From Craspedostauros australis (taxonomy: Eukaryota > Bacillariophyta > Bacillariophyceae > Mastogloiales > Achnanthaceae), in NCBI GenBank assembly GCA_026770025.1, contig JAMXDE010000004.1, forward strand, positions 930,001 through 994,000: a stretch of 64,000 nt of DNA, read 5' to 3'. Positions within the stretch are counted from its first letter, which is position 1; every line of letters begins with the position of its first letter. The translations under genes were made by a program, and so were the position numbers. Positions 1 through 64,000 of the stretch are shown piece by piece. The notes under the pieces were generated by a model. It searched no databases. It was not told where the DNA came from and saw nothing but the letters and a program-made list of their open reading frames with translations.

Positions 1-1575
1 ATCATGTGCGCTGCAGGCTCGACTCGCACCCTACTATTCTACTCTGCATGATTTTGATTTTCTGTGTAGAATAGATCTGGATTGTTTGCCAACTGTTATC
101 TTGCCATACTAACGTAGCACATGCATTCACCTGCGCTGCTGAATGGGAACGAGTATGATTTTTTTGTGGATTCTTGTTCCTGTGTAGTTTGTGCATGTCC
201 AAGCGATTGCTCACCCCTCCGACTAAGTCATGTTGTGATCATTCATGTCAACAAATGACGCAGATTGTACACATCACCACATCCAAAATCACACACTCGC
301 AAGCACAAACATCAACACATTCACCCAAACGCCCGAACATGCTCAGGAGGGCAGTCCGAACTCCCAAGTGTGAGTAAACCCAAGAGAGAACCAACTGAAG
401 GAAATGCTGATGTCCCAAACTACTCTGCTCTCCCACCACTATCTGAATGGCCTCTGAATGTATCTGCCTACCAACACTTACACTTGGGGGTTACCCGTGG
501 TCACCCGGGCGTCCAGGGGCTGGAAAACGCCATTCCCTTCCCTCTCAGCAGAGACAAATTCATTGCAGCTCCATCGTGACTCCAACAGCAATCCCTTCAG
601 GGCAATACCCACCATACCCACAAATCCACCCATCAAGCATTGAGACAGCCTACCCATCAACACCAAAAACCAAATTCAGGAGCCAACCACAAGCAACCAA
701 CAAAGAGTGAATGTCCAGAATACAGAAGCCAGCAAGACAATGATCCAAACCAGGATGATAACAGAGGCAGCCAGAACTGTATCCATGGCTGTCTTTCCCC
801 ACCTTGACCAGGACAACTCATGTGCCCAACTCACATACATTCTCGAACATGGCCAACAAGCTTCTCCCTCCCATGACCATGGTGATTCAAGGCCCCATGC
901 TGGGACCTTCCCCTTCAGCTCCACCTTTGCTATTCTTGCAGCAACCATCCACTGCCTCCAGATTCATCTCATTGATGTCTGTTGCACTAGCACCACCCTC
1001 ATCCTTGCCCATTGGGGTCAGCTTTGCCAACTGCAATGATGGTGGTCTGGTTCTGGTGTCCGTGCACAGTCCCATGGCAGCAACACACCAACCCAAAACA
1101 TAGAAGGCAATAACGTCAAATAAACAACAGTGGACCAAGTCAAGGAAGAGGTGATGGAGGACATTGCTGACAATCTCTACAATAGTTCACAAGTGCCAAG
1201 TTCTGGGACGTTGATCTGAGCAATGAGCAAGTCCACAACTTGGTCATTCACATTGTATTCATCCCCAGTTGGTCATCCAAACATTGAACTCTGGGACTCG
1301 GTGCTTGCAACTCAACAGGAGAGGTCTAAACATGTGCAAACAGGAGAGGGTAACTCAAGTGCCACATTACCGCGCACAGCAAAGGGCAGTTATTCATCTG
1401 CAAAACCTGACGACCCTTGTCGAAATGTGTGACATCAGAAATTCCTGATCGTACAGGACTGGACCAGAACAGAGGACAGAAATAACAAAATCCCCCTCAC
1501 TTTCAACATGGCAAGTGTAGGATCATCACTCCTGAGCGTTACAGGAGCATGTTCCTTTTGGGACAACAGGGAATT
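1..1575. other. Gene-free stretch
   Basis: No open reading frame, splice pattern or motif here is convincing. The short frames present look like chance. The segment is next to the decayed coding region that follows and may contain further unrecognisable remnants of it. Confidence 0.4.
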
Positions 1576-4500
1576 TCAACAGAGAATTGGGTGATGGGTA
1601 CGGGTAGGCCATGAGTCTGTGATGTAGGCTAGCAGTGTTGACGGAATTGGTAAAGAGGAGGCAGTTGGGATCTTGCTTGCATTCAAAACATCATCATGAA
1701 TAGTACTTGCCTGGATCCCTGTGGTGGGAAAATTGAGCTCTGGAAAGGAGAGCATTGCTTCCAGAGTGTTGATGATGTTGTTGACGATATCCTTCAGGAT
1801 GGCCTTCAGCATATCCTCCTTGGTGGCTTTGTCAATGTTGTTGCCACCACTGACATCGCATCCCTTGCTCTTGAGCTGTTGCAGGATAGCCTTGGCCACG
1901 TTGAAGGTGTTGAAGGAGGTGGCAGTATCAACGTTGATCTTGCAGGATGGGAAGGAGAAGGTGGCAATGGCGATCTTCTTCTGCTGATTCTCTTTGCACT
2001 CGGGAGTAGCTCACTTCATTCTGCTCTCAGCATGTGGAACGCTGCATCTGGTGGCTCTTCCATGTTCTGAAAGGATACTCCCGCAAAGTGGGCGAAATCG
2101 ATGAGGTTCATGGTGGTATCAACGCCTGGCTTGCGCATGATTGTAGCAACAGTTGGGTTGATGCCAGCATATGGACAGAAGCTGGTATTGATTGAGGCAA
2201 AGTAGTTCTTATGAGTAGGCCTGTGTACTGTGTGCTGCGTGAAGAGTGCGGTGAGTTGCGTGCTGCATGACTGTGGCGACAAGGAACTGGAGGTTGTCTG
2301 GAAGCCCTGCGATTGTGTATTGCATTGCATTTGGTTCCATCAGGATGATGTGGAGTGGATGAATAGTATGGATGAAGAGAAAAGGAGAAGGAGAGAATGG
2401 GTGTGATTGTGTTGGTGTGCAAGTGTTTGAAGTGCAGCACACAAACACATGATGGGCAATTGCTGCAGTGATGGTGATGGGTTGCTGCGACTGCGGTTGT
2501 GCGTCAACACTTACCTCCAAGCCAGCGCATGTACTGGAAGCACATGACCTCCACGATTGGATGGATGAGAAGACAAGAACTTCATCCAGGTTGGCGCAAA
2601 TCAACCTGATGATGCAGACAAGGATGCCTGGGTCCTTGGCAACATTCTTCATGAACTGCTTGTCAGCATGGCCATTGCAGAGCTCCTCGAGGAGTTACCC
2701 TGCGCACTCCACACATCCCATGATCATGTTCTCAGAGAATCCTTTCATGTGTGCGACAGTGGCAGTGGTGTGGAAGGCATGGTACGGACTCTCGAGGACA
2801 ACACAGGCACAGATGATCTTTGTGATTTAGCCACAGTGGATATCCTTTGGTATGACATGATGGCTTCGACACATTGATGGTACCATGCATTCCATCATTT
2901 CTCGCTGGACATGCAGGAGGATTTGGTCGGTTGTTGATGGCATTGATGGCATTGACGGCTGTGGGGGACTGGCCGATGAGCACAGTAGTTGACCATTGCT
3001 GCAAAAGATCTTCAGATGCGAAGAGCGGTATCGTATGTTTGGTTGGCATCTATTGGTGCAGCAGTTTGTCCATTCTGTGTGTTCTGCCATTCGTGGATTC
3101 GGCTGTTTGTCTGTTGGTTGATTTGCGCTGCTGAATTGTGGATTTTGTTTGTTGTGCGGAGTGATCACTTGTCTGCCCATTCATTTGCGTTCGTTTGTGT
3201 TGGTTTGTTCGTGCATTTGGGAGCGGTGACAGTTTGGAATGGATTTTGTGGATGGAATTGTAGATCGTACGATGCTCATGCTGTTTGACATTTGAGCCAC
3301 GCAGAATCTGTAGTGTGTGCGGGTGCGCATCCGCATCAGACAGCATTCCGTGGGATGCCAGAGGAGCAACATCAATTAGAGCACAATGATCAATGAGTGG
3401 CATTGATGTAGGTGATGACAAATCAAACTGGAACAAGTGATTGTTGCCAAATACTCTGCTGATTCGTTGGTTGCAGCCAACAGAACTCAGTTGGGTGTTC
3501 TCTGTTATGTACCCTGCAGGCTCTGCAGCTGTGACCTGTGGGCTCTGCTCTCTGCCAAATGATGCAGAGTGATCTGTTGATCATTTTGAGATACTTTGCT
3601 TCATGTACTATGCTCTTTGTTGGGTACTCTGGTGTTGGGGATTTGTAGTTTCTTGATTGTTGCCAATTACTTTGCAGTATATTTGATGCTTGATCCTTTT
3701 CTGCTGCTGGTTGCTTCCTGTTGGATCTTCTCTGTGAATTTGGTTGTGGTTGGATGCTCCTCGTTCTGAATGTTCTTCATTGCTTCACTACTGGTTGCCA
3801 AATGTCATGTGGTGGTGCTCACTACTAACCCACTAGTACCTGGTTGAAGCCAGATACTCTTCTTGATAATGAGCTGTGTATGAATTCATTGGCTGTGGTT
3901 GGAAGCCCTGTTGCTTCTTCTGGAAACTGCCTACTACTTGTTGATCAATAACAATATTCCTGGATCTTGCTAAATGCAGTCTTCTCATCAGTTGGTTGTT
4001 TCAGGAAGCAGTCTGCACTCTGCATTCTGTGTGGTGCCGGTGATTAGTATGTGTGTTGGTGTCTGCCGGATGTTGCCTTTCATGCTTTCGACGGGATGTG
4101 GTGCTCTCTGTCTGTTGCGACATACATTGATGAGATCTGTACTGTATGCTGTGCTCTCTGCCCATCAGTTGCTTCCAGCCAGATGCTCTGCTATTGACCA
4201 TCAGCCAAATATACAACTTCTGAAGACTACTGTGATGTTCATTCCACAGGCTCAATGCTCAGCCATCCACAAGGCTCTGAATGCACCAACTCACTGAGCA
4301 TTGTCCTTGCCGCTGTGATGTCAGTGTTGTTGAGGCTGTTGTTGTCCTGATTCACAGCGTTTGCAGCTTGTTGTGCATTGCCAACTGCTTTTCACTGCCC
4401 TTTGCCCATTGACATCATGTAGGATGAGAATTTGGCCCGCAGTGGGAGTGCAAGGAGATGAAGCTCCAGATCCACCATTGCCCTTCAACCATACTTGTAT
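1576..4500 (-). pseudogene. Decayed protein-coding region, family unknown
   Basis: Read on the minus strand, this stretch gives protein-like blocks separated by stops and frameshifts. Near 4490-4380 there is a Gly/Ser/Pro segment (KGNGGSGASSPCTP). Near 4360-4220 a Gln/Asn-rich block (NAQQAANAVNQDNNSLN) leads into a helical stretch ending WLSIEPVE. Near 3950-3830 there is another Gln-rich block. Near 2660-2530 the block reads QFMKNVAKDPGILVCIIRL. Near 2220-2050 it reads NPTVATIMRKPGVDTTMN. Near 2010-1700 it reads KKIAIATFSFPSC followed by a Lys/Asp-rich helix. The last two blocks lie in different frames with a stop between them. The order and strand agree along 3 kb, which suggests one dead gene or mobile-element protein. 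I do not recognise the family; Gln-rich spacers and the transposon-rich context make a retroelement or transposon protein plausible. Confidence 0.4.
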
Positions 4501-5100
4501 TCCTTGTGTGTTGGTACAGAGTGTTGACGATGGTTGATAAAACGATAATGAAAACGAGGTGAACTTACTGAACGCCGAAGGGTGATCAATCCGTGGTAGT
4601 GCAGTAGGTTGGTGAGTTTGATTGCAAGAGTGTGTCTTAGTCTTTAGAGCTGTACGAATCCAAATGAGACTTTCAATTGGATTGTGAGCATGTGATGTGC
4701 AGCATCCATTATAGTTGGATCTGCAACATCTCTATTAGTAGTAGTATAGTGGAGCGTTGAGTCTCCGTACGTGCAATCATCGCGGTGTCGATGTTGCCAT
4801 TTCCAAGAGGAGACATCAATTTCGTGACGGTCGGAGAGAGAGTTTGTTGTTCACTCTCTTCCGATCAATTTGGGGGAACAAGGTTCATCCAACGGTTTGA
4901 CCCGATTGTCCGTTCTGGACAGGTCATGTCACGCCCATAAGTGGCGTGGGATGGCCCGATCGCCCAAACCCAAAATTCAGCGGACACGCGACATCGTCTT
5001 AAGTAGAGCACGATTCGAGGGTGGGACCCCATCCCACCGACATCGAGTCACACTTCAATCCCGCTCAAACTCTGAGCAGTTGGTCATTTGACTAACTCGA
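4501..5100. other. Gene-free stretch
   Basis: No coding signal was found. A short inverted repeat occurs near 4830-4865 (GAGAGAGT ... ACTCTCTTCC), too short to interpret. Confidence 0.35.
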
Positions 5101-5600
5101 CTAAATCTTAACACGACTAATAGGAATACTAGTTTGAGCTAATAATGGTTGCTGCATCCGCTGACGATGCTGCAGTAGGCGTTGGTGGAGTAGCTTGGTA
5201 GATTTCTCCGCTGGTGTGTTCATGAGATGGTGGTGTCTCATGGTCGTCGACGATGCTGTCGATACTGAACTACGCAGTGTCATTCTGCTCAGCACACACT
5301 GAGCATATCTTCGACAGCCACAATGGAGTCGTTGTTGATGGTGAGGTTGACCTGCGGCCCTGGTTGACTTGCTGTGCTGGATGCAATTGTGTTGTTGTTC
5401 AGTTTCTGTGGTGGATGGTGTTGTTGGGACGAATCTGTTGGTCCACCCAACGCCTCCCACCAAACCATGCGTTGAATTTGTTGCGTTCGAATGCTTTGCG
5501 AGAACCAGATACTGTCTGTCCGTGTACCCGCATACATACGTCATGATAATGAGACGAAGTGATTGGACAAGGAATACTGCTGATGACGTTTGACAAATGT
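5101..5600 (-). pseudogene. Small decayed coding fragment
   Basis: Different minus-strand frames carry protein-like text in sequence. Around 5500-5440 the block reads KFNAWFGGRRWVDQQI. Around 5350-5290 it reads VNLTINNDSIVAVEDML. Around 5270-5130 a Pro/Ser/Thr-rich tail (for example HETPPSHEHTSGE) ends at a stop. The frames change between blocks, so the sequence is not translatable as it stands, although an unseen intron cannot be excluded. The FGG-x-x-WVDQ string faintly recalls the GGVDxxDQ motif of PiggyBac-type transposases; that is only a guess. A 197-codon frame covering the same span is probably incidental. Confidence 0.25.
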
Positions 5601-7892
5601 CAATGATAAAATACAAGTACCAACGGATATTTTCAAATTTGAATTTCAAACGTTCACATTTCTCAGTAGTCGAAATTGCGTAGATCGTTGCCATGAAACA
5701 CGAGTAACGTTAATGAGGGTTAAGCGAGCCAATATTTAAAATGGCCTCTCCCGCTTTGAATTTATGGTGACTAAAGGGGTTCCACCATTGCTTCTTCTCC
5801 AGCTTACTCACTGCCACCCAGAAGACTACATGTACTTCAATACTTCATATATGATTTCCTTCAAACACTTGGGACGATTTCTTCGACAAGGGTTGAATTG
5901 GACGACTGAGATCGAACACATGTGAACAAGGACATTCGCCACAGTACAACACGGCGATGCACGAGACTGAGGATGTCAACCCCATTCTCCATCGTCGCCT
6001 CGCTCTTTCAGAAGCTATTATACTCGATTACCCCCTGTCCATTGGAAGTACCGCCTTCACCATCATAATCCTGTACGCAGTGAAACGAGAATGAGGAGGG
6101 GAAGAGCAGTTGGGGCAACTGCACACGTTGACACCGCGAGTTGACCATGTTGTGAGCGCCCACAAATTTTGTCGTCTGCCCGTCTGTGCGGCAATCGGCA
6201 TCAAGTTTTGCCTCCGACCACCAAAAACCGATTCTCGAACTCGTGAACAAACCAAAATGTCATGAGATAGTCCCAAACTCGAGAAAAACAACACGACAGA
6301 TCGTGGGCTCCATTAGAGGTAGCCTGCCCAACTTCATCACCTCATAACTTTATAAGTAAGACCTTCCTGGAGCTTTAATCTCGGATTATGAATCTAAGTA
6401 TGTTAAAGTGTATTTGTGCCAAGTTTCATCTGAATTAAAGGTCCAAAATCAAAGAATCCTGGAGGGACCGCACCGCTATTGACTCACACGGGTCATACCC
6501 AACGTTTAGGCTTAGCCATGTTTCTGTTTTGTGTCTCCTTTCCACCAAACACTCTTGTGGTGCATCCTGATGTGCACACGGTCTCATTTGCGGTACAAAC
6601 AAACGAGTTGTGTATTGGCCTGCCTGCCTGCCTGCCTGATAGTACTGGTGGTAATAGTCATGGTATTCCCGCTTCGTTCTGTACTTCCAGCGGAACTAAT
6701 AAAGTCCAACCTCTATGTAGCATATTACATGGCATTTGTTCAGCGGTGTCCCACGTAGACGATGGCGGGTCGCACAACACTATCGACGCAAGTGCCAGCA
6801 AGAGCTCCTCCCTGTACAATAGTTAAATGAAATCCCACTTCATTGTTGAAGGGATTGTTCCTCCTTCCCAAAGAAATAAATTGTAATTCCACCCGGAATT
6901 ATAATTTAAATTATTTTGGAATTCTCAACGTATTCTTCATGTGACCATGACGGCAGTGTGAGGTTTTTCCCTTTTTTGGTGGAATTGCTGGGGGGAGAGG
7001 GCCGGAATTATAATTTAAATTAAATTATAATACAATTCTGTTCGACCTCGTAGTATTTCCATGTTGGATGGGAATCTTTCCACATCCCCACGTAGAACTG
7101 ATGTAAATTCCCTACCTGATGAAGGTCACGAACTGCGCTGCATGCCTAAAAAGCTCCACCACGAGAAGGCACGTTCTTCGTTTCTCTTCGCGTTCCCGCG
7201 TCCCACTCAAGTCACGCACCCCGCTGCAGCGCACGCCCGGAACCCAAATGCGCGGTCGTTTGATCGTCACGTGTTGATCGAACGCGACAAGCAAGCCGAC
7301 AGCATGGACTGCTGCAACGAAGTTGAGTGAAGCAGTCTACCTTTCATACTGTATAAGTCCTGCATTGCATTGGAGGACAACAGATCCCTAATGATAACCG
7401 TAGCTTCACTATGTAGGCACGTTTGTATGCTTGTATAGGTCGCACCATGCCACAATCATTCCTCTATTGGCATGCGTACAGCAGACAGTCCAATGCATCG
7501 CGCGTTGCTCTAGTATGTCTACAACCGTGGCTGTTGCAAATTGCATTGTTGTAGCCACATGTAAGCCACACAGTAGAGACGGATTACATCAAGTGGGACA
7601 TGAAACACCATCCGATGCAATCGAAGTCATGGGAGGGTGAAGCACTACTTGTACAGCGCATGCCACACCGACATGCTACTAGTTGGCACAAACTGGAGGA
7701 GCTAATTTGTAGACTATGTTGTAGTCGACAGTGTACAACGCTGGCGACAACGAGATGGAGCCCAGACACTCCCTCCACGACCAGTGGACTCGCCGTTGTC
7801 GCTGTCATCACACAAAAACGCTGTCTTGGAACAACTCTGCACCAACTTGTACTCCACGTAGTCGAAGCAGCGCCAACACAAGACTCACAGAC
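5601..7892. other. Intergenic stretch without recognised gene
   Basis: No frame here resembles a known family. The visible features are a GCCT run near 6620-6637, AT-rich palindromic repeats near 6890-7045 (listed separately), and the upstream region of the transposase gene. Confidence 0.4.
6893..7045. repeat. Paired AT-rich palindromic repeats
   Basis: The string GGAATTATAATTTAAATT occurs at about 6895 and again at about 7004. The second copy runs on into a nearly perfect AT-only palindrome (AATTTAAATTAAATT core). Both are followed by a GAATTC-like or CAATTC end. The pair is about 108 bp apart and lies 0.85 kb upstream of the transposase. It could be termini of a small non-autonomous element or a simple AT-rich structural motif. 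Confidence 0.45.
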
Positions 7893-8907
7893 ATGGATGT
7901 CGTGTCGCAGGGCAGCTACGCAGGTGAATTCGCAGTGGAAGGCTTTTTGTTGATGGGACGCGACATGGACCGTCATGATGCCAACAAACTGAATGACTCA
8001 CAGCTGCGAGAGTTTCGTGGAATGTTTGGCACGGATCCATCGATCACTCACCTCCTCTGGGAAGACCTGATTGGCACAGGTCTTCTCCCCTTCGATGCAA
8101 AGCCGAAGCACCTCCTTTGGATGTGCGCGTTCCTCCGAATGTATTTGGCGGAGACAGTGGTGGCGCGGATGATGAACACCAGCGCGAAAACTTTCCGCAA
8201 GTGGGCGTGGGTCATGGCCCGAGCGGTTGCCGAGTTGCGTCATGACATCGTAAGTGCAGCACATGAGAAGCCCGAACGATGCGAACTCTCTTTTTTCGCC
8301 TACCACGACTCACTCACAATTTCCATTCGTGACTGATCGTATCCATCTTGTTTGCCTACAGATCGACCTAGACAATCGCTTCATCGATGCAGACAGAGAT
8401 GGCAGCGCTTTCTTAACTGTAGACGGCACTGACTTTCGCACTAACGACCCCAAACCGTTCAACAGAGTGTGGTTCTCATACAAGTTCAAAGCTGCTGGTG
8501 TTAGGTATGAAGTGGCTGTTTCCATCAGTAGAGGAGACATTGTTTGGGTGAATGGCCCCTTTCCGTGTGGATACAAGAATGACCTGTCCATCTTCCGCTC
8601 TGACCTCAAGCAAGCAATTCGGGCAGACAAGGTCATGATTGCTGATAACAGCTACAGAGGAGATGACAAAGTATTTCCTCCGACATACAAAGCGGATGGC
8701 ATTCTTTGTGCTCGCCATGAAACGATTAACGGCAGATTGAAGCAGTGGGGCTGTTTGGGGCAGAAGTGGCGTCACCACGTGGACAAGCATCACACAGCCC
8801 TTCATGCAGTGGTGGTCATCACCCAAATCGAGCTCTCTAACGGCTATCCAGCATTCGACGCCGACAAGGCGCTGGCCACAGCCCGACAGCAAATGGGTCA
8901 TGACTAA
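7893..8907 (+). CDS. Harbinger-like DDE transposase (DDE_Tnp_4 type), two exons
   Basis: Exon 1 is 7893-8249. A 112-bp GT-AG intron follows (8250-8361; donor GTAAGT, acceptor TTGCCTACAG), then exon 2 is 8362-8907. Both junctions fall between codons, giving a 300-residue protein. The catalytic triad of the PIF/Harbinger superfamily is visible: Asp140 in LTVDGTDF, Asp214 in IADNSYRG and Glu239 in ARHETINGRLKQW. The N-terminal 119 residues are helical (LLWMCAFLRMYLAE, TSAKTFRKWAW), as in the region preceding the DDE fold in this family. The start was chosen at the Met just before the conserved region; a longer in-frame start exists at 7731. No stop or frameshift is present. I found no terminal inverted repeats and no Myb-like partner gene, so it may be a solitary or domesticated copy. 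Confidence 0.75.
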
Positions 8908-10114
8908 ACTGTACATTTCATTGAATTAAACACACGTGTCGTATGGAATGTATCAGTCTAATAATTGAACGTCTCTGCGAGTTGGCACCACACGAATGGG
9001 ATAGAGGAGAGTACTAACCTGTTCGATTAAGTTCCGTCTCTACAAACGCTTGTTTGTCATGTCAAATGGCAAAACTTCGTCGAACAGGCAAGCAATACTA
9101 TTGGAGCGAAGGCACCACCCGAGTCCAAGTAGTCGGGAACACAGCAACAGACTGTGACAGACAGCAGCACGAAAACAAAAAGGAGCAACAAAAGAAATCA
9201 CATCAACACATCAAGCTCACAATCCCAAATCGATAACTTAGTACACATCACTTCATACCAAAGACATCCACGCTTCAATAAATACACTGAAGTGGCTTTG
9301 TTGTGTGTGTTGGAACGAAATGGGGGGCATAACAATGTTTGTTGGGGAGGCGCGATGAACAGGAAACACCTGCAGTCAAGAAAGCACAAACAATGTTGGG
9401 CTATCGCGTGTGTTGTGTCCATGTTGCGCTTAAGTGTGTTGGAAGCATGAGGGGCACGACGCCGGTTGCCAGAACAGACTCCCACGCTGGAAGGTTGGGA
9501 ATGACGGGAACAAAGACGAATGATTGTGCGACCACTGGGAGTCAGAAGGCGGAGACGGAGCAACGGAAAGGCAAGACGAAACAGTGGAAGGAGCGATGAT
9601 GCGGAACAAACGACAAGTGTGCACAGCTGCCTGTCGTGTGTCTCCGTTCGACGGAAAATGTGGCTGATCAGTCACGCCGACCATGCAGGGGAGGAGGAGC
9701 TGTGTGTGGGTTGGACTAAAATGACCACGGCATGATGATTAAGTCTCGGCATCAGTTCGTGCAATGAAAGGGAGGTGGCACCTGCAACCATTCCAACCTC
9801 ACTGGCGGAGACAAACGGAAGACCTGAGGAAGAATGGAACACCACGGCGACGCGGTGGCAACACAGTAAGTGGCACGCGATGAACAAGCTGAAGCACGAT
9901 GGTGACACACCAGCGTCATATTGACTCCAAGAGAATGTGGCGCGTTAAAGCATCGGAAATCGCGCGGAAAAACACAAGAAATGAGGTGGAGAACACCGTT
10001 TTTGTATGAAAAAGTACTTTTCTGATGCACCAATGATGGGGATTACCATGCCTCCCTGGCGACAACATGGAAGATTAGAGTGTTGGGAATAGATGTGATG
10101 TATGGTAGAAGAGT
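8908..10114. other. Intergenic stretch without recognised gene
   Basis: Only short unrelated frames on both strands are present, none with a recognisable motif. The final 50 bp lead directly into the minisatellite. Confidence 0.4.
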
Positions 10115-13100
10115 GAAGCTACAGAGTGAAGGTACAGAGTGAAGCTACAGAGTGAAGGTACAGAGTGAAGCTACAGAGTGAAGCTACAGAGTGAAGGTAC
10201 AGAGTGAAGGTGCAGAGTGAAGGTGCAGAGTGAAGGTACAGAGTGAAGGTACAGAGTGAAGGTACAGAGTGAAGGTGCAGAGTGAAGCTACAGAGTGAAG
10301 CTACAGAGTGAAGGTACAGAGTGAAGGTGCAGAGTGAAGGTGCAGAGTGAAGGTGCAGAGTGAAGCTACAGAGTGAAGGTGCAGAGTGAAGGTACAGAGT
10401 GAAGCTACAGAGTGAAGCTACAGAGTGAAGGTACAGAGTGAAGGTACAGAGTGAAGGTGCAGAGTGAAGGTGCAGAGTGAAGGTGCAGAGTGAAGGTGCA
10501 GAGTGAAGGTACAGAGTGAAGGTACAGAGTGAAGGTACAGAGTGAAGGTGCAGAGTGAAGGTGCAGAGTGAAGGTACAGAGTGAAGGTGCAGAGTGAAGG
10601 TACAGAGTGAAGCTACAGAGTGAAGCTACAGAGTGAAGGTACAGAGTGAAGGTACAGAGTGAAGGTACAGAGTGAAGGTACAGAGTGAAGGTACAGAGTG
10701 AAGGTGCAGAGTGAAGCTACAGAGTGAAGCTACAGAGTGAAGGTACAGAGTGAAGGTGCAGAGTGAAGGTGCAGAGTGAAGGTGCAGAGTGAAGCTACAG
10801 AGTGAAGGTACAGAGTGAAGCTACAGAGTGAAGGTACAGAGTGAAGGTACAGAGTGAAGGTGCAGAGTGAAGGTGCAGAGTGAAGGTACAGAGTGAAGGT
10901 ACAGAGTGAAGCTACAGAGTGAAGGTGCAGAGTGAAGCTACAGAGTGAAGCTACAGAGTGAAGGTACAGAGTGAAGGTGCAGAGTGAAGGTGCAGAGTGA
11001 AGGTGCAGAGTGAAGCTACAGAGTGAAGGTGCAGAGTGAAGGTACAGAGTGAAGCTACAGAGTGAAGGTACAGAGTGAAGCTACAGAGTGAAGGTACAGA
11101 GTGAAGGTGCAGAGTGAAGGTGCAGAGTGAAGGTGCAGAGTGAAGGTGCAGAGTGAAGGTACAGAGTGAAGGTACAGAGTGAAGGTACAGAGTGAAGGTG
11201 CAGAGTGAAGGTGCAGAGTGAAGGTACAGAGTGAAGGTGCAGAGTGAAGGTACAGAGTGAAGCTACAGAGTGAAGCTACAGAGTGAAGGTACAGAGTGAA
11301 GGTACAGAGTGAAGGTACAGAGTGAAGGTACAGAGTGAAGGTACAGAGTGAAGGTACAGAGTGAAGGTGCAGAGTGAAGCTACAGAGTGAAGCTACAGAG
11401 TGAAGGTACAGAGTGAAGGTGCAGAGTGAAGGTGCAGAGTGAAGCTACAGAGTGAAGGTACAGAGTGAAGGTACAGAGTGAAGCTACAGAGTGAAGGTAC
11501 AGAGTGAAGGTGCAGAGTGAAGGTGCAGAGTGAAGGTGCAGAGTGAAGGTACAGAGTGAAGGTACAGAGTGAAGGTACAGAGTGAAGCTACAGAGTGAAG
11601 GTACAGAGTGAAGGTGCAGAGTGAAGCTACAGAGTGAAGCTACAGAGTGAAGGTACAGAGTGAAGGTGCAGAGTGAAGGTGCAGAGTGAAGGTGCAGAGT
11701 GAAGGTACAGAGTGAAGGTGCAGAGTGAAGGTACAGAGTGAAGCTACAGAGTGAAGCTACAGAGTGAAGGTACAGAGTGAAGCTACAGAGTGAAGGTGCA
11801 GAGTGAAGGTACAGAGTGAAGGTACAGAGTGAAGCTACAGAGTGAAGCTACAGAGTGAAGGTACAGAGTGAAGCTACAGAGTGAAGGTACAGAGTGAAGG
11901 TGCAGAGTGAAGGTGCAGAGTGAAGGTGCAGAGTGAAGGTACAGAGTGAAGGTACAGAGTGAAGGTACAGAGTGAAGGTACAGAGTGAAGGTACAGAGTG
12001 AAGGTGCAGAGTGAAGGTGCAGAGTGAAGCTACAGAGTGAAGGTACAGAGTGAAGGTGCAGAGTGAAGGTGCAGAGTGAAGCTACAGAGTGAAGGTGCAG
12101 AGTGAAGGTGCAGAGTGAAGGTGCAGAGTGAAGGTACAGAGTGAAGCTACAGAGTGAAGGTACAGAGTGAAGGTGCAGAGTGAAGCTACAGAGTGAAGGT
12201 ACAGAGTGAAGGTGCAGAGTGAAGGTGCAGAGTGAAGCTACAGAGTGAAGGTGCAGAGTGAAGGTGCAGAGTGAAGGTACAGAGTGAAGGTACAGAGTGA
12301 AGGTACAGAGTGAAGGTACAGAGTGAAGGTACAGAGTGAAGGTGCAGAGTGAAGCTACAGAGTGAAGCTACAGAGTGAAGGTACAGAGTGAAGGTGCAGA
12401 GTGAAGGTGCAGAGTGAAGGTGCAGAGTGAAGCTACAGAGTGAAGGTACAGAGTGAAGCTACAGAGTGAAGGTACAGAGTGAAGGTGCAGAGTGAAGGTG
12501 CAGAGTGAAGGTGCAGAGTGAAGGTACAGAGTGAAGGTACAGAGTGAAGGTACAGAGTGAAGCTACAGAGTGAAGGTACAGAGTGAAGGTGCAGAGTGAA
12601 GCTACAGAGTGAAGCTACAGAGTGAAGGTACAGAGTGAAGGTGCAGAGTGAAGGTGCAGAGTGAAGGTGCAGAGTGAAGGTACAGAGTGAAGGTGCAGAG
12701 TGAAGGTACAGAGTGAAGCTACAGAGTGAAGCTACAGAGTGAAGGTACAGAGTGAAGCTACAGAGTGAAGGTGCAGAGTGAAGGTACAGAGTGAAGGTAC
12801 AGAGTGAAGCTACAGAGTGAAGCTACAGAGTGAAGGTACAGAGTGAAGCTACAGAGTGAAGGTACAGAGTGAAGGTGCAGAGTGAAGGTGCAGAGTGAAG
12901 GTGCAGAGTGAAGGTACAGAGTGAAGGTACAGAGTGAAGGTACAGAGTGAAGCTACAGAGTGAAGGTACAGAGTGAAGGTGCAGAGTGAAGCTACAGAGT
13001 GAAGCTACAGAGTGAAGGTACAGAGTGAAGGTGCAGAGTGAAGGTGCAGAGTGAAGGTACAGAGTGAAGGTACAGAGTGAAGCTACAGAGTGAAGGTGCA

Positions 13101-15241
13101 GAGTGAAGGTACAGAGTGAAGCTACAGAGTGAAGGTACAGAGTGAAGGTGCAGAGTGAAGCTACAGAGTGAAGGTACAGAGTGAAGGTGCAGAGTGAAGG
13201 TGCAGAGTGAAGCTACAGAGTGAAGGTGCAGAGTGAAGGTGCAGAGTGAAGGTACAGAGTGAAGGTACAGAGTGAAGGTACAGAGTGAAGCTACAGAGTG
13301 AAGGTACAGAGTGAAGGTGCAGAGTGAAGGTGCAGAGTGAAGGTACAGAGTGAAGGTACAGAGTGAAGGTGCAGAGTGAAGGTACAGAGTGAAGGTACAG
13401 AGTGAAGGTACAGAGTGAAGGTGCAGAGTGAAGGTGCAGAGTGAAGGTGCAGAGTGAAGGTACAGAGTGAAGGTACAGAGTGAAGGTACAGAGTGAAGCT
13501 ACAGAGTGAAGGTACAGAGTGAAGGTGCAGAGTGAAGGTGCAGAGTGAAGGTGCAGAGTGAAGGTGCAGAGTGAAGGTGCAGAGTGAAGGTGCAGAGTGA
13601 AGGTACAGAGTGAAGGTACAGAGTGAAGGTACAGAGTGAAGCTACAGAGTGAAGGTACAGAGTGAAGGTGCAGAGTGAAGCTACAGAGTGAAGCTACAGA
13701 GTGAAGGTACAGAGTGAAGGTGCAGAGTGAAGGTACAGAGTGAAGGTGCAGAGTGAAGCTACAGAGTGAAGGTACAGAGTGAAGGTGCAGAGTGAAGGTA
13801 CAGAGTGAAGGTGCAGAGTGAAGCTACAGAGTGAAGGTGCAGAGTGAAGGTACAGAGTGAAGGTACAGAGTGAAGGTACAGAGTGAAGCTACAGAGTGAA
13901 GGTACAGAGTGAAGGTGCAGAGTGAAGGTGCAGAGTGAAGGTACAGAGTGAAGGTGCAGAGTGAAGGTGCAGAGTGAAGGTACAGAAGGTACAGAGTGAA
14001 GGTACAGAGTGAAGGTGCAGAGTGAAGGTGCAGAGTGAAGCTACAGAGTGAAGGTACAGAGTGAAGGTACAGAGTGAAGGTGCAGAGTGAAGGTGCAGAG
14101 TGAAGGTGCAGAGTGAAGCTACAGAGTGAAGGTGCAGAGTGAAGGTGCAGAGTGAAGGTACAGAGTGAAGGTACAGAGTGAAGGTACAGAGTGAAGCTAC
14201 AGAGTGAAGGTACAGAGTGAAGGTGCAGAGTGAAGGTGCAGAGTGAAGGTGCAGAGTGAAGGTACAGAGTGAAGGTACAGAGTGAAGGTACAGAGTGAAG
14301 CTACAGAGTGAAGGTACAGAGTGAAGGTGCAGAGTGAAGGTGCAGAGTGAAGGTACAGAGTGAAGGTGCAGAGTGAAGGTGCAGAGTGAAGCTACAGAGT
14401 GAAGCTACAGAGTGAAGGTACAGAGTGAAGGTGCAGAGTGAAGCTACAGAGTGAAGGTGCAGAGTGAAGGTGCAGAGTGAAGGTACAGAGTGAAGGTACA
14501 GAGTGAAGCTACAGAGTGAAGGTACAGAGTGAAGGTGCAGAGTGAAGGTGCAGAGTGAAGGTGCAGAGTGAAGGTACAGAGTGAAGGTACAGAGTGAAGG
14601 TACAGAGTGAAGCTACAGAGTGAAGGTACAGAGTGAAGGTGCAGAGTGAAGGTGCAGAGTGAAGCTACAGAGTGAAGGTGCAGAGTGAAGGTACAGAGTG
14701 AAGGTACAGAGTGAAGCTACAGAGTGAAGGTACAGAGTGAAGCTACAGAGTGAAGGTACAGAGTGAAGGTGCAGAGTGAAGGTACAGAGTGAAGGTGCAG
14801 AGTGAAGCTACAGAGTGAAGGTGCAGAGTGAAGGTACAGAGTGAAGGTACAGAGTGAAGGTACAGAGTGAAGGTGCAGAGTGAAGGTGCAGAGTGAAGGT
14901 GCAGAGTGAAGCTACAGAGTGAAGGTGCAGAGTGAAGGTGCAGAGTGAAGGTACAGAGTGAAGGTACAGAGTGAAGGTACAGAGTGAAGCTACAGAGTGA
15001 AGGTACAGAGTGAAGGTGCAGAGTGAAGGTGCAGAGTGAAGGTGCAGAGTGAAGGTACAGAGTGAAGGTACAGAGTGAAGGTACAGAGTGAAGCTACAGA
15101 GTGAAGGTACAGAGTGAAGGTGCAGAGTGAAGGTGCAGAGTGAAGGTACAGAGTGAAGGTGCAGAGTGAAGGTGCAGAGTGAAGGTACAGAAGGTACAGA
15201 GTGAAGGTACAGAGTGAAGGTACAGAGTGAAGGTACAGAGT
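10115..15241. repeat. 5.1-kb minisatellite, 13-bp unit in three variants
   Basis: The array is built from GAAGGTACAGAGT, GAAGGTGCAGAGT and GAAGCTACAGAGT. Its 5127 bp fit 393 full 13-bp units plus two 9-bp truncated units (near 13980 and 15184) in which the final GAGT is missing. Variation is almost confined to the two internal positions that define the three variants. The plus strand is 10/13 purine and has a stop every 39 bp in every frame. The minus strand gives apparent peptides of period 13 (SVPSLCTFTLYLH) broken by TAG in the GCTAC variant; these are not genes. Long strings of variants recur in the same order, so the array has grown by block duplication. Confidence 0.97.
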
Positions 15242-15795
15242 GATACGAAGAGATAGAACCTGGTGATCGGAGCAATCATCAATGAATGTGCAAACAATGA
15301 ATGTGCAACACAACATTCCTCCCAATACCAACGCAGGCAAGAGTTATATCACTTGGTGTTCCCTGGTGGTTGGAAATGCCCACCCGCCGTCCTGGAATGC
15401 CGGGGGCATCAAAACATGGACGCACCGTCGTCCTCCTTCGGAAACGGAGTCATCTTCCTTTGTCGCAGCTGAGGTAAGGGCCGGGCACGCCGCATTCCTT
15501 CCGATGACATTGGGTTTTCATCTTCGTTGTGGGAGTGTGTCCAGACGCAAGGCATGTGGGTGGTCACATGTTGTGCGATGCTTGTCACAAAAGAGCCAAA
15601 GCATGATGGCGCCGCATTATCGATGTGCCTGCCCTATGTTCACATTGTGGCTCCAGAAGTTTGCCATGTAGAGACGAACCGAGCCAAGCACAGCCAAGTA
15701 AGGTCAATGTTGACACAAACAACCGCATGACGAGTACCCTCCGTGCTCCATCGGAAATGACGCCTCCTCTATCGAGCAACCTTCACACCCTTGAC
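15242..15795. other. Unique sequence between minisatellite and retroelement nest
   Basis: No recognised gene. Before element A inserted, this segment was continuous with the sequence starting at 41001. Confidence 0.5.
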
Positions 15796-15801
15796 AATCA
15801 A
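15796..15801. repeat. Target-site duplication of element A, left copy
   Basis: AATCAA here is repeated exactly at 40995-41000, directly outside the two 1361-bp LTRs. Confidence 0.9.
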
Positions 15802-17162
15802 TGTTAGAAAACTCCGCGCACGGAGATGGACTGAAGTCTTGCTGTTCTGTTGTTTGTTAGTTGTTATTGGTTGTAGGACGACAGGTGTTATGAGACAAAC
15901 AGATTAGCACCTCTTCTTTGCATTGTTGTCATCACGTCTGTCAGGAATCGAGGGTGCGACTATGTCGTGTTATCCTAGATTGCCGCACCTCCCATAATAC
16001 CAAAAATAGACTGACCAATCTACCAAAGTCGGACACACTCCCAAGTCGATTGTGGACCTCCTCCTCTGTGTGTCAAGAGTATGACAGACGAAGGACAGAC
16101 TAATGATGTGACATGGCTTGAGGGGATTGACGAACTGGCATGGTGAATGATGGATGCGAAAGGGAGACTGGAACACCGAAGTGTTCCAAGCATGAGTGTT
16201 AACCGGTTGACCTGAAACATCTATGCGAAAGCGCTATCACGGTTGAGTCGCTCGGAACCCAGAACATGATTACGTGACTGACAGAGAACCAGCGAAGGAG
16301 AACAAAGCGCGGACTGGAACAACATCGAAGGACTGGACTGATCGTGCCAGAACTCCATGTTCTGACCAAGTGTGATTGTCAGTGAACATGTGAGAAGAGT
16401 GAGTGAACAACACGGAAGAGTGTACTGAATGAATGATGGATGCCTGATGAGAAGAGAATGAATCAAGCATCGGCATGCATGTATCTCAGGAGAGTAGACG
16501 GACACCTCAACAGACAAGCATGGTGAAGATGCACCTGTCATGAGCAATAAGATGTGCATGATGGAGAGAGTCTGTAATGATGATTGTGAGGGGCAACTAC
16601 AGGAGGCCCACCAGCATCATCATGGGCAAACGAGTCGAGGACTTGAGAAATGAATATGTTGTTCTCACAGTTCTAAAACGGTACAGTTTGATAAACATTA
16701 AACTACAGTATCTATACCCCGGATTTCCAACACACGTCATATTGCGGATGGCACACATCTTTCCTGAATTTGGTGCGGTTCACAACCATCTCGAATTGCT
16801 CTTTCACTCGACAATTCCTCCATGATGTTGCGTGTTGTTTCGGTCTGTTCATCGCACATTTCCGTGTTGTTTCTTCATCAATTTCTTCTGAGATTCGCAT
16901 CAACATTAAAAGTTTCATTCTTCTGTAGACTTCAGTACTAAGTCATTGTTCTTCTCTTGACACGAAGATTCCACGTCAGGATTGGAATCTTCTTCATACC
17001 ACGTCACATGGTCGTCTTGGTCACCTTTTGTTGTTTTCCTCCTTGAGTCACGAGTTATGAGTCACGAGTTCACAGTCTCACATTTTCTCGTTTGGTCGTC
17101 ACCGACACACACATCAGTGTCACGGTGATTGGAGCGAAGCATTGAACACACACATTTCGACA
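15802..17162 (-). repeat. 3' LTR of element A
   Basis: 1361 bp, TGTTAGAA ... TTTCGACA on the plus strand, equal in length to the copy at 39634-40994. The two differ at one C/T site in a CpG (near 16231 versus 40063) and at one G/A site (near 16980 versus 40812). Positions 15939-16732 are a foreign solo LTR in opposite orientation. Without it the LTR would be about 561 bp, close to the 566-567 bp LTR of element B. Confidence 0.95.
15939..16732 (+). mobile_element. Solo LTR of the C family nested inside the A LTR
   Basis: This 794-bp segment (TGTCAGGAATCG ... TTTCCAACA) is a diverged reverse complement (very roughly 85-90% by eye) of the 791-bp LTR of element C. It is flanked by the perfect 6-bp duplication CACGTC (15933-15938 and 16733-16738). 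The same insertion with the same flanks lies in the other A LTR at 39771-40564. Confidence 0.93.
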
Positions 17163-17169
17163 CCCTTCC
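17163..17169 (-). other. Polypurine tract of element A
   Basis: Minus strand GGAAGGG directly abuts the 3' LTR. The identical heptamer is in the same position in B (20718-20724) and C (22637-22643), as expected for the plus-strand DNA primer site. Confidence 0.75.
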
Positions 17170-17178
17170 TGCGTCGCT

Positions 17179-20150
17179 TCAATTGCCTTCGTTGCCTGTG
17201 TGTAAGTACGTCTTCTCGTGCTCTCGTTGCAACTCTCCTTTGATGTTCTTTGTGAAGCCGTCGCTGTTGTTGTTCTCCGATCGTACGAAGATGATCTCGA
17301 TGATGCGCTTGGTCACCATGTTCCGCACGTAGTGGTGCCGGACGTCGATATGGCGAGAGCGCTGTGATGTCGATGGATTCTTTGCGATGAAGATCGCGCC
17401 GATGTTGTCAACTCTGACCTTGACCGGTGTCTTCACTTTCATGTCAATGCTTTCAAGCAATTGCACAACGAAGAAGATCTCCTTGGCTGCCTCAGACAAG
17501 GCGACGTACTCTGCCTCCGATAAGCTCAGTGTGACCGCCTTCTGGGCCTTGGATCTCCACAGGATTGGTACTCCGCACAAGTACAGGATGAACCCTCCCA
17601 CACTGATGCGGGTATCTCTGTCTCCTGCATACTCACTGTTGCAGAACATTTCCATGCTCCATGCGTCCTCATCCGGTTTGATTGGATAGATCTTGAGACC
17701 GTAGTGCTTGGTATCGATGACGTATTTGATGATACGGTGCATCTCCTTCGTGGCTGCTAGAGTCGGTCCATCTAGCACCTTGGTTAATTCTCTGACTGGG
17801 TTGGCGATGTCCGGCCGTGAGTGCTTGATGAGGAACAGCAGCATCCCCACGCCCTTCCGGTAGTTCGCGTGGTCGGCCTCGTTCACCTTCTCAAGGCCAT
17901 TGGTCTCTGATGGTCGAACAATTCCTTGGTTTGGTGTTCCTGGTGTGTTGTAGCGTTGCAGCTTGCTCACTGCTTCACCAAACTCTGCGATCAGGTTCTT
18001 GATCAGATGCGGTTGCCGAAGGACGGCCTTGGTCTTGTCGACGTTCAGCTCGATGTTGCAGCTGAGGTAGTCGCCAAGTCCTCGTTCGATGGTCACACCA
18101 AACTTGCTCTTCTGGATGTTGGTAAGGAAGGTCTCCAATGCTTTCTGGTCTCCGCAACAGAAGCAATCATCCACGTAGATGGCAACGATCACTGTTCCTT
18201 CGTTGGTGGATTGGTGGAACAAGCATGGATCCGCTGGGCTCTGGTTGAATCCAATGTTCTTGAGTGTGGCGACGAGTAGCTTGTACCACTGTCGCGCGCT
18301 CTGGACAAGCCTGTAGATTGGCTTCAGTAGGAGGAGCGCTTCCTCTCTGGTACTGTCCATTCCTTGTGGGCAGTTCATGTATACCTCCTCTTCCAGTTTG
18401 CCATGAAGGAAGGCGCCAACGACATCGACCAGTGCGCAGTCCATCTGCTTCAGCAGCATGACCACCATCATAATTCGATAGGTGACGTCGTGGATCACTG
18501 GGGAGTGTGCTCTTGGTAGTCGATCCCTCCGATCTGCGAGTATCCGCATGCCACAAGTCTGGCGCGGTACATGACATTCCGCTTGAGCTTGAACACCCAG
18601 TTGCATTTGCAGCATCGTCTGTCGCGAGGGATAGCAGATCTCTTGATCTTCCTGTAGACACCCCGATCGATCATGGACTTCAGCTCCTTCTTGATTGCGG
18701 CTCTGTGCCCTAGACGGCTGGCTAGATAGACTATTGGTGACACAAGACCTAGACTTGTGCACAATAGATACTAGTCATGAATAATGTCACCCAAGCAATC
18801 ACATTGTTAGTCTCACCTACAAGTCGTGTTAACAATCCATCCAGTCGGATCAGTCAAGATTCGAACTGAAGTCGTATTAGTCAAGACTCAAACTGAAGTC
18901 AGATGAGTCAAGATTCAATCGTAAAGAAATATTTGCATATGAGAAGACACCTCTTCAACCAACCATTGACCTCCATTCAAAACAAGAAGGCTAATAGAAA
19001 TTGACCAAGAGGTGCAAACCGAATAATCTCGAAATGCATGAATACAATTGACCAAGAGGTGCAAACCGAATCATCTTGAGATACGATCGACCAAGAGGTG
19101 CAGACAGCAGAAGAGAGAGAGATAGCTCAAGTAATCATAATTTTTTTTTGGAATTACATCATCAACAACAACCTCAATCGTATCAAGTACAAAATCAATC
19201 GTAGAAAAAAATACAACTTCAATCGTACGCCGGCATAAGGCACTCTGAATCCATTTCGGTGTTCTTCGATTGGGTGGTGGTATGCTTCGTTGAATGTGTT
19301 CGGTTCGGTGTATTCTGTTGGATGGTCTTCACTTGTCATACCGAATTCCGCGGTAGAGTCGTTTGTGTAGACTGCGTTGTTGCCGTATAGCGCGTCGATG
19401 ATTGAGCTGCCTGAGTCTAGTTGTTCCGGTGGTTCGTCTTCGGTGGTAGTTTCGTCGTTCTTGGCCTCGTCTCCCTCAGTTTTGCTCTTGTCATCATCCT
19501 CCCTTCCTGCTTCGTTGTCTTCATCATCTGAGTTTGATGTTTCAGATCTTGCATGGTCGCTGTTGAACACAGAAAGGTCGCTCGAGAATTTCTTGCCTGG
19601 AATGTTGTGGTTGGCGAGTTTCTTGAGCGCGTTCCGAGTTTTCACATTCATTGCTTCTGGTGTCTTCTTCACTGGACGGGGTCCCTTCCTGCTGCGTGCT
19701 TAGTGGCGTCGCATCCGTTCAGTTCTCTCGATGTCCTGCTTCCTTGGTCTTGGCGGAGCTGTGATCGTTGGCGAGGTGTTTGCTGGTTCCTCGGCATCGT
19801 CAACTCTCGGTTGCTTTCTCGACGCAGTTGGTGTGCGGAGAATACTTGGTGGAGCTTTGGTGCTGACATTCTCTTCATCATCTGCGGGTGGTTCGTCAGG
19901 ATCATCTGGTGCGAGTACATCGCTCTCTTTGTCTTCGATGGGATCGTTGAATTCTTTATCATCGTCATCGTCGGACAGCACTTGGTAGCTGTTCTGGTCT
20001 GCGAATGAGACACGCTTCTCCTTCCGGTTCGCCTTGGCGATTCTTCTTGGGACGGTTCTCTCCCTTCCAATCCTGATGAATCCGTCATCGCTGACTTTGG
20101 TTGATTGGTCACCATTGGTCATTGCAATCTGGTTGTCGCTCGGCGGGGTT
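17179..20150 (-). pseudogene. Element A: reverse transcriptase-RNase H part of the polyprotein, broken
   Basis: This continues the A polyprotein from the far side of B. It starts with the acidic linker after integrase (SFADQNSYQVLSDDDDD), then the copia reverse transcriptase (CCKCNWVFKLKRN, ARLVACGYSQI, and the catalytic box YVDD near 18166-18177), then RNase H (SKAQKAVTLSLSEAEYVALS, HIDVRHHYVRNM) to the stop at 17179. Three lesions are visible: an in-frame TAA at 19700-19702; an insertion of about 0.5 kb between about 18720 and 19235; and loss of one G near 18505, where B has GAGTGGTGCTCTTGG and A has GAGTGTGCTCTTGG. Each would stop translation of an active polyprotein. Confidence 0.9.
18720..19235. 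mobile_element. Insertion of about 0.5 kb inside A reverse transcriptase
   Basis: B has no counterpart of this segment between its HRKGYR and AAIAKEF codons. The inserted DNA contains internal repeats: GACCAAGAGGTGCA three times (about 18997, 19050, 19090), a TCAAGATTC/TCAAGACTC motif repeated with AACTGAAGTC (about 18855-18915), CAATCGTA three times near 19180-19220, and a T9 run at 19140. A diverged copy of the target codons lies on both sides. Exact ends and any terminal repeats are unclear. It may be a small non-autonomous element. Confidence 0.55.
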
Positions 20151-20717
20151 TGTTGGAAGGCTCCGCGCATGGAGAATCGGTAGTAGTCAACACTCTTTCT
20201 CAAAGTGTTTCTGTTACTGTTACTGATGTTGCTATTGATTGTTGATGAGCGAGCGTGGGGAATGAGATGATCAAGATGCTCTCTTGATCCATCTCTTCCT
20301 TGCTCTCATTGCTTGGTGCAATCCTCTTGCACCTCCATGCACATTGCTCTCATGTTGCTCGTTGATGTTGACTTGATTGTCAATGTTGTCATTTCTCTCT
20401 CGTTGTCTTGTCGTTGTTCCGTTCTCGGGTTTTGTTGAATCTGATGATTGATCGAATCTGATGGAAATATTTAAAACATATTTCATTCCTGTAGACCTGG
20501 TAGGTAAGGCCTTGAGGTGACGTCACGTGTGGTGGATACTGTGGTATCCGCTGGTATCGCGGTATCCTGTCATCGTAGTATCGCAGTATCCTTGTGGTAT
20601 CGAGGTGGCATCGCTGTGACGTCATAGTTTTGGGTCGTGATTCCGCCACCAAATATTCTGGATGATGGCGCGCAAGTGTGACTGATGCATACACATCCGA
20701 GTACACACATTCCGACA
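20151..20717 (-). repeat. 3' LTR of element B
   Basis: TGTTGGAAGG ... TTCCGACA. It differs from the copy at 35290-35855 by six substitutions, all C/T or G/A at CpG sites, and one single-A indel. The inner end carries the hairpin sequence CTCCGCGCAYGGAG, also present in the A LTR. Confidence 0.95.
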
Positions 20718-20724
20718 CCCTTCC
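20718..20724 (-). other. Polypurine tract of element B
   Basis: GGAAGGG on the minus strand immediately precedes the 3' LTR. Confidence 0.75.
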
Positions 20725-20736
20725 TGTAGGCGTCAG

Positions 20737-21845
20737 TCACTCGCTGCTGTTGCCAGTGTGTAGGTAGGTCTTCTCGTGCTCGCGCTGTAGCTCTGACTTG
20801 ATGTTCTTCGTGAAGCCGTCGCTTCGATTGTTCTCTGACTTGACGAAGATGATTTCGATGAGCTTGTCATTCACCATGTTGCGGACGTAATGATGGCGTA
20901 CGCCGATATGGCGGGAGTGTTGCAATGTTGAGGGATTCTTCGCGATGAAGATCGCTCCAACATTGTCGACTCTCACAGTGATTGGAGTCTTCACTGGCAC
21001 TCCCACACTCTCCAAGAGTTGCATCACAAAGAAGATCTCCTTCGCCGCTTCGGATAGCGCGATGTACTCTGCCTCTGATGAACTGAGGGTCACTGCCTTC
21101 TGTGCCTTGGATCGCCAGAGGATAGGGACTTGACAGAGGTAGAGAATGAATTCGCCGACACTGATGTGAGTGTCTTTGTCTCCGGCGTATTCGCTGTCGC
21201 AGAACATCTCCATGTTCCATGTGCTGCTGTCTGTCATGACGGGATGGATCCTCAGACCGTAGTGCTTCGTGTCGATGACGTATTTGATGATACGCCGCAT
21301 CTCCTTGGTTGCAGCCTTGGTCGGTCCATCCAGTACCTTCGTCAGCTCTCTGACAGGGTTGGCGATGTCAGGACGCGAATGCTTGATCAGGAATAGAAGC
21401 ATTCCCACTCCCTTGCGATAGTCAGCATGCTCTGCTGCATCCACCTTCTGCAATCCGTTCTCTTCGGATGGGCGAACGATGCTCTGGCTTGACGTCCCTG
21501 GCGTCGCGTAGCGCTGCATCTTCTCCACCTCTGCACCAAACTCGGTGATCAGGTTTCGGATCAGATGTGGCTGGCGTAGGACGGCTCCCGTCTTGTCTGC
21601 GTTGAGCTGGATGTTGCAGCTGAGGTAGTCACCCAAACCCTTCTCGATGGTGACCTTGAACTTGCTCTTTTGGATGTCAATCATGAATTGCTCGAGTGCC
21701 TTCTGATGACCGCAGCAGAAGCAGTCGTCAACGTAGATCGCCACGATGACTGTTCCGTTCTTCATCTTGCGATGGAAGAGGCACGGATCTGCCGCGCTCT
21801 GGTCGAATCGCATTCCCTTCAGCGTTGACACCAGCATCTTGTACC
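20737..21845 (-). pseudogene. Element B: C-terminal reverse transcriptase and RNase H
   Basis: This is the last part of the B polyprotein, cut off from its beginning by element C exactly after the codons for RQWY. It opens with KMLVSTLKGMRFDQSAADP, contains the reverse transcriptase active site YVDDCFCCG (YVDD near 21729-21740), and continues through RNase H (KAQKAVTLSSSEAEYIALS, RHIGVRHHYVRNMV) to a stop at 20737. No stop or frameshift lies within the segment itself. It is not translatable as part of B because of the insertion. Confidence 0.92.
21840..21845. repeat. Target-site duplication of element C, left copy
   Basis: TGTACC here matches 29393-29398 on the other side of element C. Confidence 0.9.
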
Positions 21846-22636
21846 TGTTGGAAATCCGGGGTATAGATATAGTCTAATGCTTATTAAACTGTACCGTTTT
21901 AGAACTGTGAGAACAACACACTCATTTCTCAAATCCTCAACTCGTTTGCCCATGATAATGCTGATGGCCTCCTGTGGTCGCCCCTCATAATCATCATCGC
22001 AATCTCTCCCTCCGTCATGTCCATTTCATTGCTCATGACAAGTGCATTTCATCATGCTCAGCTGTTGAGAGATCGGTCTACATTCCTGAGGTGCATGCAT
22101 GCCGATGCTTGATGCATTCTCTTCTCATCAGACATCCATCACTCATTCAGTGCACTCTTCCGTGTTGTTCACTCACTCTTCTCACATGTTCACCAACAAT
22201 CACACTTGCTCAGAACATGGAGTTCTGGCACGATCAGTCCAGTCCTTCGATGCTGTTCCAGTCCGCGCTTTGTTCTCCTTCGCTGGTTCTCTGTCAGTCA
22301 CGTAATCATGTTCTGGGTTCCAAGCGACTCAACCGTGATAGCGTTTTCGCATAGATGTTTCAGGTTAACCGGTCAACCCTCATGCTTGGAACACTTCGGT
22401 GTTCCGGTCTCCCTTTCACATCCATTGTTCGCCATACCAGTTCGTCAATCCACTCAAACCATGTCTCACGATTAGTCTGTCCGTCGTCCGTCATACTCTT
22501 GACACACAGAGGAGGAGGTCCACAATAGACTTGGGAGCGTGTCCGACTTTGATAGATCGGTCAGTCTAATTTTGGTATTATGGGAGGTGCGGCAATCTAG
22601 GATAATACGACATAATCGTACCCTCGATTCCTGACA
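21846..22636 (-). repeat. 3' LTR of element C
   Basis: 791 bp, TGTTGGAAATCC ... TTCCTGACA on the plus strand. The only difference seen from 28602-29392 is CCGGGG versus CTGGGG near its start. It is followed by the polypurine heptamer at 22637-22643. Confidence 0.95.
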
Positions 22637-22643
22637 CCCTTCC
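22637..22643 (-). other. Polypurine tract of element C
   Basis: GGAAGGG on the minus strand immediately precedes the 3' LTR, as in A and B. Confidence 0.75.
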
Positions 22644-22707
22644 ATTGTCGCATCGACATCATACCATAGACTTCACACTCCATCACTCTCTTGCACCACC
22701 ATCCCTC

Positions 22708-25700
22708 TCACTCTTCTCTGTCCACTGCTGACCGAGGCTGGATGATATCTCCCTTGTGTCTGTCGTAGATCTCCTTCTTCGTGTTCTTGGTGAAGCCGTC
22801 TGCGATGTTGTCCTCTGAACGTACGAACCGGGCTCTAGCCTCTTTGTTCGCAATCAGCTCTCGGATGAAGTGATGTCGGATATCGATGTGTCTGGTTCTG
22901 GCCGATGTAGATGGGTTGGAAGCGATGAAGATTGCTCCCACGTTGTCAACCATCACGTCTGTCGGCCTGTGTATCTCCAACCCAATGTCACTCATCAGTT
23001 GCGTCAGGAAGCGGATCTCCTTGCCTGCTTCCGACAGTGCAACGTACTCTGCCTCCGTTGAGCTCAGCGTCACGCTGCGCTGTGCCTTCGATCTCCAGAT
23101 GATAGGCACTCCTTGTAGTAGGACGAGGTGTCCTCCCACACTGATGCGATTGTCCTTGTCACCAGCGAACTCGCTGTCGGTGTACACCACAATCTTCCAT
23201 GCATCGTTCTCCAGGGGTTTCGGTCTCATCTTCAGACCGTACTCTCTAGTATCCGACACGAACTTCATGACTCTCAGCATCTCCTTGTACGCTGCGGCTG
23301 TTGGTCCATCCAACACCTTGGTCAGTTCTCGCACTGCATTGGCGATGTCGGGTCGTGAGTGCTTCACCAGGTACAGCAGCATTCCCACTCCGCTTCGGTA
23401 GTTGCTGTGTCGCTGCTTGTCGACCTTTGGTGAGTCACTCTCTCTCTCTGGATGCCTTGCCCTGGCGTCCCTGGTGTTCCGTATCGTTGCAGCTTCATCA
23501 CATCGTCCTTGAAGGTACTGACGATGTTGTTGATGATGTGCGGTTGGTTCACCCAGCAGTTGGTTTCGTCGTGGTTGAAGTTGATCTTGCAACTGAGATA
23601 GTCGTCGAGATCTTCCTCCACTTTGATACCAAATCGCTTCGCCTTGATGTCCCCCACGAGGTTCTTCAGCTCCTGTTCATCCCCGATGCACAGGCAGTCG
23701 TCGACGTAGGTTCCGATCAGTAGCATTCTCCCTTCCTGATTCCGAATCAGGAGGCATGGATCCACCTTGCTTTGTCTGAATCCCATTTCGATCATGATGT
23801 CGACCAGCTTCTTGTTCCATTGCCTGGCGCTCTGCACGAGCCCATAGATTGTCTTCTTGAGCAGCAAGCATTCATCGGCCTCATGCCTCATGCCTTTCGG
23901 GCATTGCATGTAAATCTCCTCTTCGAGATCCCCATGCAAGAACGCTGTCTCGAAGTCAATGATGATGCAGTCCATTCGAAGAAGCATCTTCATGGTTAGC
24001 ATCACTCGGTAGGTTGCGTCGTGGATCACCGGTGCATGATGCGCTGAGAAGTCGACTCCTGCAATCTGGGAGTACCCACATGCAACCAGTCGGGCGCGGA
24101 ATACGCCGTTCCTCTTCTCCTTGAACACCCATTTGGTCTTCACGCATCGCCGATCGTCTGGCATCTCGCTCTTCTTGATCTTCTGCCACACTCCTCTTCT
24201 GGCCATGTCGGTGAATTCCTTGTTGATGGCTCCACGCCACTTCTCTCTCTTCTTGGGATCCGCATGATCCCAGCACTCCTCGAACGTTGTTGGATCCAAC
24301 ATCACAGCCGTGTTGGCTTGTTCGGACCATTCACCATTCCGTTCGTTCTCAACATCCTGACTCGCAGCAATGAAGTCGATAAGTCTCATCCTCCCTTGGG
24401 TAGTATCGATCATCATGCTGGCGACGTCCCTGTTGAACATCGACCCATCTGTGTGGAAGTTGGGTCCTCCAGTAGCCGCGGGGACTATCATCGTCTCCTG
24501 CGCAGTGTCATAGCCATCCTCATCTCCTGATGCTGATGCTTCGCCTGCCTCCGATTCCGAATCTGATTCTGATTCTCGTTCCCTCTCCTCTTGGGGAATC
24601 GGTGAGTTGTTGTAGCCTGCCAGGCCACTCACCATCCTCGGTACGCGCGCTAACGGTCTCATGGGAGTGCGAGCAGTCGATTGCTCAATAGCCGAATCGA
24701 TCCGCCCCGCACGGTCATTGTCCCTTCCGGATTCATCGCCCTCATCATTGTACGATGGTTCTTCCCCTTGGGTAGGTAGCAAGTCATCTTGCTCGTGAGC
24801 GGTGTCATTTGTGTCTCCCTTTGTGTGTCCGGCTCTTCCGCTCCTCTCTGCGATGCCGATCTTCGCGTTCCTCGCGATATTCGAGCTTCGCCCCCAAGTC
24901 ACTCTTTTTCTCTGGAATGCATCTCCAGTCTCAGAGTCGTCGTCATCCAGATCATATATCACCGATCTGTTGGCATTCTCAACACCCTTGAATTGCCCAT
25001 ACGACTGGTTCATCCACGTCACGTCTCGCGTGATTAGGATCCTTGCCGTTGCGAGGTTCATCATTCGGTATACTCCGCTCGCATGTGACTGTCCGTATCC
25101 GACGAACATCGCAGGCTTGGACCGATCGTCCAGCTTCGCCTTGATCACTCGGCCTCCGATGAACACCATGCCAATCTCGCCGAACAAACGCAGTCCGTCC
25201 ACGTATGTGGGTATCTGCCCATTGAATAGTGCGCAAGCCGGTTCTCTCGACTTCGTTCCAATGATGTTCTCGAGTTGCGTTGCTGTTCTTGCTGCTTCAG
25301 CCCATAGCTTTCCTCGTAGGTGCTTTGGTAGGTGGGTCTGGTTGAGCATCGCCCTGACCTTTCCGTATAGCACAGCGAACTTTCGTTCCACGCGACCATT
25401 CTGCTGTGGAGTTGAAGCTGCCGTGTATTCGAACGTCGGGCCGAATCCCTCCTTGAGTAGCTGCGCCTCTGCGCTGTAGTTCTCGCCTGCGTTGTCACAT
25501 CTGATATTCTTGACAGTCATGTTCTGATTCGCCTTGAGCCATCTCAAGAGCGACATCATCTTCGATCCCACTTCACTCTTCTCTTTGATGAAGTAGCTCC
25601 AGCAGTAGTCGCTGTAGTCGTCGATGATCAGGAGCCAGAATTTCCCGCGACCAAAACTGTACATCTGGACACTGGAGGTATCCATGAACAGCCGTTCGCC

Positions 25701-28514
25701 AACTCTGTTCGCCTTTGGCTGTGACATCTTCGACAAACACTTTTGTCGAGATTTGCCGATAGCACAGTCCTCACATGGATTCATTCGTCCTATGACATTC
25801 CATCCGTATCGCGCAGCAGTGCGCGAGATAGTGTAAGTGTCAACGTGGCCTGACATTTTATGGATTTGATTGATGTCGACCGCCTTGCCGGTGGACACAC
25901 CAATGTTTGCCATCTCATGTTCAGCTGGGACCGCCACCATGTTCACGCCGGAAACGAATCCGCTGTGAGTCGCCATGATGCGGTCGAAACGGATGCGCAG
26001 TCCGTTCTTCTCGAGAGCCATCACCACACCCTTGTTGCTGATGTCGAATCCGCTTTCGAGTGCCTTCGTGATGCTCAGGAGATTGACCCAAAGCTTGGGG
26101 ACGAACTTGACCGCCTTGAGGATGATGATGACCTCCGAGCCATCCTTCTGCATCACCTTCATGCGTTTGTCGCCCACCTTCGTTGCTTTGAGGTAGCGTC
26201 CGCTTCCCACCTTGACTGCAAAGCTCGCGAGGCGCACATTCGTCATGCCCTCGTCGCTGTTAGTGAGGTGGCAGGATGCCCCCGAGTCGCCAAGCCAGGT
26301 GTTTGCTTCGTGGCGATCTGGTGCGATGGTCTTCTTGTGTTCGCCCGCGTCGTACATGTCGCTGATCACCATGGCTAGCTCATGCGCATGGTTGTATCCG
26401 TAGATAGGCAACTCGTCGAACATGTGCCCGTCGCGCACGCCGTTATCGGATGGATGATGAATCCAGAGCAGGCGATCCGCAGCCATGGCGCTCATACGCG
26501 AGATCAGGTTCTTCGGGAGTGGCGGGAGACGATTCTCCTCAAGCAAATCGTTGATGTCGATTGCCTTGCTCGCCACGTCGTATGCGCCTATCACGCCGAT
26601 GGTCATCAGCATGAAGTACACGCTCCGCACTTCCATGCGGTTTTCGTCGATGCCTTGGTATGCCTCCATCGCGTCATAGCAGATGAGCGAGAGGTCGGAA
26701 CGAACATCATTCGCAGGCATCACGTTGGACAGCGAGCATCTCACCGCATAGGGAGGGCTGTCGCTTCCAAGGATTTGGCGGCGTTGGAGCTTCTCGGCTG
26801 GTGTCACAGGCACGTCTCCCTTCGGTCCTCCTGGGATGAGGATCAAGAATGGGCAGAATGGGCAGTCAACACACCACGAGAACAAAGGCCCTTTGGTCAG
26901 GCACAGTGGGCACCACGCGTTGTCGTTGTCACGTCGAGACGCGGTCTCGATCAATCCGTCCAAGTAGGAGCGGATGGGGCGCACGTTGTAGATCGGCTCT
27001 GGTCGCCTTGCTGAGGCCGTCGCGCGGAGGTCGATGCCGGGCATTGCGATCTCGTTGTTTTCGGTTTCGTCAGCTTCGCTATCATCAGACGAGAACAAGT
27101 TGTCGCTCATCATGCGCTCCGCGTCGACTTGCGGTCCGTAGTAACCGTAGTCGTTCGGGCTGCGAATCCCAACCACTTCGATCGATTCCTCGTCGTTGTT
27201 GTTGTTGGTTCCGTTGTAGAACCCTGCACCCAAGTCTCCGTCGACGACCATGAGAGCCATGTCCTCCATGAGGCTTTCGATGTTGCTCTCCGTGTCGTGG
27301 GTGCGTGTTGTCGCGATTTCGTGGTTGGTGAGAATTTTGGTTTCGCTCACATTTTCGATGTTGCGCGCGATTCCTCCATCCTCTGCGATTTCGTGACACA
27401 ACATCACATCATCGACGGTGACCAGCGCGACGTCGTCCATGCCGTCCATCCCGTCAGTAGCCACATTGGCTGAGTCTGCGTCCTTCATCGCTGCTTTCAA
27501 CTTGAAGCACTGCAGGATCTTGTGGCCTGTCTTGCCACAGAACTTGCATTTGCCGTTGAAGCCTCCGGCGCTGAAGTTGCCGTTGTTGCGGTTGCCGTTG
27601 CCGCGGTTGCCGTTCTTCTTGGCGCCACCGCCTTGCTTGCCGTTGCCGCTCTTGGTAGGGGAACGACAGTCCGCCTTCTTGTGCCCGTAGACGCCACAGT
27701 TGCGACAGTTGCCCTTGAACCCGCCGATCGCGGCCAAGGCCATCTCCTCCTTGCCATGGTTGCCTCCTTCGCGCTTAGAACCATGTTTGGTATGGTGGCG
27801 GTCGTAGGTGAGGCACACGGCCTCGCGGATGTCTTCAACTGTCATCTTGTCTTCTTTGCCTGCGAACTTGAGCTCTATGAGCTTCACGTCCATCTCGTAG
27901 TCTCTCCCGAGAGCGTTGAGCACAAGCATGTTGTATTGCTCGACGTCCATCTTGACGCCAGCATTCCCCAAACGGTTGCGGAGCACCTCCATCTCGGTGA
28001 GGAACGAATCAGGGCGCTCGCCCTTCTTCAACCGCATTCCATTGAGTTGAGCCAGCAACTGCGCCTTCACTGGTGCAGTACGTTGCTCGTAGATGCGCTC
28101 GAGCGCCTTCCACGCCTTGCGTGGGTCACCTGCCTCGTAGGTACCGCTCTTGCATCCCAGCACAGCCATGAAGGCAACATTGCCTTCCGGAGTTTCATGG
28201 TTAATTGCCATGGTCAGTTCTTCAAACGCGTACTTCGCCAACGCCTTCCGGTATTCAGCCTTCTCCGAGTAGGTCATGGCTGACACCTTCTTGGCTTCTC
28301 CCGTGCCTGAATCTCCGCCCGTCGTCGGGGCAAGACCAGATGGTCCGAGAGGCTCATCCTTCACCACCACGGCATCCGCAGCTTGGAGGTAAAAGTTCCC
28401 GTAGCCCTTGCGGTCAGCGCGGGTGAGGAACTTAGCGCTCCATGCGTTCCAGTTGGACTTCTTTCCGTCGAACACGATGGGGTAACGATCGGACTTGCCT
28501 AAAAAGGAGCTCAT
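22708..28514 (-). CDS. Element C gag-pol polyprotein, one frameshift
   Basis: Start 28514 (MSSFLGKSDR) lies just inside the 5' LTR; the frame also runs open into the LTR, which is incidental. Domains in order: gag; two CCHC zinc knuckles (CRNCGVYGHKKADC near residue 271, CKFCGKTGHKILQC near 325); a Cys cluster (WCPLCLTKG ... WCVDCPFC) and a helical linker of about residues 590-690; aspartic protease (DSGASCHLTNSDEG near 741); integrase with its His/Cys zinc site and DDE residues (FMDTSSV, RCDNAGENYS, QQNGRVERKF); reverse transcriptase (YVDDCLCIGDE near 1603); RNase H (SSTEAEYVALSEAGKE) to the stop at 22708. The first frame runs 1716 codons to 23364. A slip in the CT run near 23441-23451 moves the protein into the frame that continues to 22708. 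Otherwise it is intact. Confidence 0.93.
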
Positions 28515-28589
28515 GATGATGGTGGTGGTAAGGGTGATGGCGAGTGTTGCTGTGCTGATGGTGGTGGAAACGTAGGATTTCAATCGTAA

Positions 28590-28601
28590 CGTTTCGAAAC
28601 G
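28590..28601. other. Primer-binding position of element C (palindrome)
   Basis: CGTTTCGAAACG, a perfect 12-bp palindrome (14 bp if the terminal LTR base and next base are counted), directly abuts the 5' LTR, where copia elements carry the tRNA primer-binding site. A and B have CGTTTATAAACG in the same place. Confidence 0.6.
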
Positions 28602-29392
28602 TGTTGGAAATCTGGGGTATAGATATAGTCTAATGCTTATTAAACTGTACCGTTTTAGAACTGTGAGAACAACACACTCATTTCTCAAATCCTCAACTCG
28701 TTTGCCCATGATAATGCTGATGGCCTCCTGTGGTCGCCCCTCATAATCATCATCGCAATCTCTCCCTCCGTCATGTCCATTTCATTGCTCATGACAAGTG
28801 CATTTCATCATGCTCAGCTGTTGAGAGATCGGTCTACATTCCTGAGGTGCATGCATGCCGATGCTTGATGCATTCTCTTCTCATCAGACATCCATCACTC
28901 ATTCAGTGCACTCTTCCGTGTTGTTCACTCACTCTTCTCACATGTTCACCAACAATCACACTTGCTCAGAACATGGAGTTCTGGCACGATCAGTCCAGTC
29001 CTTCGATGCTGTTCCAGTCCGCGCTTTGTTCTCCTTCGCTGGTTCTCTGTCAGTCACGTAATCATGTTCTGGGTTCCAAGCGACTCAACCGTGATAGCGT
29101 TTTCGCATAGATGTTTCAGGTTAACCGGTCAACCCTCATGCTTGGAACACTTCGGTGTTCCGGTCTCCCTTTCACATCCATTGTTCGCCATACCAGTTCG
29201 TCAATCCACTCAAACCATGTCTCACGATTAGTCTGTCCGTCGTCCGTCATACTCTTGACACACAGAGGAGGAGGTCCACAATAGACTTGGGAGCGTGTCC
29301 GACTTTGATAGATCGGTCAGTCTAATTTTGGTATTATGGGAGGTGCGGCAATCTAGGATAATACGACATAATCGTACCCTCGATTCCTGACA
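28602..29392 (-). repeat. 5' LTR of element C
   Basis: 791 bp, partner of 21846-22636. Followed on its outer side by the second TGTACC. Confidence 0.95.
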
Positions 29393-30120
29393 TGTACCAC
29401 TGGCGTGCGCTTTGGACCAGCCCGTAGATTGGCTTGTGTAGCAGCAGCGCTTCATCCGGTGTGCTGTCCATTCCGCTTGGACAATTCATGTACACCTCTT
29501 CTTCGAGATCGCCGTACAAGAATGCTGTGACGACGTCCACGAGTGCGCAGTCCATCTTCTGCAGTATCATGATCACCATCATCACACGGTACGTGACGTC
29601 GTGGATGACAGGCGAGTGGTGCTCTTGGTAGTCCACTCCTGTGATCTGCGAGTAGCCACACGCCACCAGACGCGCTCGATAGGTTCCATTGCGCTTTAAT
29701 TTAAACACCCATTTGCACTTGCAGCATCTGCGGTCCCTTGGAATCGATGAGCGCTTGATCTTGCTGTAGACGGATCGAGCATCCATCGAGCTGAACTCCT
29801 TTGCGATGGCAGCTCTGTAGCCCTTTCGATGTGTTGCATTCGGATGGTTGAATGCTTGGTCGAAGGTTGATGGCTCAATGTGTGTCGATGTCTCTCCTGT
29901 CTCATCTTGGGTGGTTGCGCAGATCTCTATCTCGAAATCGTCGGTGCTGATCGCGTTGTTACCGAATAGAGCATCGGTGACTGCGTTGGTGATGTCTGAT
30001 GGAGGAGAATCGCTGTCTTCGTCGTCCGTAGCTTCGCCGTTCTCCTCATTCTCGTCGGTGGTGTCGCCATTGGTTTCTTCATCGTCGTTGGTCTCCTCGC
30101 TGCTGTCCTGTTCATGGTCT
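29393..30120 (-). pseudogene. Element B: N-terminal reverse transcriptase
   Basis: Minus-strand coding from the acidic linker (DHEQDSSEETNDDEETN) through the start of the copia reverse transcriptase: CKCKWVFKLKRNGTYRARLV, ACGYSQITGVDYQEHHSPVI and AFLYGDLEEEVYMNCPSGMD. It ends at RQWY, where element C begins. The reading frame is open. It joins 30415-35098 after removal of the 299-bp insertion and 20737-21845 after removal of element C. Confidence 0.92.
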
Positions 30121-30414
30121 AGAGAAAGTTTTAGGGTCAAACGAGTCGCGTAGCTCGTATTGATCAAAGATTCTGTGACCGTACAGTCATAAGCAACCGA
30201 GGCGGAGTGTTTGTGGCTGAAACAACACAAAGGAAAAAAAAACAAACAGAGCATGTGTCTTTGTTGGATTCATGGCATGCGGTCACAATCTGGTTCACAA
30301 CAAGGAGTGTATCAGCAATACACCAACAACAGATAAGCAATAGAAGACTGTCATCTGTGTGCCTGAGAGTGCTTCACTTCGCATCCTGAGCACGCAAGCA
30401 GGCCAGAATCATTC
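30121..30414. mobile_element. 294-bp insertion in element B
   Basis: GGTCT at 30116-30120 is repeated at 30415-30419. Deleting the 299 bp between joins codons DTD to HEQDSSEE and restores the B frame. The insert holds an A9 run near 30232-30240, no reading frame of note and no obvious terminal inverted repeats. Alternatives are a SINE or MITE-like element. Its minus-strand end (CTTTCTCTAG) resembles a 3' splice site, but the donor side lacks a good GT site. Confidence 0.65.
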
Positions 30415-33400
30415 GGTCTGTGTCGCTTTTGTCGTTGTCGCTGTCGCCTTCCTTGTTGAAGACGGATAGGTTGGTTGTGAACCGCTTGCCTTCATGCTTC
30501 TCTTTCTTTCCTGGCTTGTTGTAGTTCGCAAGGTTGCGCAATTCGCTCTTTCCTTTCATGTTGGATGGCAGCGACGCACGCGACTTCGCATTCGTTTTTG
30601 CTTGATGCTTGCTTCGCTCGATGTATCGCTGTTGTCGTTCGCTGCGAGCGGTATCGCGCTTGCTTGGTCGTCGTGGGGGATCAGCTGTCGTGGTGCGATT
30701 AGCTTTCGGGTCATCGTTCGCTTCGTGCGAACGCTTGCGTGATGTTGGTGGAGTGCGGAGGATGCTTGGCAGGACACTCGGTGGGGCGACATCTTCAATG
30801 TCAGTGACCGTGTCGTCGTTGACAGGAATCGCGTCAACCTCTTCTTCGGACGCAGTCCTTTCGTCCACTGGTGTGGTCGCCGTCTCGCTCGCGAGACCTG
30901 GTGAGTCCTTCTTTGCACTCGTGTTGTTGTCGGTGTCGTCATCGTCCTCATCGTCGTCATCCGAGAGGACGTGGTAGGAGTTCGCGTTGGCGAATGACAC
31001 AGAGCGTCGCTTTGGCTTGGTTCGAGCTGTGTGGGACGGCGCTGTTCCTTCCCTTCCGACCAGGATGAACCCGTCATCGTCGGTCTCCGTTGGGCGCTCG
31101 GCATCGGTTGCGGCGATCTGACTCCCTTCCGGCTTCCCATCGTCCGTGCCGTAGGTCCAACCCTTGAAGTGCCCATACGATCTGTTGAGCCACTTCACAT
31201 CTCTGGTGCAGACGATGGACTTGGTGGATGGACGGTACATGTTGTAGGCGCCGGATCCATGCTGTGGAGCATATCCAACAAATAACATCGCCTCGCCTCT
31301 GTTCTGGAGTTTCGCCATCATGCCTCCGTAGGCTGTCTTGACGACTCCGACTTCACCAAAGGTGCGAAGTCCGCTTGCATACTTCGGATCCTCTCCGAAG
31401 AATAGGTTGTGTGGCGACTTGGTCTGTCCCTTCGCCACGGTGATGTTGGCGACCACGGTCGCGACGTTGGCTGCTGCAGCCCATAGACCATGTCTGTGCT
31501 CCTCGTTGAGCTGGGCGCCATTCAGCATTGATCGCAGCTTCGTGTACAAGTATGCGAACTTGCGCTCGACTCTGCCGTTCTGCTGTGGCGTGTTGGATGC
31601 CGTGTATTCGAATGAGACATCGAATCCAGCTTCGAGCAGATGGGCCTCCGATGCCTTGTTCTCTCCGCTGTTGTCTCCGCGAAAGATGATTGGTTGGCCG
31701 TCGGTGTGCGGACGGATCTTCTGAAGGAACTGTTTCAGGAAGGCCGGTTGGTCGCTCTTGTTGGTGAGGAAGATGCTCCAGCAGTAATCTGTGTGGTCGT
31801 CTACGATCAACACCCAGTACCGCTTGTTTCCGAAGCTCGTGTGCTTTGTGTAGCTGATGTCGATGAAGAATCGCTCACATCGTCGCGATGCTCTCGCGAT
31901 GGTCGCCTTCAGGACGTTCTTCACTCGTGTGTTGGCGATGGCGCAGTGCTTGCATGGTGGCATGGTGCCGATGATACTCCATCCATGATGCGATGCGGTC
32001 CGTTGCATTGCTTCGAGTGGGGCGTGTCCCAACATGCGATGGAGTGTGGACGCGTTGATGCCCTTCGGTGGATCCGATGTGACGGCCGCAGCTGTGATGT
32101 CTGTGCGTGGCTTGACTGCATGTATCTGCACGCCAGTCACGAAACCATTTCGCGTGCGGAACACTCGATCGAACACGATCTTGTTCCCGTTGCCGTTTGC
32201 GATGTCCATGATGATACCATTGTTGCCAATCTGGTATCCATTCTCCAGCGCCTTGTTCGTTGAGAACAGGTTCACCCACATCTTGGGTGCGAACTTGACG
32301 TCGTTCAGTCTGATGGTGCGCTGTGTGTTGTCGCGTTGCTTCACTCGGAGATAGATGGATCCCATCTTTGGTGAATTGAGTTGCGTGTTGTCACCGACCT
32401 TCACAAGGGATTGGATGTGGCGGATGTTGAACATCCCCTTGTCCGAATTCACAATGTGGCATGAGGCTCCACTGTCGGTGAGCCATGTGTGTTCATCGGG
32501 TGTGTCGGTGTGGTGGTTGGATGCACGAAAGCGCGTGCGATCCACAACCATGATTGCCAACTCGTCGTCATCGGAGGACTCGTCGTCGTTGGATGATTCG
32601 CCCGTGCTGCAATCGCCCCAATCGATTGGAGGGCGCATTGTTTCTGCTTGCTGTGGCGGTTCCGGTCTTGCTTGTCTTGGTGGCTCAGGCCTCCTCTCCT
32701 GTGGTCGGTGGTGAAGGAGTGTCACCATGCATCCTCCGAGGATGAAGTGCCGCTCCATGATGCTCAGTGGTGGTTGGCGGTATTGTTCGAGGATCCTGTT
32801 GAGAATCATGCTGTTGGCCAGGATCTCTTCGATGGACAGAAGCTCTGCCCTGACGAACATTGTTGACACTCGTCCAACGAATGCCATCTGGACACGTCGA
32901 TTGTTCGGGAACAGGTTGCAGGCCGCGTTGAGGATGGCGTTGCCGATCAGTTCGCGTTGTCTGATCTCGGCCGTGAATGTTGGGTACGGCACAGTGTCGT
33001 GCCTGCCGTGCGCTCCTCGTTGATTGAAGAAATCCGTGGGCCCGAAGCGTAGGCCGGTTGGGAAGATAACATCTTCGTGGTCGCGAAAGACTCGCTGACC
33101 TTCTGGTCTGGGAGGACGGAATCTGTACCGGACGGCTGGTTGCCAAGTTGCGTCGCTGTCGTCATCTCCGTCATCTTGAGCGATCTCTTCTTCGGCGGAG
33201 CCAGCGGCTGACGCCTCTTCAAAGAGGTGGTCGTCAAGTAGCATGTCTTGCTCAATCGGGGGCTCCCCGGCTTCCTCCATGGCGAGGATATCAATGTCCT
33301 CCTCGGGATCTTCTTCTCGGTTGCCGTTGCTTGGCAAATCATGCACGTTGAGGCAGTAATCGAAGTCGAGGTCGAATCGAGGTTCGTTGTCGAGCGTCAC

Positions 33401-35098
33401 CTCGTGGATGATTGGTCCGTTGTTGAGCCATGCTGGGATGCTCGTGTCGTCGTGGACCTCGTCTGTTCCTGGAAAGTGTTGGAAGGTATCAAAGAATGAA
33501 TCATCGACGGTGTAGGCGGTGTGAGTTTGTGTGGGTGTGTCGAGCATGGTCATCACCATCTCGAATCTGTCATCGGCGCCGTCATGCGCCGTGCTTCCTT
33601 GCTCTTCCTGTTTTCTCTTTTCGTTGAACTTTTTCTTCCTGCAGTCTGCTTCTCGATGTCCTGGGATGCCACAGTAGTGGCACTTCCCACGGAAGCCGCT
33701 GCCACGACCTCTTCCTCTGTTGCCGCGGTTGCCTTGATTGCCGTGCTGATCTCTTCGGTTGCCTCTGTTGTTGTAGCCTCCTCGTCGGCCGTTGTTGGAT
33801 TGATGGTTGTTGTTGTTGCCGGCCGCTTGCTTTCTGTCTGGACAATTCGCAGACCAATGGCCGTACTTTCCGCAGTTGTGACAGTTGCCCTTGAATCCGC
33901 CTGTCGCAGCCATCGCCGCGTCGTCGCGCTTGCTGCCCGTATCCGCGAAGTCGTCCACGTACGCCTTTCCACTTTGGAGCTTGGAGTACCGGAAGTTGAG
34001 TACACTCCGGATGGCCTCGATCGTCACCTTCTCTGGACCGATCTGCAGCTGGTATTCGAAGTTGCTCACTTCATCGTCGTATTCCTTGCTGAGGCTGCTG
34101 AGCACTTGCATGATCAGTTCTCTCTCGCTGATCTCGTAGCTCACATCCTGGAGACGAGTGCGAAGCAGCTCAAGTCTCGTGACGTAGATGTCGGGATCCG
34201 TATCCCTCGCCATGCGCTCGGTGTTGAATTGGCGCTTCAGCTGCAGCACCGTGGATGCGTCGGTTGGCTGGTATTTCTCCTTCAGCATCTTCCATGCTGC
34301 CGCTGGGTTCCCCTCGGGGTGCTGCTCGTCGCAGCATTGGTTGATCAGCTGGATCGCCTGCTTTCCAGTGCCTTGCTCTGCATCCATCATCAGGATCAGA
34401 TCGCTGAAGCAGTCCAGCGCCAGTTCGCGCGTCTCTTCGAGGGCCTCCCTCTTCTCTTCGTCACTCTCTCTCTCGATGTCTTCTTTGGTTGGGATGGTCT
34501 TCTCTCCCATCATGATGTCCTTGAATCGCTGCGTACGCGCGTACGCTTTTGCCTGCGATTCCCACGCGTTGTAGTCTTCCTTCTTGCCACTGAAGAGTGG
34601 GGCCTTGCGCCTCTTGTACGTTTCCTTCGTCATCTTCTTTCTCGTTGTTGCCTGCTTGCTCGTGTCTTGTGTGCCGCCTGTTGATTGGCTCTCTTCTCTC
34701 TCTTCTTCTCTCTCTGACTCCTCGTTGTCGTTGGATGCGAGGGGATCGATGCCGCTGTCTCTCTCTGACGCGCTACCCCTGCCTTCTGTTTCCGTCTGCT
34801 GTACTTCTGTCTCGTACGCTTCCACTTTGAACACTCGCTGTGGTGGAGTCGATGTTGGTGGCTCTGTCGATGCCGATGTCGGTCTCGGCTGGCCTCTCTG
34901 TCGCGTCTCTGCGCCGGCTCTTCGTGCAGCTTGCTCTGCTTCCGTTTCGATGATGGCTCCTTGCTGAGCGCTTGGTTGTTGGATGGGCGCACCCGCTCCT
35001 TCTCGCGCGAGGTTCAGAGTCTCGTCCTCGTCTCCCTCGGTCTCGTCCTCGATCACTGGTGTGAGAGGGAATGCAGTCTCTTCGGTTTCTTTGCTCAT
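30415..35098 (-). pseudogene. Element B: gag, protease and integrase part of the polyprotein
   Basis: An open frame starts at 35098 (MSKETEETAFPLTPV) and stays open past the inserted DNA to a stop at 30374. Landmarks: gag; zinc knuckles CHNCGKYGHWSANC (near residue 406) and CHYCGIPGHREADC (near 474) separated by a Gly/Asn/Arg-rich spacer; an acidic region; a conserved helical linker (about residues 700-800, SIEEILANSMILNRILEQ); protease TWLTDSGASCHIVNSDKG (near 872); integrase zinc site (LHRMLGHAPLEA ... CKHCA); integrase triad FIDISYTKH, RGDNSGENK, QQNGRVERKF (near 1076-1174); and an acidic linker (LSDDDDEDDDD). It would yield only Gag-PR-IN now, because the 294-bp insertion brings in a stop. 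Confidence 0.93.
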
Positions 35099-35277
35099 TC
35101 AGCGCTCGTCTCGCTTCTCGTCTCGTCCTCGATCACTCGTGTGAGAGGGTACTCTGTCTCTTCGTCTCGTCCTCGATCACGCGCGTGAGAGGGTATGCTA
35201 GCTTGTCTCTTTCTCGTCGCTCATGCAGCGTCTCTCGCTCTTCGATCTCTCCTTGCACAGGGCTTCCCTGGTGCTAA

Positions 35278-35289
35278 CGTTTATAAACG
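35278..35289. other. Primer-binding position of element B (palindrome)
   Basis: CGTTTATAAACG abuts the 5' LTR of B. With one base on each side it forms a 14-bp palindrome. Confidence 0.6.
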
Positions 35290-35855
35290 TGTTGGAAGGC
35301 TCCGCGCACGGAGAATCGGTAGTAGTCAACACTCTTTCTCAAAGTGTTTCTGTTACTGTTACTGATGTTGCTATTGATTGTTGATGAGCGAGCATGGGGA
35401 ATGAGATGATCAAGATGCTCTCTTGATCCATCTCTTCCTTGCTCTCATTGCTTGGTGCAATCCTCTTGCACCTCCATGCACATTGCTCTCATGTTGCTCG
35501 TTGATGTTGACTTGATTGTCAATGTTGTCATTTCTCTCTCGTTGTCTTGTCGTTGTTCCGTTCTTGGGTTTTGTTGAATCTGATGATTGATCGAATCTGA
35601 TGGAATATTTAAAACATATTTCATTCCTGTAGACCTGGTAGGTAAGGCCTTGAGGTGACGTCACATGTGGTGGATACTGTGGTATCTGCTGGTATCGCGG
35701 TATCCTGTCATCGTAGTATCGCAGTATCCTTGTGGTATCGAGGTGGCATCGCTGTGACGTCATAGTTTTGGGTCGTGATTCCGCCACCAAATATTCTGGA
35801 TGATGGCGCGCAAGTGTGACTGATGCATACACATCCGAGTACACACATTCCAACA
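35290..35855 (-). repeat. 5' LTR of element B
   Basis: 566 bp, partner of 20151-20717. Followed by the second GGGGTT at 35856-35861. Confidence 0.95.
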
Positions 35856-38800
35856 GGGGTTCCCTCTGGTCCATAGGTCCACTTCATGATGTGGCTGTAG
35901 GTTCGGTTCAGCCATCGCACGTCTCGACTGCGGATGACTGTCTTGGTGGTTGGGCGAAACATGTTGTACACCCCTGTTCCATGTTGCAGGGCGTAGCCGA
36001 TGAAAATCATCTCTTCGCCTCTGTTCTGGAGTTTTGCTGTTGTGTTGCCGTGTGCCATTTTCACAACTCCCACTTCGCCAAATGTGCGAAGTCCATTCAG
36101 GTATTTCGGGTCGTTTCCGAAAAGAAGCCGATGGGGCGAACACTTCTTCCCCTTGGGTACGATGATGTTGGACACTGCTGTGGCGACGTTCGCTGCTGCC
36201 GCCCACAGTCCATGTCGATGCTCTTCGTTCAACTGTGCTCCATTCAGCATGGACCGTACCTTCGTGTAAAGATATGCGAACTTGCGTTCGACTCTCCCAT
36301 TCTGCTGTGGAGTGTTGGGAGCGGTGTACTCGAATGACACATTGAGGCCGGCTTCGATCAGCTGGGCCTCTGTTGCTTTGTTCTCTCCGCTGTTGTCCCC
36401 ACGGAAGATCACTCGATGGTCCTTGATGTGAGGACTCATCTGTTGGAGGAGTGTCTTGAGGTGGATTGGTTGGTCGCTCTTGTTCTTGGTGAAGAAGCTC
36501 CACGCGAAGTTGTTGTGGTCGTCGACGACCAGTATCCAGTACCTCTTGTTCCCAAAGCTCGTGTGCTTGGTGTAGCTGATGTCGATGAAGAGCCGTTCGA
36601 AGCTCTTTGTTGCTCTTGGGATGGTTGCCTTGGCCAGGTTCTTCACGCGCGCATTCGCAGTGGCGCAATCGTGGCACGTGGGCAGATCTCCGATCATCTT
36701 CCATCCATATTCGGCTGCGGTACGCTTCATAGTTGCAAGCGGTGCGTGTCCGAGGATACGGTGAAGTGTCGTGGCATTGATTGTCTGCTTGTTGCTAGAC
36801 ACGATGGATAGTGCGGCCACGTCATTGTTCGGGTTGATTGGCCGCATCTGCACTCCGGTGATGAAACCATTCTTCGTTGGGAACACACGGTCGAACACGA
36901 TTCGATTTCCGTTGTTCTTCGCGATGTTCATGATGATTCTGTTGTTGTTGATCCGGTACCCTTTTTGCAGGGCCTTGTTGGTGGAGAATAAATTCACCCA
37001 CATTTTCGGTGCGACCTTCACATCATCAAGGCGAATCGTTGTTTTCGTGTTGTCCTTCTGTGTGACTTCCAGGAGCATCGAACCAATTTTGGGCGAGCTC
37101 AACTGGGTGTTGTTGCCAACTCTCACATGCGACTTAACATGGCGGATGTTGAACATCCCTTTGTCCGAGTTTGTGATGTGGCACAATGCGCCGCTGTCAG
37201 CTAGCCATGTGTGTTCGTCAGGTGCGTCTCTTGGTCCGACGGTTCGAAGGTTATTGCCAATCGCCATGATGGCCATGTCGTCGATGGCATGGTTGATGTC
37301 CATATTGTTCTGGTCTTCGGCTTGACCTTGGTCTGGGTTCAACACCATCCCATGTTGTGGATGCGGTCGTTGTACAAGTAGCTCGGCCATGCAGCTGCCT
37401 AGGATGAGGTGGTGCTCGAGGTCAGCCATTCTCTGAATTCCTCGTAGTTCGAAGATGTCGGGAAGGATGGCGCCGTTCGCTAGGATATGTTCGATGGAGA
37501 ACAATCCTGCCGCTGTGAAGAGTGAGACCATGTTGCTCATCCAGGCGCTCTGGTTCCCTGGGTCGTCTGGGAAGAGGTACATTGCCGCGGCGAATGCTGC
37601 GTTCGCGATGTGTTGTCGCTGCATAGTCCTGGCGGTTGGACTCGGATCCGGGAGGATCTGGTGTCGGCCGGTCCGTCCTTGCTCGAAGTACGGCGCAAGG
37701 GATTCGAGGATCACCTGTGTTGGGTATTGAACCCTCTCGTTAGGGTCGAAAGTGGCATCGTTGTTGCTGTAGTTGTCGTTGTCTGATGCCGAATCCTCGT
37801 CTGGTTCGATGTTGCTCTGCGAGCCATCCACGTCGAAGTTGGATGCACTCGATTCCGAGCCGCTGTCGGTCTCATCGAAGATGCCTTGTCTTCTGTTGGG
37901 ACGATGGTCAGTCGCTGCGCGACTGTCGCTCTCGTTGGTGTCACCGCCCATTTCTTCTTCATCTGAATCGTCTTGAGCATTCATGCAGAACTCGAAGTTG
38001 AAGTCGAAGTCGAGGCCTCGGCTGGGATCCACCTCGTGGATGATTGGTTTGTGCAGCCACTCAGGGGTGGAGTTGTTGTCATGGAATTCTTCAGGTTTGC
38101 TGGAGTAGGTGAAGGAGTCAAAGAAGGAGTCGTCGATCTCCCCTGTTACCTCCACGCAGTATGGTTCGTCGATCATCGTAAAGACGATGTCGTTCGAGTC
38201 TTCGTCGCTCGAGTCGCAAGTCGTGTTTGCATTTTCTTGTTCTTTCTTCATGCGCTCGTCGTATTTCTTCTTTCTGCATTCTGACTCTCGATGGTAGGCA
38301 ATCCCACAGTAGTGACAGTTGCCCTTGAAGCCACAGCCCTTGCCTCTGCCACCGTTGCGGCCTCTGCCTCCGGTGTTGCCTTTCTGTCTGCCACTGCGGC
38401 CCTTGGCGTCATTGTCTTGTTTCTTGTTGGGACAGTTGTTTGCGGTGTGGCCCTGTGCGCCACAGTTGTAGCAGTTTCCTCTGAAGCCGTCTGTGGTTGT
38501 CAGGCCGGTATCATCTTGGTTGGACTCCTCGCTCGCGAAGTCATCCACATAAGCCTTGCCTCCAGTTTTGCGGGAGTAGGTCAGGTTGAACAGGGACCGG
38601 ATGGTTTCGATGGTCACCTTGGTTGGGTCGAGGCGAAGCTGTTGTTCGATGGTTCGCACATCTGGACGGTACTCACCGCTCACGGTGTTCAGCACCTGCA
38701 TGATCAGTTCGTCATCGTCGATGGTGTGATTGACTTCTTCAAGTCGGGTTCGAAGTAGCTCCAGTTGCGTGATGTAGTCGTCGGGGTCAGTGTCACGCTT

Positions 38801-39580
38801 CATCTTCTCAGCATTGAATTGGTACTTCAATCGCATCTTGGTCGAAGTGTCGATTGGCTTGAACTTCGCCATCAGCAACTTCCAAGCCTCAGCTGGATTG
38901 CCGTCCGGATAGTCGGTGGTGACACATTTCGTGATCATTTGGAGGGCCTTCTTGCCCGTTCCCTTTGTCGTGTCCATCATCAGCACGAGGTCTCCGAAGC
39001 AGTCGCCGGCCAACTCGTGGGTCTTAGAGAGGGTCTCCTTCTCGCCGCCTTCGGCCGCGGCCACCTCAGCTTGGGTTGGGATCGGCGTCAGCCCGATCAT
39101 GATGTTCTTCGTGCGCTGCGCTCGCGCGTACGCCTTGGCTTGCGTCTCCCAATCATTGAAGTCCTCCTTCTTGCCACTGAACAGAGGCGCCTTGTTGCGT
39201 CTCCTGTTCGTCTCTGTTGTCATGGTTGATGTTCCTGTCCGTGCGCTCGCGCCGGGTGTTGCTGTTGATGGTTGCTTGGCTGTCTGCTGGCCTTCTCTCT
39301 CTGTCTGTCTGCTCGTCTCTTGTTCGTAGGCTTCGATCTTAATTGCTGTTGCCTCTGCTCTCGGTGTCTCTTCTGTCTCGGTTCTTGCTGCCGGTCTTGG
39401 CTCTTCTCTCTGTCGTCTGCCAGCCGTATCCGCGATACGCCGTGCTCTCTCTTGTTCTGTCTCGTCAATCGCTGCTTCTTGGATTGGTGTTGGGAGTGTT
39501 GGCGCGCCTTGCTCTCCTTCTGTCTCTTCCTCGATCACCGGTGTGAGAGGGTATTCAGTCTCTTCGGACTCTTCGCTCAT
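35856..39580 (-). pseudogene. Element A: gag, protease and integrase part of the polyprotein
   Basis: An open frame starts at 39580 (MSEESEETEYPLTPVIE) and runs unbroken to the B insertion at 35855. It contains gag; zinc knuckles CYNCGAQGHTANNC (near residue 370) and CHYCGIAYHRESEC (near 420); an acidic stretch; the conserved linker domain (about residues 650-750, FSIEHILANGAILPDIFE); protease TWLADSGALCHITNSDKG (near 793), with Leu where B and C have Ser after DSGA; integrase zinc site LHRILGHAPL ... CHDCA; and integrase residues FIDISYTKH, RGDNSGENK and NGRVERKF. The frame continues by chance into the B LTR. The rest of the protein is at 17179-20150. Confidence 0.93.
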
Positions 39581-39621
39581 TCAGCCATTCGGTTCCGTCA
39601 CGCAGGGCTCTCTCGACCTAT

Positions 39622-39633
39622 CGTTTATAAACG
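39622..39633. other. Primer-binding position of element A (palindrome)
   Basis: CGTTTATAAACG directly abuts the 5' LTR of A, identical to the 12-mer at the same place in B. Confidence 0.6.
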
Positions 39634-40994
39634 TGTTAGAAAACTCCGCGCACGGAGATGGACTGAAGTCTTGCTGTTCTGTTGTTTGTTAGTTGTTATT
39701 GGTTGTAGGACGACAGGTGTTATGAGACAAACAGATTAGCACCTCTTCTTTGCATTGTTGTCATCACGTCTGTCAGGAATCGAGGGTGCGACTATGTCGT
39801 GTTATCCTAGATTGCCGCACCTCCCATAATACCAAAAATAGACTGACCAATCTACCAAAGTCGGACACACTCCCAAGTCGATTGTGGACCTCCTCCTCTG
39901 TGTGTCAAGAGTATGACAGACGAAGGACAGACTAATGATGTGACATGGCTTGAGGGGATTGACGAACTGGCATGGTGAATGATGGATGCGAAAGGGAGAC
40001 TGGAACACCGAAGTGTTCCAAGCATGAGTGTTAACCGGTTGACCTGAAACATCTATGCGAAAGTGCTATCACGGTTGAGTCGCTCGGAACCCAGAACATG
40101 ATTACGTGACTGACAGAGAACCAGCGAAGGAGAACAAAGCGCGGACTGGAACAACATCGAAGGACTGGACTGATCGTGCCAGAACTCCATGTTCTGACCA
40201 AGTGTGATTGTCAGTGAACATGTGAGAAGAGTGAGTGAACAACACGGAAGAGTGTACTGAATGAATGATGGATGCCTGATGAGAAGAGAATGAATCAAGC
40301 ATCGGCATGCATGTATCTCAGGAGAGTAGACGGACACCTCAACAGACAAGCATGGTGAAGATGCACCTGTCATGAGCAATAAGATGTGCATGATGGAGAG
40401 AGTCTGTAATGATGATTGTGAGGGGCAACTACAGGAGGCCCACCAGCATCATCATGGGCAAACGAGTCGAGGACTTGAGAAATGAATATGTTGTTCTCAC
40501 AGTTCTAAAACGGTACAGTTTGATAAACATTAAACTACAGTATCTATACCCCGGATTTCCAACACACGTCATATTGCGGATGGCACACATCTTTCCTGAA
40601 TTTGGTGCGGTTCACAACCATCTCGAATTGCTCTTTCACTCGACAATTCCTCCATGATGTTGCGTGTTGTTTCGGTCTGTTCATCGCACATTTCCGTGTT
40701 GTTTCTTCATCAATTTCTTCTGAGATTCGCATCAACATTAAAAGTTTCATTCTTCTGTAGACTTCAGTACTAAGTCATTGTTCTTCTCTTGACACGAAGA
40801 TTCCACGTCAGAATTGGAATCTTCTTCATACCACGTCACATGGTCGTCTTGGTCACCTTTTGTTGTTTTCCTCCTTGAGTCACGAGTTATGAGTCACGAG
40901 TTCACAGTCTCACATTTTCTCGTTTGGTCGTCACCGACACACACATCAGTGTCACGGTGATTGGAGCGAAGCATTGAACACACACATTTCGACA
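39634..40994 (-). repeat. 5' LTR of element A
   Basis: 1361 bp, partner of 15802-17162 with two differences. It contains the same nested solo LTR at 39771-40564. Followed by AATCAA (40995-41000). Confidence 0.95.
39771..40564 (+). mobile_element. Solo LTR of the C family inside the second A LTR
   Basis: 794 bp, at the same offset (137 bp) and with the same CACGTC duplication as the copy at 15939-16732. Confidence 0.93.
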
Positions 40995-41000
40995 AATCAA

Positions 41001-41591
41001 CACCAACAACTACGGCTGGCATCTGTTCATGTCTCTCACGCCGGTTGCCAGCATCGATGTCGATGTAAGCACTGTGAGCCGCTTGCAACAAGATGCAGAC
41101 AACCATCCGCAGAGTACTTTGTTTCGCCTTGTCGTCCGGCGCCATTGGTTGGCGCCATGGGTCCTCAACGATGCAACGCACCGCAAGAGACGAGCCGCGA
41201 TAGCTCTGGTTGTCCATTTTCCATGGAGCACTCACACCATCCTTCAAAGCTCAGACAAGTACGTGGTCGGAGAATACCGAAATGATTGACTAATCTGTAT
41301 TATATTTACTCTTTACTGAGCTACTGCGTCGTGGGTTGTACCCAACATGAACATGATAACATGTAGAGTATGATGGGATGCGGCTGTCCGAACCTGCATC
41401 GATCCATCATGGTGCTTGTTTGCTTCCTCTTGACGCACGAGTGTGACCCCGTCCAGGAGGGCGCCTTGCCGCACGCGTGGCAATGCTCTGCTCTACCTTG
41501 AAGATTTGTTGCAGCTCTGCCGAAACAAAGGGCTGGACAGGAGCAATGTCAAGTGGTTGTGGGCGCCGGGCCATCATGGCCCCTGCAGGAC
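41001..41591. other. Unique sequence without recognised gene
   Basis: This is the right flank of the retroelement nest. No supported coding signal was found. It includes the 3' flank of the hemerythrin-like gene. Confidence 0.45.
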
Positions 41592-42896
41592 TCAGGCGCA
41601 GCATCCGCTCGCTGCCTCGGCCTGGACACCAGTCGTGACGGCATCGATCGGGGTTTCGAAGTTCTTCTGGAACAGCTTGAAGCGAGCCTTGAAATCCAGA
41701 AACCACACTGCGGATACAAATCAACATGCGGACGGGCAGTATGGTACCACGTATGGACGAAAAGAACGGAGAATACAAGGAGGTTTTGGTGAGAACGATG
41801 CTCATGTGGAAAGCAATGGATCAAAGACAGAAACGATGCAAAAAGAAGGGATCAGGACTTACCAAATCCAGGAATGCCCTCCTGCGGCATGAACTCCTTG
41901 CGCCAGCGATCGACGCCCATGCAAGCAACGAGTGATCCAATTTCAACCTTCGGTCCTTTACCGATGATTTCCTGAACCTTTGGGGCGACGTCCTTCGCGG
42001 TGAAGTACGCACGAAGGAGCGGGAGGCACTCGTCTTCCTCCTCCTTCAGATGTGGCAACATCATGTTCTCATACTCCTCCATGTACCGGGCGATCTCATC
42101 AATCATATCTCCCGGCTTCAACGCCTTGATGGCATCGGAGAGCTTATCCAACTGTCTCTCGAGTCCCTCGTGGTCCGTGATGGCCTGAAGCAGGCGAATG
42201 GCGATAGAGCAGTTGATATGATTCGAGTACGTTGACGGAGAAAGAAGAAGGGTTGTGGGACAAGTGAGTGGGGTCAAGGTTGGCAGACAGCGCTGCGCCG
42301 CGCCACACCGCATCAATTTTCACCATGGCACGATGCAGTCATCGCAGCAGCTTGCACAAAATCCATTCAGGCATGGAAGTGCCGGCACAAATAAATGTTG
42401 CAGAATGGGGGCGACCATCTTGGTATCATCCACAACGGCAGTGTGCTGTTGCAACATTGCAGGACGACTTATCGCATAATCGAAGCCAAATGGCACGTAC
42501 CTTTTCCGGGTAATGGAAGCGAGTTTTGAGGTAGGGAACCATGATGTCATCTTCGTTGTGATGATGCGCATGGACGTGGGCGAAATGAGTATCCCAAAAG
42601 AGCTGGATGCTGCTGACCTCCCAGTTCCTGAGCTCAGCGTTGCGGGACTTTGCTGCCTTCAGAGCCCTGACCATGAACTTCATTTCGCGCCGCAGCGAGT
42701 TGTGGGCGTGCATCCAACCGTCGGTCTCCTTGGGGTGTGTCCAGGTCTTTTCCTTGTCGGGCAGGAACTGCGGGTTCACCTGAAAGCTGGGATCCGTGGG
42801 ATCGAAGTGTTTCTTCGTGCTGCTTGCACCAAGGGCCGGATCTCCGGCTCCAGTGGTCAAGGTATTGGAGTTGTTGACAATGACTGCGGTTGCCAT
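41592..42896 (-). CDS. Hemerythrin HHE-domain protein, three exons
   Basis: Exon 1 is 42896-42501, exon 2 is 42184-41863, exon 3 is 41707-41592. Intron 1 is 316 bp (donor GTACGT, acceptor CTTCAG) and intron 2 is 155 bp (donor GTAAGT, acceptor ATCCGCAG). The spliced protein is 277 residues. Metal-ligand motifs of the hemerythrin-like cation-binding fold are present: His in GWMHAHNSLRREM, HAHHHNEDDIMVPYL (HHxxE type), TDHEGLERQLDKL, and LPHLKEEEDECLPLL (HxxxE type). The C-terminus made by exon 3 (GFVWFLDFKARFKLF, then a Cys-Cys end) is typical of longer HHE proteins. Related proteins bind a di-iron centre and act in oxygen, iron or redox sensing; the specific role here is unknown. No signal peptide is evident. 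Confidence 0.82.
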
Positions 42897-43867
42897 GATT
42901 TCTGTTTTCTTTGTGCTTTGTTTGGTGGGTGGGTGGATCCGGTGATGTGATGTGATGTGATGTGTTGGGCTGATGAAGATCGGCGGTGTCTCAACGCTCT
43001 GTTCGTTTAGGTGTGATGTGAATGTGTTTTATGATATGTCTGAAGATCTGCTTTCTGGTTTTATGAGATGTAGCAGGGGATGACAAGATGCGATGGATGA
43101 ATCAATTCGGATGGTGGTGGCGAGTCGCCTCCCTTGACGCGGGCAGCTGCACTGCACTCCCTTGCCTTGCCGCAACAACGTGCGTGAGGTCGTTCTCAAG
43201 GTGGCGGCTTGCATTCCTCTTGACGATGCTTCTTGGTCAGGTGACGAAGAAAGCTCCGATCATGTGAGTTCGTATCGGATTGGAGACATCAGAGAACGTC
43301 GCTTTGTCACGGGGGTTGGCACTATTCTCTTCCATGGGTTGAAGTCACCGTTCTGGGCGCTCGATGATGATATGTCTTGTTCTGTTCTGCTTCACGAATT
43401 GTGCTGGTGGTTGTCCCCCGCGATCTTGTGAGTTGTCATGGCTACGACACCTCACCGTTGTATACAGGATTGGGCAACTTGGACTTCGAGAGGTGACCTC
43501 CGAGCCATTCATGAATGGAAAAGACTTTGTGAGAACTGTGGTATTCCGGTCCACACGGACGCAGTACAGGCCTAAAGATGGCGCACAACAGTCTATGGGC
43601 ACAAGCACAGAGAGAGAGCAGCTGACACAAACGAACAACCACACACAGACGCATCCAATCCGATAGAGGACGAAAGCATCGCGAGCAGAGCACGATTCTA
43701 TTATTGCAACGGAAGGCTTGTGACATCGTGTATTATGAATAATCTGAGTTGGTAGAGCAGGGGAAGCTCAGAATGTACTACTATGACTGTTATGCAATGC
43801 TCATGGCCTCTCTGCAACGCAACGCGATGCAACTGCCACAGCGGATGTAACTCGGAAGCTGAATGAT
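42897..43867. other. Intergenic region between hemerythrin-like and ankyrin genes
   Basis: It holds the upstream region of the hemerythrin-like gene, with four GATGT repeats near 42942-42962. No supported gene is present. The part next to 43867 is the 3' flank of the ankyrin gene. Confidence 0.45.
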
Positions 43868-45958
43868 TCACACATCGCTTGGTTGACGAAGGATGTCGAG
43901 GAGACTTTCTGACGCCCGCGCCCGACACGCCAAGTGCCAGGGCGTTTCGCCACGATCCGTCCGAACGGTGTTGGAGGCCGGGTGCAGTTGCAGCAGACGG
44001 CGCACCACCTCGATCGCAGCGCCTCCCATGATCGCCATGTGAAGCGGAAGCTGTCCCATCGAGTCCATGGTACAGCACAGCGACAGCGCGGTTCTCGCTG
44101 CGTCTGTGTTGCGTTTGTTGGTCCATTCGCCAGTGTTCGCTGTGGGATGCGCGATGATCGCTGCGATGAGAAGGAGATCGACGACCGACAGCGGGGCACC
44201 GTGCAGGCAGGCGAGGTGCAAAGGAGTGGAGCCGTGATTGGATTTGGCTTGGACGGAATCTGGGAAAACAGAAAGGAGGTGCCGCAGCACGTCCTTGTCT
44301 GCACCGTTCTCGCACGCGAGGTGGAGTGGCAGGTATCCGTTTGTATCTTTGCGCGACGCAGCCTTTGGGTACTGCTGCAGAAGGAGGTCCACGCACTGTG
44401 CTGTCAGTGAGGGCAATGCGTTGGTGGTGGTGGTGGTGGTGGCAGCCGCTGTTGGCATGCTGTGCTGTGTTTGATCTTCCTGCTGCTGCGTCGGGAAGAG
44501 CGCGAGCATGTGCAGGGGCAGCCTTCCGCATGCATTGGGCGTTGATATCATGTGAGGGTCGGCACGAGTCAGGAAGCGAAGCACCGCCGGGCTGGCCTGG
44601 TAGGAGCAGGCATAATGCAGGGGTGTGCCAACCCACTCATCGCACTCATGGATTGCGCGAGGGTAGGCCCAGTAGCATGCCTCGACCGTCTTTGCAGTGC
44701 GGCTGTGCGTCGAAAGGCAGCACAGGATGGAGAGCGGGAGCATGTGAGATGCGAAATGCTCTTCCAAGTGGTACCGTATGCGGCAAAGGTAAGGGTACTT
44801 GGCGATGAATTGGTAGACTGCTGTCTCGGAATAGTACGGTGCTTTGTGGAAGTGGCGCCGGGCACGCGAATGGCTGTGCCGATGCTGATGGTTGTGATTC
44901 GAGGAGGAGGAGGAGGAGGAGAAGGGCTGCTTGTCCCATGGATCGAAGTTGATCATCTCGATGAATTTGGATGCCAGCTGGTGCAGCGTGGAGTCCTTGG
45001 GGATGTTCTCATAACAGATAGGAACAGCCGGCAGGATGTTGCCATCGGTACTGTATGCGATGCTGGATGACAGCTCATAGTTCTGGCCTTGGTGTTTGCC
45101 ATCGCTGGTCTCATCATCCTCGCTATCTTCGTCTTCGTCCATGTCCTCCTCGATGTAGCTGAGCTTTTTCCTGAGACCGGCGCGAGGTGACGTGAGCATC
45201 CCACCCATGGGCAGGTCTATGCCTGCGTCCGCTTCTCTGCCTCTTTGCAGTTCGTTCGAGGAGTCCAGCGTATCGGGCGGTGCGGATGCTACCATGCGGC
45301 TTCGTAGAGTTGCTGTCACTGTGTGTGAGGGTGGTGGTGGAGAAAGGCCGATGTCTTGTGATCGCTGTGTCACAGGAATCGAGATTGAGGGAGGCAAGGT
45401 GGATCTGATCCTCTCGCTCATTGAAAGCGAAGGCTTGTTTGTGCTGTCGTCATTGCTTGCAGTTGTAGCTCCTGCTTGAATTGCAGTTGTGTCTGCAGCT
45501 GTCACATGATCTTTGGATCGACTGGGTTGCGCAGAGTCTTGGGCAGTGCTTGAAGGAGATGTGTCCTTGGTTGCCTCGGAAACTTGCTCATCGGAAGAAG
45601 CATCTGGAGAAACGCCTCTCTTGTTGCCATTGCCATTGCCAGTGTCATTGCCAACATCGTTGCCATCGCTGTTTTCTTCGCTGTTGGTATCACTGCTGTC
45701 GTTGTGGAGATCTTCGTTGCCTTCCTCTGGCTTGGTTGTCTGCGAAGAGTCGGTGTGGGACGACTCCGTGTCATTGGCAAGGCTGAATGGCATGTCCATG
45801 TTGTTTGCCATCTCCAGCCTCACCTTGCTCTCTCTGCTCGTCTGCCTTCGCTGCTTTCGCTTCGGCGACAGCTGCCTTGGGCGTTGGTGGCCATGATGGA
45901 CGCTCTTGGCGGTGCTCTCATTCACCGCCGACGGCGCCTTGGAGACGCATGATCCCAT
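43868..45958 (-). CDS. Ankyrin-repeat protein with N-terminal myristoylation motif
   Basis: A single exon of 696 residues. The start MGSCVSKAP has Gly2, Cys4, Ser6 and Lys7, the classic pattern for N-myristoylation with a possible palmitoylation site, so membrane anchoring is likely. Residues about 20-340 are low-complexity, acidic and Ser/Thr-rich. A His-rich stretch (NHNHQHRHSHSRARRHFH) lies near 355-372. Ankyrin repeats fill the C-terminal part: TPLHYACSYQ (near 439), GRLPLHMLALF (474), GYLPLHLACENGA (536), STPLHLACLHGA (572), GQLPLHMAIMGGA (632) and ETPWHLACRARA (669). Multi-ankyrin proteins of this layout are a large diatom family; binding partners are unknown. Confidence 0.88.
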   Translation of the reverse strand: MGSCVSKAPSAVNESTAKSVHHGHQRPRQLSPKRKQRRQTSRESKVRLEMANNMDMPFSLANDTESSHTDSSQTTKPEEGNEDLHNDSSDTNSEENSDGNDVGNDTGNGNGNKRGVSPDASSDEQVSEATKDTSPSSTAQDSAQPSRSKDHVTAADTTAIQAGATTASNDDSTNKPSLSMSERIRSTLPPSISIPVTQRSQDIGLSPPPPSHTVTATLRSRMVASAPPDTLDSSNELQRGREADAGIDLPMGGMLTSPRAGLRKKLSYIEEDMDEDEDSEDDETSDGKHQGQNYELSSSIAYSTDGNILPAVPICYENIPKDSTLHQLASKFIEMINFDPWDKQPFSSSSSSSNHNHQHRHSHSRARRHFHKAPYYSETAVYQFIAKYPYLCRIRYHLEEHFASHMLPLSILCCLSTHSRTAKTVEACYWAYPRAIHECDEWVGTPLHYACSYQASPAVLRFLTRADPHMISTPNACGRLPLHMLALFPTQQQEDQTQHSMPTAAATTTTTTNALPSLTAQCVDLLLQQYPKAASRKDTNGYLPLHLACENGADKDVLRHLLSVFPDSVQAKSNHGSTPLHLACLHGAPLSVVDLLLIAAIIAHPTANTGEWTNKRNTDAARTALSLCCTMDSMGQLPLHMAIMGGAAIEVVRRLLQLHPASNTVRTDRGETPWHLACRARASESLLDILRQPSDV

Positions 45959-45990
45959 GGTGCATCCACCTCAGACGAACTGCCTTGGAC

Positions 45991-46067
45991 AGTGGTGTTG
46001 CACAGTGGTGTTGCACAGTGGTGTTGCACAGTGGTGTTGCGCAGTGGTGTTCAACGGTGGTGTTGAC
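45991..46067. repeat. 13-bp tandem repeat upstream of the ankyrin gene
   Basis: About six units of AGTGGTGTTGCAC. The last two are degenerate. It lies 30-110 bp upstream of the ankyrin start codon, so it is in its 5' untranslated region or promoter. The unit length equals that of the large minisatellite but the sequence is unrelated. Confidence 0.85.
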
Positions 46068-46965
46068 TTGGTGACAATGTTCGCGCGCAAATTCAATAAA
46101 CCCACCAACCAAGCAATCAAGCGACAAGATGGGAAGCGTCGAATCAGCGATCCTCCACCAACACAAGTTGTGCTGTTGTGTGGCGTCGCTGTCAGCTTCT
46201 GGTTGGATCTGATCTTTGGGAGGGCTCGTTTAGTATGGTGCTCCGACCTCTTGTTGCCTCCGCTTCTGCCTCTCCTCTGTGGCGATGAGGATGGATGTGA
46301 GCTTGTATGACACTGTGAACTCGCAGCGTGCGAAGGCCAAAGCTGGTATGGCAACGGCTATGACCTTTGTGGCTTGTTTGTGCACAAACTTCGAGGGCAC
46401 AGATGAAGAATGAACGAAGTGCTGAGGAACGAAACAGAGGTGCACACTCCACAGGCGCCAATCTGTCACGCTATTCAGGTTTCTGTCAGCGGCACACCCT
46501 CATCGTTTTCGCTCTTGTTGCTCTTGTCGCCATTTTCTTCGAGTTTTTGGCAAAACGTTGAAAATTCGATTCGTTGGATTCAACCCCTACAGACATGACT
46601 TGGATCGACTTTACTGACGTGGCCAATGAAGCAATAAACGGTCCATTTCAATCTACGGCCACATCTCATCAACAGTCACAATTGATCAACTGGCTACCAA
46701 CTTACACGGTCACATCTGGCACAACACAAACCACAAACACAAGAAAGGACAGACTGACAAACGGACACACAATTCATCGCCCAACAGCGACTCCCTACTG
46801 TTACACATGCATACCCCAGTGCGCGAAAAGCAAGTGCGCGCATGCACGCACACGTGACAATCACCGTTTGGCTGACAACACATCCTTCTCACAACAACCA
46901 ATGCGATGATCCGTTGTGATCGGCATCACTCCGCTCTCTCAAAACGTGACACCGAGCAGGACCGA

Positions 46966-46990
46966 TCCCACAAACGAGCGTGCACGTTCA
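46966..46990 (+). promoter_or_regulatory. Conserved upstream block 1, silicon transporter copy 1
   Basis: TCCCACAAA followed by ACGAGCGTGCACGTTCA resembles 54049-54074 upstream of copy 2 (TCCCACAAAACA then CGCGTGCACGTCCA), at similar distances from the start codons (about 690 and 630 bp). The core GCGTGCACGT is near-palindromic. Confidence 0.4.
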
Positions 46991-47070
46991 TTCGACCACA
47001 TCGACCCAGTAGTGAGATCTTGCATCCTACAGCTATTTAGGCCAGACACGATGTCGCACGACACACCGGG

Positions 47071-47119
47071 CAATCTTGGAAAGCATGACACGCTGTCGCC
47101 AAAGTCAACCGTACTCACA
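47071..47119 (+). promoter_or_regulatory. Conserved upstream block 2, silicon transporter copy 1
   Basis: Contains ATCTTGGAAAG, then CACGCTGTCGCCAAAGTC, then a CTCACA end. It matches 54191-54238 upstream of copy 2 in the same order although the sequence around both is diverged. It lies about 580 bp before the start codon. Confidence 0.5.
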
Positions 47120-47428
47120 ATTCCGTCACAAAGGTGAAGACGATCATCAAAACACAGAACAGTGGCAGCAACAATGACAGTCCGCAACCCACCAAAATCA
47201 ACGACACGGAGCCAATCCATCGCTGATGCTTCATCTTTCATCTTTCATGTTTGTTTTCTGTCAGACATGGGTGAAGGTGAGTTGCGCCGAAGGTAAAGGT
47301 GAGTATCTTCTCTGCTGTAGTACGAGAAATAGGAACATTGGAGAAGTGTGGAGTGGGGTATCCACACCATCTCCACTCCACCGCAACGAGAACATCCACA
47401 ACTCCAACACCAGCATCAGCCGTGTCAA

Positions 47429-49373
47429 CAGTGTCAACGGTATCGACGGTGTCAATAACGGACTACCACAACGCAAACGCCACACAAACAACACACAAAC
47501 ACCAACAAAGATCGTCAACTCGGATCGACTTCCACTCTTCACTCCTCATTCATCTCACAATCTCACAATCTTGCAATCTCTGCAACGCTCAATCACAGCA
47601 ACAACCAGAGTATCAACACAACAACAACAACAACAACAACAACAAACAAACAAGATGGATCCCGTTCAGCTCGTCAAGTCGGTGTACTCCACCGGACTCC
47701 TCATCTTCTCGATCACCATCGTCTGCGGACTCATCTTCAATGAGCAGACCAAGGTCTCGTCCGAGGTCCACCCAGCCGTTGCCCTGATCGTCATGATCAC
47801 GGCCCTCGTGTGGCTCAACATGGTTGAAGGAGGACAGGGTTCCCTCGTCGGTCTCCCACCAGTCGACCGCGACCTCTACGTCGAATCCCACCCAACCGCC
47901 CACCAGTGCACCTCCCTCGCCCACAAGGGTGACAACCTCGACCGCTACCTCATGGGACGCCAGTTCATGGTCCTCCTCATGGTCTTCACCATCAACCAGT
48001 GCGGTGCCCCACTCGCCGATGCCGAAGTCTTCGGCCTCCCAGACATCATCATCCAGATCTTCCTCGGATCCGGAGCCGCCATGATCCTCATGACCGCTCA
48101 AGCCGGACAGCTCAACTCCCAAGTCAACGCCTCCCTCTGCATGCTTGACTACATCAACAACTTCTTCGCCGTCTTCACCCTCTACGTCGCACTCGCCATC
48201 GAGTTCTCCGGACTCCTGCACTCGTGCTACCTCGTCCAGATGTTCTTCGTCTGGGCCTCAGGCAAGGAAATCGAATCCAAGGAACCGCCACGCGACGGTG
48301 CCCAGAACCTCTTCTACTGGGGCCGCATCCTCATCTCTCTCGCCATCCTGTGCTACGCCATGGCCGTCACCCTCGTCGCCCTGTTCGATGGAAAGACCAC
48401 CATGTGGGCCGGAGTGCCAAACGGAGTCGCCGTCATCCTCTTCTTCCTCTTCATGTCCATCGTCGGTATGCTCGAGGGTATGCAGATCGCCTTCTTCGCC
48501 GTCGCCAAGCTTCCAAAGGAGGACCGTGGAGACCACCCAATGGCCCGCAAGACCTGCGAGCTCCTCTTCCGCGGTGACGGACGCAACCTTCCAGGATTCA
48601 TGATCGGACGTCAGATCTGCGTGACCATGTGCTTCTTCATCATCGCCCGTGTCACCACCCTCGATGTCGAGGTCGGAACCGGCGAGAACATCTTCGGAGT
48701 CTCTGACAGCACCCAGGAATTCTTCAACACCGGACTTCTCGGAGCCCTCATCACCACCATCATCGCCTCCATCACATGGCAGCTGGTTGCATCCGTCTTC
48801 CCAATCGCCTTCCTCTCCAACCCAATCGTCTACATCTTCCTCCAGTTCTGTCTGTTGTTGGAAGCCACCGGTATCTGCTCCGGAGCCTGGGTCCTTGCCT
48901 CCATCCACAAGGCCGTCTCTGGCTTCCAGCTCGATGAGGTGTACATCGGTACCCCAGAGGAGCGCGCAGCCGGCATGAAGCCAGACCACCAGAGCAACCG
49001 CAACATGCATTTGGGAACCAACGTGCTTGTCGGTGAGGCCGGTTCCACCGCCGTCCCACGCGAGTACCTCGAGCTCCAGAAGGCCTTGGCCACACAGAAC
49101 GAGTCTTACTCCGTCCGTCGCGAACGCATCCTGTCTAACATCAAGGGACTTCGCGAGGAGATCAACGCCTGCAGCAACGAGGAGGATGCCTCCGTCTTCG
49201 AGTCTGCCCTTCGCATGGAGACCGCTGCCATGGACAAGCTGAACCAGGCTGAGAACGACAGCGTTGGCGAGAGCGATGAAGAGATGGGTGTGCAGAAGTA
49301 AGCGCTTTGCGCTGAACGCCATCATCGACATCATCATCATCTGCAGTGCATCAGGCAGGTCGTCTACCACGAC
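47429..49373 (+). repeat. Duplicated unit, copy 1 (5' leader, transporter gene, 3' end)
   Basis: The sequence from CAGTGTCAACGGTATCGACG to just past the stop codon is repeated at 54451-56400. Outside these limits similarity stops, apart from the two upstream blocks. Confidence 0.9.
47655..49301 (+). CDS. SIT: Silicon transporter, copy 1
   Basis: A 548-residue polytopic membrane protein of the diatom SIT family, which takes up silicic acid (usually with sodium) for building the silica cell wall. The family signature is present twice, as paired motifs: EGGQ (residues 58-61) with GRQ (101-103), and EGMQ (274-277) with GRQ (318-320), reflecting its internal duplication. About ten hydrophobic segments can be seen up to residue 440. 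A soluble tail with a predicted coiled coil follows (about 478-535, for example YLELQKALATQNE and ILSNIKGLREEI). The start was chosen at MDPVQLVK because copy 2 can only start there. An upstream in-frame extension to 47226 exists in copy 1 but is leader sequence with a CAA run. Codons end mainly in C, suggesting strong expression. Confidence 0.93.
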   Translation: MDPVQLVKSVYSTGLLIFSITIVCGLIFNEQTKVSSEVHPAVALIVMITALVWLNMVEGGQGSLVGLPPVDRDLYVESHPTAHQCTSLAHKGDNLDRYLMGRQFMVLLMVFTINQCGAPLADAEVFGLPDIIIQIFLGSGAAMILMTAQAGQLNSQVNASLCMLDYINNFFAVFTLYVALAIEFSGLLHSCYLVQMFFVWASGKEIESKEPPRDGAQNLFYWGRILISLAILCYAMAVTLVALFDGKTTMWAGVPNGVAVILFFLFMSIVGMLEGMQIAFFAVAKLPKEDRGDHPMARKTCELLFRGDGRNLPGFMIGRQICVTMCFFIIARVTTLDVEVGTGENIFGVSDSTQEFFNTGLLGALITTIIASITWQLVASVFPIAFLSNPIVYIFLQFCLLLEATGICSGAWVLASIHKAVSGFQLDEVYIGTPEERAAGMKPDHQSNRNMHLGTNVLVGEAGSTAVPREYLELQKALATQNESYSVRRERILSNIKGLREEINACSNEEDASVFESALRMETAAMDKLNQAENDSVGESDEEMGVQK

Positions 49374-50322
49374 AGCCAAACAGCCACACGGCAGATCGAT
49401 CGCCCCTCTTCCCCTATCTCCCACGATGGAGACACTTTTGGGGGACCAGATTTTATGTAACAGCAACGTGACAACGAATTGTACGCAAAGTAAAGCTAAA
49501 TTAGCAAATGAATACTCCGCAACAACACAGGACGAGAAGCCGTCTCACCATTAGCATGGACCAACATACTCCAACGTGTAATAGTTGCGGCACCAGCAAA
49601 CGGATCGCTCGGAGAATGTCTGCAATAGTGTGTCCGAGATGTATGCATCCGAAACCTTGTGTTGCTTTTCACAATTCGCCATGTGGGATTCGCCAACCCT
49701 GCCGTCCCAGTTGTACTAGAATGTAACAACCCATCTCTGCTGCATGCGCGTCCATGCCATGAGCATCTTCCAGTCTTTGTCACTTCCAGTTTCTGCAACT
49801 TCCAACTTTTTCCCAAATCGACAGACGATGCTGCCCGGTTCAGATCAGCTATGATATCTGCCACCAGGGCTCTTCCCTTCATCATCAATCTGCAACTTCC
49901 AAGAATAGGACGATGGCATCAATAGACAGCAACACACCAAAATGTATTCTCTCACTTAGTTACTTCTGCAAGCGGAGTTGCCTGGAAGGCTAGCAGTCTA
50001 AGTACACGGCAAGAACGGCTGCGATTCACGCCGGTAACTGGATACCTACTATATGACGCTAAAGCCACATGTTGGCATTCATCTGGTGATACGAAGATAC
50101 TCTCTCCGATGCCATACGACTAGAGCAGAGCGGTACTGAAGCTCGTATCATACCATGCAGAATACCATACCATTGAAGCGCGGTCTCCATACTCCTCCAG
50201 AGAGAAGAGCATTCTTGCTGATGGCCACAAGTACGAGCAGATACGAGTTCGGATCTGGAATGATGCATCCTATGAGTACTATTAATAATGTATAACAAAA
50301 TACATATTGGTCCAAGAGCATT
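49374..50322. other. Intergenic region downstream of silicon transporter 1
   Basis: Convergent 3' flanks of the transporter and the HSF gene. A 72-codon Cys-containing frame (49508-49726) is present but unsupported. No RNA gene was recognised. Confidence 0.45.
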
Positions 50323-51633
50323 CTACAACTCCACGATGCAGGAAGGTACCGAGCTAAGCTGGTGCATCGGCACAGCCTGAGTGTCGCTGTACGAGCAAGT
50401 GCTTACTGGCACCGGCAAGGCATCATCCAGCAAGAATGGTCCTTTCTGGATATCCATGTCATCGTCACCATCGCCATTGGAATTACCGTTGGTATCACTA
50501 TCCCAGGCGGGCTCCTTCACAGTATCAAGAACTTCATCCCACCCTTCCAGTGACACCAAGCTTGGTCGACGCTCTTCTTTTCCGGCCTCGATATCCTGTT
50601 CGGTACCAGCCAACGGGAAGATATTGGGCAACGCCAAACTCTCATGGCGGCTCAACAATGTGTCGATGCTGCTGCCCGTGGTGGTGCATGGGATTGGGAA
50701 GTAACCCTGGCCTTCAAAGTCGTCTCTTTGCGTGGTGGTGCTGTTGTAACAAGACGGTCTCACAGGGCCACATGCCACCGCGGACTGTTTGCGCGCGATG
50801 TGGGTTGCATCTAGCGTTGACAGGCCATCAACATCCAGCGGCGCTTTCATTGACGTGCAGTCTTGCATGGAACAAGCTTGGCTGGCATCGTCGTTCTCTG
50901 GATCGGATGCGATCTGCTGGCTTGGAGGAGGAAGAACGGATGCGCTGGAAGATGAGGCATCGCTCACCCGCTTGCTGAAGATCTGAACGATTGAGTTGAT
51001 GGGGACAACAGAAGATGGAAGAGCGTCGACGGCTTGAACGCTCCCGTTGCCGACCTTCGCGTTGGAGAGCACCGCTGATGCGATCATGTCGCTGTACGTC
51101 TTCTCGCTGAGCGTCGTCAAGGGACACGCTGACTGTCTAATAGGTGCGAACTTGGGCATCTTCTTGAGTTTCTGGACATTCTTCGACACCGCCGATGCAG
51201 CCTTCGCCGAGGATGGCGATGTATCAGCGGATGCGACGGCGGCATTGTGGCGAGAGTTGAGGTTGCCGACACGTTTTGCGGACTCGAAGTCGTTGCGGCA
51301 GAATTGCTCATGGTGGTATGCGCTGTTCTTGCCCCTGCCACGCGTCATCCTCACGAAACCGTAGTTCCTCAGCTGTCTGGTGAAGGACCGCATGTGCGTC
51401 TGGCGGAAGTACCTTGGCATGACGAGCTCCACAAACCGCTTTCGATCATGGACGCGGAAGGCGTTCTCGTTGTCAGGCATCCATGAAATGATGTCCTCGA
51501 AACCTTGTTCTTCGACGTCGGTGAGGAGCTGGTGGAGCTTGATTGGGAATGGGAGATATGGAATCTTGTGCTGGTTGCTGCGCTGGATGGTCTTGATCTT
51601 GTTCAGATCGAGGTTATGGAGGAAGGCGCTCAT
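50323..51633 (-). CDS. HSF: Heat-shock-factor-type transcription factor
   Basis: A 436-residue protein with an HSF DNA-binding domain at about residues 25-115: IPYLPFPIKLHQLLTDVEE, ISWMPDNENAFRVHDRKRF, the recognition helix region MRSFTRQLRNYGFVRM and the AYHHEQFCR end. HSF-type proteins are the most expanded transcription factor family in diatoms and bind inverted GAA repeats in stress and other responses. The remainder is Ser/Pro-rich with no clear coiled-coil oligomerisation region. The start at 51633 (MSAFLHNLDLN) is preferred; the frame is open upstream to 51849, but that part encodes a Gln/Ser/Pro/Thr-rich string from a short tandem repeat and is probably leader. It sits between the two silicon transporter copies on the opposite strand. 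Confidence 0.88.
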   Translation of the reverse strand: MSAFLHNLDLNKIKTIQRSNQHKIPYLPFPIKLHQLLTDVEEQGFEDIISWMPDNENAFRVHDRKRFVELVMPRYFRQTHMRSFTRQLRNYGFVRMTRGRGKNSAYHHEQFCRNDFESAKRVGNLNSRHNAAVASADTSPSSAKAASAVSKNVQKLKKMPKFAPIRQSACPLTTLSEKTYSDMIASAVLSNAKVGNGSVQAVDALPSSVVPINSIVQIFSKRVSDASSSSASVLPPPSQQIASDPENDDASQACSMQDCTSMKAPLDVDGLSTLDATHIARKQSAVACGPVRPSCYNSTTTQRDDFEGQGYFPIPCTTTGSSIDTLLSRHESLALPNIFPLAGTEQDIEAGKEERRPSLVSLEGWDEVLDTVKEPAWDSDTNGNSNGDGDDDMDIQKGPFLLDDALPVPVSTCSYSDTQAVPMHQLSSVPSCIVEL

Positions 51634-52489
51634 GTTGCGTGTGGTTCTGTCTTGTCTGTCTTGCTGTGGATTGCTTTGTTGTGGATTGCTTTGTTGTGGA
51701 GTGCTTTGGGTTGGTTTGATGAGCTGTGTTTGTGTTGAGAGCTGATCGATACGATTTTTATGAGACCGATCAATTGGCTGCCTGATTGGTCTGTCTGTCT
51801 GGTGGGCTGCTGATCGTACGCAGAGTGCTCGTAGAGTTTGTACGAGCATTGGTATGTATGGAGAGTGTATTATGACGGTACAATGGAATAGAGTACATCG
51901 GTGACTGCGATGACTGCGGTGAATGCTGAGACGAGAAACCGAGGCTACGCTGCGCGAGCGCTGCGGAGAGCAACGATTTGATTTCGCGGTTGCTGTCTGC
52001 TTGCCGTGTGTGATTGATGAGCGTTGGTCGCCACCATCACAGCGGTTTCTGCGTTTCTCGGACCAACGAATCGAGGTCGCTGCTTGGAAGTGCGCCTACT
52101 CCACACTCCACGGCAGTACGAGTAGGAGCCACACCTGCAGCGGTACCAGCAGCGTTGGGACCACATGACATGGATTCTGTGATGAACATGCACCAGGAGC
52201 GTCAGCAACACCCACATTGCAGTTCTACCCAAGAAGAAGCCGCGCCTGCTGGCAGTTCGTCACTTGCGTTCCTCTTGATACGTAAATCGACATCGTTCAC
52301 ACTACTCTAAATACTCATGGGTTGCGTGTGGCTCTTAGCTCGTTGATGATTGAACGATGGGTCACAGCACCCGTTTGGCATTTAAAGGCCCAGAACGCCC
52401 CTATTCGACGACTCTCTCATACGAAGCACGAACATCTTCCCCCGAAGCCAACGCGTCGACGTGGGTCACTGCGACATGAACAGACTTCA
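51634..52489. other. Upstream region of the HSF gene
   Basis: Contains about three 15-bp repeats (TTGTGGATTGCTTTG) near 51665-51712, close to the HSF start. Nothing else was recognised. Confidence 0.45.
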
Positions 52490-53377
52490 TCAATCATTCG
52501 CGAACGTCCGTGCACAAGAAATGGAACGCACATCTGTGCTGAGGTAAATCTTGGTCGATTGAGTCGTTTGCAAACATCTGTGCCCAAATCGAGCAAAGTT
52601 GGGCATTCTTTGGTGCGAAACAACGTGTCGTGATGGACGGACAGACGGAATCATCGGCGATGTCACACCATCTTGTCGAATTCGCAACAGAGCGCGTGTC
52701 CACACGACGCACCATTCATGACTATGCGAAAGCGTGAGGATGGCACAAACAGGGAGGAGAAAGTTGGAGGATTGGAGCAAACATCTGAGCAACAGCGAAT
52801 TACGGCCATCTGGGACATGGGTCCCACGGATGCGAATGGGTAACCTCGCCCAGGTATCTGTTGTGGCGGCTCCAAGTAATGGAAGACAAACAGCAAACAC
52901 AGAAAGAGAAAGATCCGTGGCGCACGGATGCTCAGCTGACAACCCGAGTTGGATCGCGCAATCACTGATCGAATGGAAATGGAGGGATCGCTTGGTTCGA
53001 GTAGGCACCGTGCAAATTACATGCATGATATGTATGATATGTGTCAGTGGGAGTAGATCATTCCACAAACAAGCAGATATTATACTTGCATGAAAGTGAT
53101 CCGAGTGCGCCCTGCCTGCTTGTAAATGGAACTTTATGAACATCACAGCAAAGTGGTGTGCTTTTCCAATCGGTTGCCCATCTATGTGCGACACGAGCGC
53201 AGCTCTTCCCTTGCTTGTCATGATGTGCTCGCACTCGCACTTGTACTCTAACATCTTGGATGTACCAACAGTCTGGCAACTTCCGTTGTGATGTGAGACC
53301 ACCATGGAGTACGCTCGCCACAACTCCATGTCTCTGGCGTATTGGACAGCGAGCGCTTCATGACGCCATGCATCCAT
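52490..53377 (-). CDS. Hypothetical 295-codon frame
   Basis: An uninterrupted frame of 295 codons, notably long for intergenic DNA of this composition. The translation begins MDAWRHEALAVQYARDMELW and is rich in His, Ser, Cys and Leu. I see no domain, signal peptide or repeat, and codon choice is unlike the C-ending bias of the transporters. It may be a chance frame, a lineage-specific gene or a remnant. Confidence 0.2.
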   Translation of the reverse strand: MDAWRHEALAVQYARDMELWRAYSMVVSHHNGSCQTVGTSKMLEYKCECEHIMTSKGRAALVSHIDGQPIGKAHHFAVMFIKFHLQAGRAHSDHFHASIISACLWNDLLPLTHIIHIMHVICTVPTRTKRSLHFHSISDCAIQLGLSAEHPCATDLSLSVFAVCLPLLGAATTDTWARLPIRIRGTHVPDGRNSLLLRCLLQSSNFLLPVCAILTLSHSHEWCVVWTRALLRIRQDGVTSPMIPSVRPSRHVVSHQRMPNFARFGHRCLQTTQSTKIYLSTDVRSISCARTFAND

Positions 53378-54048
53378 TGCGAGTGTTGCGGAGGCATCTT
53401 GGTTGATCTTCTGTTCTTGTGAAAGATGCTCTTTGGGTTTGAATCATGTTTGGATGTCTGTCTGTTAGTTTCTGTCTTGTTTGGTTGTTCGCAGAATACG
53501 GCCAGTCGTCTGTTCATACAATTGAGTTGTCAAACAGTCAAAGCACGAGTTTAATCGTTCTTCTCACAACCCACGCCACACCATACCACGCAATACTGTG
53601 CCATGCCCGTTCTGAATCGGTTCAGACAACAGGTCCTTCTGAATCTATCTATGCGTTGATGGAGAGGTTACACACAAACAGGTGCCGCGCTTGTCTCTGT
53701 CAAAGCTCCGCAGTGGCCAGGCATGAGAAAGAAAAAGAGAATGATGCCGTGTGTAAATCCATGCACACCCTTCCTCGCTCCCTCACTATCCATTTGCCTG
53801 TTATGCAGGACAAATACCATTGCGGATTCTAACCCCACCGAGTGCTCATGATCCATCTGCCATCATCCCTATACTGGAGCAGCGTACTCTGCTCTCTCAG
53901 CCGATTTGTGTCTATTTTCTGCCTCAACATCTTCGTTAAAACAGTTGATATACATTTACCGCAGATCCATCTAGTTGCAGTTTGGATCTTTGGCAATGAC
54001 AATGAAACTGCGGCTTCTTCCACAACGGGCGATAAGCGTGCACCCTTG

Positions 54049-54074
54049 TCCCACAAAACACGCGTGCACGTCCA
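54049..54074 (+). promoter_or_regulatory. Conserved upstream block 1, silicon transporter copy 2
   Basis: Counterpart of 46966-46990, with the shared core CGTGCACGT. It lies about 630 bp before the start codon. Confidence 0.4.
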
Positions 54075-54190
54075 CAAAGCTGAACGACCTTTCGCGAATA
54101 ATGCAGATGCGCCACGTGGGCCCTACCATGTTTCTACGAAAAGGGACTAGCGAACAATCGTGAAAGAGTGGTTGTTCCGACGCGCCGGCT

Positions 54191-54238
54191 ATTCTTGGAA
54201 AGACGGGCACGCTGTCGCCAAAGTCGATTCCCTTCACA
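54191..54238 (+). promoter_or_regulatory. Conserved upstream block 2, silicon transporter copy 2
   Basis: Counterpart of 47071-47119, with the shared strings TCTTGGAAAG and CACGCTGTCGCCAAAGTC and a TTCACA end. It lies about 490 bp before the start codon. Confidence 0.5.
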
Positions 54239-54450
54239 TTTTGCCACGAAACGCTGTTGTCCGCAACAGCAACTCAACACCCGACATCAGCACCAACACA
54301 TCAAATGACAACCAACACAACACAGAACAATGACAACAACGCTCGACTTCAACAAGATCCATGAAAGGAATTGCGTGGTGACAACTCCAACAACAACACT
54401 CGTGCGAGAGTGGACAAGTGATCGGCAAAACGAAACGAGGATTGGAGGAC

Positions 54451-56400
54451 CAGTGTCAACGGTATCGACGGTGTCAATAACGGACTACCACAACGCAAAC
54501 GCCACACAAACAACACCCAAACACCAACAAAGATCGTCAACTCAAATCGACTTCCACTCTTCACTCCTCATTCATCTCACAATCTCACAATCTTGCAATC
54601 TCTGCAACGCTCAATCACAGCAACAACCAGAGTATCAACACAACAACAAACAAACAAGCAAACAAACAAACAAGCAAAATGGATCCCGTTCAGCTCGTCA
54701 AGTCGGTGTACTCCACCGGACTCCTCATCTTCTCGATCACCATCGTCTGCGGACTCATCTTCAATGAGCAGACCAAGGTCTCGTCCGAGGTCCACCCAGC
54801 CGTTGCCCTGATCGTCATGATCACGGCCCTTGTCTGGCTCAACATGGTTGAGGGAGGACAGGGTTCCCTCGTCGGTCTCCCACCAGTCGACCGTGACCTC
54901 TACGTCGAATCCCACCCAACCGCCCACCAGTGCACCTCCCTCGCCCACAAGGGTGACAACCTCGACCGCTACCTCATGGGACGTCAGTTCATGGTCCTCC
55001 TCATGGTCTTCACCATCAACCAGTGCGGTGCCCCGCTCGCCGATGCCGAAGTCTTCGGACTCCCAGACATCATCATCCAGATCTTCCTCGGATCCGGAGC
55101 CGCCATGATCCTCATGACTGCCCAAGCCGGACAGCTCAACTCCCAAGTCAACGCCTCCCTCTGCATGCTTGACTACATCAACAACTTCTTCGCCGTCTTC
55201 ACCCTCTACGTCGCCCTCGCCATCGAGTTCTCCGGACTTCTGCACTCGTGCTACCTCGTCCAGATGTTCTTCGTCTGGGCCTCAGGCAAGGAAATCGAGT
55301 CCAAGGAACCACCACGCGACGGTGCCCAGAACCTCTTCTACTGGGGCCGCATCCTCATCTCTCTCGCCATCCTGTGCTATGCCATGGCCGTCACCCTCGT
55401 CGCCCTCTTCGATGGAAAGACCACCATGTGGGCCGGAGTGCCAAACGGAGTCGCCGTCATCCTCTTCTTCCTCTTCATGTCCATCGTCGGTATGCTCGAG
55501 GGTATGCAGATCGCCTTCTTCGCCGTCGCCAAGCTTCCAAAGGAGGACCGTGGAGACCACCCAATGGCCCGCAAGACCTGCGAACTCCTCTTCCGCGGTG
55601 ACGGACGCAACCTTCCAGGATTCATGATCGGACGTCAGATCTGCGTGACCATGTGCTTCTTCATCATCGCCCGTGTCACCACCCTCGATGTCGAGGTCGG
55701 AACCGGCGAGAACATCTTCGGAGTCTCCGACAGCACCCAGGAATTCTTCAACACCGGACTTCTCGGAGCCCTGATCACCACCATCATCGCCTCCATCACA
55801 TGGCAGCTGGTTGCATCCGTCTTCCCAATCGCCTTCCTCTCCAACCCAATCGTCTACATCTTCCTCCAGTTCTGTCTGTTGTTGGAAGCCACCGGTATCT
55901 GCTCCGGAGCCTGGGTTCTCGCTTCCATCCACAAGGCCGTCTCTGGCTTCCAGCTCGATGAGGTGTACATCGGTACCCCAGAGGAGCGCGCAGCCGGCAT
56001 GAAGCCAGACCACCAGAGCAACCGCAACATGCATTTGGGAACCAACGTGCTTGTCGGTGAGGCCGGTTCCACCGCCGTCCCACGCGAGTACCTCGAGCTC
56101 CAGAAGGCCTTGGCCACACAGAACGAGTCTTACTCCGTCCGTCGCGAACGCATCCTGTCTAACATCAAGGGACTTCGCGAGGAGATCAACGCCTGCAGCA
56201 ACGAGGAGGATGCCTCCGTCTTCGAGTCTGCCCTTCGCATGGAGACCGCTGCCATGGACAAGCTGAACCAGGCTGAGAACGACAGCGTTGGCGAGAGCGA
56301 TGAAGAGATGGGTGTGCAGAAGTAAGCGCTTTGCGCTGAACGCCATCATCGACATCATCATCATCTGCAGTGCATCAGGCAGGTCATCTACCATGACGAC
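54451..56400 (+). repeat. Duplicated unit, copy 2 (5' leader, transporter gene, 3' end)
   Basis: Partner of 47429-49373. The leader differs mainly in a CAA/CAAA microsatellite just before the start codon. Confidence 0.9.
54679..56325 (+). CDS. SIT: Silicon transporter, copy 2
   Basis: It encodes the same 548 residues as copy 1, with no amino-acid difference seen. About 20 third-position changes separate the coding regions, all synonymous and all upstream of the codons for VLAS (residues 417-420). From there to about 45 bp past the stop the two copies are identical. Family motifs are as in copy 1 (EGGQ/GRQ and EGMQ/GRQ pairs, about ten membrane segments, C-terminal coiled coil). Stops upstream fix the start at MDPVQLVK. 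It has the same strand as copy 1, 7 kb apart, with the HSF gene between them on the other strand. The identical protein suggests dosage rather than new function, unless the two promoters respond differently. Confidence 0.93.
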   Translation: MDPVQLVKSVYSTGLLIFSITIVCGLIFNEQTKVSSEVHPAVALIVMITALVWLNMVEGGQGSLVGLPPVDRDLYVESHPTAHQCTSLAHKGDNLDRYLMGRQFMVLLMVFTINQCGAPLADAEVFGLPDIIIQIFLGSGAAMILMTAQAGQLNSQVNASLCMLDYINNFFAVFTLYVALAIEFSGLLHSCYLVQMFFVWASGKEIESKEPPRDGAQNLFYWGRILISLAILCYAMAVTLVALFDGKTTMWAGVPNGVAVILFFLFMSIVGMLEGMQIAFFAVAKLPKEDRGDHPMARKTCELLFRGDGRNLPGFMIGRQICVTMCFFIIARVTTLDVEVGTGENIFGVSDSTQEFFNTGLLGALITTIIASITWQLVASVFPIAFLSNPIVYIFLQFCLLLEATGICSGAWVLASIHKAVSGFQLDEVYIGTPEERAAGMKPDHQSNRNMHLGTNVLVGEAGSTAVPREYLELQKALATQNESYSVRRERILSNIKGLREEINACSNEEDASVFESALRMETAAMDKLNQAENDSVGESDEEMGVQK

Positions 56401-57151
56401 CGGCTGAATGCCGCAGCCATTTTGAAACTTCAACGATTGGGAGAACGCAGCATGAACCAATGCACGGACGCAACCAATTCTATTATATGTATTCAACAGC
56501 AATGTGAAAACAACAACGAACACTGCAAATCAGCGGTGTACATGAACATGTGACAAGATAAGGGTAATACCACTTTACATGTAAACAGTGAATTAAAACC
56601 AACACGCCATTCTGCTGAAATCTGAAATCGCGGATGATAGCAATCGCTGCGCTCTGTCTCCATGCGCTATGTCAACATCACTTGCCGTACGTGCGATACC
56701 TACGCAATCTGTCGTCGACATCGTGCCACAAAAGTCAATGTCACCAAACATGGTCCGGTAACTGAAACCACGATGGAGCATGTCTCATTGTTATTGGTGT
56801 GGATGATAGTGCCACTCTTACGATGCAACTGTCTTTCAATCAAATGCCAGCAACCTTAAAAATGAAAATCAATGTCATCTCGCTCGCTTCATCATCTTTG
56901 TGGACGCCTCGCTTGCATCTCACGCTGTACTATAACAGTAGTGTGGTATTGCATAGCATGGAAACAGTGAAGCGCAAGTCGGTGGCAAGATCTCATTCTC
57001 CGCTGTTCCGAATGGTGGAAGTCTTCATTCATCTTCACCATTCACGCATTGTGTTCCATTCATTGGCAAGACGACAATCACCATCGGATCTCCGATTGTC
57101 CCACGCGTGCAGATCGAACCCGTACGCGAGCTACATCCATCTGACACGCTC
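56401..57151. other. Intergenic region between transporter 2 and the DUF6824 gene
   Basis: Convergent 3' flanks. No supported gene or repeat was seen. Confidence 0.45.
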
Positions 57152-58813
57152 TCACATACGCGCGCTATTTCTGGAGAGGTTGCGCAAACTCATGGCGATC
57201 TTTTGACGGGCGGCGGTGTCGGTGACTTGCGTCCAGAACAGACCGGTGCCATCATCGCGCTTCAGGAACCGCACACCTTGGTCCTTGAGTTCCTGCACGA
57301 GGGCTGTGGAGAAGGAAGTCTTGCCGGAACGGCTCGATATGGCATCGTACTCCGCCTTGCGCGATTCCAGGAACTCCATGAACCGGATGTTGCCCGTGTG
57401 CGACTGGAATGGCCGACCACGTCCCAGTACGACGTCCTTTGCCGATGGAAAGTGGATGCAATCTTTCGACGGGAGGGCCTCCTCGTACTCTTTGCAGAAT
57501 ACCGCTTCCACGTCCTGCGTGCGCCGCAGATAGGCCATCATCTTATCCTGATCAGGGTTGCGATCCAGATCCAGCTGCAGCAGCCTGGTGGGGATGCCGT
57601 ACGATCGCAATTCGTACAGACACTCGATGTGGGAACCGAAATGAATCTTACTCCGAAGCCTCATCTCCTTGGGCAAGCCCAAGAGCATGACATTGGCCAG
57701 CGGCTTCATGCCGTTGTTCTCGCAACAGATATGCATGCTCGATAGCTGGACAGGAAGAGCGCCCGAGATCTCCATCTCCTTGGCGGATTTGGTCTGCTTC
57801 AGCTTGTGCATCATGTCCGCAATCGTGGTGCCGATCGTGTTGAGGATGACCACCAATCCTTTCTGCCCCGTCTGTGTTAGCTGTTGCGGCGAGTTGGTGT
57901 TCATGTACCACAAGGCCTGGACCAAGGAACGCCCGGACTCGAAGAAGAATCGGGTGTAGTTGAAAATGAGGATGCTTCGTCCGGATAGATCGACGCAGTT
58001 GTCATGGCGAATGATCGCGCCGTACTCCAACGACCGTCTGGCATCGCTCGGCAGATCCTCGTACCGAATGGGCTGAGCGGCCTTCTCTGCGCCGTAGATG
58101 TTCGTCTTGGCCTCGAAGTACTTGACGATGAGCTTGGCGGCTTCCCTCGGAATCCACTTCGTCTTGCGCATCACCTTGAGTCGCAGACGGCGATCCTGTA
58201 CGGCGCGCGGTGACAAGAAGGCCACCTTGCTGTAGGCATCCTTCTTGTGGATCGTCGTGATCTGATGCTCCAACTCGGCCATCCGGGCCTCCACGAGTTC
58301 CTCAGTCTCCTCCACCGCCTTGCTGACGCCGTGGATCTCGTCGTAGACCTTCTCGCGCTCATCCAACGACAGTTCATTGAGCTCATTGGCCAGCAGCTGC
58401 TCGCCGTTCATCATTTGCTCGTCATTGCGCTGACGCTTGCGCCGTTGGCCCGTGCGCCGCCCGCGGGTGCCCGTGTGCTTGTAGTACGCTGCCAGCAGAG
58501 TATCTCGACCTGCATCATCCCTGCCAGACTCTGCGTCGGAACCCTCCGTGGAGGAATACCGCCGATGCGCGGAGGCAGGACAGAAGGCAGGTGGGAAGTG
58601 GCAGATATTGAGGCATGGCGGCGGCGACGGCGATGGTGATGTCGGAACGAACTGCCCGGGCTGGTTGTCGTCGTTGGATGTCCATTGCGTCTGAGTCTTG
58701 CCGTTGTTGCTGCCGTTGTCATTCGTCGCGTTGCCATCCGTCGCGTTGCCATCATGGACCATCATGGCCAGGGATTCCAGAACATCATCATCCTCCTGCA
58801 GTGCGCGCTTCAT
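57152..58813 (-). CDS. CRAL-TRIO-like protein with C-terminal DUF6824-like domain
   Basis: A single exon of 553 residues. Residues 1-150 are polar and low-complexity with a basic cluster (RGRRTGQRRKRQR). A conserved diatom-style segment follows (LNELSLDEREKVYDEIHGVS). Residues about 230-400 look like a CRAL-TRIO (Sec14-type) lipid-binding fold: SGRSILIFNYTRFF, GLVVILNTIGTTIADMM, PVQLSSMHICCENNGMKPL and IPTRLLQLDLDRNPDQ. Residues about 450-545 match the DUF6824 pattern (DVVLGRGRPFQSHTGNIRF, then FLKRDDGTGLFWTQV), a domain abundant in diatoms, of unknown function and often in presumed regulatory proteins. Domain calls are from memory of the motifs. The combination would link lipid sensing to a possible nucleic-acid-related domain; that is inference. 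Confidence 0.72.
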   Translation of the reverse strand: MKRALQEDDDVLESLAMMVHDGNATDGNATNDNGSNNGKTQTQWTSNDDNQPGQFVPTSPSPSPPPCLNICHFPPAFCPASAHRRYSSTEGSDAESGRDDAGRDTLLAAYYKHTGTRGRRTGQRRKRQRNDEQMMNGEQLLANELNELSLDEREKVYDEIHGVSKAVEETEELVEARMAELEHQITTIHKKDAYSKVAFLSPRAVQDRRLRLKVMRKTKWIPREAAKLIVKYFEAKTNIYGAEKAAQPIRYEDLPSDARRSLEYGAIIRHDNCVDLSGRSILIFNYTRFFFESGRSLVQALWYMNTNSPQQLTQTGQKGLVVILNTIGTTIADMMHKLKQTKSAKEMEISGALPVQLSSMHICCENNGMKPLANVMLLGLPKEMRLRSKIHFGSHIECLYELRSYGIPTRLLQLDLDRNPDQDKMMAYLRRTQDVEAVFCKEYEEALPSKDCIHFPSAKDVVLGRGRPFQSHTGNIRFMEFLESRKAEYDAISSRSGKTSFSTALVQELKDQGVRFLKRDDGTGLFWTQVTDTAARQKIAMSLRNLSRNSARM

Positions 58814-59738
58814 CCTGTCGTCAAATGCGACTTCGGGGATGGATGCCAGCCTGCGAGCAACAAGTATTCATGTGTGTGCTCAATTCTATGATGGGACCAA
58901 ACAACTCCAACCGAAGCGGATTGAATCATGCGACAACGGAATGAACACAAGAGAAGCAGAGCCTGCACAGAAGCGATAACCGCGTGCAGGTTTCGTGTTG
59001 GCACATTTCCTTGGTGCTGATGACGTACCTGAACAGGCGCGTTCACCACCAAGCAACATTTTGTCTCTCCTGAGTGGCGCAGATCAGAATGATAAACTCA
59101 ATCAGCCTACGACAACACCTGGAGACCAATCAAAACACATGAAACACCATGACAATGGAACAGGTCATGGCCTCCACTTATCATGCGCCACCTCCCCATT
59201 CTGTCGAGAAAAGACCAATGGACTTGCCAGACCATATCCAGTCTTACACCACCCCTCAATCACGAATAATATCAATTCGTGACCTGTTTCGATCCAACGC
59301 CCATCTGTTTTCCTCTTCCCACCGCCAACGCGAAACCGTGGCTTCGGCACGTCACAATGATGGCTTTGTGTCCAACACCACCGCACCCACCAATCAGGCA
59401 CAACTCCCAAGGCAACATCGGTTCGCGCCTTGCAACCGTACTCGCACGAGGAGACCACCTGAGGTCCATTGGAAGAGCGAAAGCGTGATACCTGCGCATC
59501 ACAGAAGAGAGGAAGCGATTGTGACAACAGCAAGGATTGGAGGGAAGCGACAACAGGAGCCACGATCGTCAAGAGCCGACGAATCTTGAGACATTGAGCA
59601 CAAGCGTTGAGACACGGTCATTCAACTTGCTCTCCAGTGGGAACAGTCATTTTTCCTGTCTTCCTGCTCATATCACACGATCGCATCACACGATCGCATC
59701 ATATCATACCATACTCTGCGTGTGCTACCAGCTCCATC
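58814..59738. other. Divergent intergenic region (DUF6824 gene / nucleotide transporter)
   Basis: About 925 bp shared by two divergent genes. No additional gene is supported. Confidence 0.45.
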
Positions 59739-61787
59739 ATGGCATCATCATCGCAATCACCGTCGCCATTGGAGCGGAGGGATCCGTACCCCATGAGTTC
59801 CCCTGAGGCAAAGAGGATGTCCGACTCCCTGCGTCCGCAAAGCGAAAATGAAGGCGGCAGCTCCGACAAGCAGTGGACGACGATGGCCCTGGAATCGGCC
59901 AATGCTCCGCCTGAACATACCGATGCGGAGGGATTCGGTGATGAAGGAGCCGCCAACCTCACGGGCAAAGTGAGCAAGGGAGGCGACATCTACAGCCACC
60001 TCGACGTATTGCCCAAAAATGTTCACGACAAGGACGATGAAGTGCTGGACGTTCCGCTGGATGAGCTCAGGGGATCGCGGTTCGATCGGCTGATGGGATC
60101 CGGCGAGCGAAAGCTGCTGAAAATCTACAAGCGTCTATACGGTGACAAGTTGCCGCCGTCGGAGATGATCCGAACGCTCACGCTGGCAATGACGCTCTTC
60201 TTCATGATCGGTGGCTACTGGTTGCTGCGTTCGCTCAAGGACACCGTGCTCATGACGCTGTGTGGCGTCCAGGCCATCCCCAAGGCGAAGATGCTCTCCG
60301 TCTTCGTCGTGCTGGGCGTCGTTTCCATCTACAATCACCTCCTCGACAGCAGCCTGCCCAAGCATCAGCTCTTCTACATCTTCGGATCCTTCTACTTCTG
60401 CCTCTTCACGGTCATCGCTCTCTTGCTCAGGCACCCCACCATCGGCATTGACAACCAGATCCAGTCGGAGGCCAGGCTGCTGGGTTGGATCAGCTACTGC
60501 TCCATCGAGAGCTTCGGAAGCGTCATGGTCAGCCTCTTCTGGTCCTTCGCCAACTCCAATATTTCCCTGGAGACCGCCAAGGCCAGCTACGGCGTCATGG
60601 TGGCGACGGCGCAGATAGGATCCATCATCGGACCGGCCATCGTCAATCGCTATGCAGAGGTCTGGGGACCGGCCAACTGCTACATGCTGGGTGCCATGTG
60701 CATGCTGCTGCTGCAGGCCAGCATGTACAACTACATCCAGAACTACGGCTCCGCCGAGCAGAGGCAGGAGAAGGAGGAGCAAGCGGCGGGATCGCCGGCC
60801 GGCAGCAAACCCGCGAAGAAGCAAAAGGCAGGCATCCTGGAGGGCCTCGTCCTCTTCTACAAGCACAATTACGTCAAGGGTATCTTCGCCATCAGCTGCC
60901 TCTTCATGGTGGAGGTCACCATCATCGACTTCATGCTCAAGGTCCTGGCCAAGGAATTCTTCTCCACCGAGTACCCGTGCGACATGTCCGATCCGTGCTA
61001 CGACGCCGAGACGGGCGAATTCGGTCTCACCAAGGAGGCCACCAACGCCATCGCGTCCTTCATGGGATTGTTCGGCGTCGCCACCAACAGCCTCAGCTTC
61101 CTCTTCAGCCTCCTGGGAACGTCCGCGGTCATTCGGTATCTCGGCCTGCGCACCACCCTGCTCCTCTTCCCATCGCTGTGCCTCATCGTCATCATCTGCG
61201 TGCGGTTACGACCAACGTTGCAAGTCGTCTTCGCGGCCATGATCATGCTCAAGGCCTGCAGCTACGCGCTCAACAATCCCACGAAGGAAATCCTGTACCA
61301 ACCCACCAGCCCGGCCGTGCGGTACAAGGCCAAATCGTGGATCGACATATTCGGCGCCAGAGGCAGCAAGGCCCTGGGCAGCGTCGTCACGAACGCCTTC
61401 TCGTACTCCGCCAAGGTCCTCGTGGAGAACGGCAGCCTGGTGGGCATCTGCGTCGCCAGCTTCTTGATTTGGAATGCGCGCTTCATGGGGCGCCTGTTCG
61501 ACCAGTACACGGAGACCGGTTACATCGTGGGTGAGGACGACAATCCGGAATCGCAAAGTATCGCGATGGCGATTGTTCAGAACAAGCAAACGGGCACGAG
61601 CTGCGCGCTGAAAAACGGCGACCATGATGGCGACGACGATCATGATGATGATGACGACGACGACGAAGGTGAGGAGGGCATGCTCGATGATGCGGAAGGG
61701 GTGATTCCTGCTGGCGGTGATACCGGCGAACAAAAACAGCAAGAACAGACAAAGCGAAGTGCCACGGCCAAAGTCGCCATGGTATGA
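59739..61787 (+). CDS. NTT: Nucleotide transporter of the TLC (ATP/ADP translocase) family
   Basis: 682 residues. The family signature regions are [18 protein letters not shown] (near residue 150), the first membrane segment of plastid and bacterial nucleotide transporters, and [13 protein letters not shown] with [16 protein letters not shown] (near 511-545). About 11-12 hydrophobic segments are present. The start at 59739 ([15 protein letters not shown], context ATCATGG) is preferred over an in-frame ATG at 59607, whose extra 44 residues look like leader. The N-terminal 140 residues are hydrophilic with no signal or plastid-targeting sequence, so this resembles the non-plastid NTT isoforms of diatoms. 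The C-terminus is unusually Asp-rich (residues about 630-650). The family exchanges or imports nucleotides; the substrate here is not determined. Confidence 0.88.
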
Positions 61788-63358
61788 GCGTCCAATCGAC
61801 TTGGTTTCCATCAAGCTTCAGATGGATGCTCCCCGCCATCAAGACCATTGAATGGCCATTCGCCAAGCTGCATACGGATAGAGAAACCGTTGTACACACG
61901 CAGCTTCCCATCCTGCCGATAATGGTGCACTGCACTTCGTCTTCTGTTGGGAGTCGGAATCGGATAGTGATCGCAGATACAGAGATAGGCCATATCCGTA
62001 GTCTAGATCACAGCAGACTAGATGTACAAACCAAGAGCGGGCCAATGGCAGACGGAGTATGTGCTGAATGGTATTTCATCCAAGACAAAAAATGAAGCAT
62101 TCGTCAAGAGAACCGAGCAACACAGGGGTCTTCTTCGAGGTCTTGCTCTCCTTTGTTTCCAAGACCGTGCCAGCCATGCACAAGACAAACGGTAGAAGAA
62201 GGTCTCTGATGTATTAGTACATATGGATACGCCACTACCGATGGAACGGTGCGGGTCATTGTGGATCATGATGCAGCAAGAATACGAGTAAGATTATTGC
62301 GACCATCGTGTAATAGCAGTTGCGCCAGGGCGCCGGTTCTGCACTCTCGTTTGTCTTTGGAATCCACGCAGGCGAGACCCGGTGCAATGAATGGACTAAC
62401 TAGTTTATTTGTGATGTGAGATTGTCACCAACACAAGTGGTATGCGAGTAAAACCGTCCGACTAACAGAAATGATGGTCCACAGAACGGATGATCCGGAT
62501 TTGTCGTGGCTCTATTCTGGTGTCGACTCGTCTAAACGAAGCACAAAGCAAGATCAAGGAGGGCAAACAATCCAAGTCCGGGTATAGATAGAATCGAATA
62601 GGGGAACGGCGTGGTGGTTGCCGCGGATAGTTTTCATTGTCCACCTCAGCACAACAGATACGTGTCCTCTCTGCATTGTCATCTTCTCCTTGTGAAAGCT
62701 ACTGGAGAGAGTATTGGTGTGATGGCACGAACTGATCAAACCAGGATCCTGTACATGTACATCATACGCAGATGTAATAGCACCATACATTCTGCACACG
62801 TATTATAAGCGCTAAAGACACAAGCCACTGGGGTGTATGCCTTGGTCGTGATTTGTTCATACATCTTTGTCCATTCTGCTGCAAACGTGCATTGTGCCAT
62901 CATTCATCTTGATCGTAACATCAGTATTTATGCACAGCACAGTCTTCATTTGTTCGCCACATCTTTCAGTTTTTGGAAGCAAAGGTGACGAAGGCAAGAG
63001 CAGAGCACGCAGAGCGCAGAGCAGAGCAACCAGGCTGGTCCGGAGTTGTGGAACCCACCCTTCGGCCACGCACACGGACGCGTTGAGCTGGTCACAACTC
63101 GCGTTCTCAGAACCCCTACAATGATGTCGCCCACGAACAGTGATGGCCACCATCACGTAGAAACCGCACCAATCGCGAAAGTTACCCATGTTGGTCTCGA
63201 TGCTGGGTCATCTCCTCACAATTTCAAAAGACACCAACGAAGCAACGCAAACGCAAACGCAACTTCACAGAAACCGTGCAGAAACTCCAAAGAAACCAAG
63301 ACACTCAAAGCCCATCATCGATAATCGCAAGCACCTCAGCAACATCACCACTACTAAC
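61788..63358. other. Intergenic region upstream of the U-box gene
   Basis: Only short frames without recognisable motifs are present. The last 100 bp contain ACGCAAACGCAAACGCAA-type repeats. Confidence 0.45.
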
Positions 63359-63637
63359 ATGTCCACTTCTACCAACGCTCGTCCCACCGCTTGCGGAAGC
63401 TCCCAGGCACAACCACCGGTCGACCTCATCTGCCCTTTAACAGGTCAACTCATGACACATCCAGTTGTCACTCGACATGGTATTCATTTCGAGAGAAATG
63501 CGATTCTCTCGTGGTTGGATGCCGGGCATGTTCATTGCCCAATAACGCTCAGATCCCTTCGTTCCTGCGATCTCACATTCGACGAGGAACATCAAGCCAG
63601 GGTCCAAGAATGGATGTCCTCGCACGGACATCAACTC

Positions 63638-63669
<32 letters not shown>

Positions 63670-64000
63670 AGAAGACACCCAGACACGGACGGCCGAATGC
63701 TCCAACAGAATTCTCCCAGAGCACCACAGTGCAGAACAACATCAGCAACAAGAACAACGAGGACAGTCAGATGGAATGATGGTTTCCGATCCAACTCGTG
63801 CGGACGCTTCCGCGCCAACCCACAAGCACGTCGCTATCGATCGATCATCGTCATGGACGACACCGGCAGCACCAAGCGTCTTGAATTCGTCCCAACTTGA
63901 ATTCCGGTGCAGCCCATCCAGCGTTGCCTCGCGGTTTGTGTGGCAGGACCATCCACTTGCATTTGATGGTCCAAAAATGACGGCGGGCGATCTGCTGGAT
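63359..64000 (+). CDS. U-box domain protein, 3' end beyond the window
   Basis: The frame starts at 63359 (MSTSTNARPTACGSS) and is open through the last base (214 codons). Residues about 21-86 form a U-box, the RING-like fold of many E3 ubiquitin ligases that lacks zinc ligands: LICPLTGQLMTHPVVTRHGI, then FERNAILSWLDAG and HCPITLRSL. Behind it come an alanine run coded by GCA repeats (nine Ala near residues 94-102), an acidic patch and a Gln-rich segment. Diatom U-box proteins of this short N-terminal type are common. The C-terminal part is missing, so partner domains are unknown. Confidence 0.8.

Follow-up and report, generated by a model that had tools for sequence, protein, structure and literature searches.

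The analysed window, 64,000 nucleotides long (G000:C2:930001-994000) in a genome of 74.8 Mb and 90 contigs, contains two silicon transporter (SIT) genes, A (locus L020, 47655..49301, + strand) and B (locus L019, 54679..56325, + strand), which share their orientation and are separated by 5.4 kb. Each has an intact frame of 548 codons plus stop, and the two translations are identical. Both match PF03842, B with 827 bits against a curated cut-off of 26.8 and A likewise above it, and both carry GXQ motifs at residues 59, 101, 275 and 318 as well as a CMLD motif (CML(I)D) at residue 162. A hydropathy script returned 21 overlapping windows, without a clean count to set against the ten transmembrane segments of the SIT family, and no relative of solved structure was found at E values up to 0.1. 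By analogy with other SITs, the protein is presumably an importer that takes up silicic acid along with sodium. A preliminary description of this DNA had listed the two as 548-codon genes with about 20 third-position changes and the same protein. This proved accurate: the coding sequences (CDS) differ at 21 positions between CDS 153 and 1245, every one of them a synonymous third position. The probability of finding 21 of 21 synonymous changes by chance is 5e-14 if changes are placed randomly on synonymous and nonsynonymous sites. It is thus clear that purifying selection removes amino-acid changes, and this selection alone suffices for the identity of the two proteins. The silent divergence (dS) between A and B is 0.057; other pairs on the same contig, C2, range from 0.046 to 0.071.

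The genes sit in homologous blocks (47429..49373 around A and 54451..56397 around B, both + strand), which reach from about -226 to +72 and comprise 1948 aligned columns with 98.3% identity and 34 difference events. On the 5' side past -228, only a 74-bp element aligns, with 72% identity and at a similar distance from the gene (47059..47132, + strand, -596 to -523 for A; 54178..54250, + strand, -501 to -429 for B). No homology was found on the 3' side past about +72. The earlier view that the flanks have diverged therefore stands for the 3' side, but needs qualification on the 5' side, where this element is retained. A genome search with the element of A gave seven other matches, of which six lie upstream of SIT genes and one has no gene beside it; the element of B itself was too diverged to be listed in this search. 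The genes and their proximal 230 bp are far more alike than the outer 5' flanks.

A search of the whole genome with PF03842 yielded 88 pieces, which merged to 56 SIT loci on 22 contigs. We read 43 of these 56 loci. Thirty-one of the 43 are open: 28 are close relatives whose single uninterrupted frame encodes 535-557 aa, one (L051) encodes 528 aa, and two, of 465 and 510 aa, are divergent with 61-62% identity. The other 12 are incomplete or interrupted by stops or frame breaks. All four GXQ motifs are present in 27 of the 28 close relatives and the CMLD motif in 27 of 28, with 26 carrying both the four GXQ motifs and CMLD. A third gene, copy D, located 42 kb from B on the minus strand (C2:1027174), has a product identical to that of A and B, and copies C, E and F carry two to three nonsynonymous changes relative to A. 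The description of A and B as a pair is therefore correct for the two genes themselves but too narrow, given the 28 open close relatives and the identical protein of D. When relatives were ranked by dS, 16 of the 28 copies had their closest one on the same contig (2.2 on average in permutations, p=0.00005), and several copy pairs have a flank of hundreds of bases to kilobases in common. Same-contig nearest relatives and common flanks together indicate that duplication within the chromosome is an important route by which copies arise. The genome also carries a RuBisCO large-subunit gene (rbcL) on contig C90, which best matches RuBisCO chains in the PDB; we take the top entries to be diatom enzymes.

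Among copies A to F, two types of 5' flank and two types of 3' flank occur. Type I of the 5' flank, located at 46634..47418 (+ strand) beside A, is common to C, D, E and F with 92-96% identity, while the 3' flank of B (56410..58633, + strand) is common to copy F on contig C61 with 92% identity. Neighbouring genes have been duplicated along with the SIT copies. A gene for an HSF-type DNA-binding protein between A and B (50323..51849, - strand, PF00447) has a counterpart beside copy C (dS 0.049), and downstream of B a DUF6824 gene (57152..58813, - strand, PF20710) and a gene for a TLC ATP/ADP transporter (59739..61787, + strand, PF03219) recur beside copy F (dS 0.148 and 0.035, respectively). 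Copy F combines the 5' flank of E and a CDS nearest to E with the 3' flank of B and its DUF6824 and TLC neighbours, a mixture as expected from recombination in or near the gene. Comparison of B with a further copy, G, revealed a divergence of 0.174 outside -230 and of 0.029 inside, at a dS of 0.116. Since G bridges both flank types, an old homology may connect the outer 5' flanks of A with those of B. A simple young tandem duplication giving rise to A and B was examined by comparing flanks and rejected: the flank sisters of A are C, D and E, the 3' flank sister of B is F, and the outer 5' flanks share only a diverged element.

It had also been proposed that the end of the coding region and the first stretch past the stop are identical in A and B. 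We confirmed this as a run of 462 bp, the longest identical run of the block (48900..49361 in A and 55924..56385 in B, both + strand), which starts at CDS position 1246 and ends 60 bp past the stop; differences follow at +61 and +69 before homology stops at about +72. With difference events distributed uniformly over the block, a run of this length has P=0.0028, and P=0.056 if the CDS alone is considered. This stretch is no cold spot: among the six nearest copies, 61 CDS sites are variable, and 16 of these fall within it. Pairwise, the A-B tract had p values of 0.0017-0.0175 when 6, 7 or 17 copies were included and of 0.43 with 28 copies. The global p values from GENECONV-type tests on silent codons were 0.095, 0.054, 0.89 and 1.0 for 6, 7, 17 and 28 copies, and when every variable site of the six copies was used, the corrected p value was 0.12. 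The suggestion that a conversion tract covers the 3' end of A and B thus gains from the improbable length of the run and the low uncorrected values in the three smaller sets, but loses from a corrected p that never falls below 0.05. We regard an A-B exchange tract at the 3' end as moderately supported; the 462-bp candidate is probably one such tract.

Indications of exchange extend across the family. The PHI test rejected clonal descent for all 28 copies (p=0.001), for the 17 closest (p=0.001, and 0.003 at third positions) and for the six closest (p=0.025); it was not significant for the four copies on C2 (p=0.50, 9 sites). Flanks were compared for 20 loci with 4-kb flanks, giving 190 pairs, of which 39 could be aligned over 60 or more columns of the outer 5' flank. 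Across these 39 mutually non-independent pairs, dS = 0.069 + 0.17 x flank divergence, and dS exceeded the divergence of the 5' flank in nine of nine young pairs (<0.06), in five of seven middle pairs and in none of 23 old pairs (>0.2). Copies E and F do not differ at any of 759 positions just upstream, yet they are separated by 13 silent changes. At 18 of the 21 silent differences between A and B, both states are also seen in other copies, compared to an expectation of 46% (p=0.0002), so that much of the A-B difference looks like shared, reshuffled variation. An excess of recurring silent states was found in all ten close pairs tested (p 1e-5 to 0.024), relative to a null of random silent mutation that leaves hotspots outside the model.

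Neighbouring silent sites are also linked. Among all 28 copies, r2 was 0.199 within 30 bp vs 0.07-0.08 beyond 240 bp, and the short-range value exceeds that of permuted data (p=0.0005). At codons 413-415, the third letters read CTC in 14 copies, TCT in 12 and otherwise in two, and they differ even inside young pairs, for instance A/B and L010/L015. When these codons were left out, linkage within 30 bp gave p=0.033 for 28 copies and 0.0055 for 17. The rank correlation of linkage with distance was not significant for all 28 copies (p=0.12) and became so (p=0.0105) when the set was thinned to 17 copies. GENECONV-type tests on silent codons gave no corrected significance in any of the four sets of 6, 7, 17 and 28 copies, in which 5 of 15, 2 of 21, 15 of 136 and 23 of 378 pairs, respectively, had an uncorrected p below 0.05. 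When the six copies were tested at every variable site, D-E and D-F reached global p values of 0.02-0.04.

Neighbouring sequences served as controls, and their outcome was mixed. In six of six comparisons (L010-L015, L009-L012, L014-L023, A-C, E-F and C-D), the silent divergence of the SIT gene exceeded that of the noncoding flank, with Fisher p values of 1e-8 to 0.023 that are uncorrected and refer to hand-picked segments. The SIT dS was also higher than that of co-duplicated frames for L010-L015 (0.074 vs 0.016), L009-L012 (0.063 vs 0.025), A-C (0.071 vs 0.049) and E-C (0.089 vs 0.052). It was lower for E-F (0.035 vs 0.042) and for C-D (0.051 vs 0.191, from a piece of 56 codons), and for B-F the value of 0.074 lies between those of the DUF6824 and TLC genes. 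For L014-L023, a SIT dS of 0.104 compares with 0.015 for one gene and with up to 0.137 for other frames, which are doubtful. We excluded the neighbour frames of L013-L017, which are questionable or fall within repeats.

Taken together, we consider it likely that family-wide expansion, ectopic exchange among copies and purifying selection best explain these genes, with exchange well but not uniformly supported at the level of the family and more weakly, that is moderately, for A and B by themselves. An account that dispenses with exchange would hold that the copies were duplicated recently, accumulated silent changes clonally under purifying selection only, and owe their different flanks to a short or rearranged unit of duplication. 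We judge this to be unlikely, although it explains the identical proteins unaided, the A-B dS lies inside the range of the other C2 pairs, the silent-codon tract tests fail correction and the PHI test finds nothing among the four C2 copies. It is at odds with the significant PHI results on 6, 17 and 28 copies and with dS that lies above flank divergence in every young pair and below it in all 23 old ones. Neither does it fit the recurrence of silent states across copies, the mixed flanks of copy F or the diverged upstream element that A and B have in common.

Recurrent states could also arise if no exchange took place and strong codon bias together with silent-site hotspots flipped the same sites repeatedly. 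With a third-position GC content (GC3) of 0.81 in gene A, codon bias may increase homoplasy and depress dS between old copies; moreover, most shared states are C/T or A/G, and the null used above ignores hotspots. Independent flips do not account for neighbouring sites that travel together, at codons 413-415 and elsewhere within 30 bp, and leave the mixed flanks of copy F unexplained, which makes this explanation improbable in our view. More improbable by far is an assembly artefact or an uncollapsed second haplotype, by which A and B, or contigs C2 and C61, would not be separate loci. The neighbourhood of B does recur on C61 with 92-97% identity, as a haplotig could, but just upstream, beyond the shared flank, only matches of 68-73% to C61 were seen, and searches with two more flanks revealed no full second copy and gave the haplotig reading no support (one of these searches scored 40 of 439 candidates, so that its negative result carries little weight). 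Furthermore, one contig of 3.8 Mb carries both A and B, at a spacing of 7 kb and with different flanks and 34 difference events between them, copies A to D share this contig, and the nearest relative is found on the same contig for 16 of the 28 copies.

According to the preferred reading of expansion, exchange and purifying selection, SIT copies multiply largely by duplication within the chromosome, as common flanks and same-contig nearest relatives show. Statistical evidence supports the idea that silent variants pass among the copies by ectopic short-tract recombination, which would comprise gene conversion and an occasional crossover in or near the gene, while strong purifying selection clears amino-acid changes. 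The gene and its proximal 230 bp would thus evolve partly in concert and the outer flanks independently. Judging from copy number, many copies probably persist since a high SIT dosage is useful. The preliminary description had envisaged an old pair kept uniform by conversion and purifying selection. Purifying selection is borne out and exchange fits the family, but the restriction to two genes does not hold, and the exchange indicated here is not only homogenising, given the 18 of 21 shared states.

The expansion of SIT genes in this genome is unusual by comparison with most published counts. Between one and six SITs per genome were reported for 37 Thalassiosirales genomes (PMC10700740) and three to eight for the diatoms in a study of Parmales (PMC10328945), that is one to eight per diatom, whereas a 2026 survey of silicification genes in 57 genomes gives from 2-3 to >30 per genome in diatoms and Parmales (PMC13403384). 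The survey text consulted does not name the species at the high end or discuss exchange among copies, and its broad criterion also counts Bacillus 'SITs'. Two other papers (PMC6198448 and PMC11992049) yielded no useful copy numbers. The SIT1-2 lineage of Thalassiosirales resembles the genes described here in a PF03842 score over the cut-off, four GXQ motifs and a CMLD motif, in strong purifying selection and recent species-specific duplicates, and in the dosage effect proposed by its authors; it differs in its one to six copies, compared to 28 open close relatives with signs of exchange (PMC10700740). In Nitzschia putrida, the SIT family is also expanded, to more than twice the number in photosynthetic diatoms and partly in tandem, but this species does not photosynthesise, and positive selection and rapid divergence were described by the authors (PMC9054022). 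The genome studied here, in contrast, has rbcL, and its close SIT copies are held nearly constant.

Our literature search on silicon transporters, gene conversion and diatoms found a single study, on Synedra ulna subsp. danica (PMC6114903). Its neighbouring, identical genes SuSIT1 and SuSIT2 lie about 5.2 kb apart, and gene conversion was suggested by the authors, who were not aware of any non-crossover conversion in the genomes of diatoms. These are joined multi-SIT units of identical DNA, whereas A and B are single-unit genes with silent differences in a far larger family.

Whether diatoms tune silicon uptake through gene copy number is a question raised in the study of Thalassiosirales genomes (PMC10700740). 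As a tentative possibility, which we hold to be somewhat less probable than its opposite, the approximately 30 dispersed SIT genes may act as one effective pool of alleles, in which ectopic conversion in short tracts would carry silent variants from chromosome to chromosome and selection on dosage would hold the protein constant, with SIT copy number and concerted evolution jointly allowing a tunable silicon uptake. Since the near-identical genes can mostly be distinguished by silent differences, dosage and conversion become measurable for each copy. At the same time, SIT gene trees from a single genome may mislead on the age of duplicates.

A conserved block is located at about -600 to -430 upstream of the silicon transporter (SIT) genes A and B and their close relatives, copies C-G, and is found in both types of 5' flank. 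Its least variable parts are CTTGGAAAG and CACGCTGTCGCCAAAGTC, and we regard the block as a candidate for a shared regulatory element. A copy of the type I 5' flank of A, 90% identical, was also observed on the reverse strand of locus L054 (C61:131000-134700, ~3042-3635), where no SIT gene follows it.

According to the coordinates from the whole-genome PF03842 search, three broken SIT loci, all in the same orientation, lie on contig C10 at 625480, 640294, and 655108. Their spacing is exactly 14,814 bases, and the trio looks like a tandem pseudogene array.

Within the window, a direct repeat pair of 995 bp each (16168-17162 and 40000-40994) is 100% identical. The reading frames between the repeats were read as putative copia-like retrotransposons, and related copies occur in large numbers across the genome. 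A short tandem array with a 13-bp unit (45972-46075) is located immediately 5' of the ankyrin-repeat gene.

Two divergent SIT-like genes with open frames, L042 (C2:2645100) and L043 (C2:2623700), show an identity of 61-62%, carry SMLD in place of the family motif CMLD, and have a short C-terminal tail. Together, they possibly represent a second SIT lineage.
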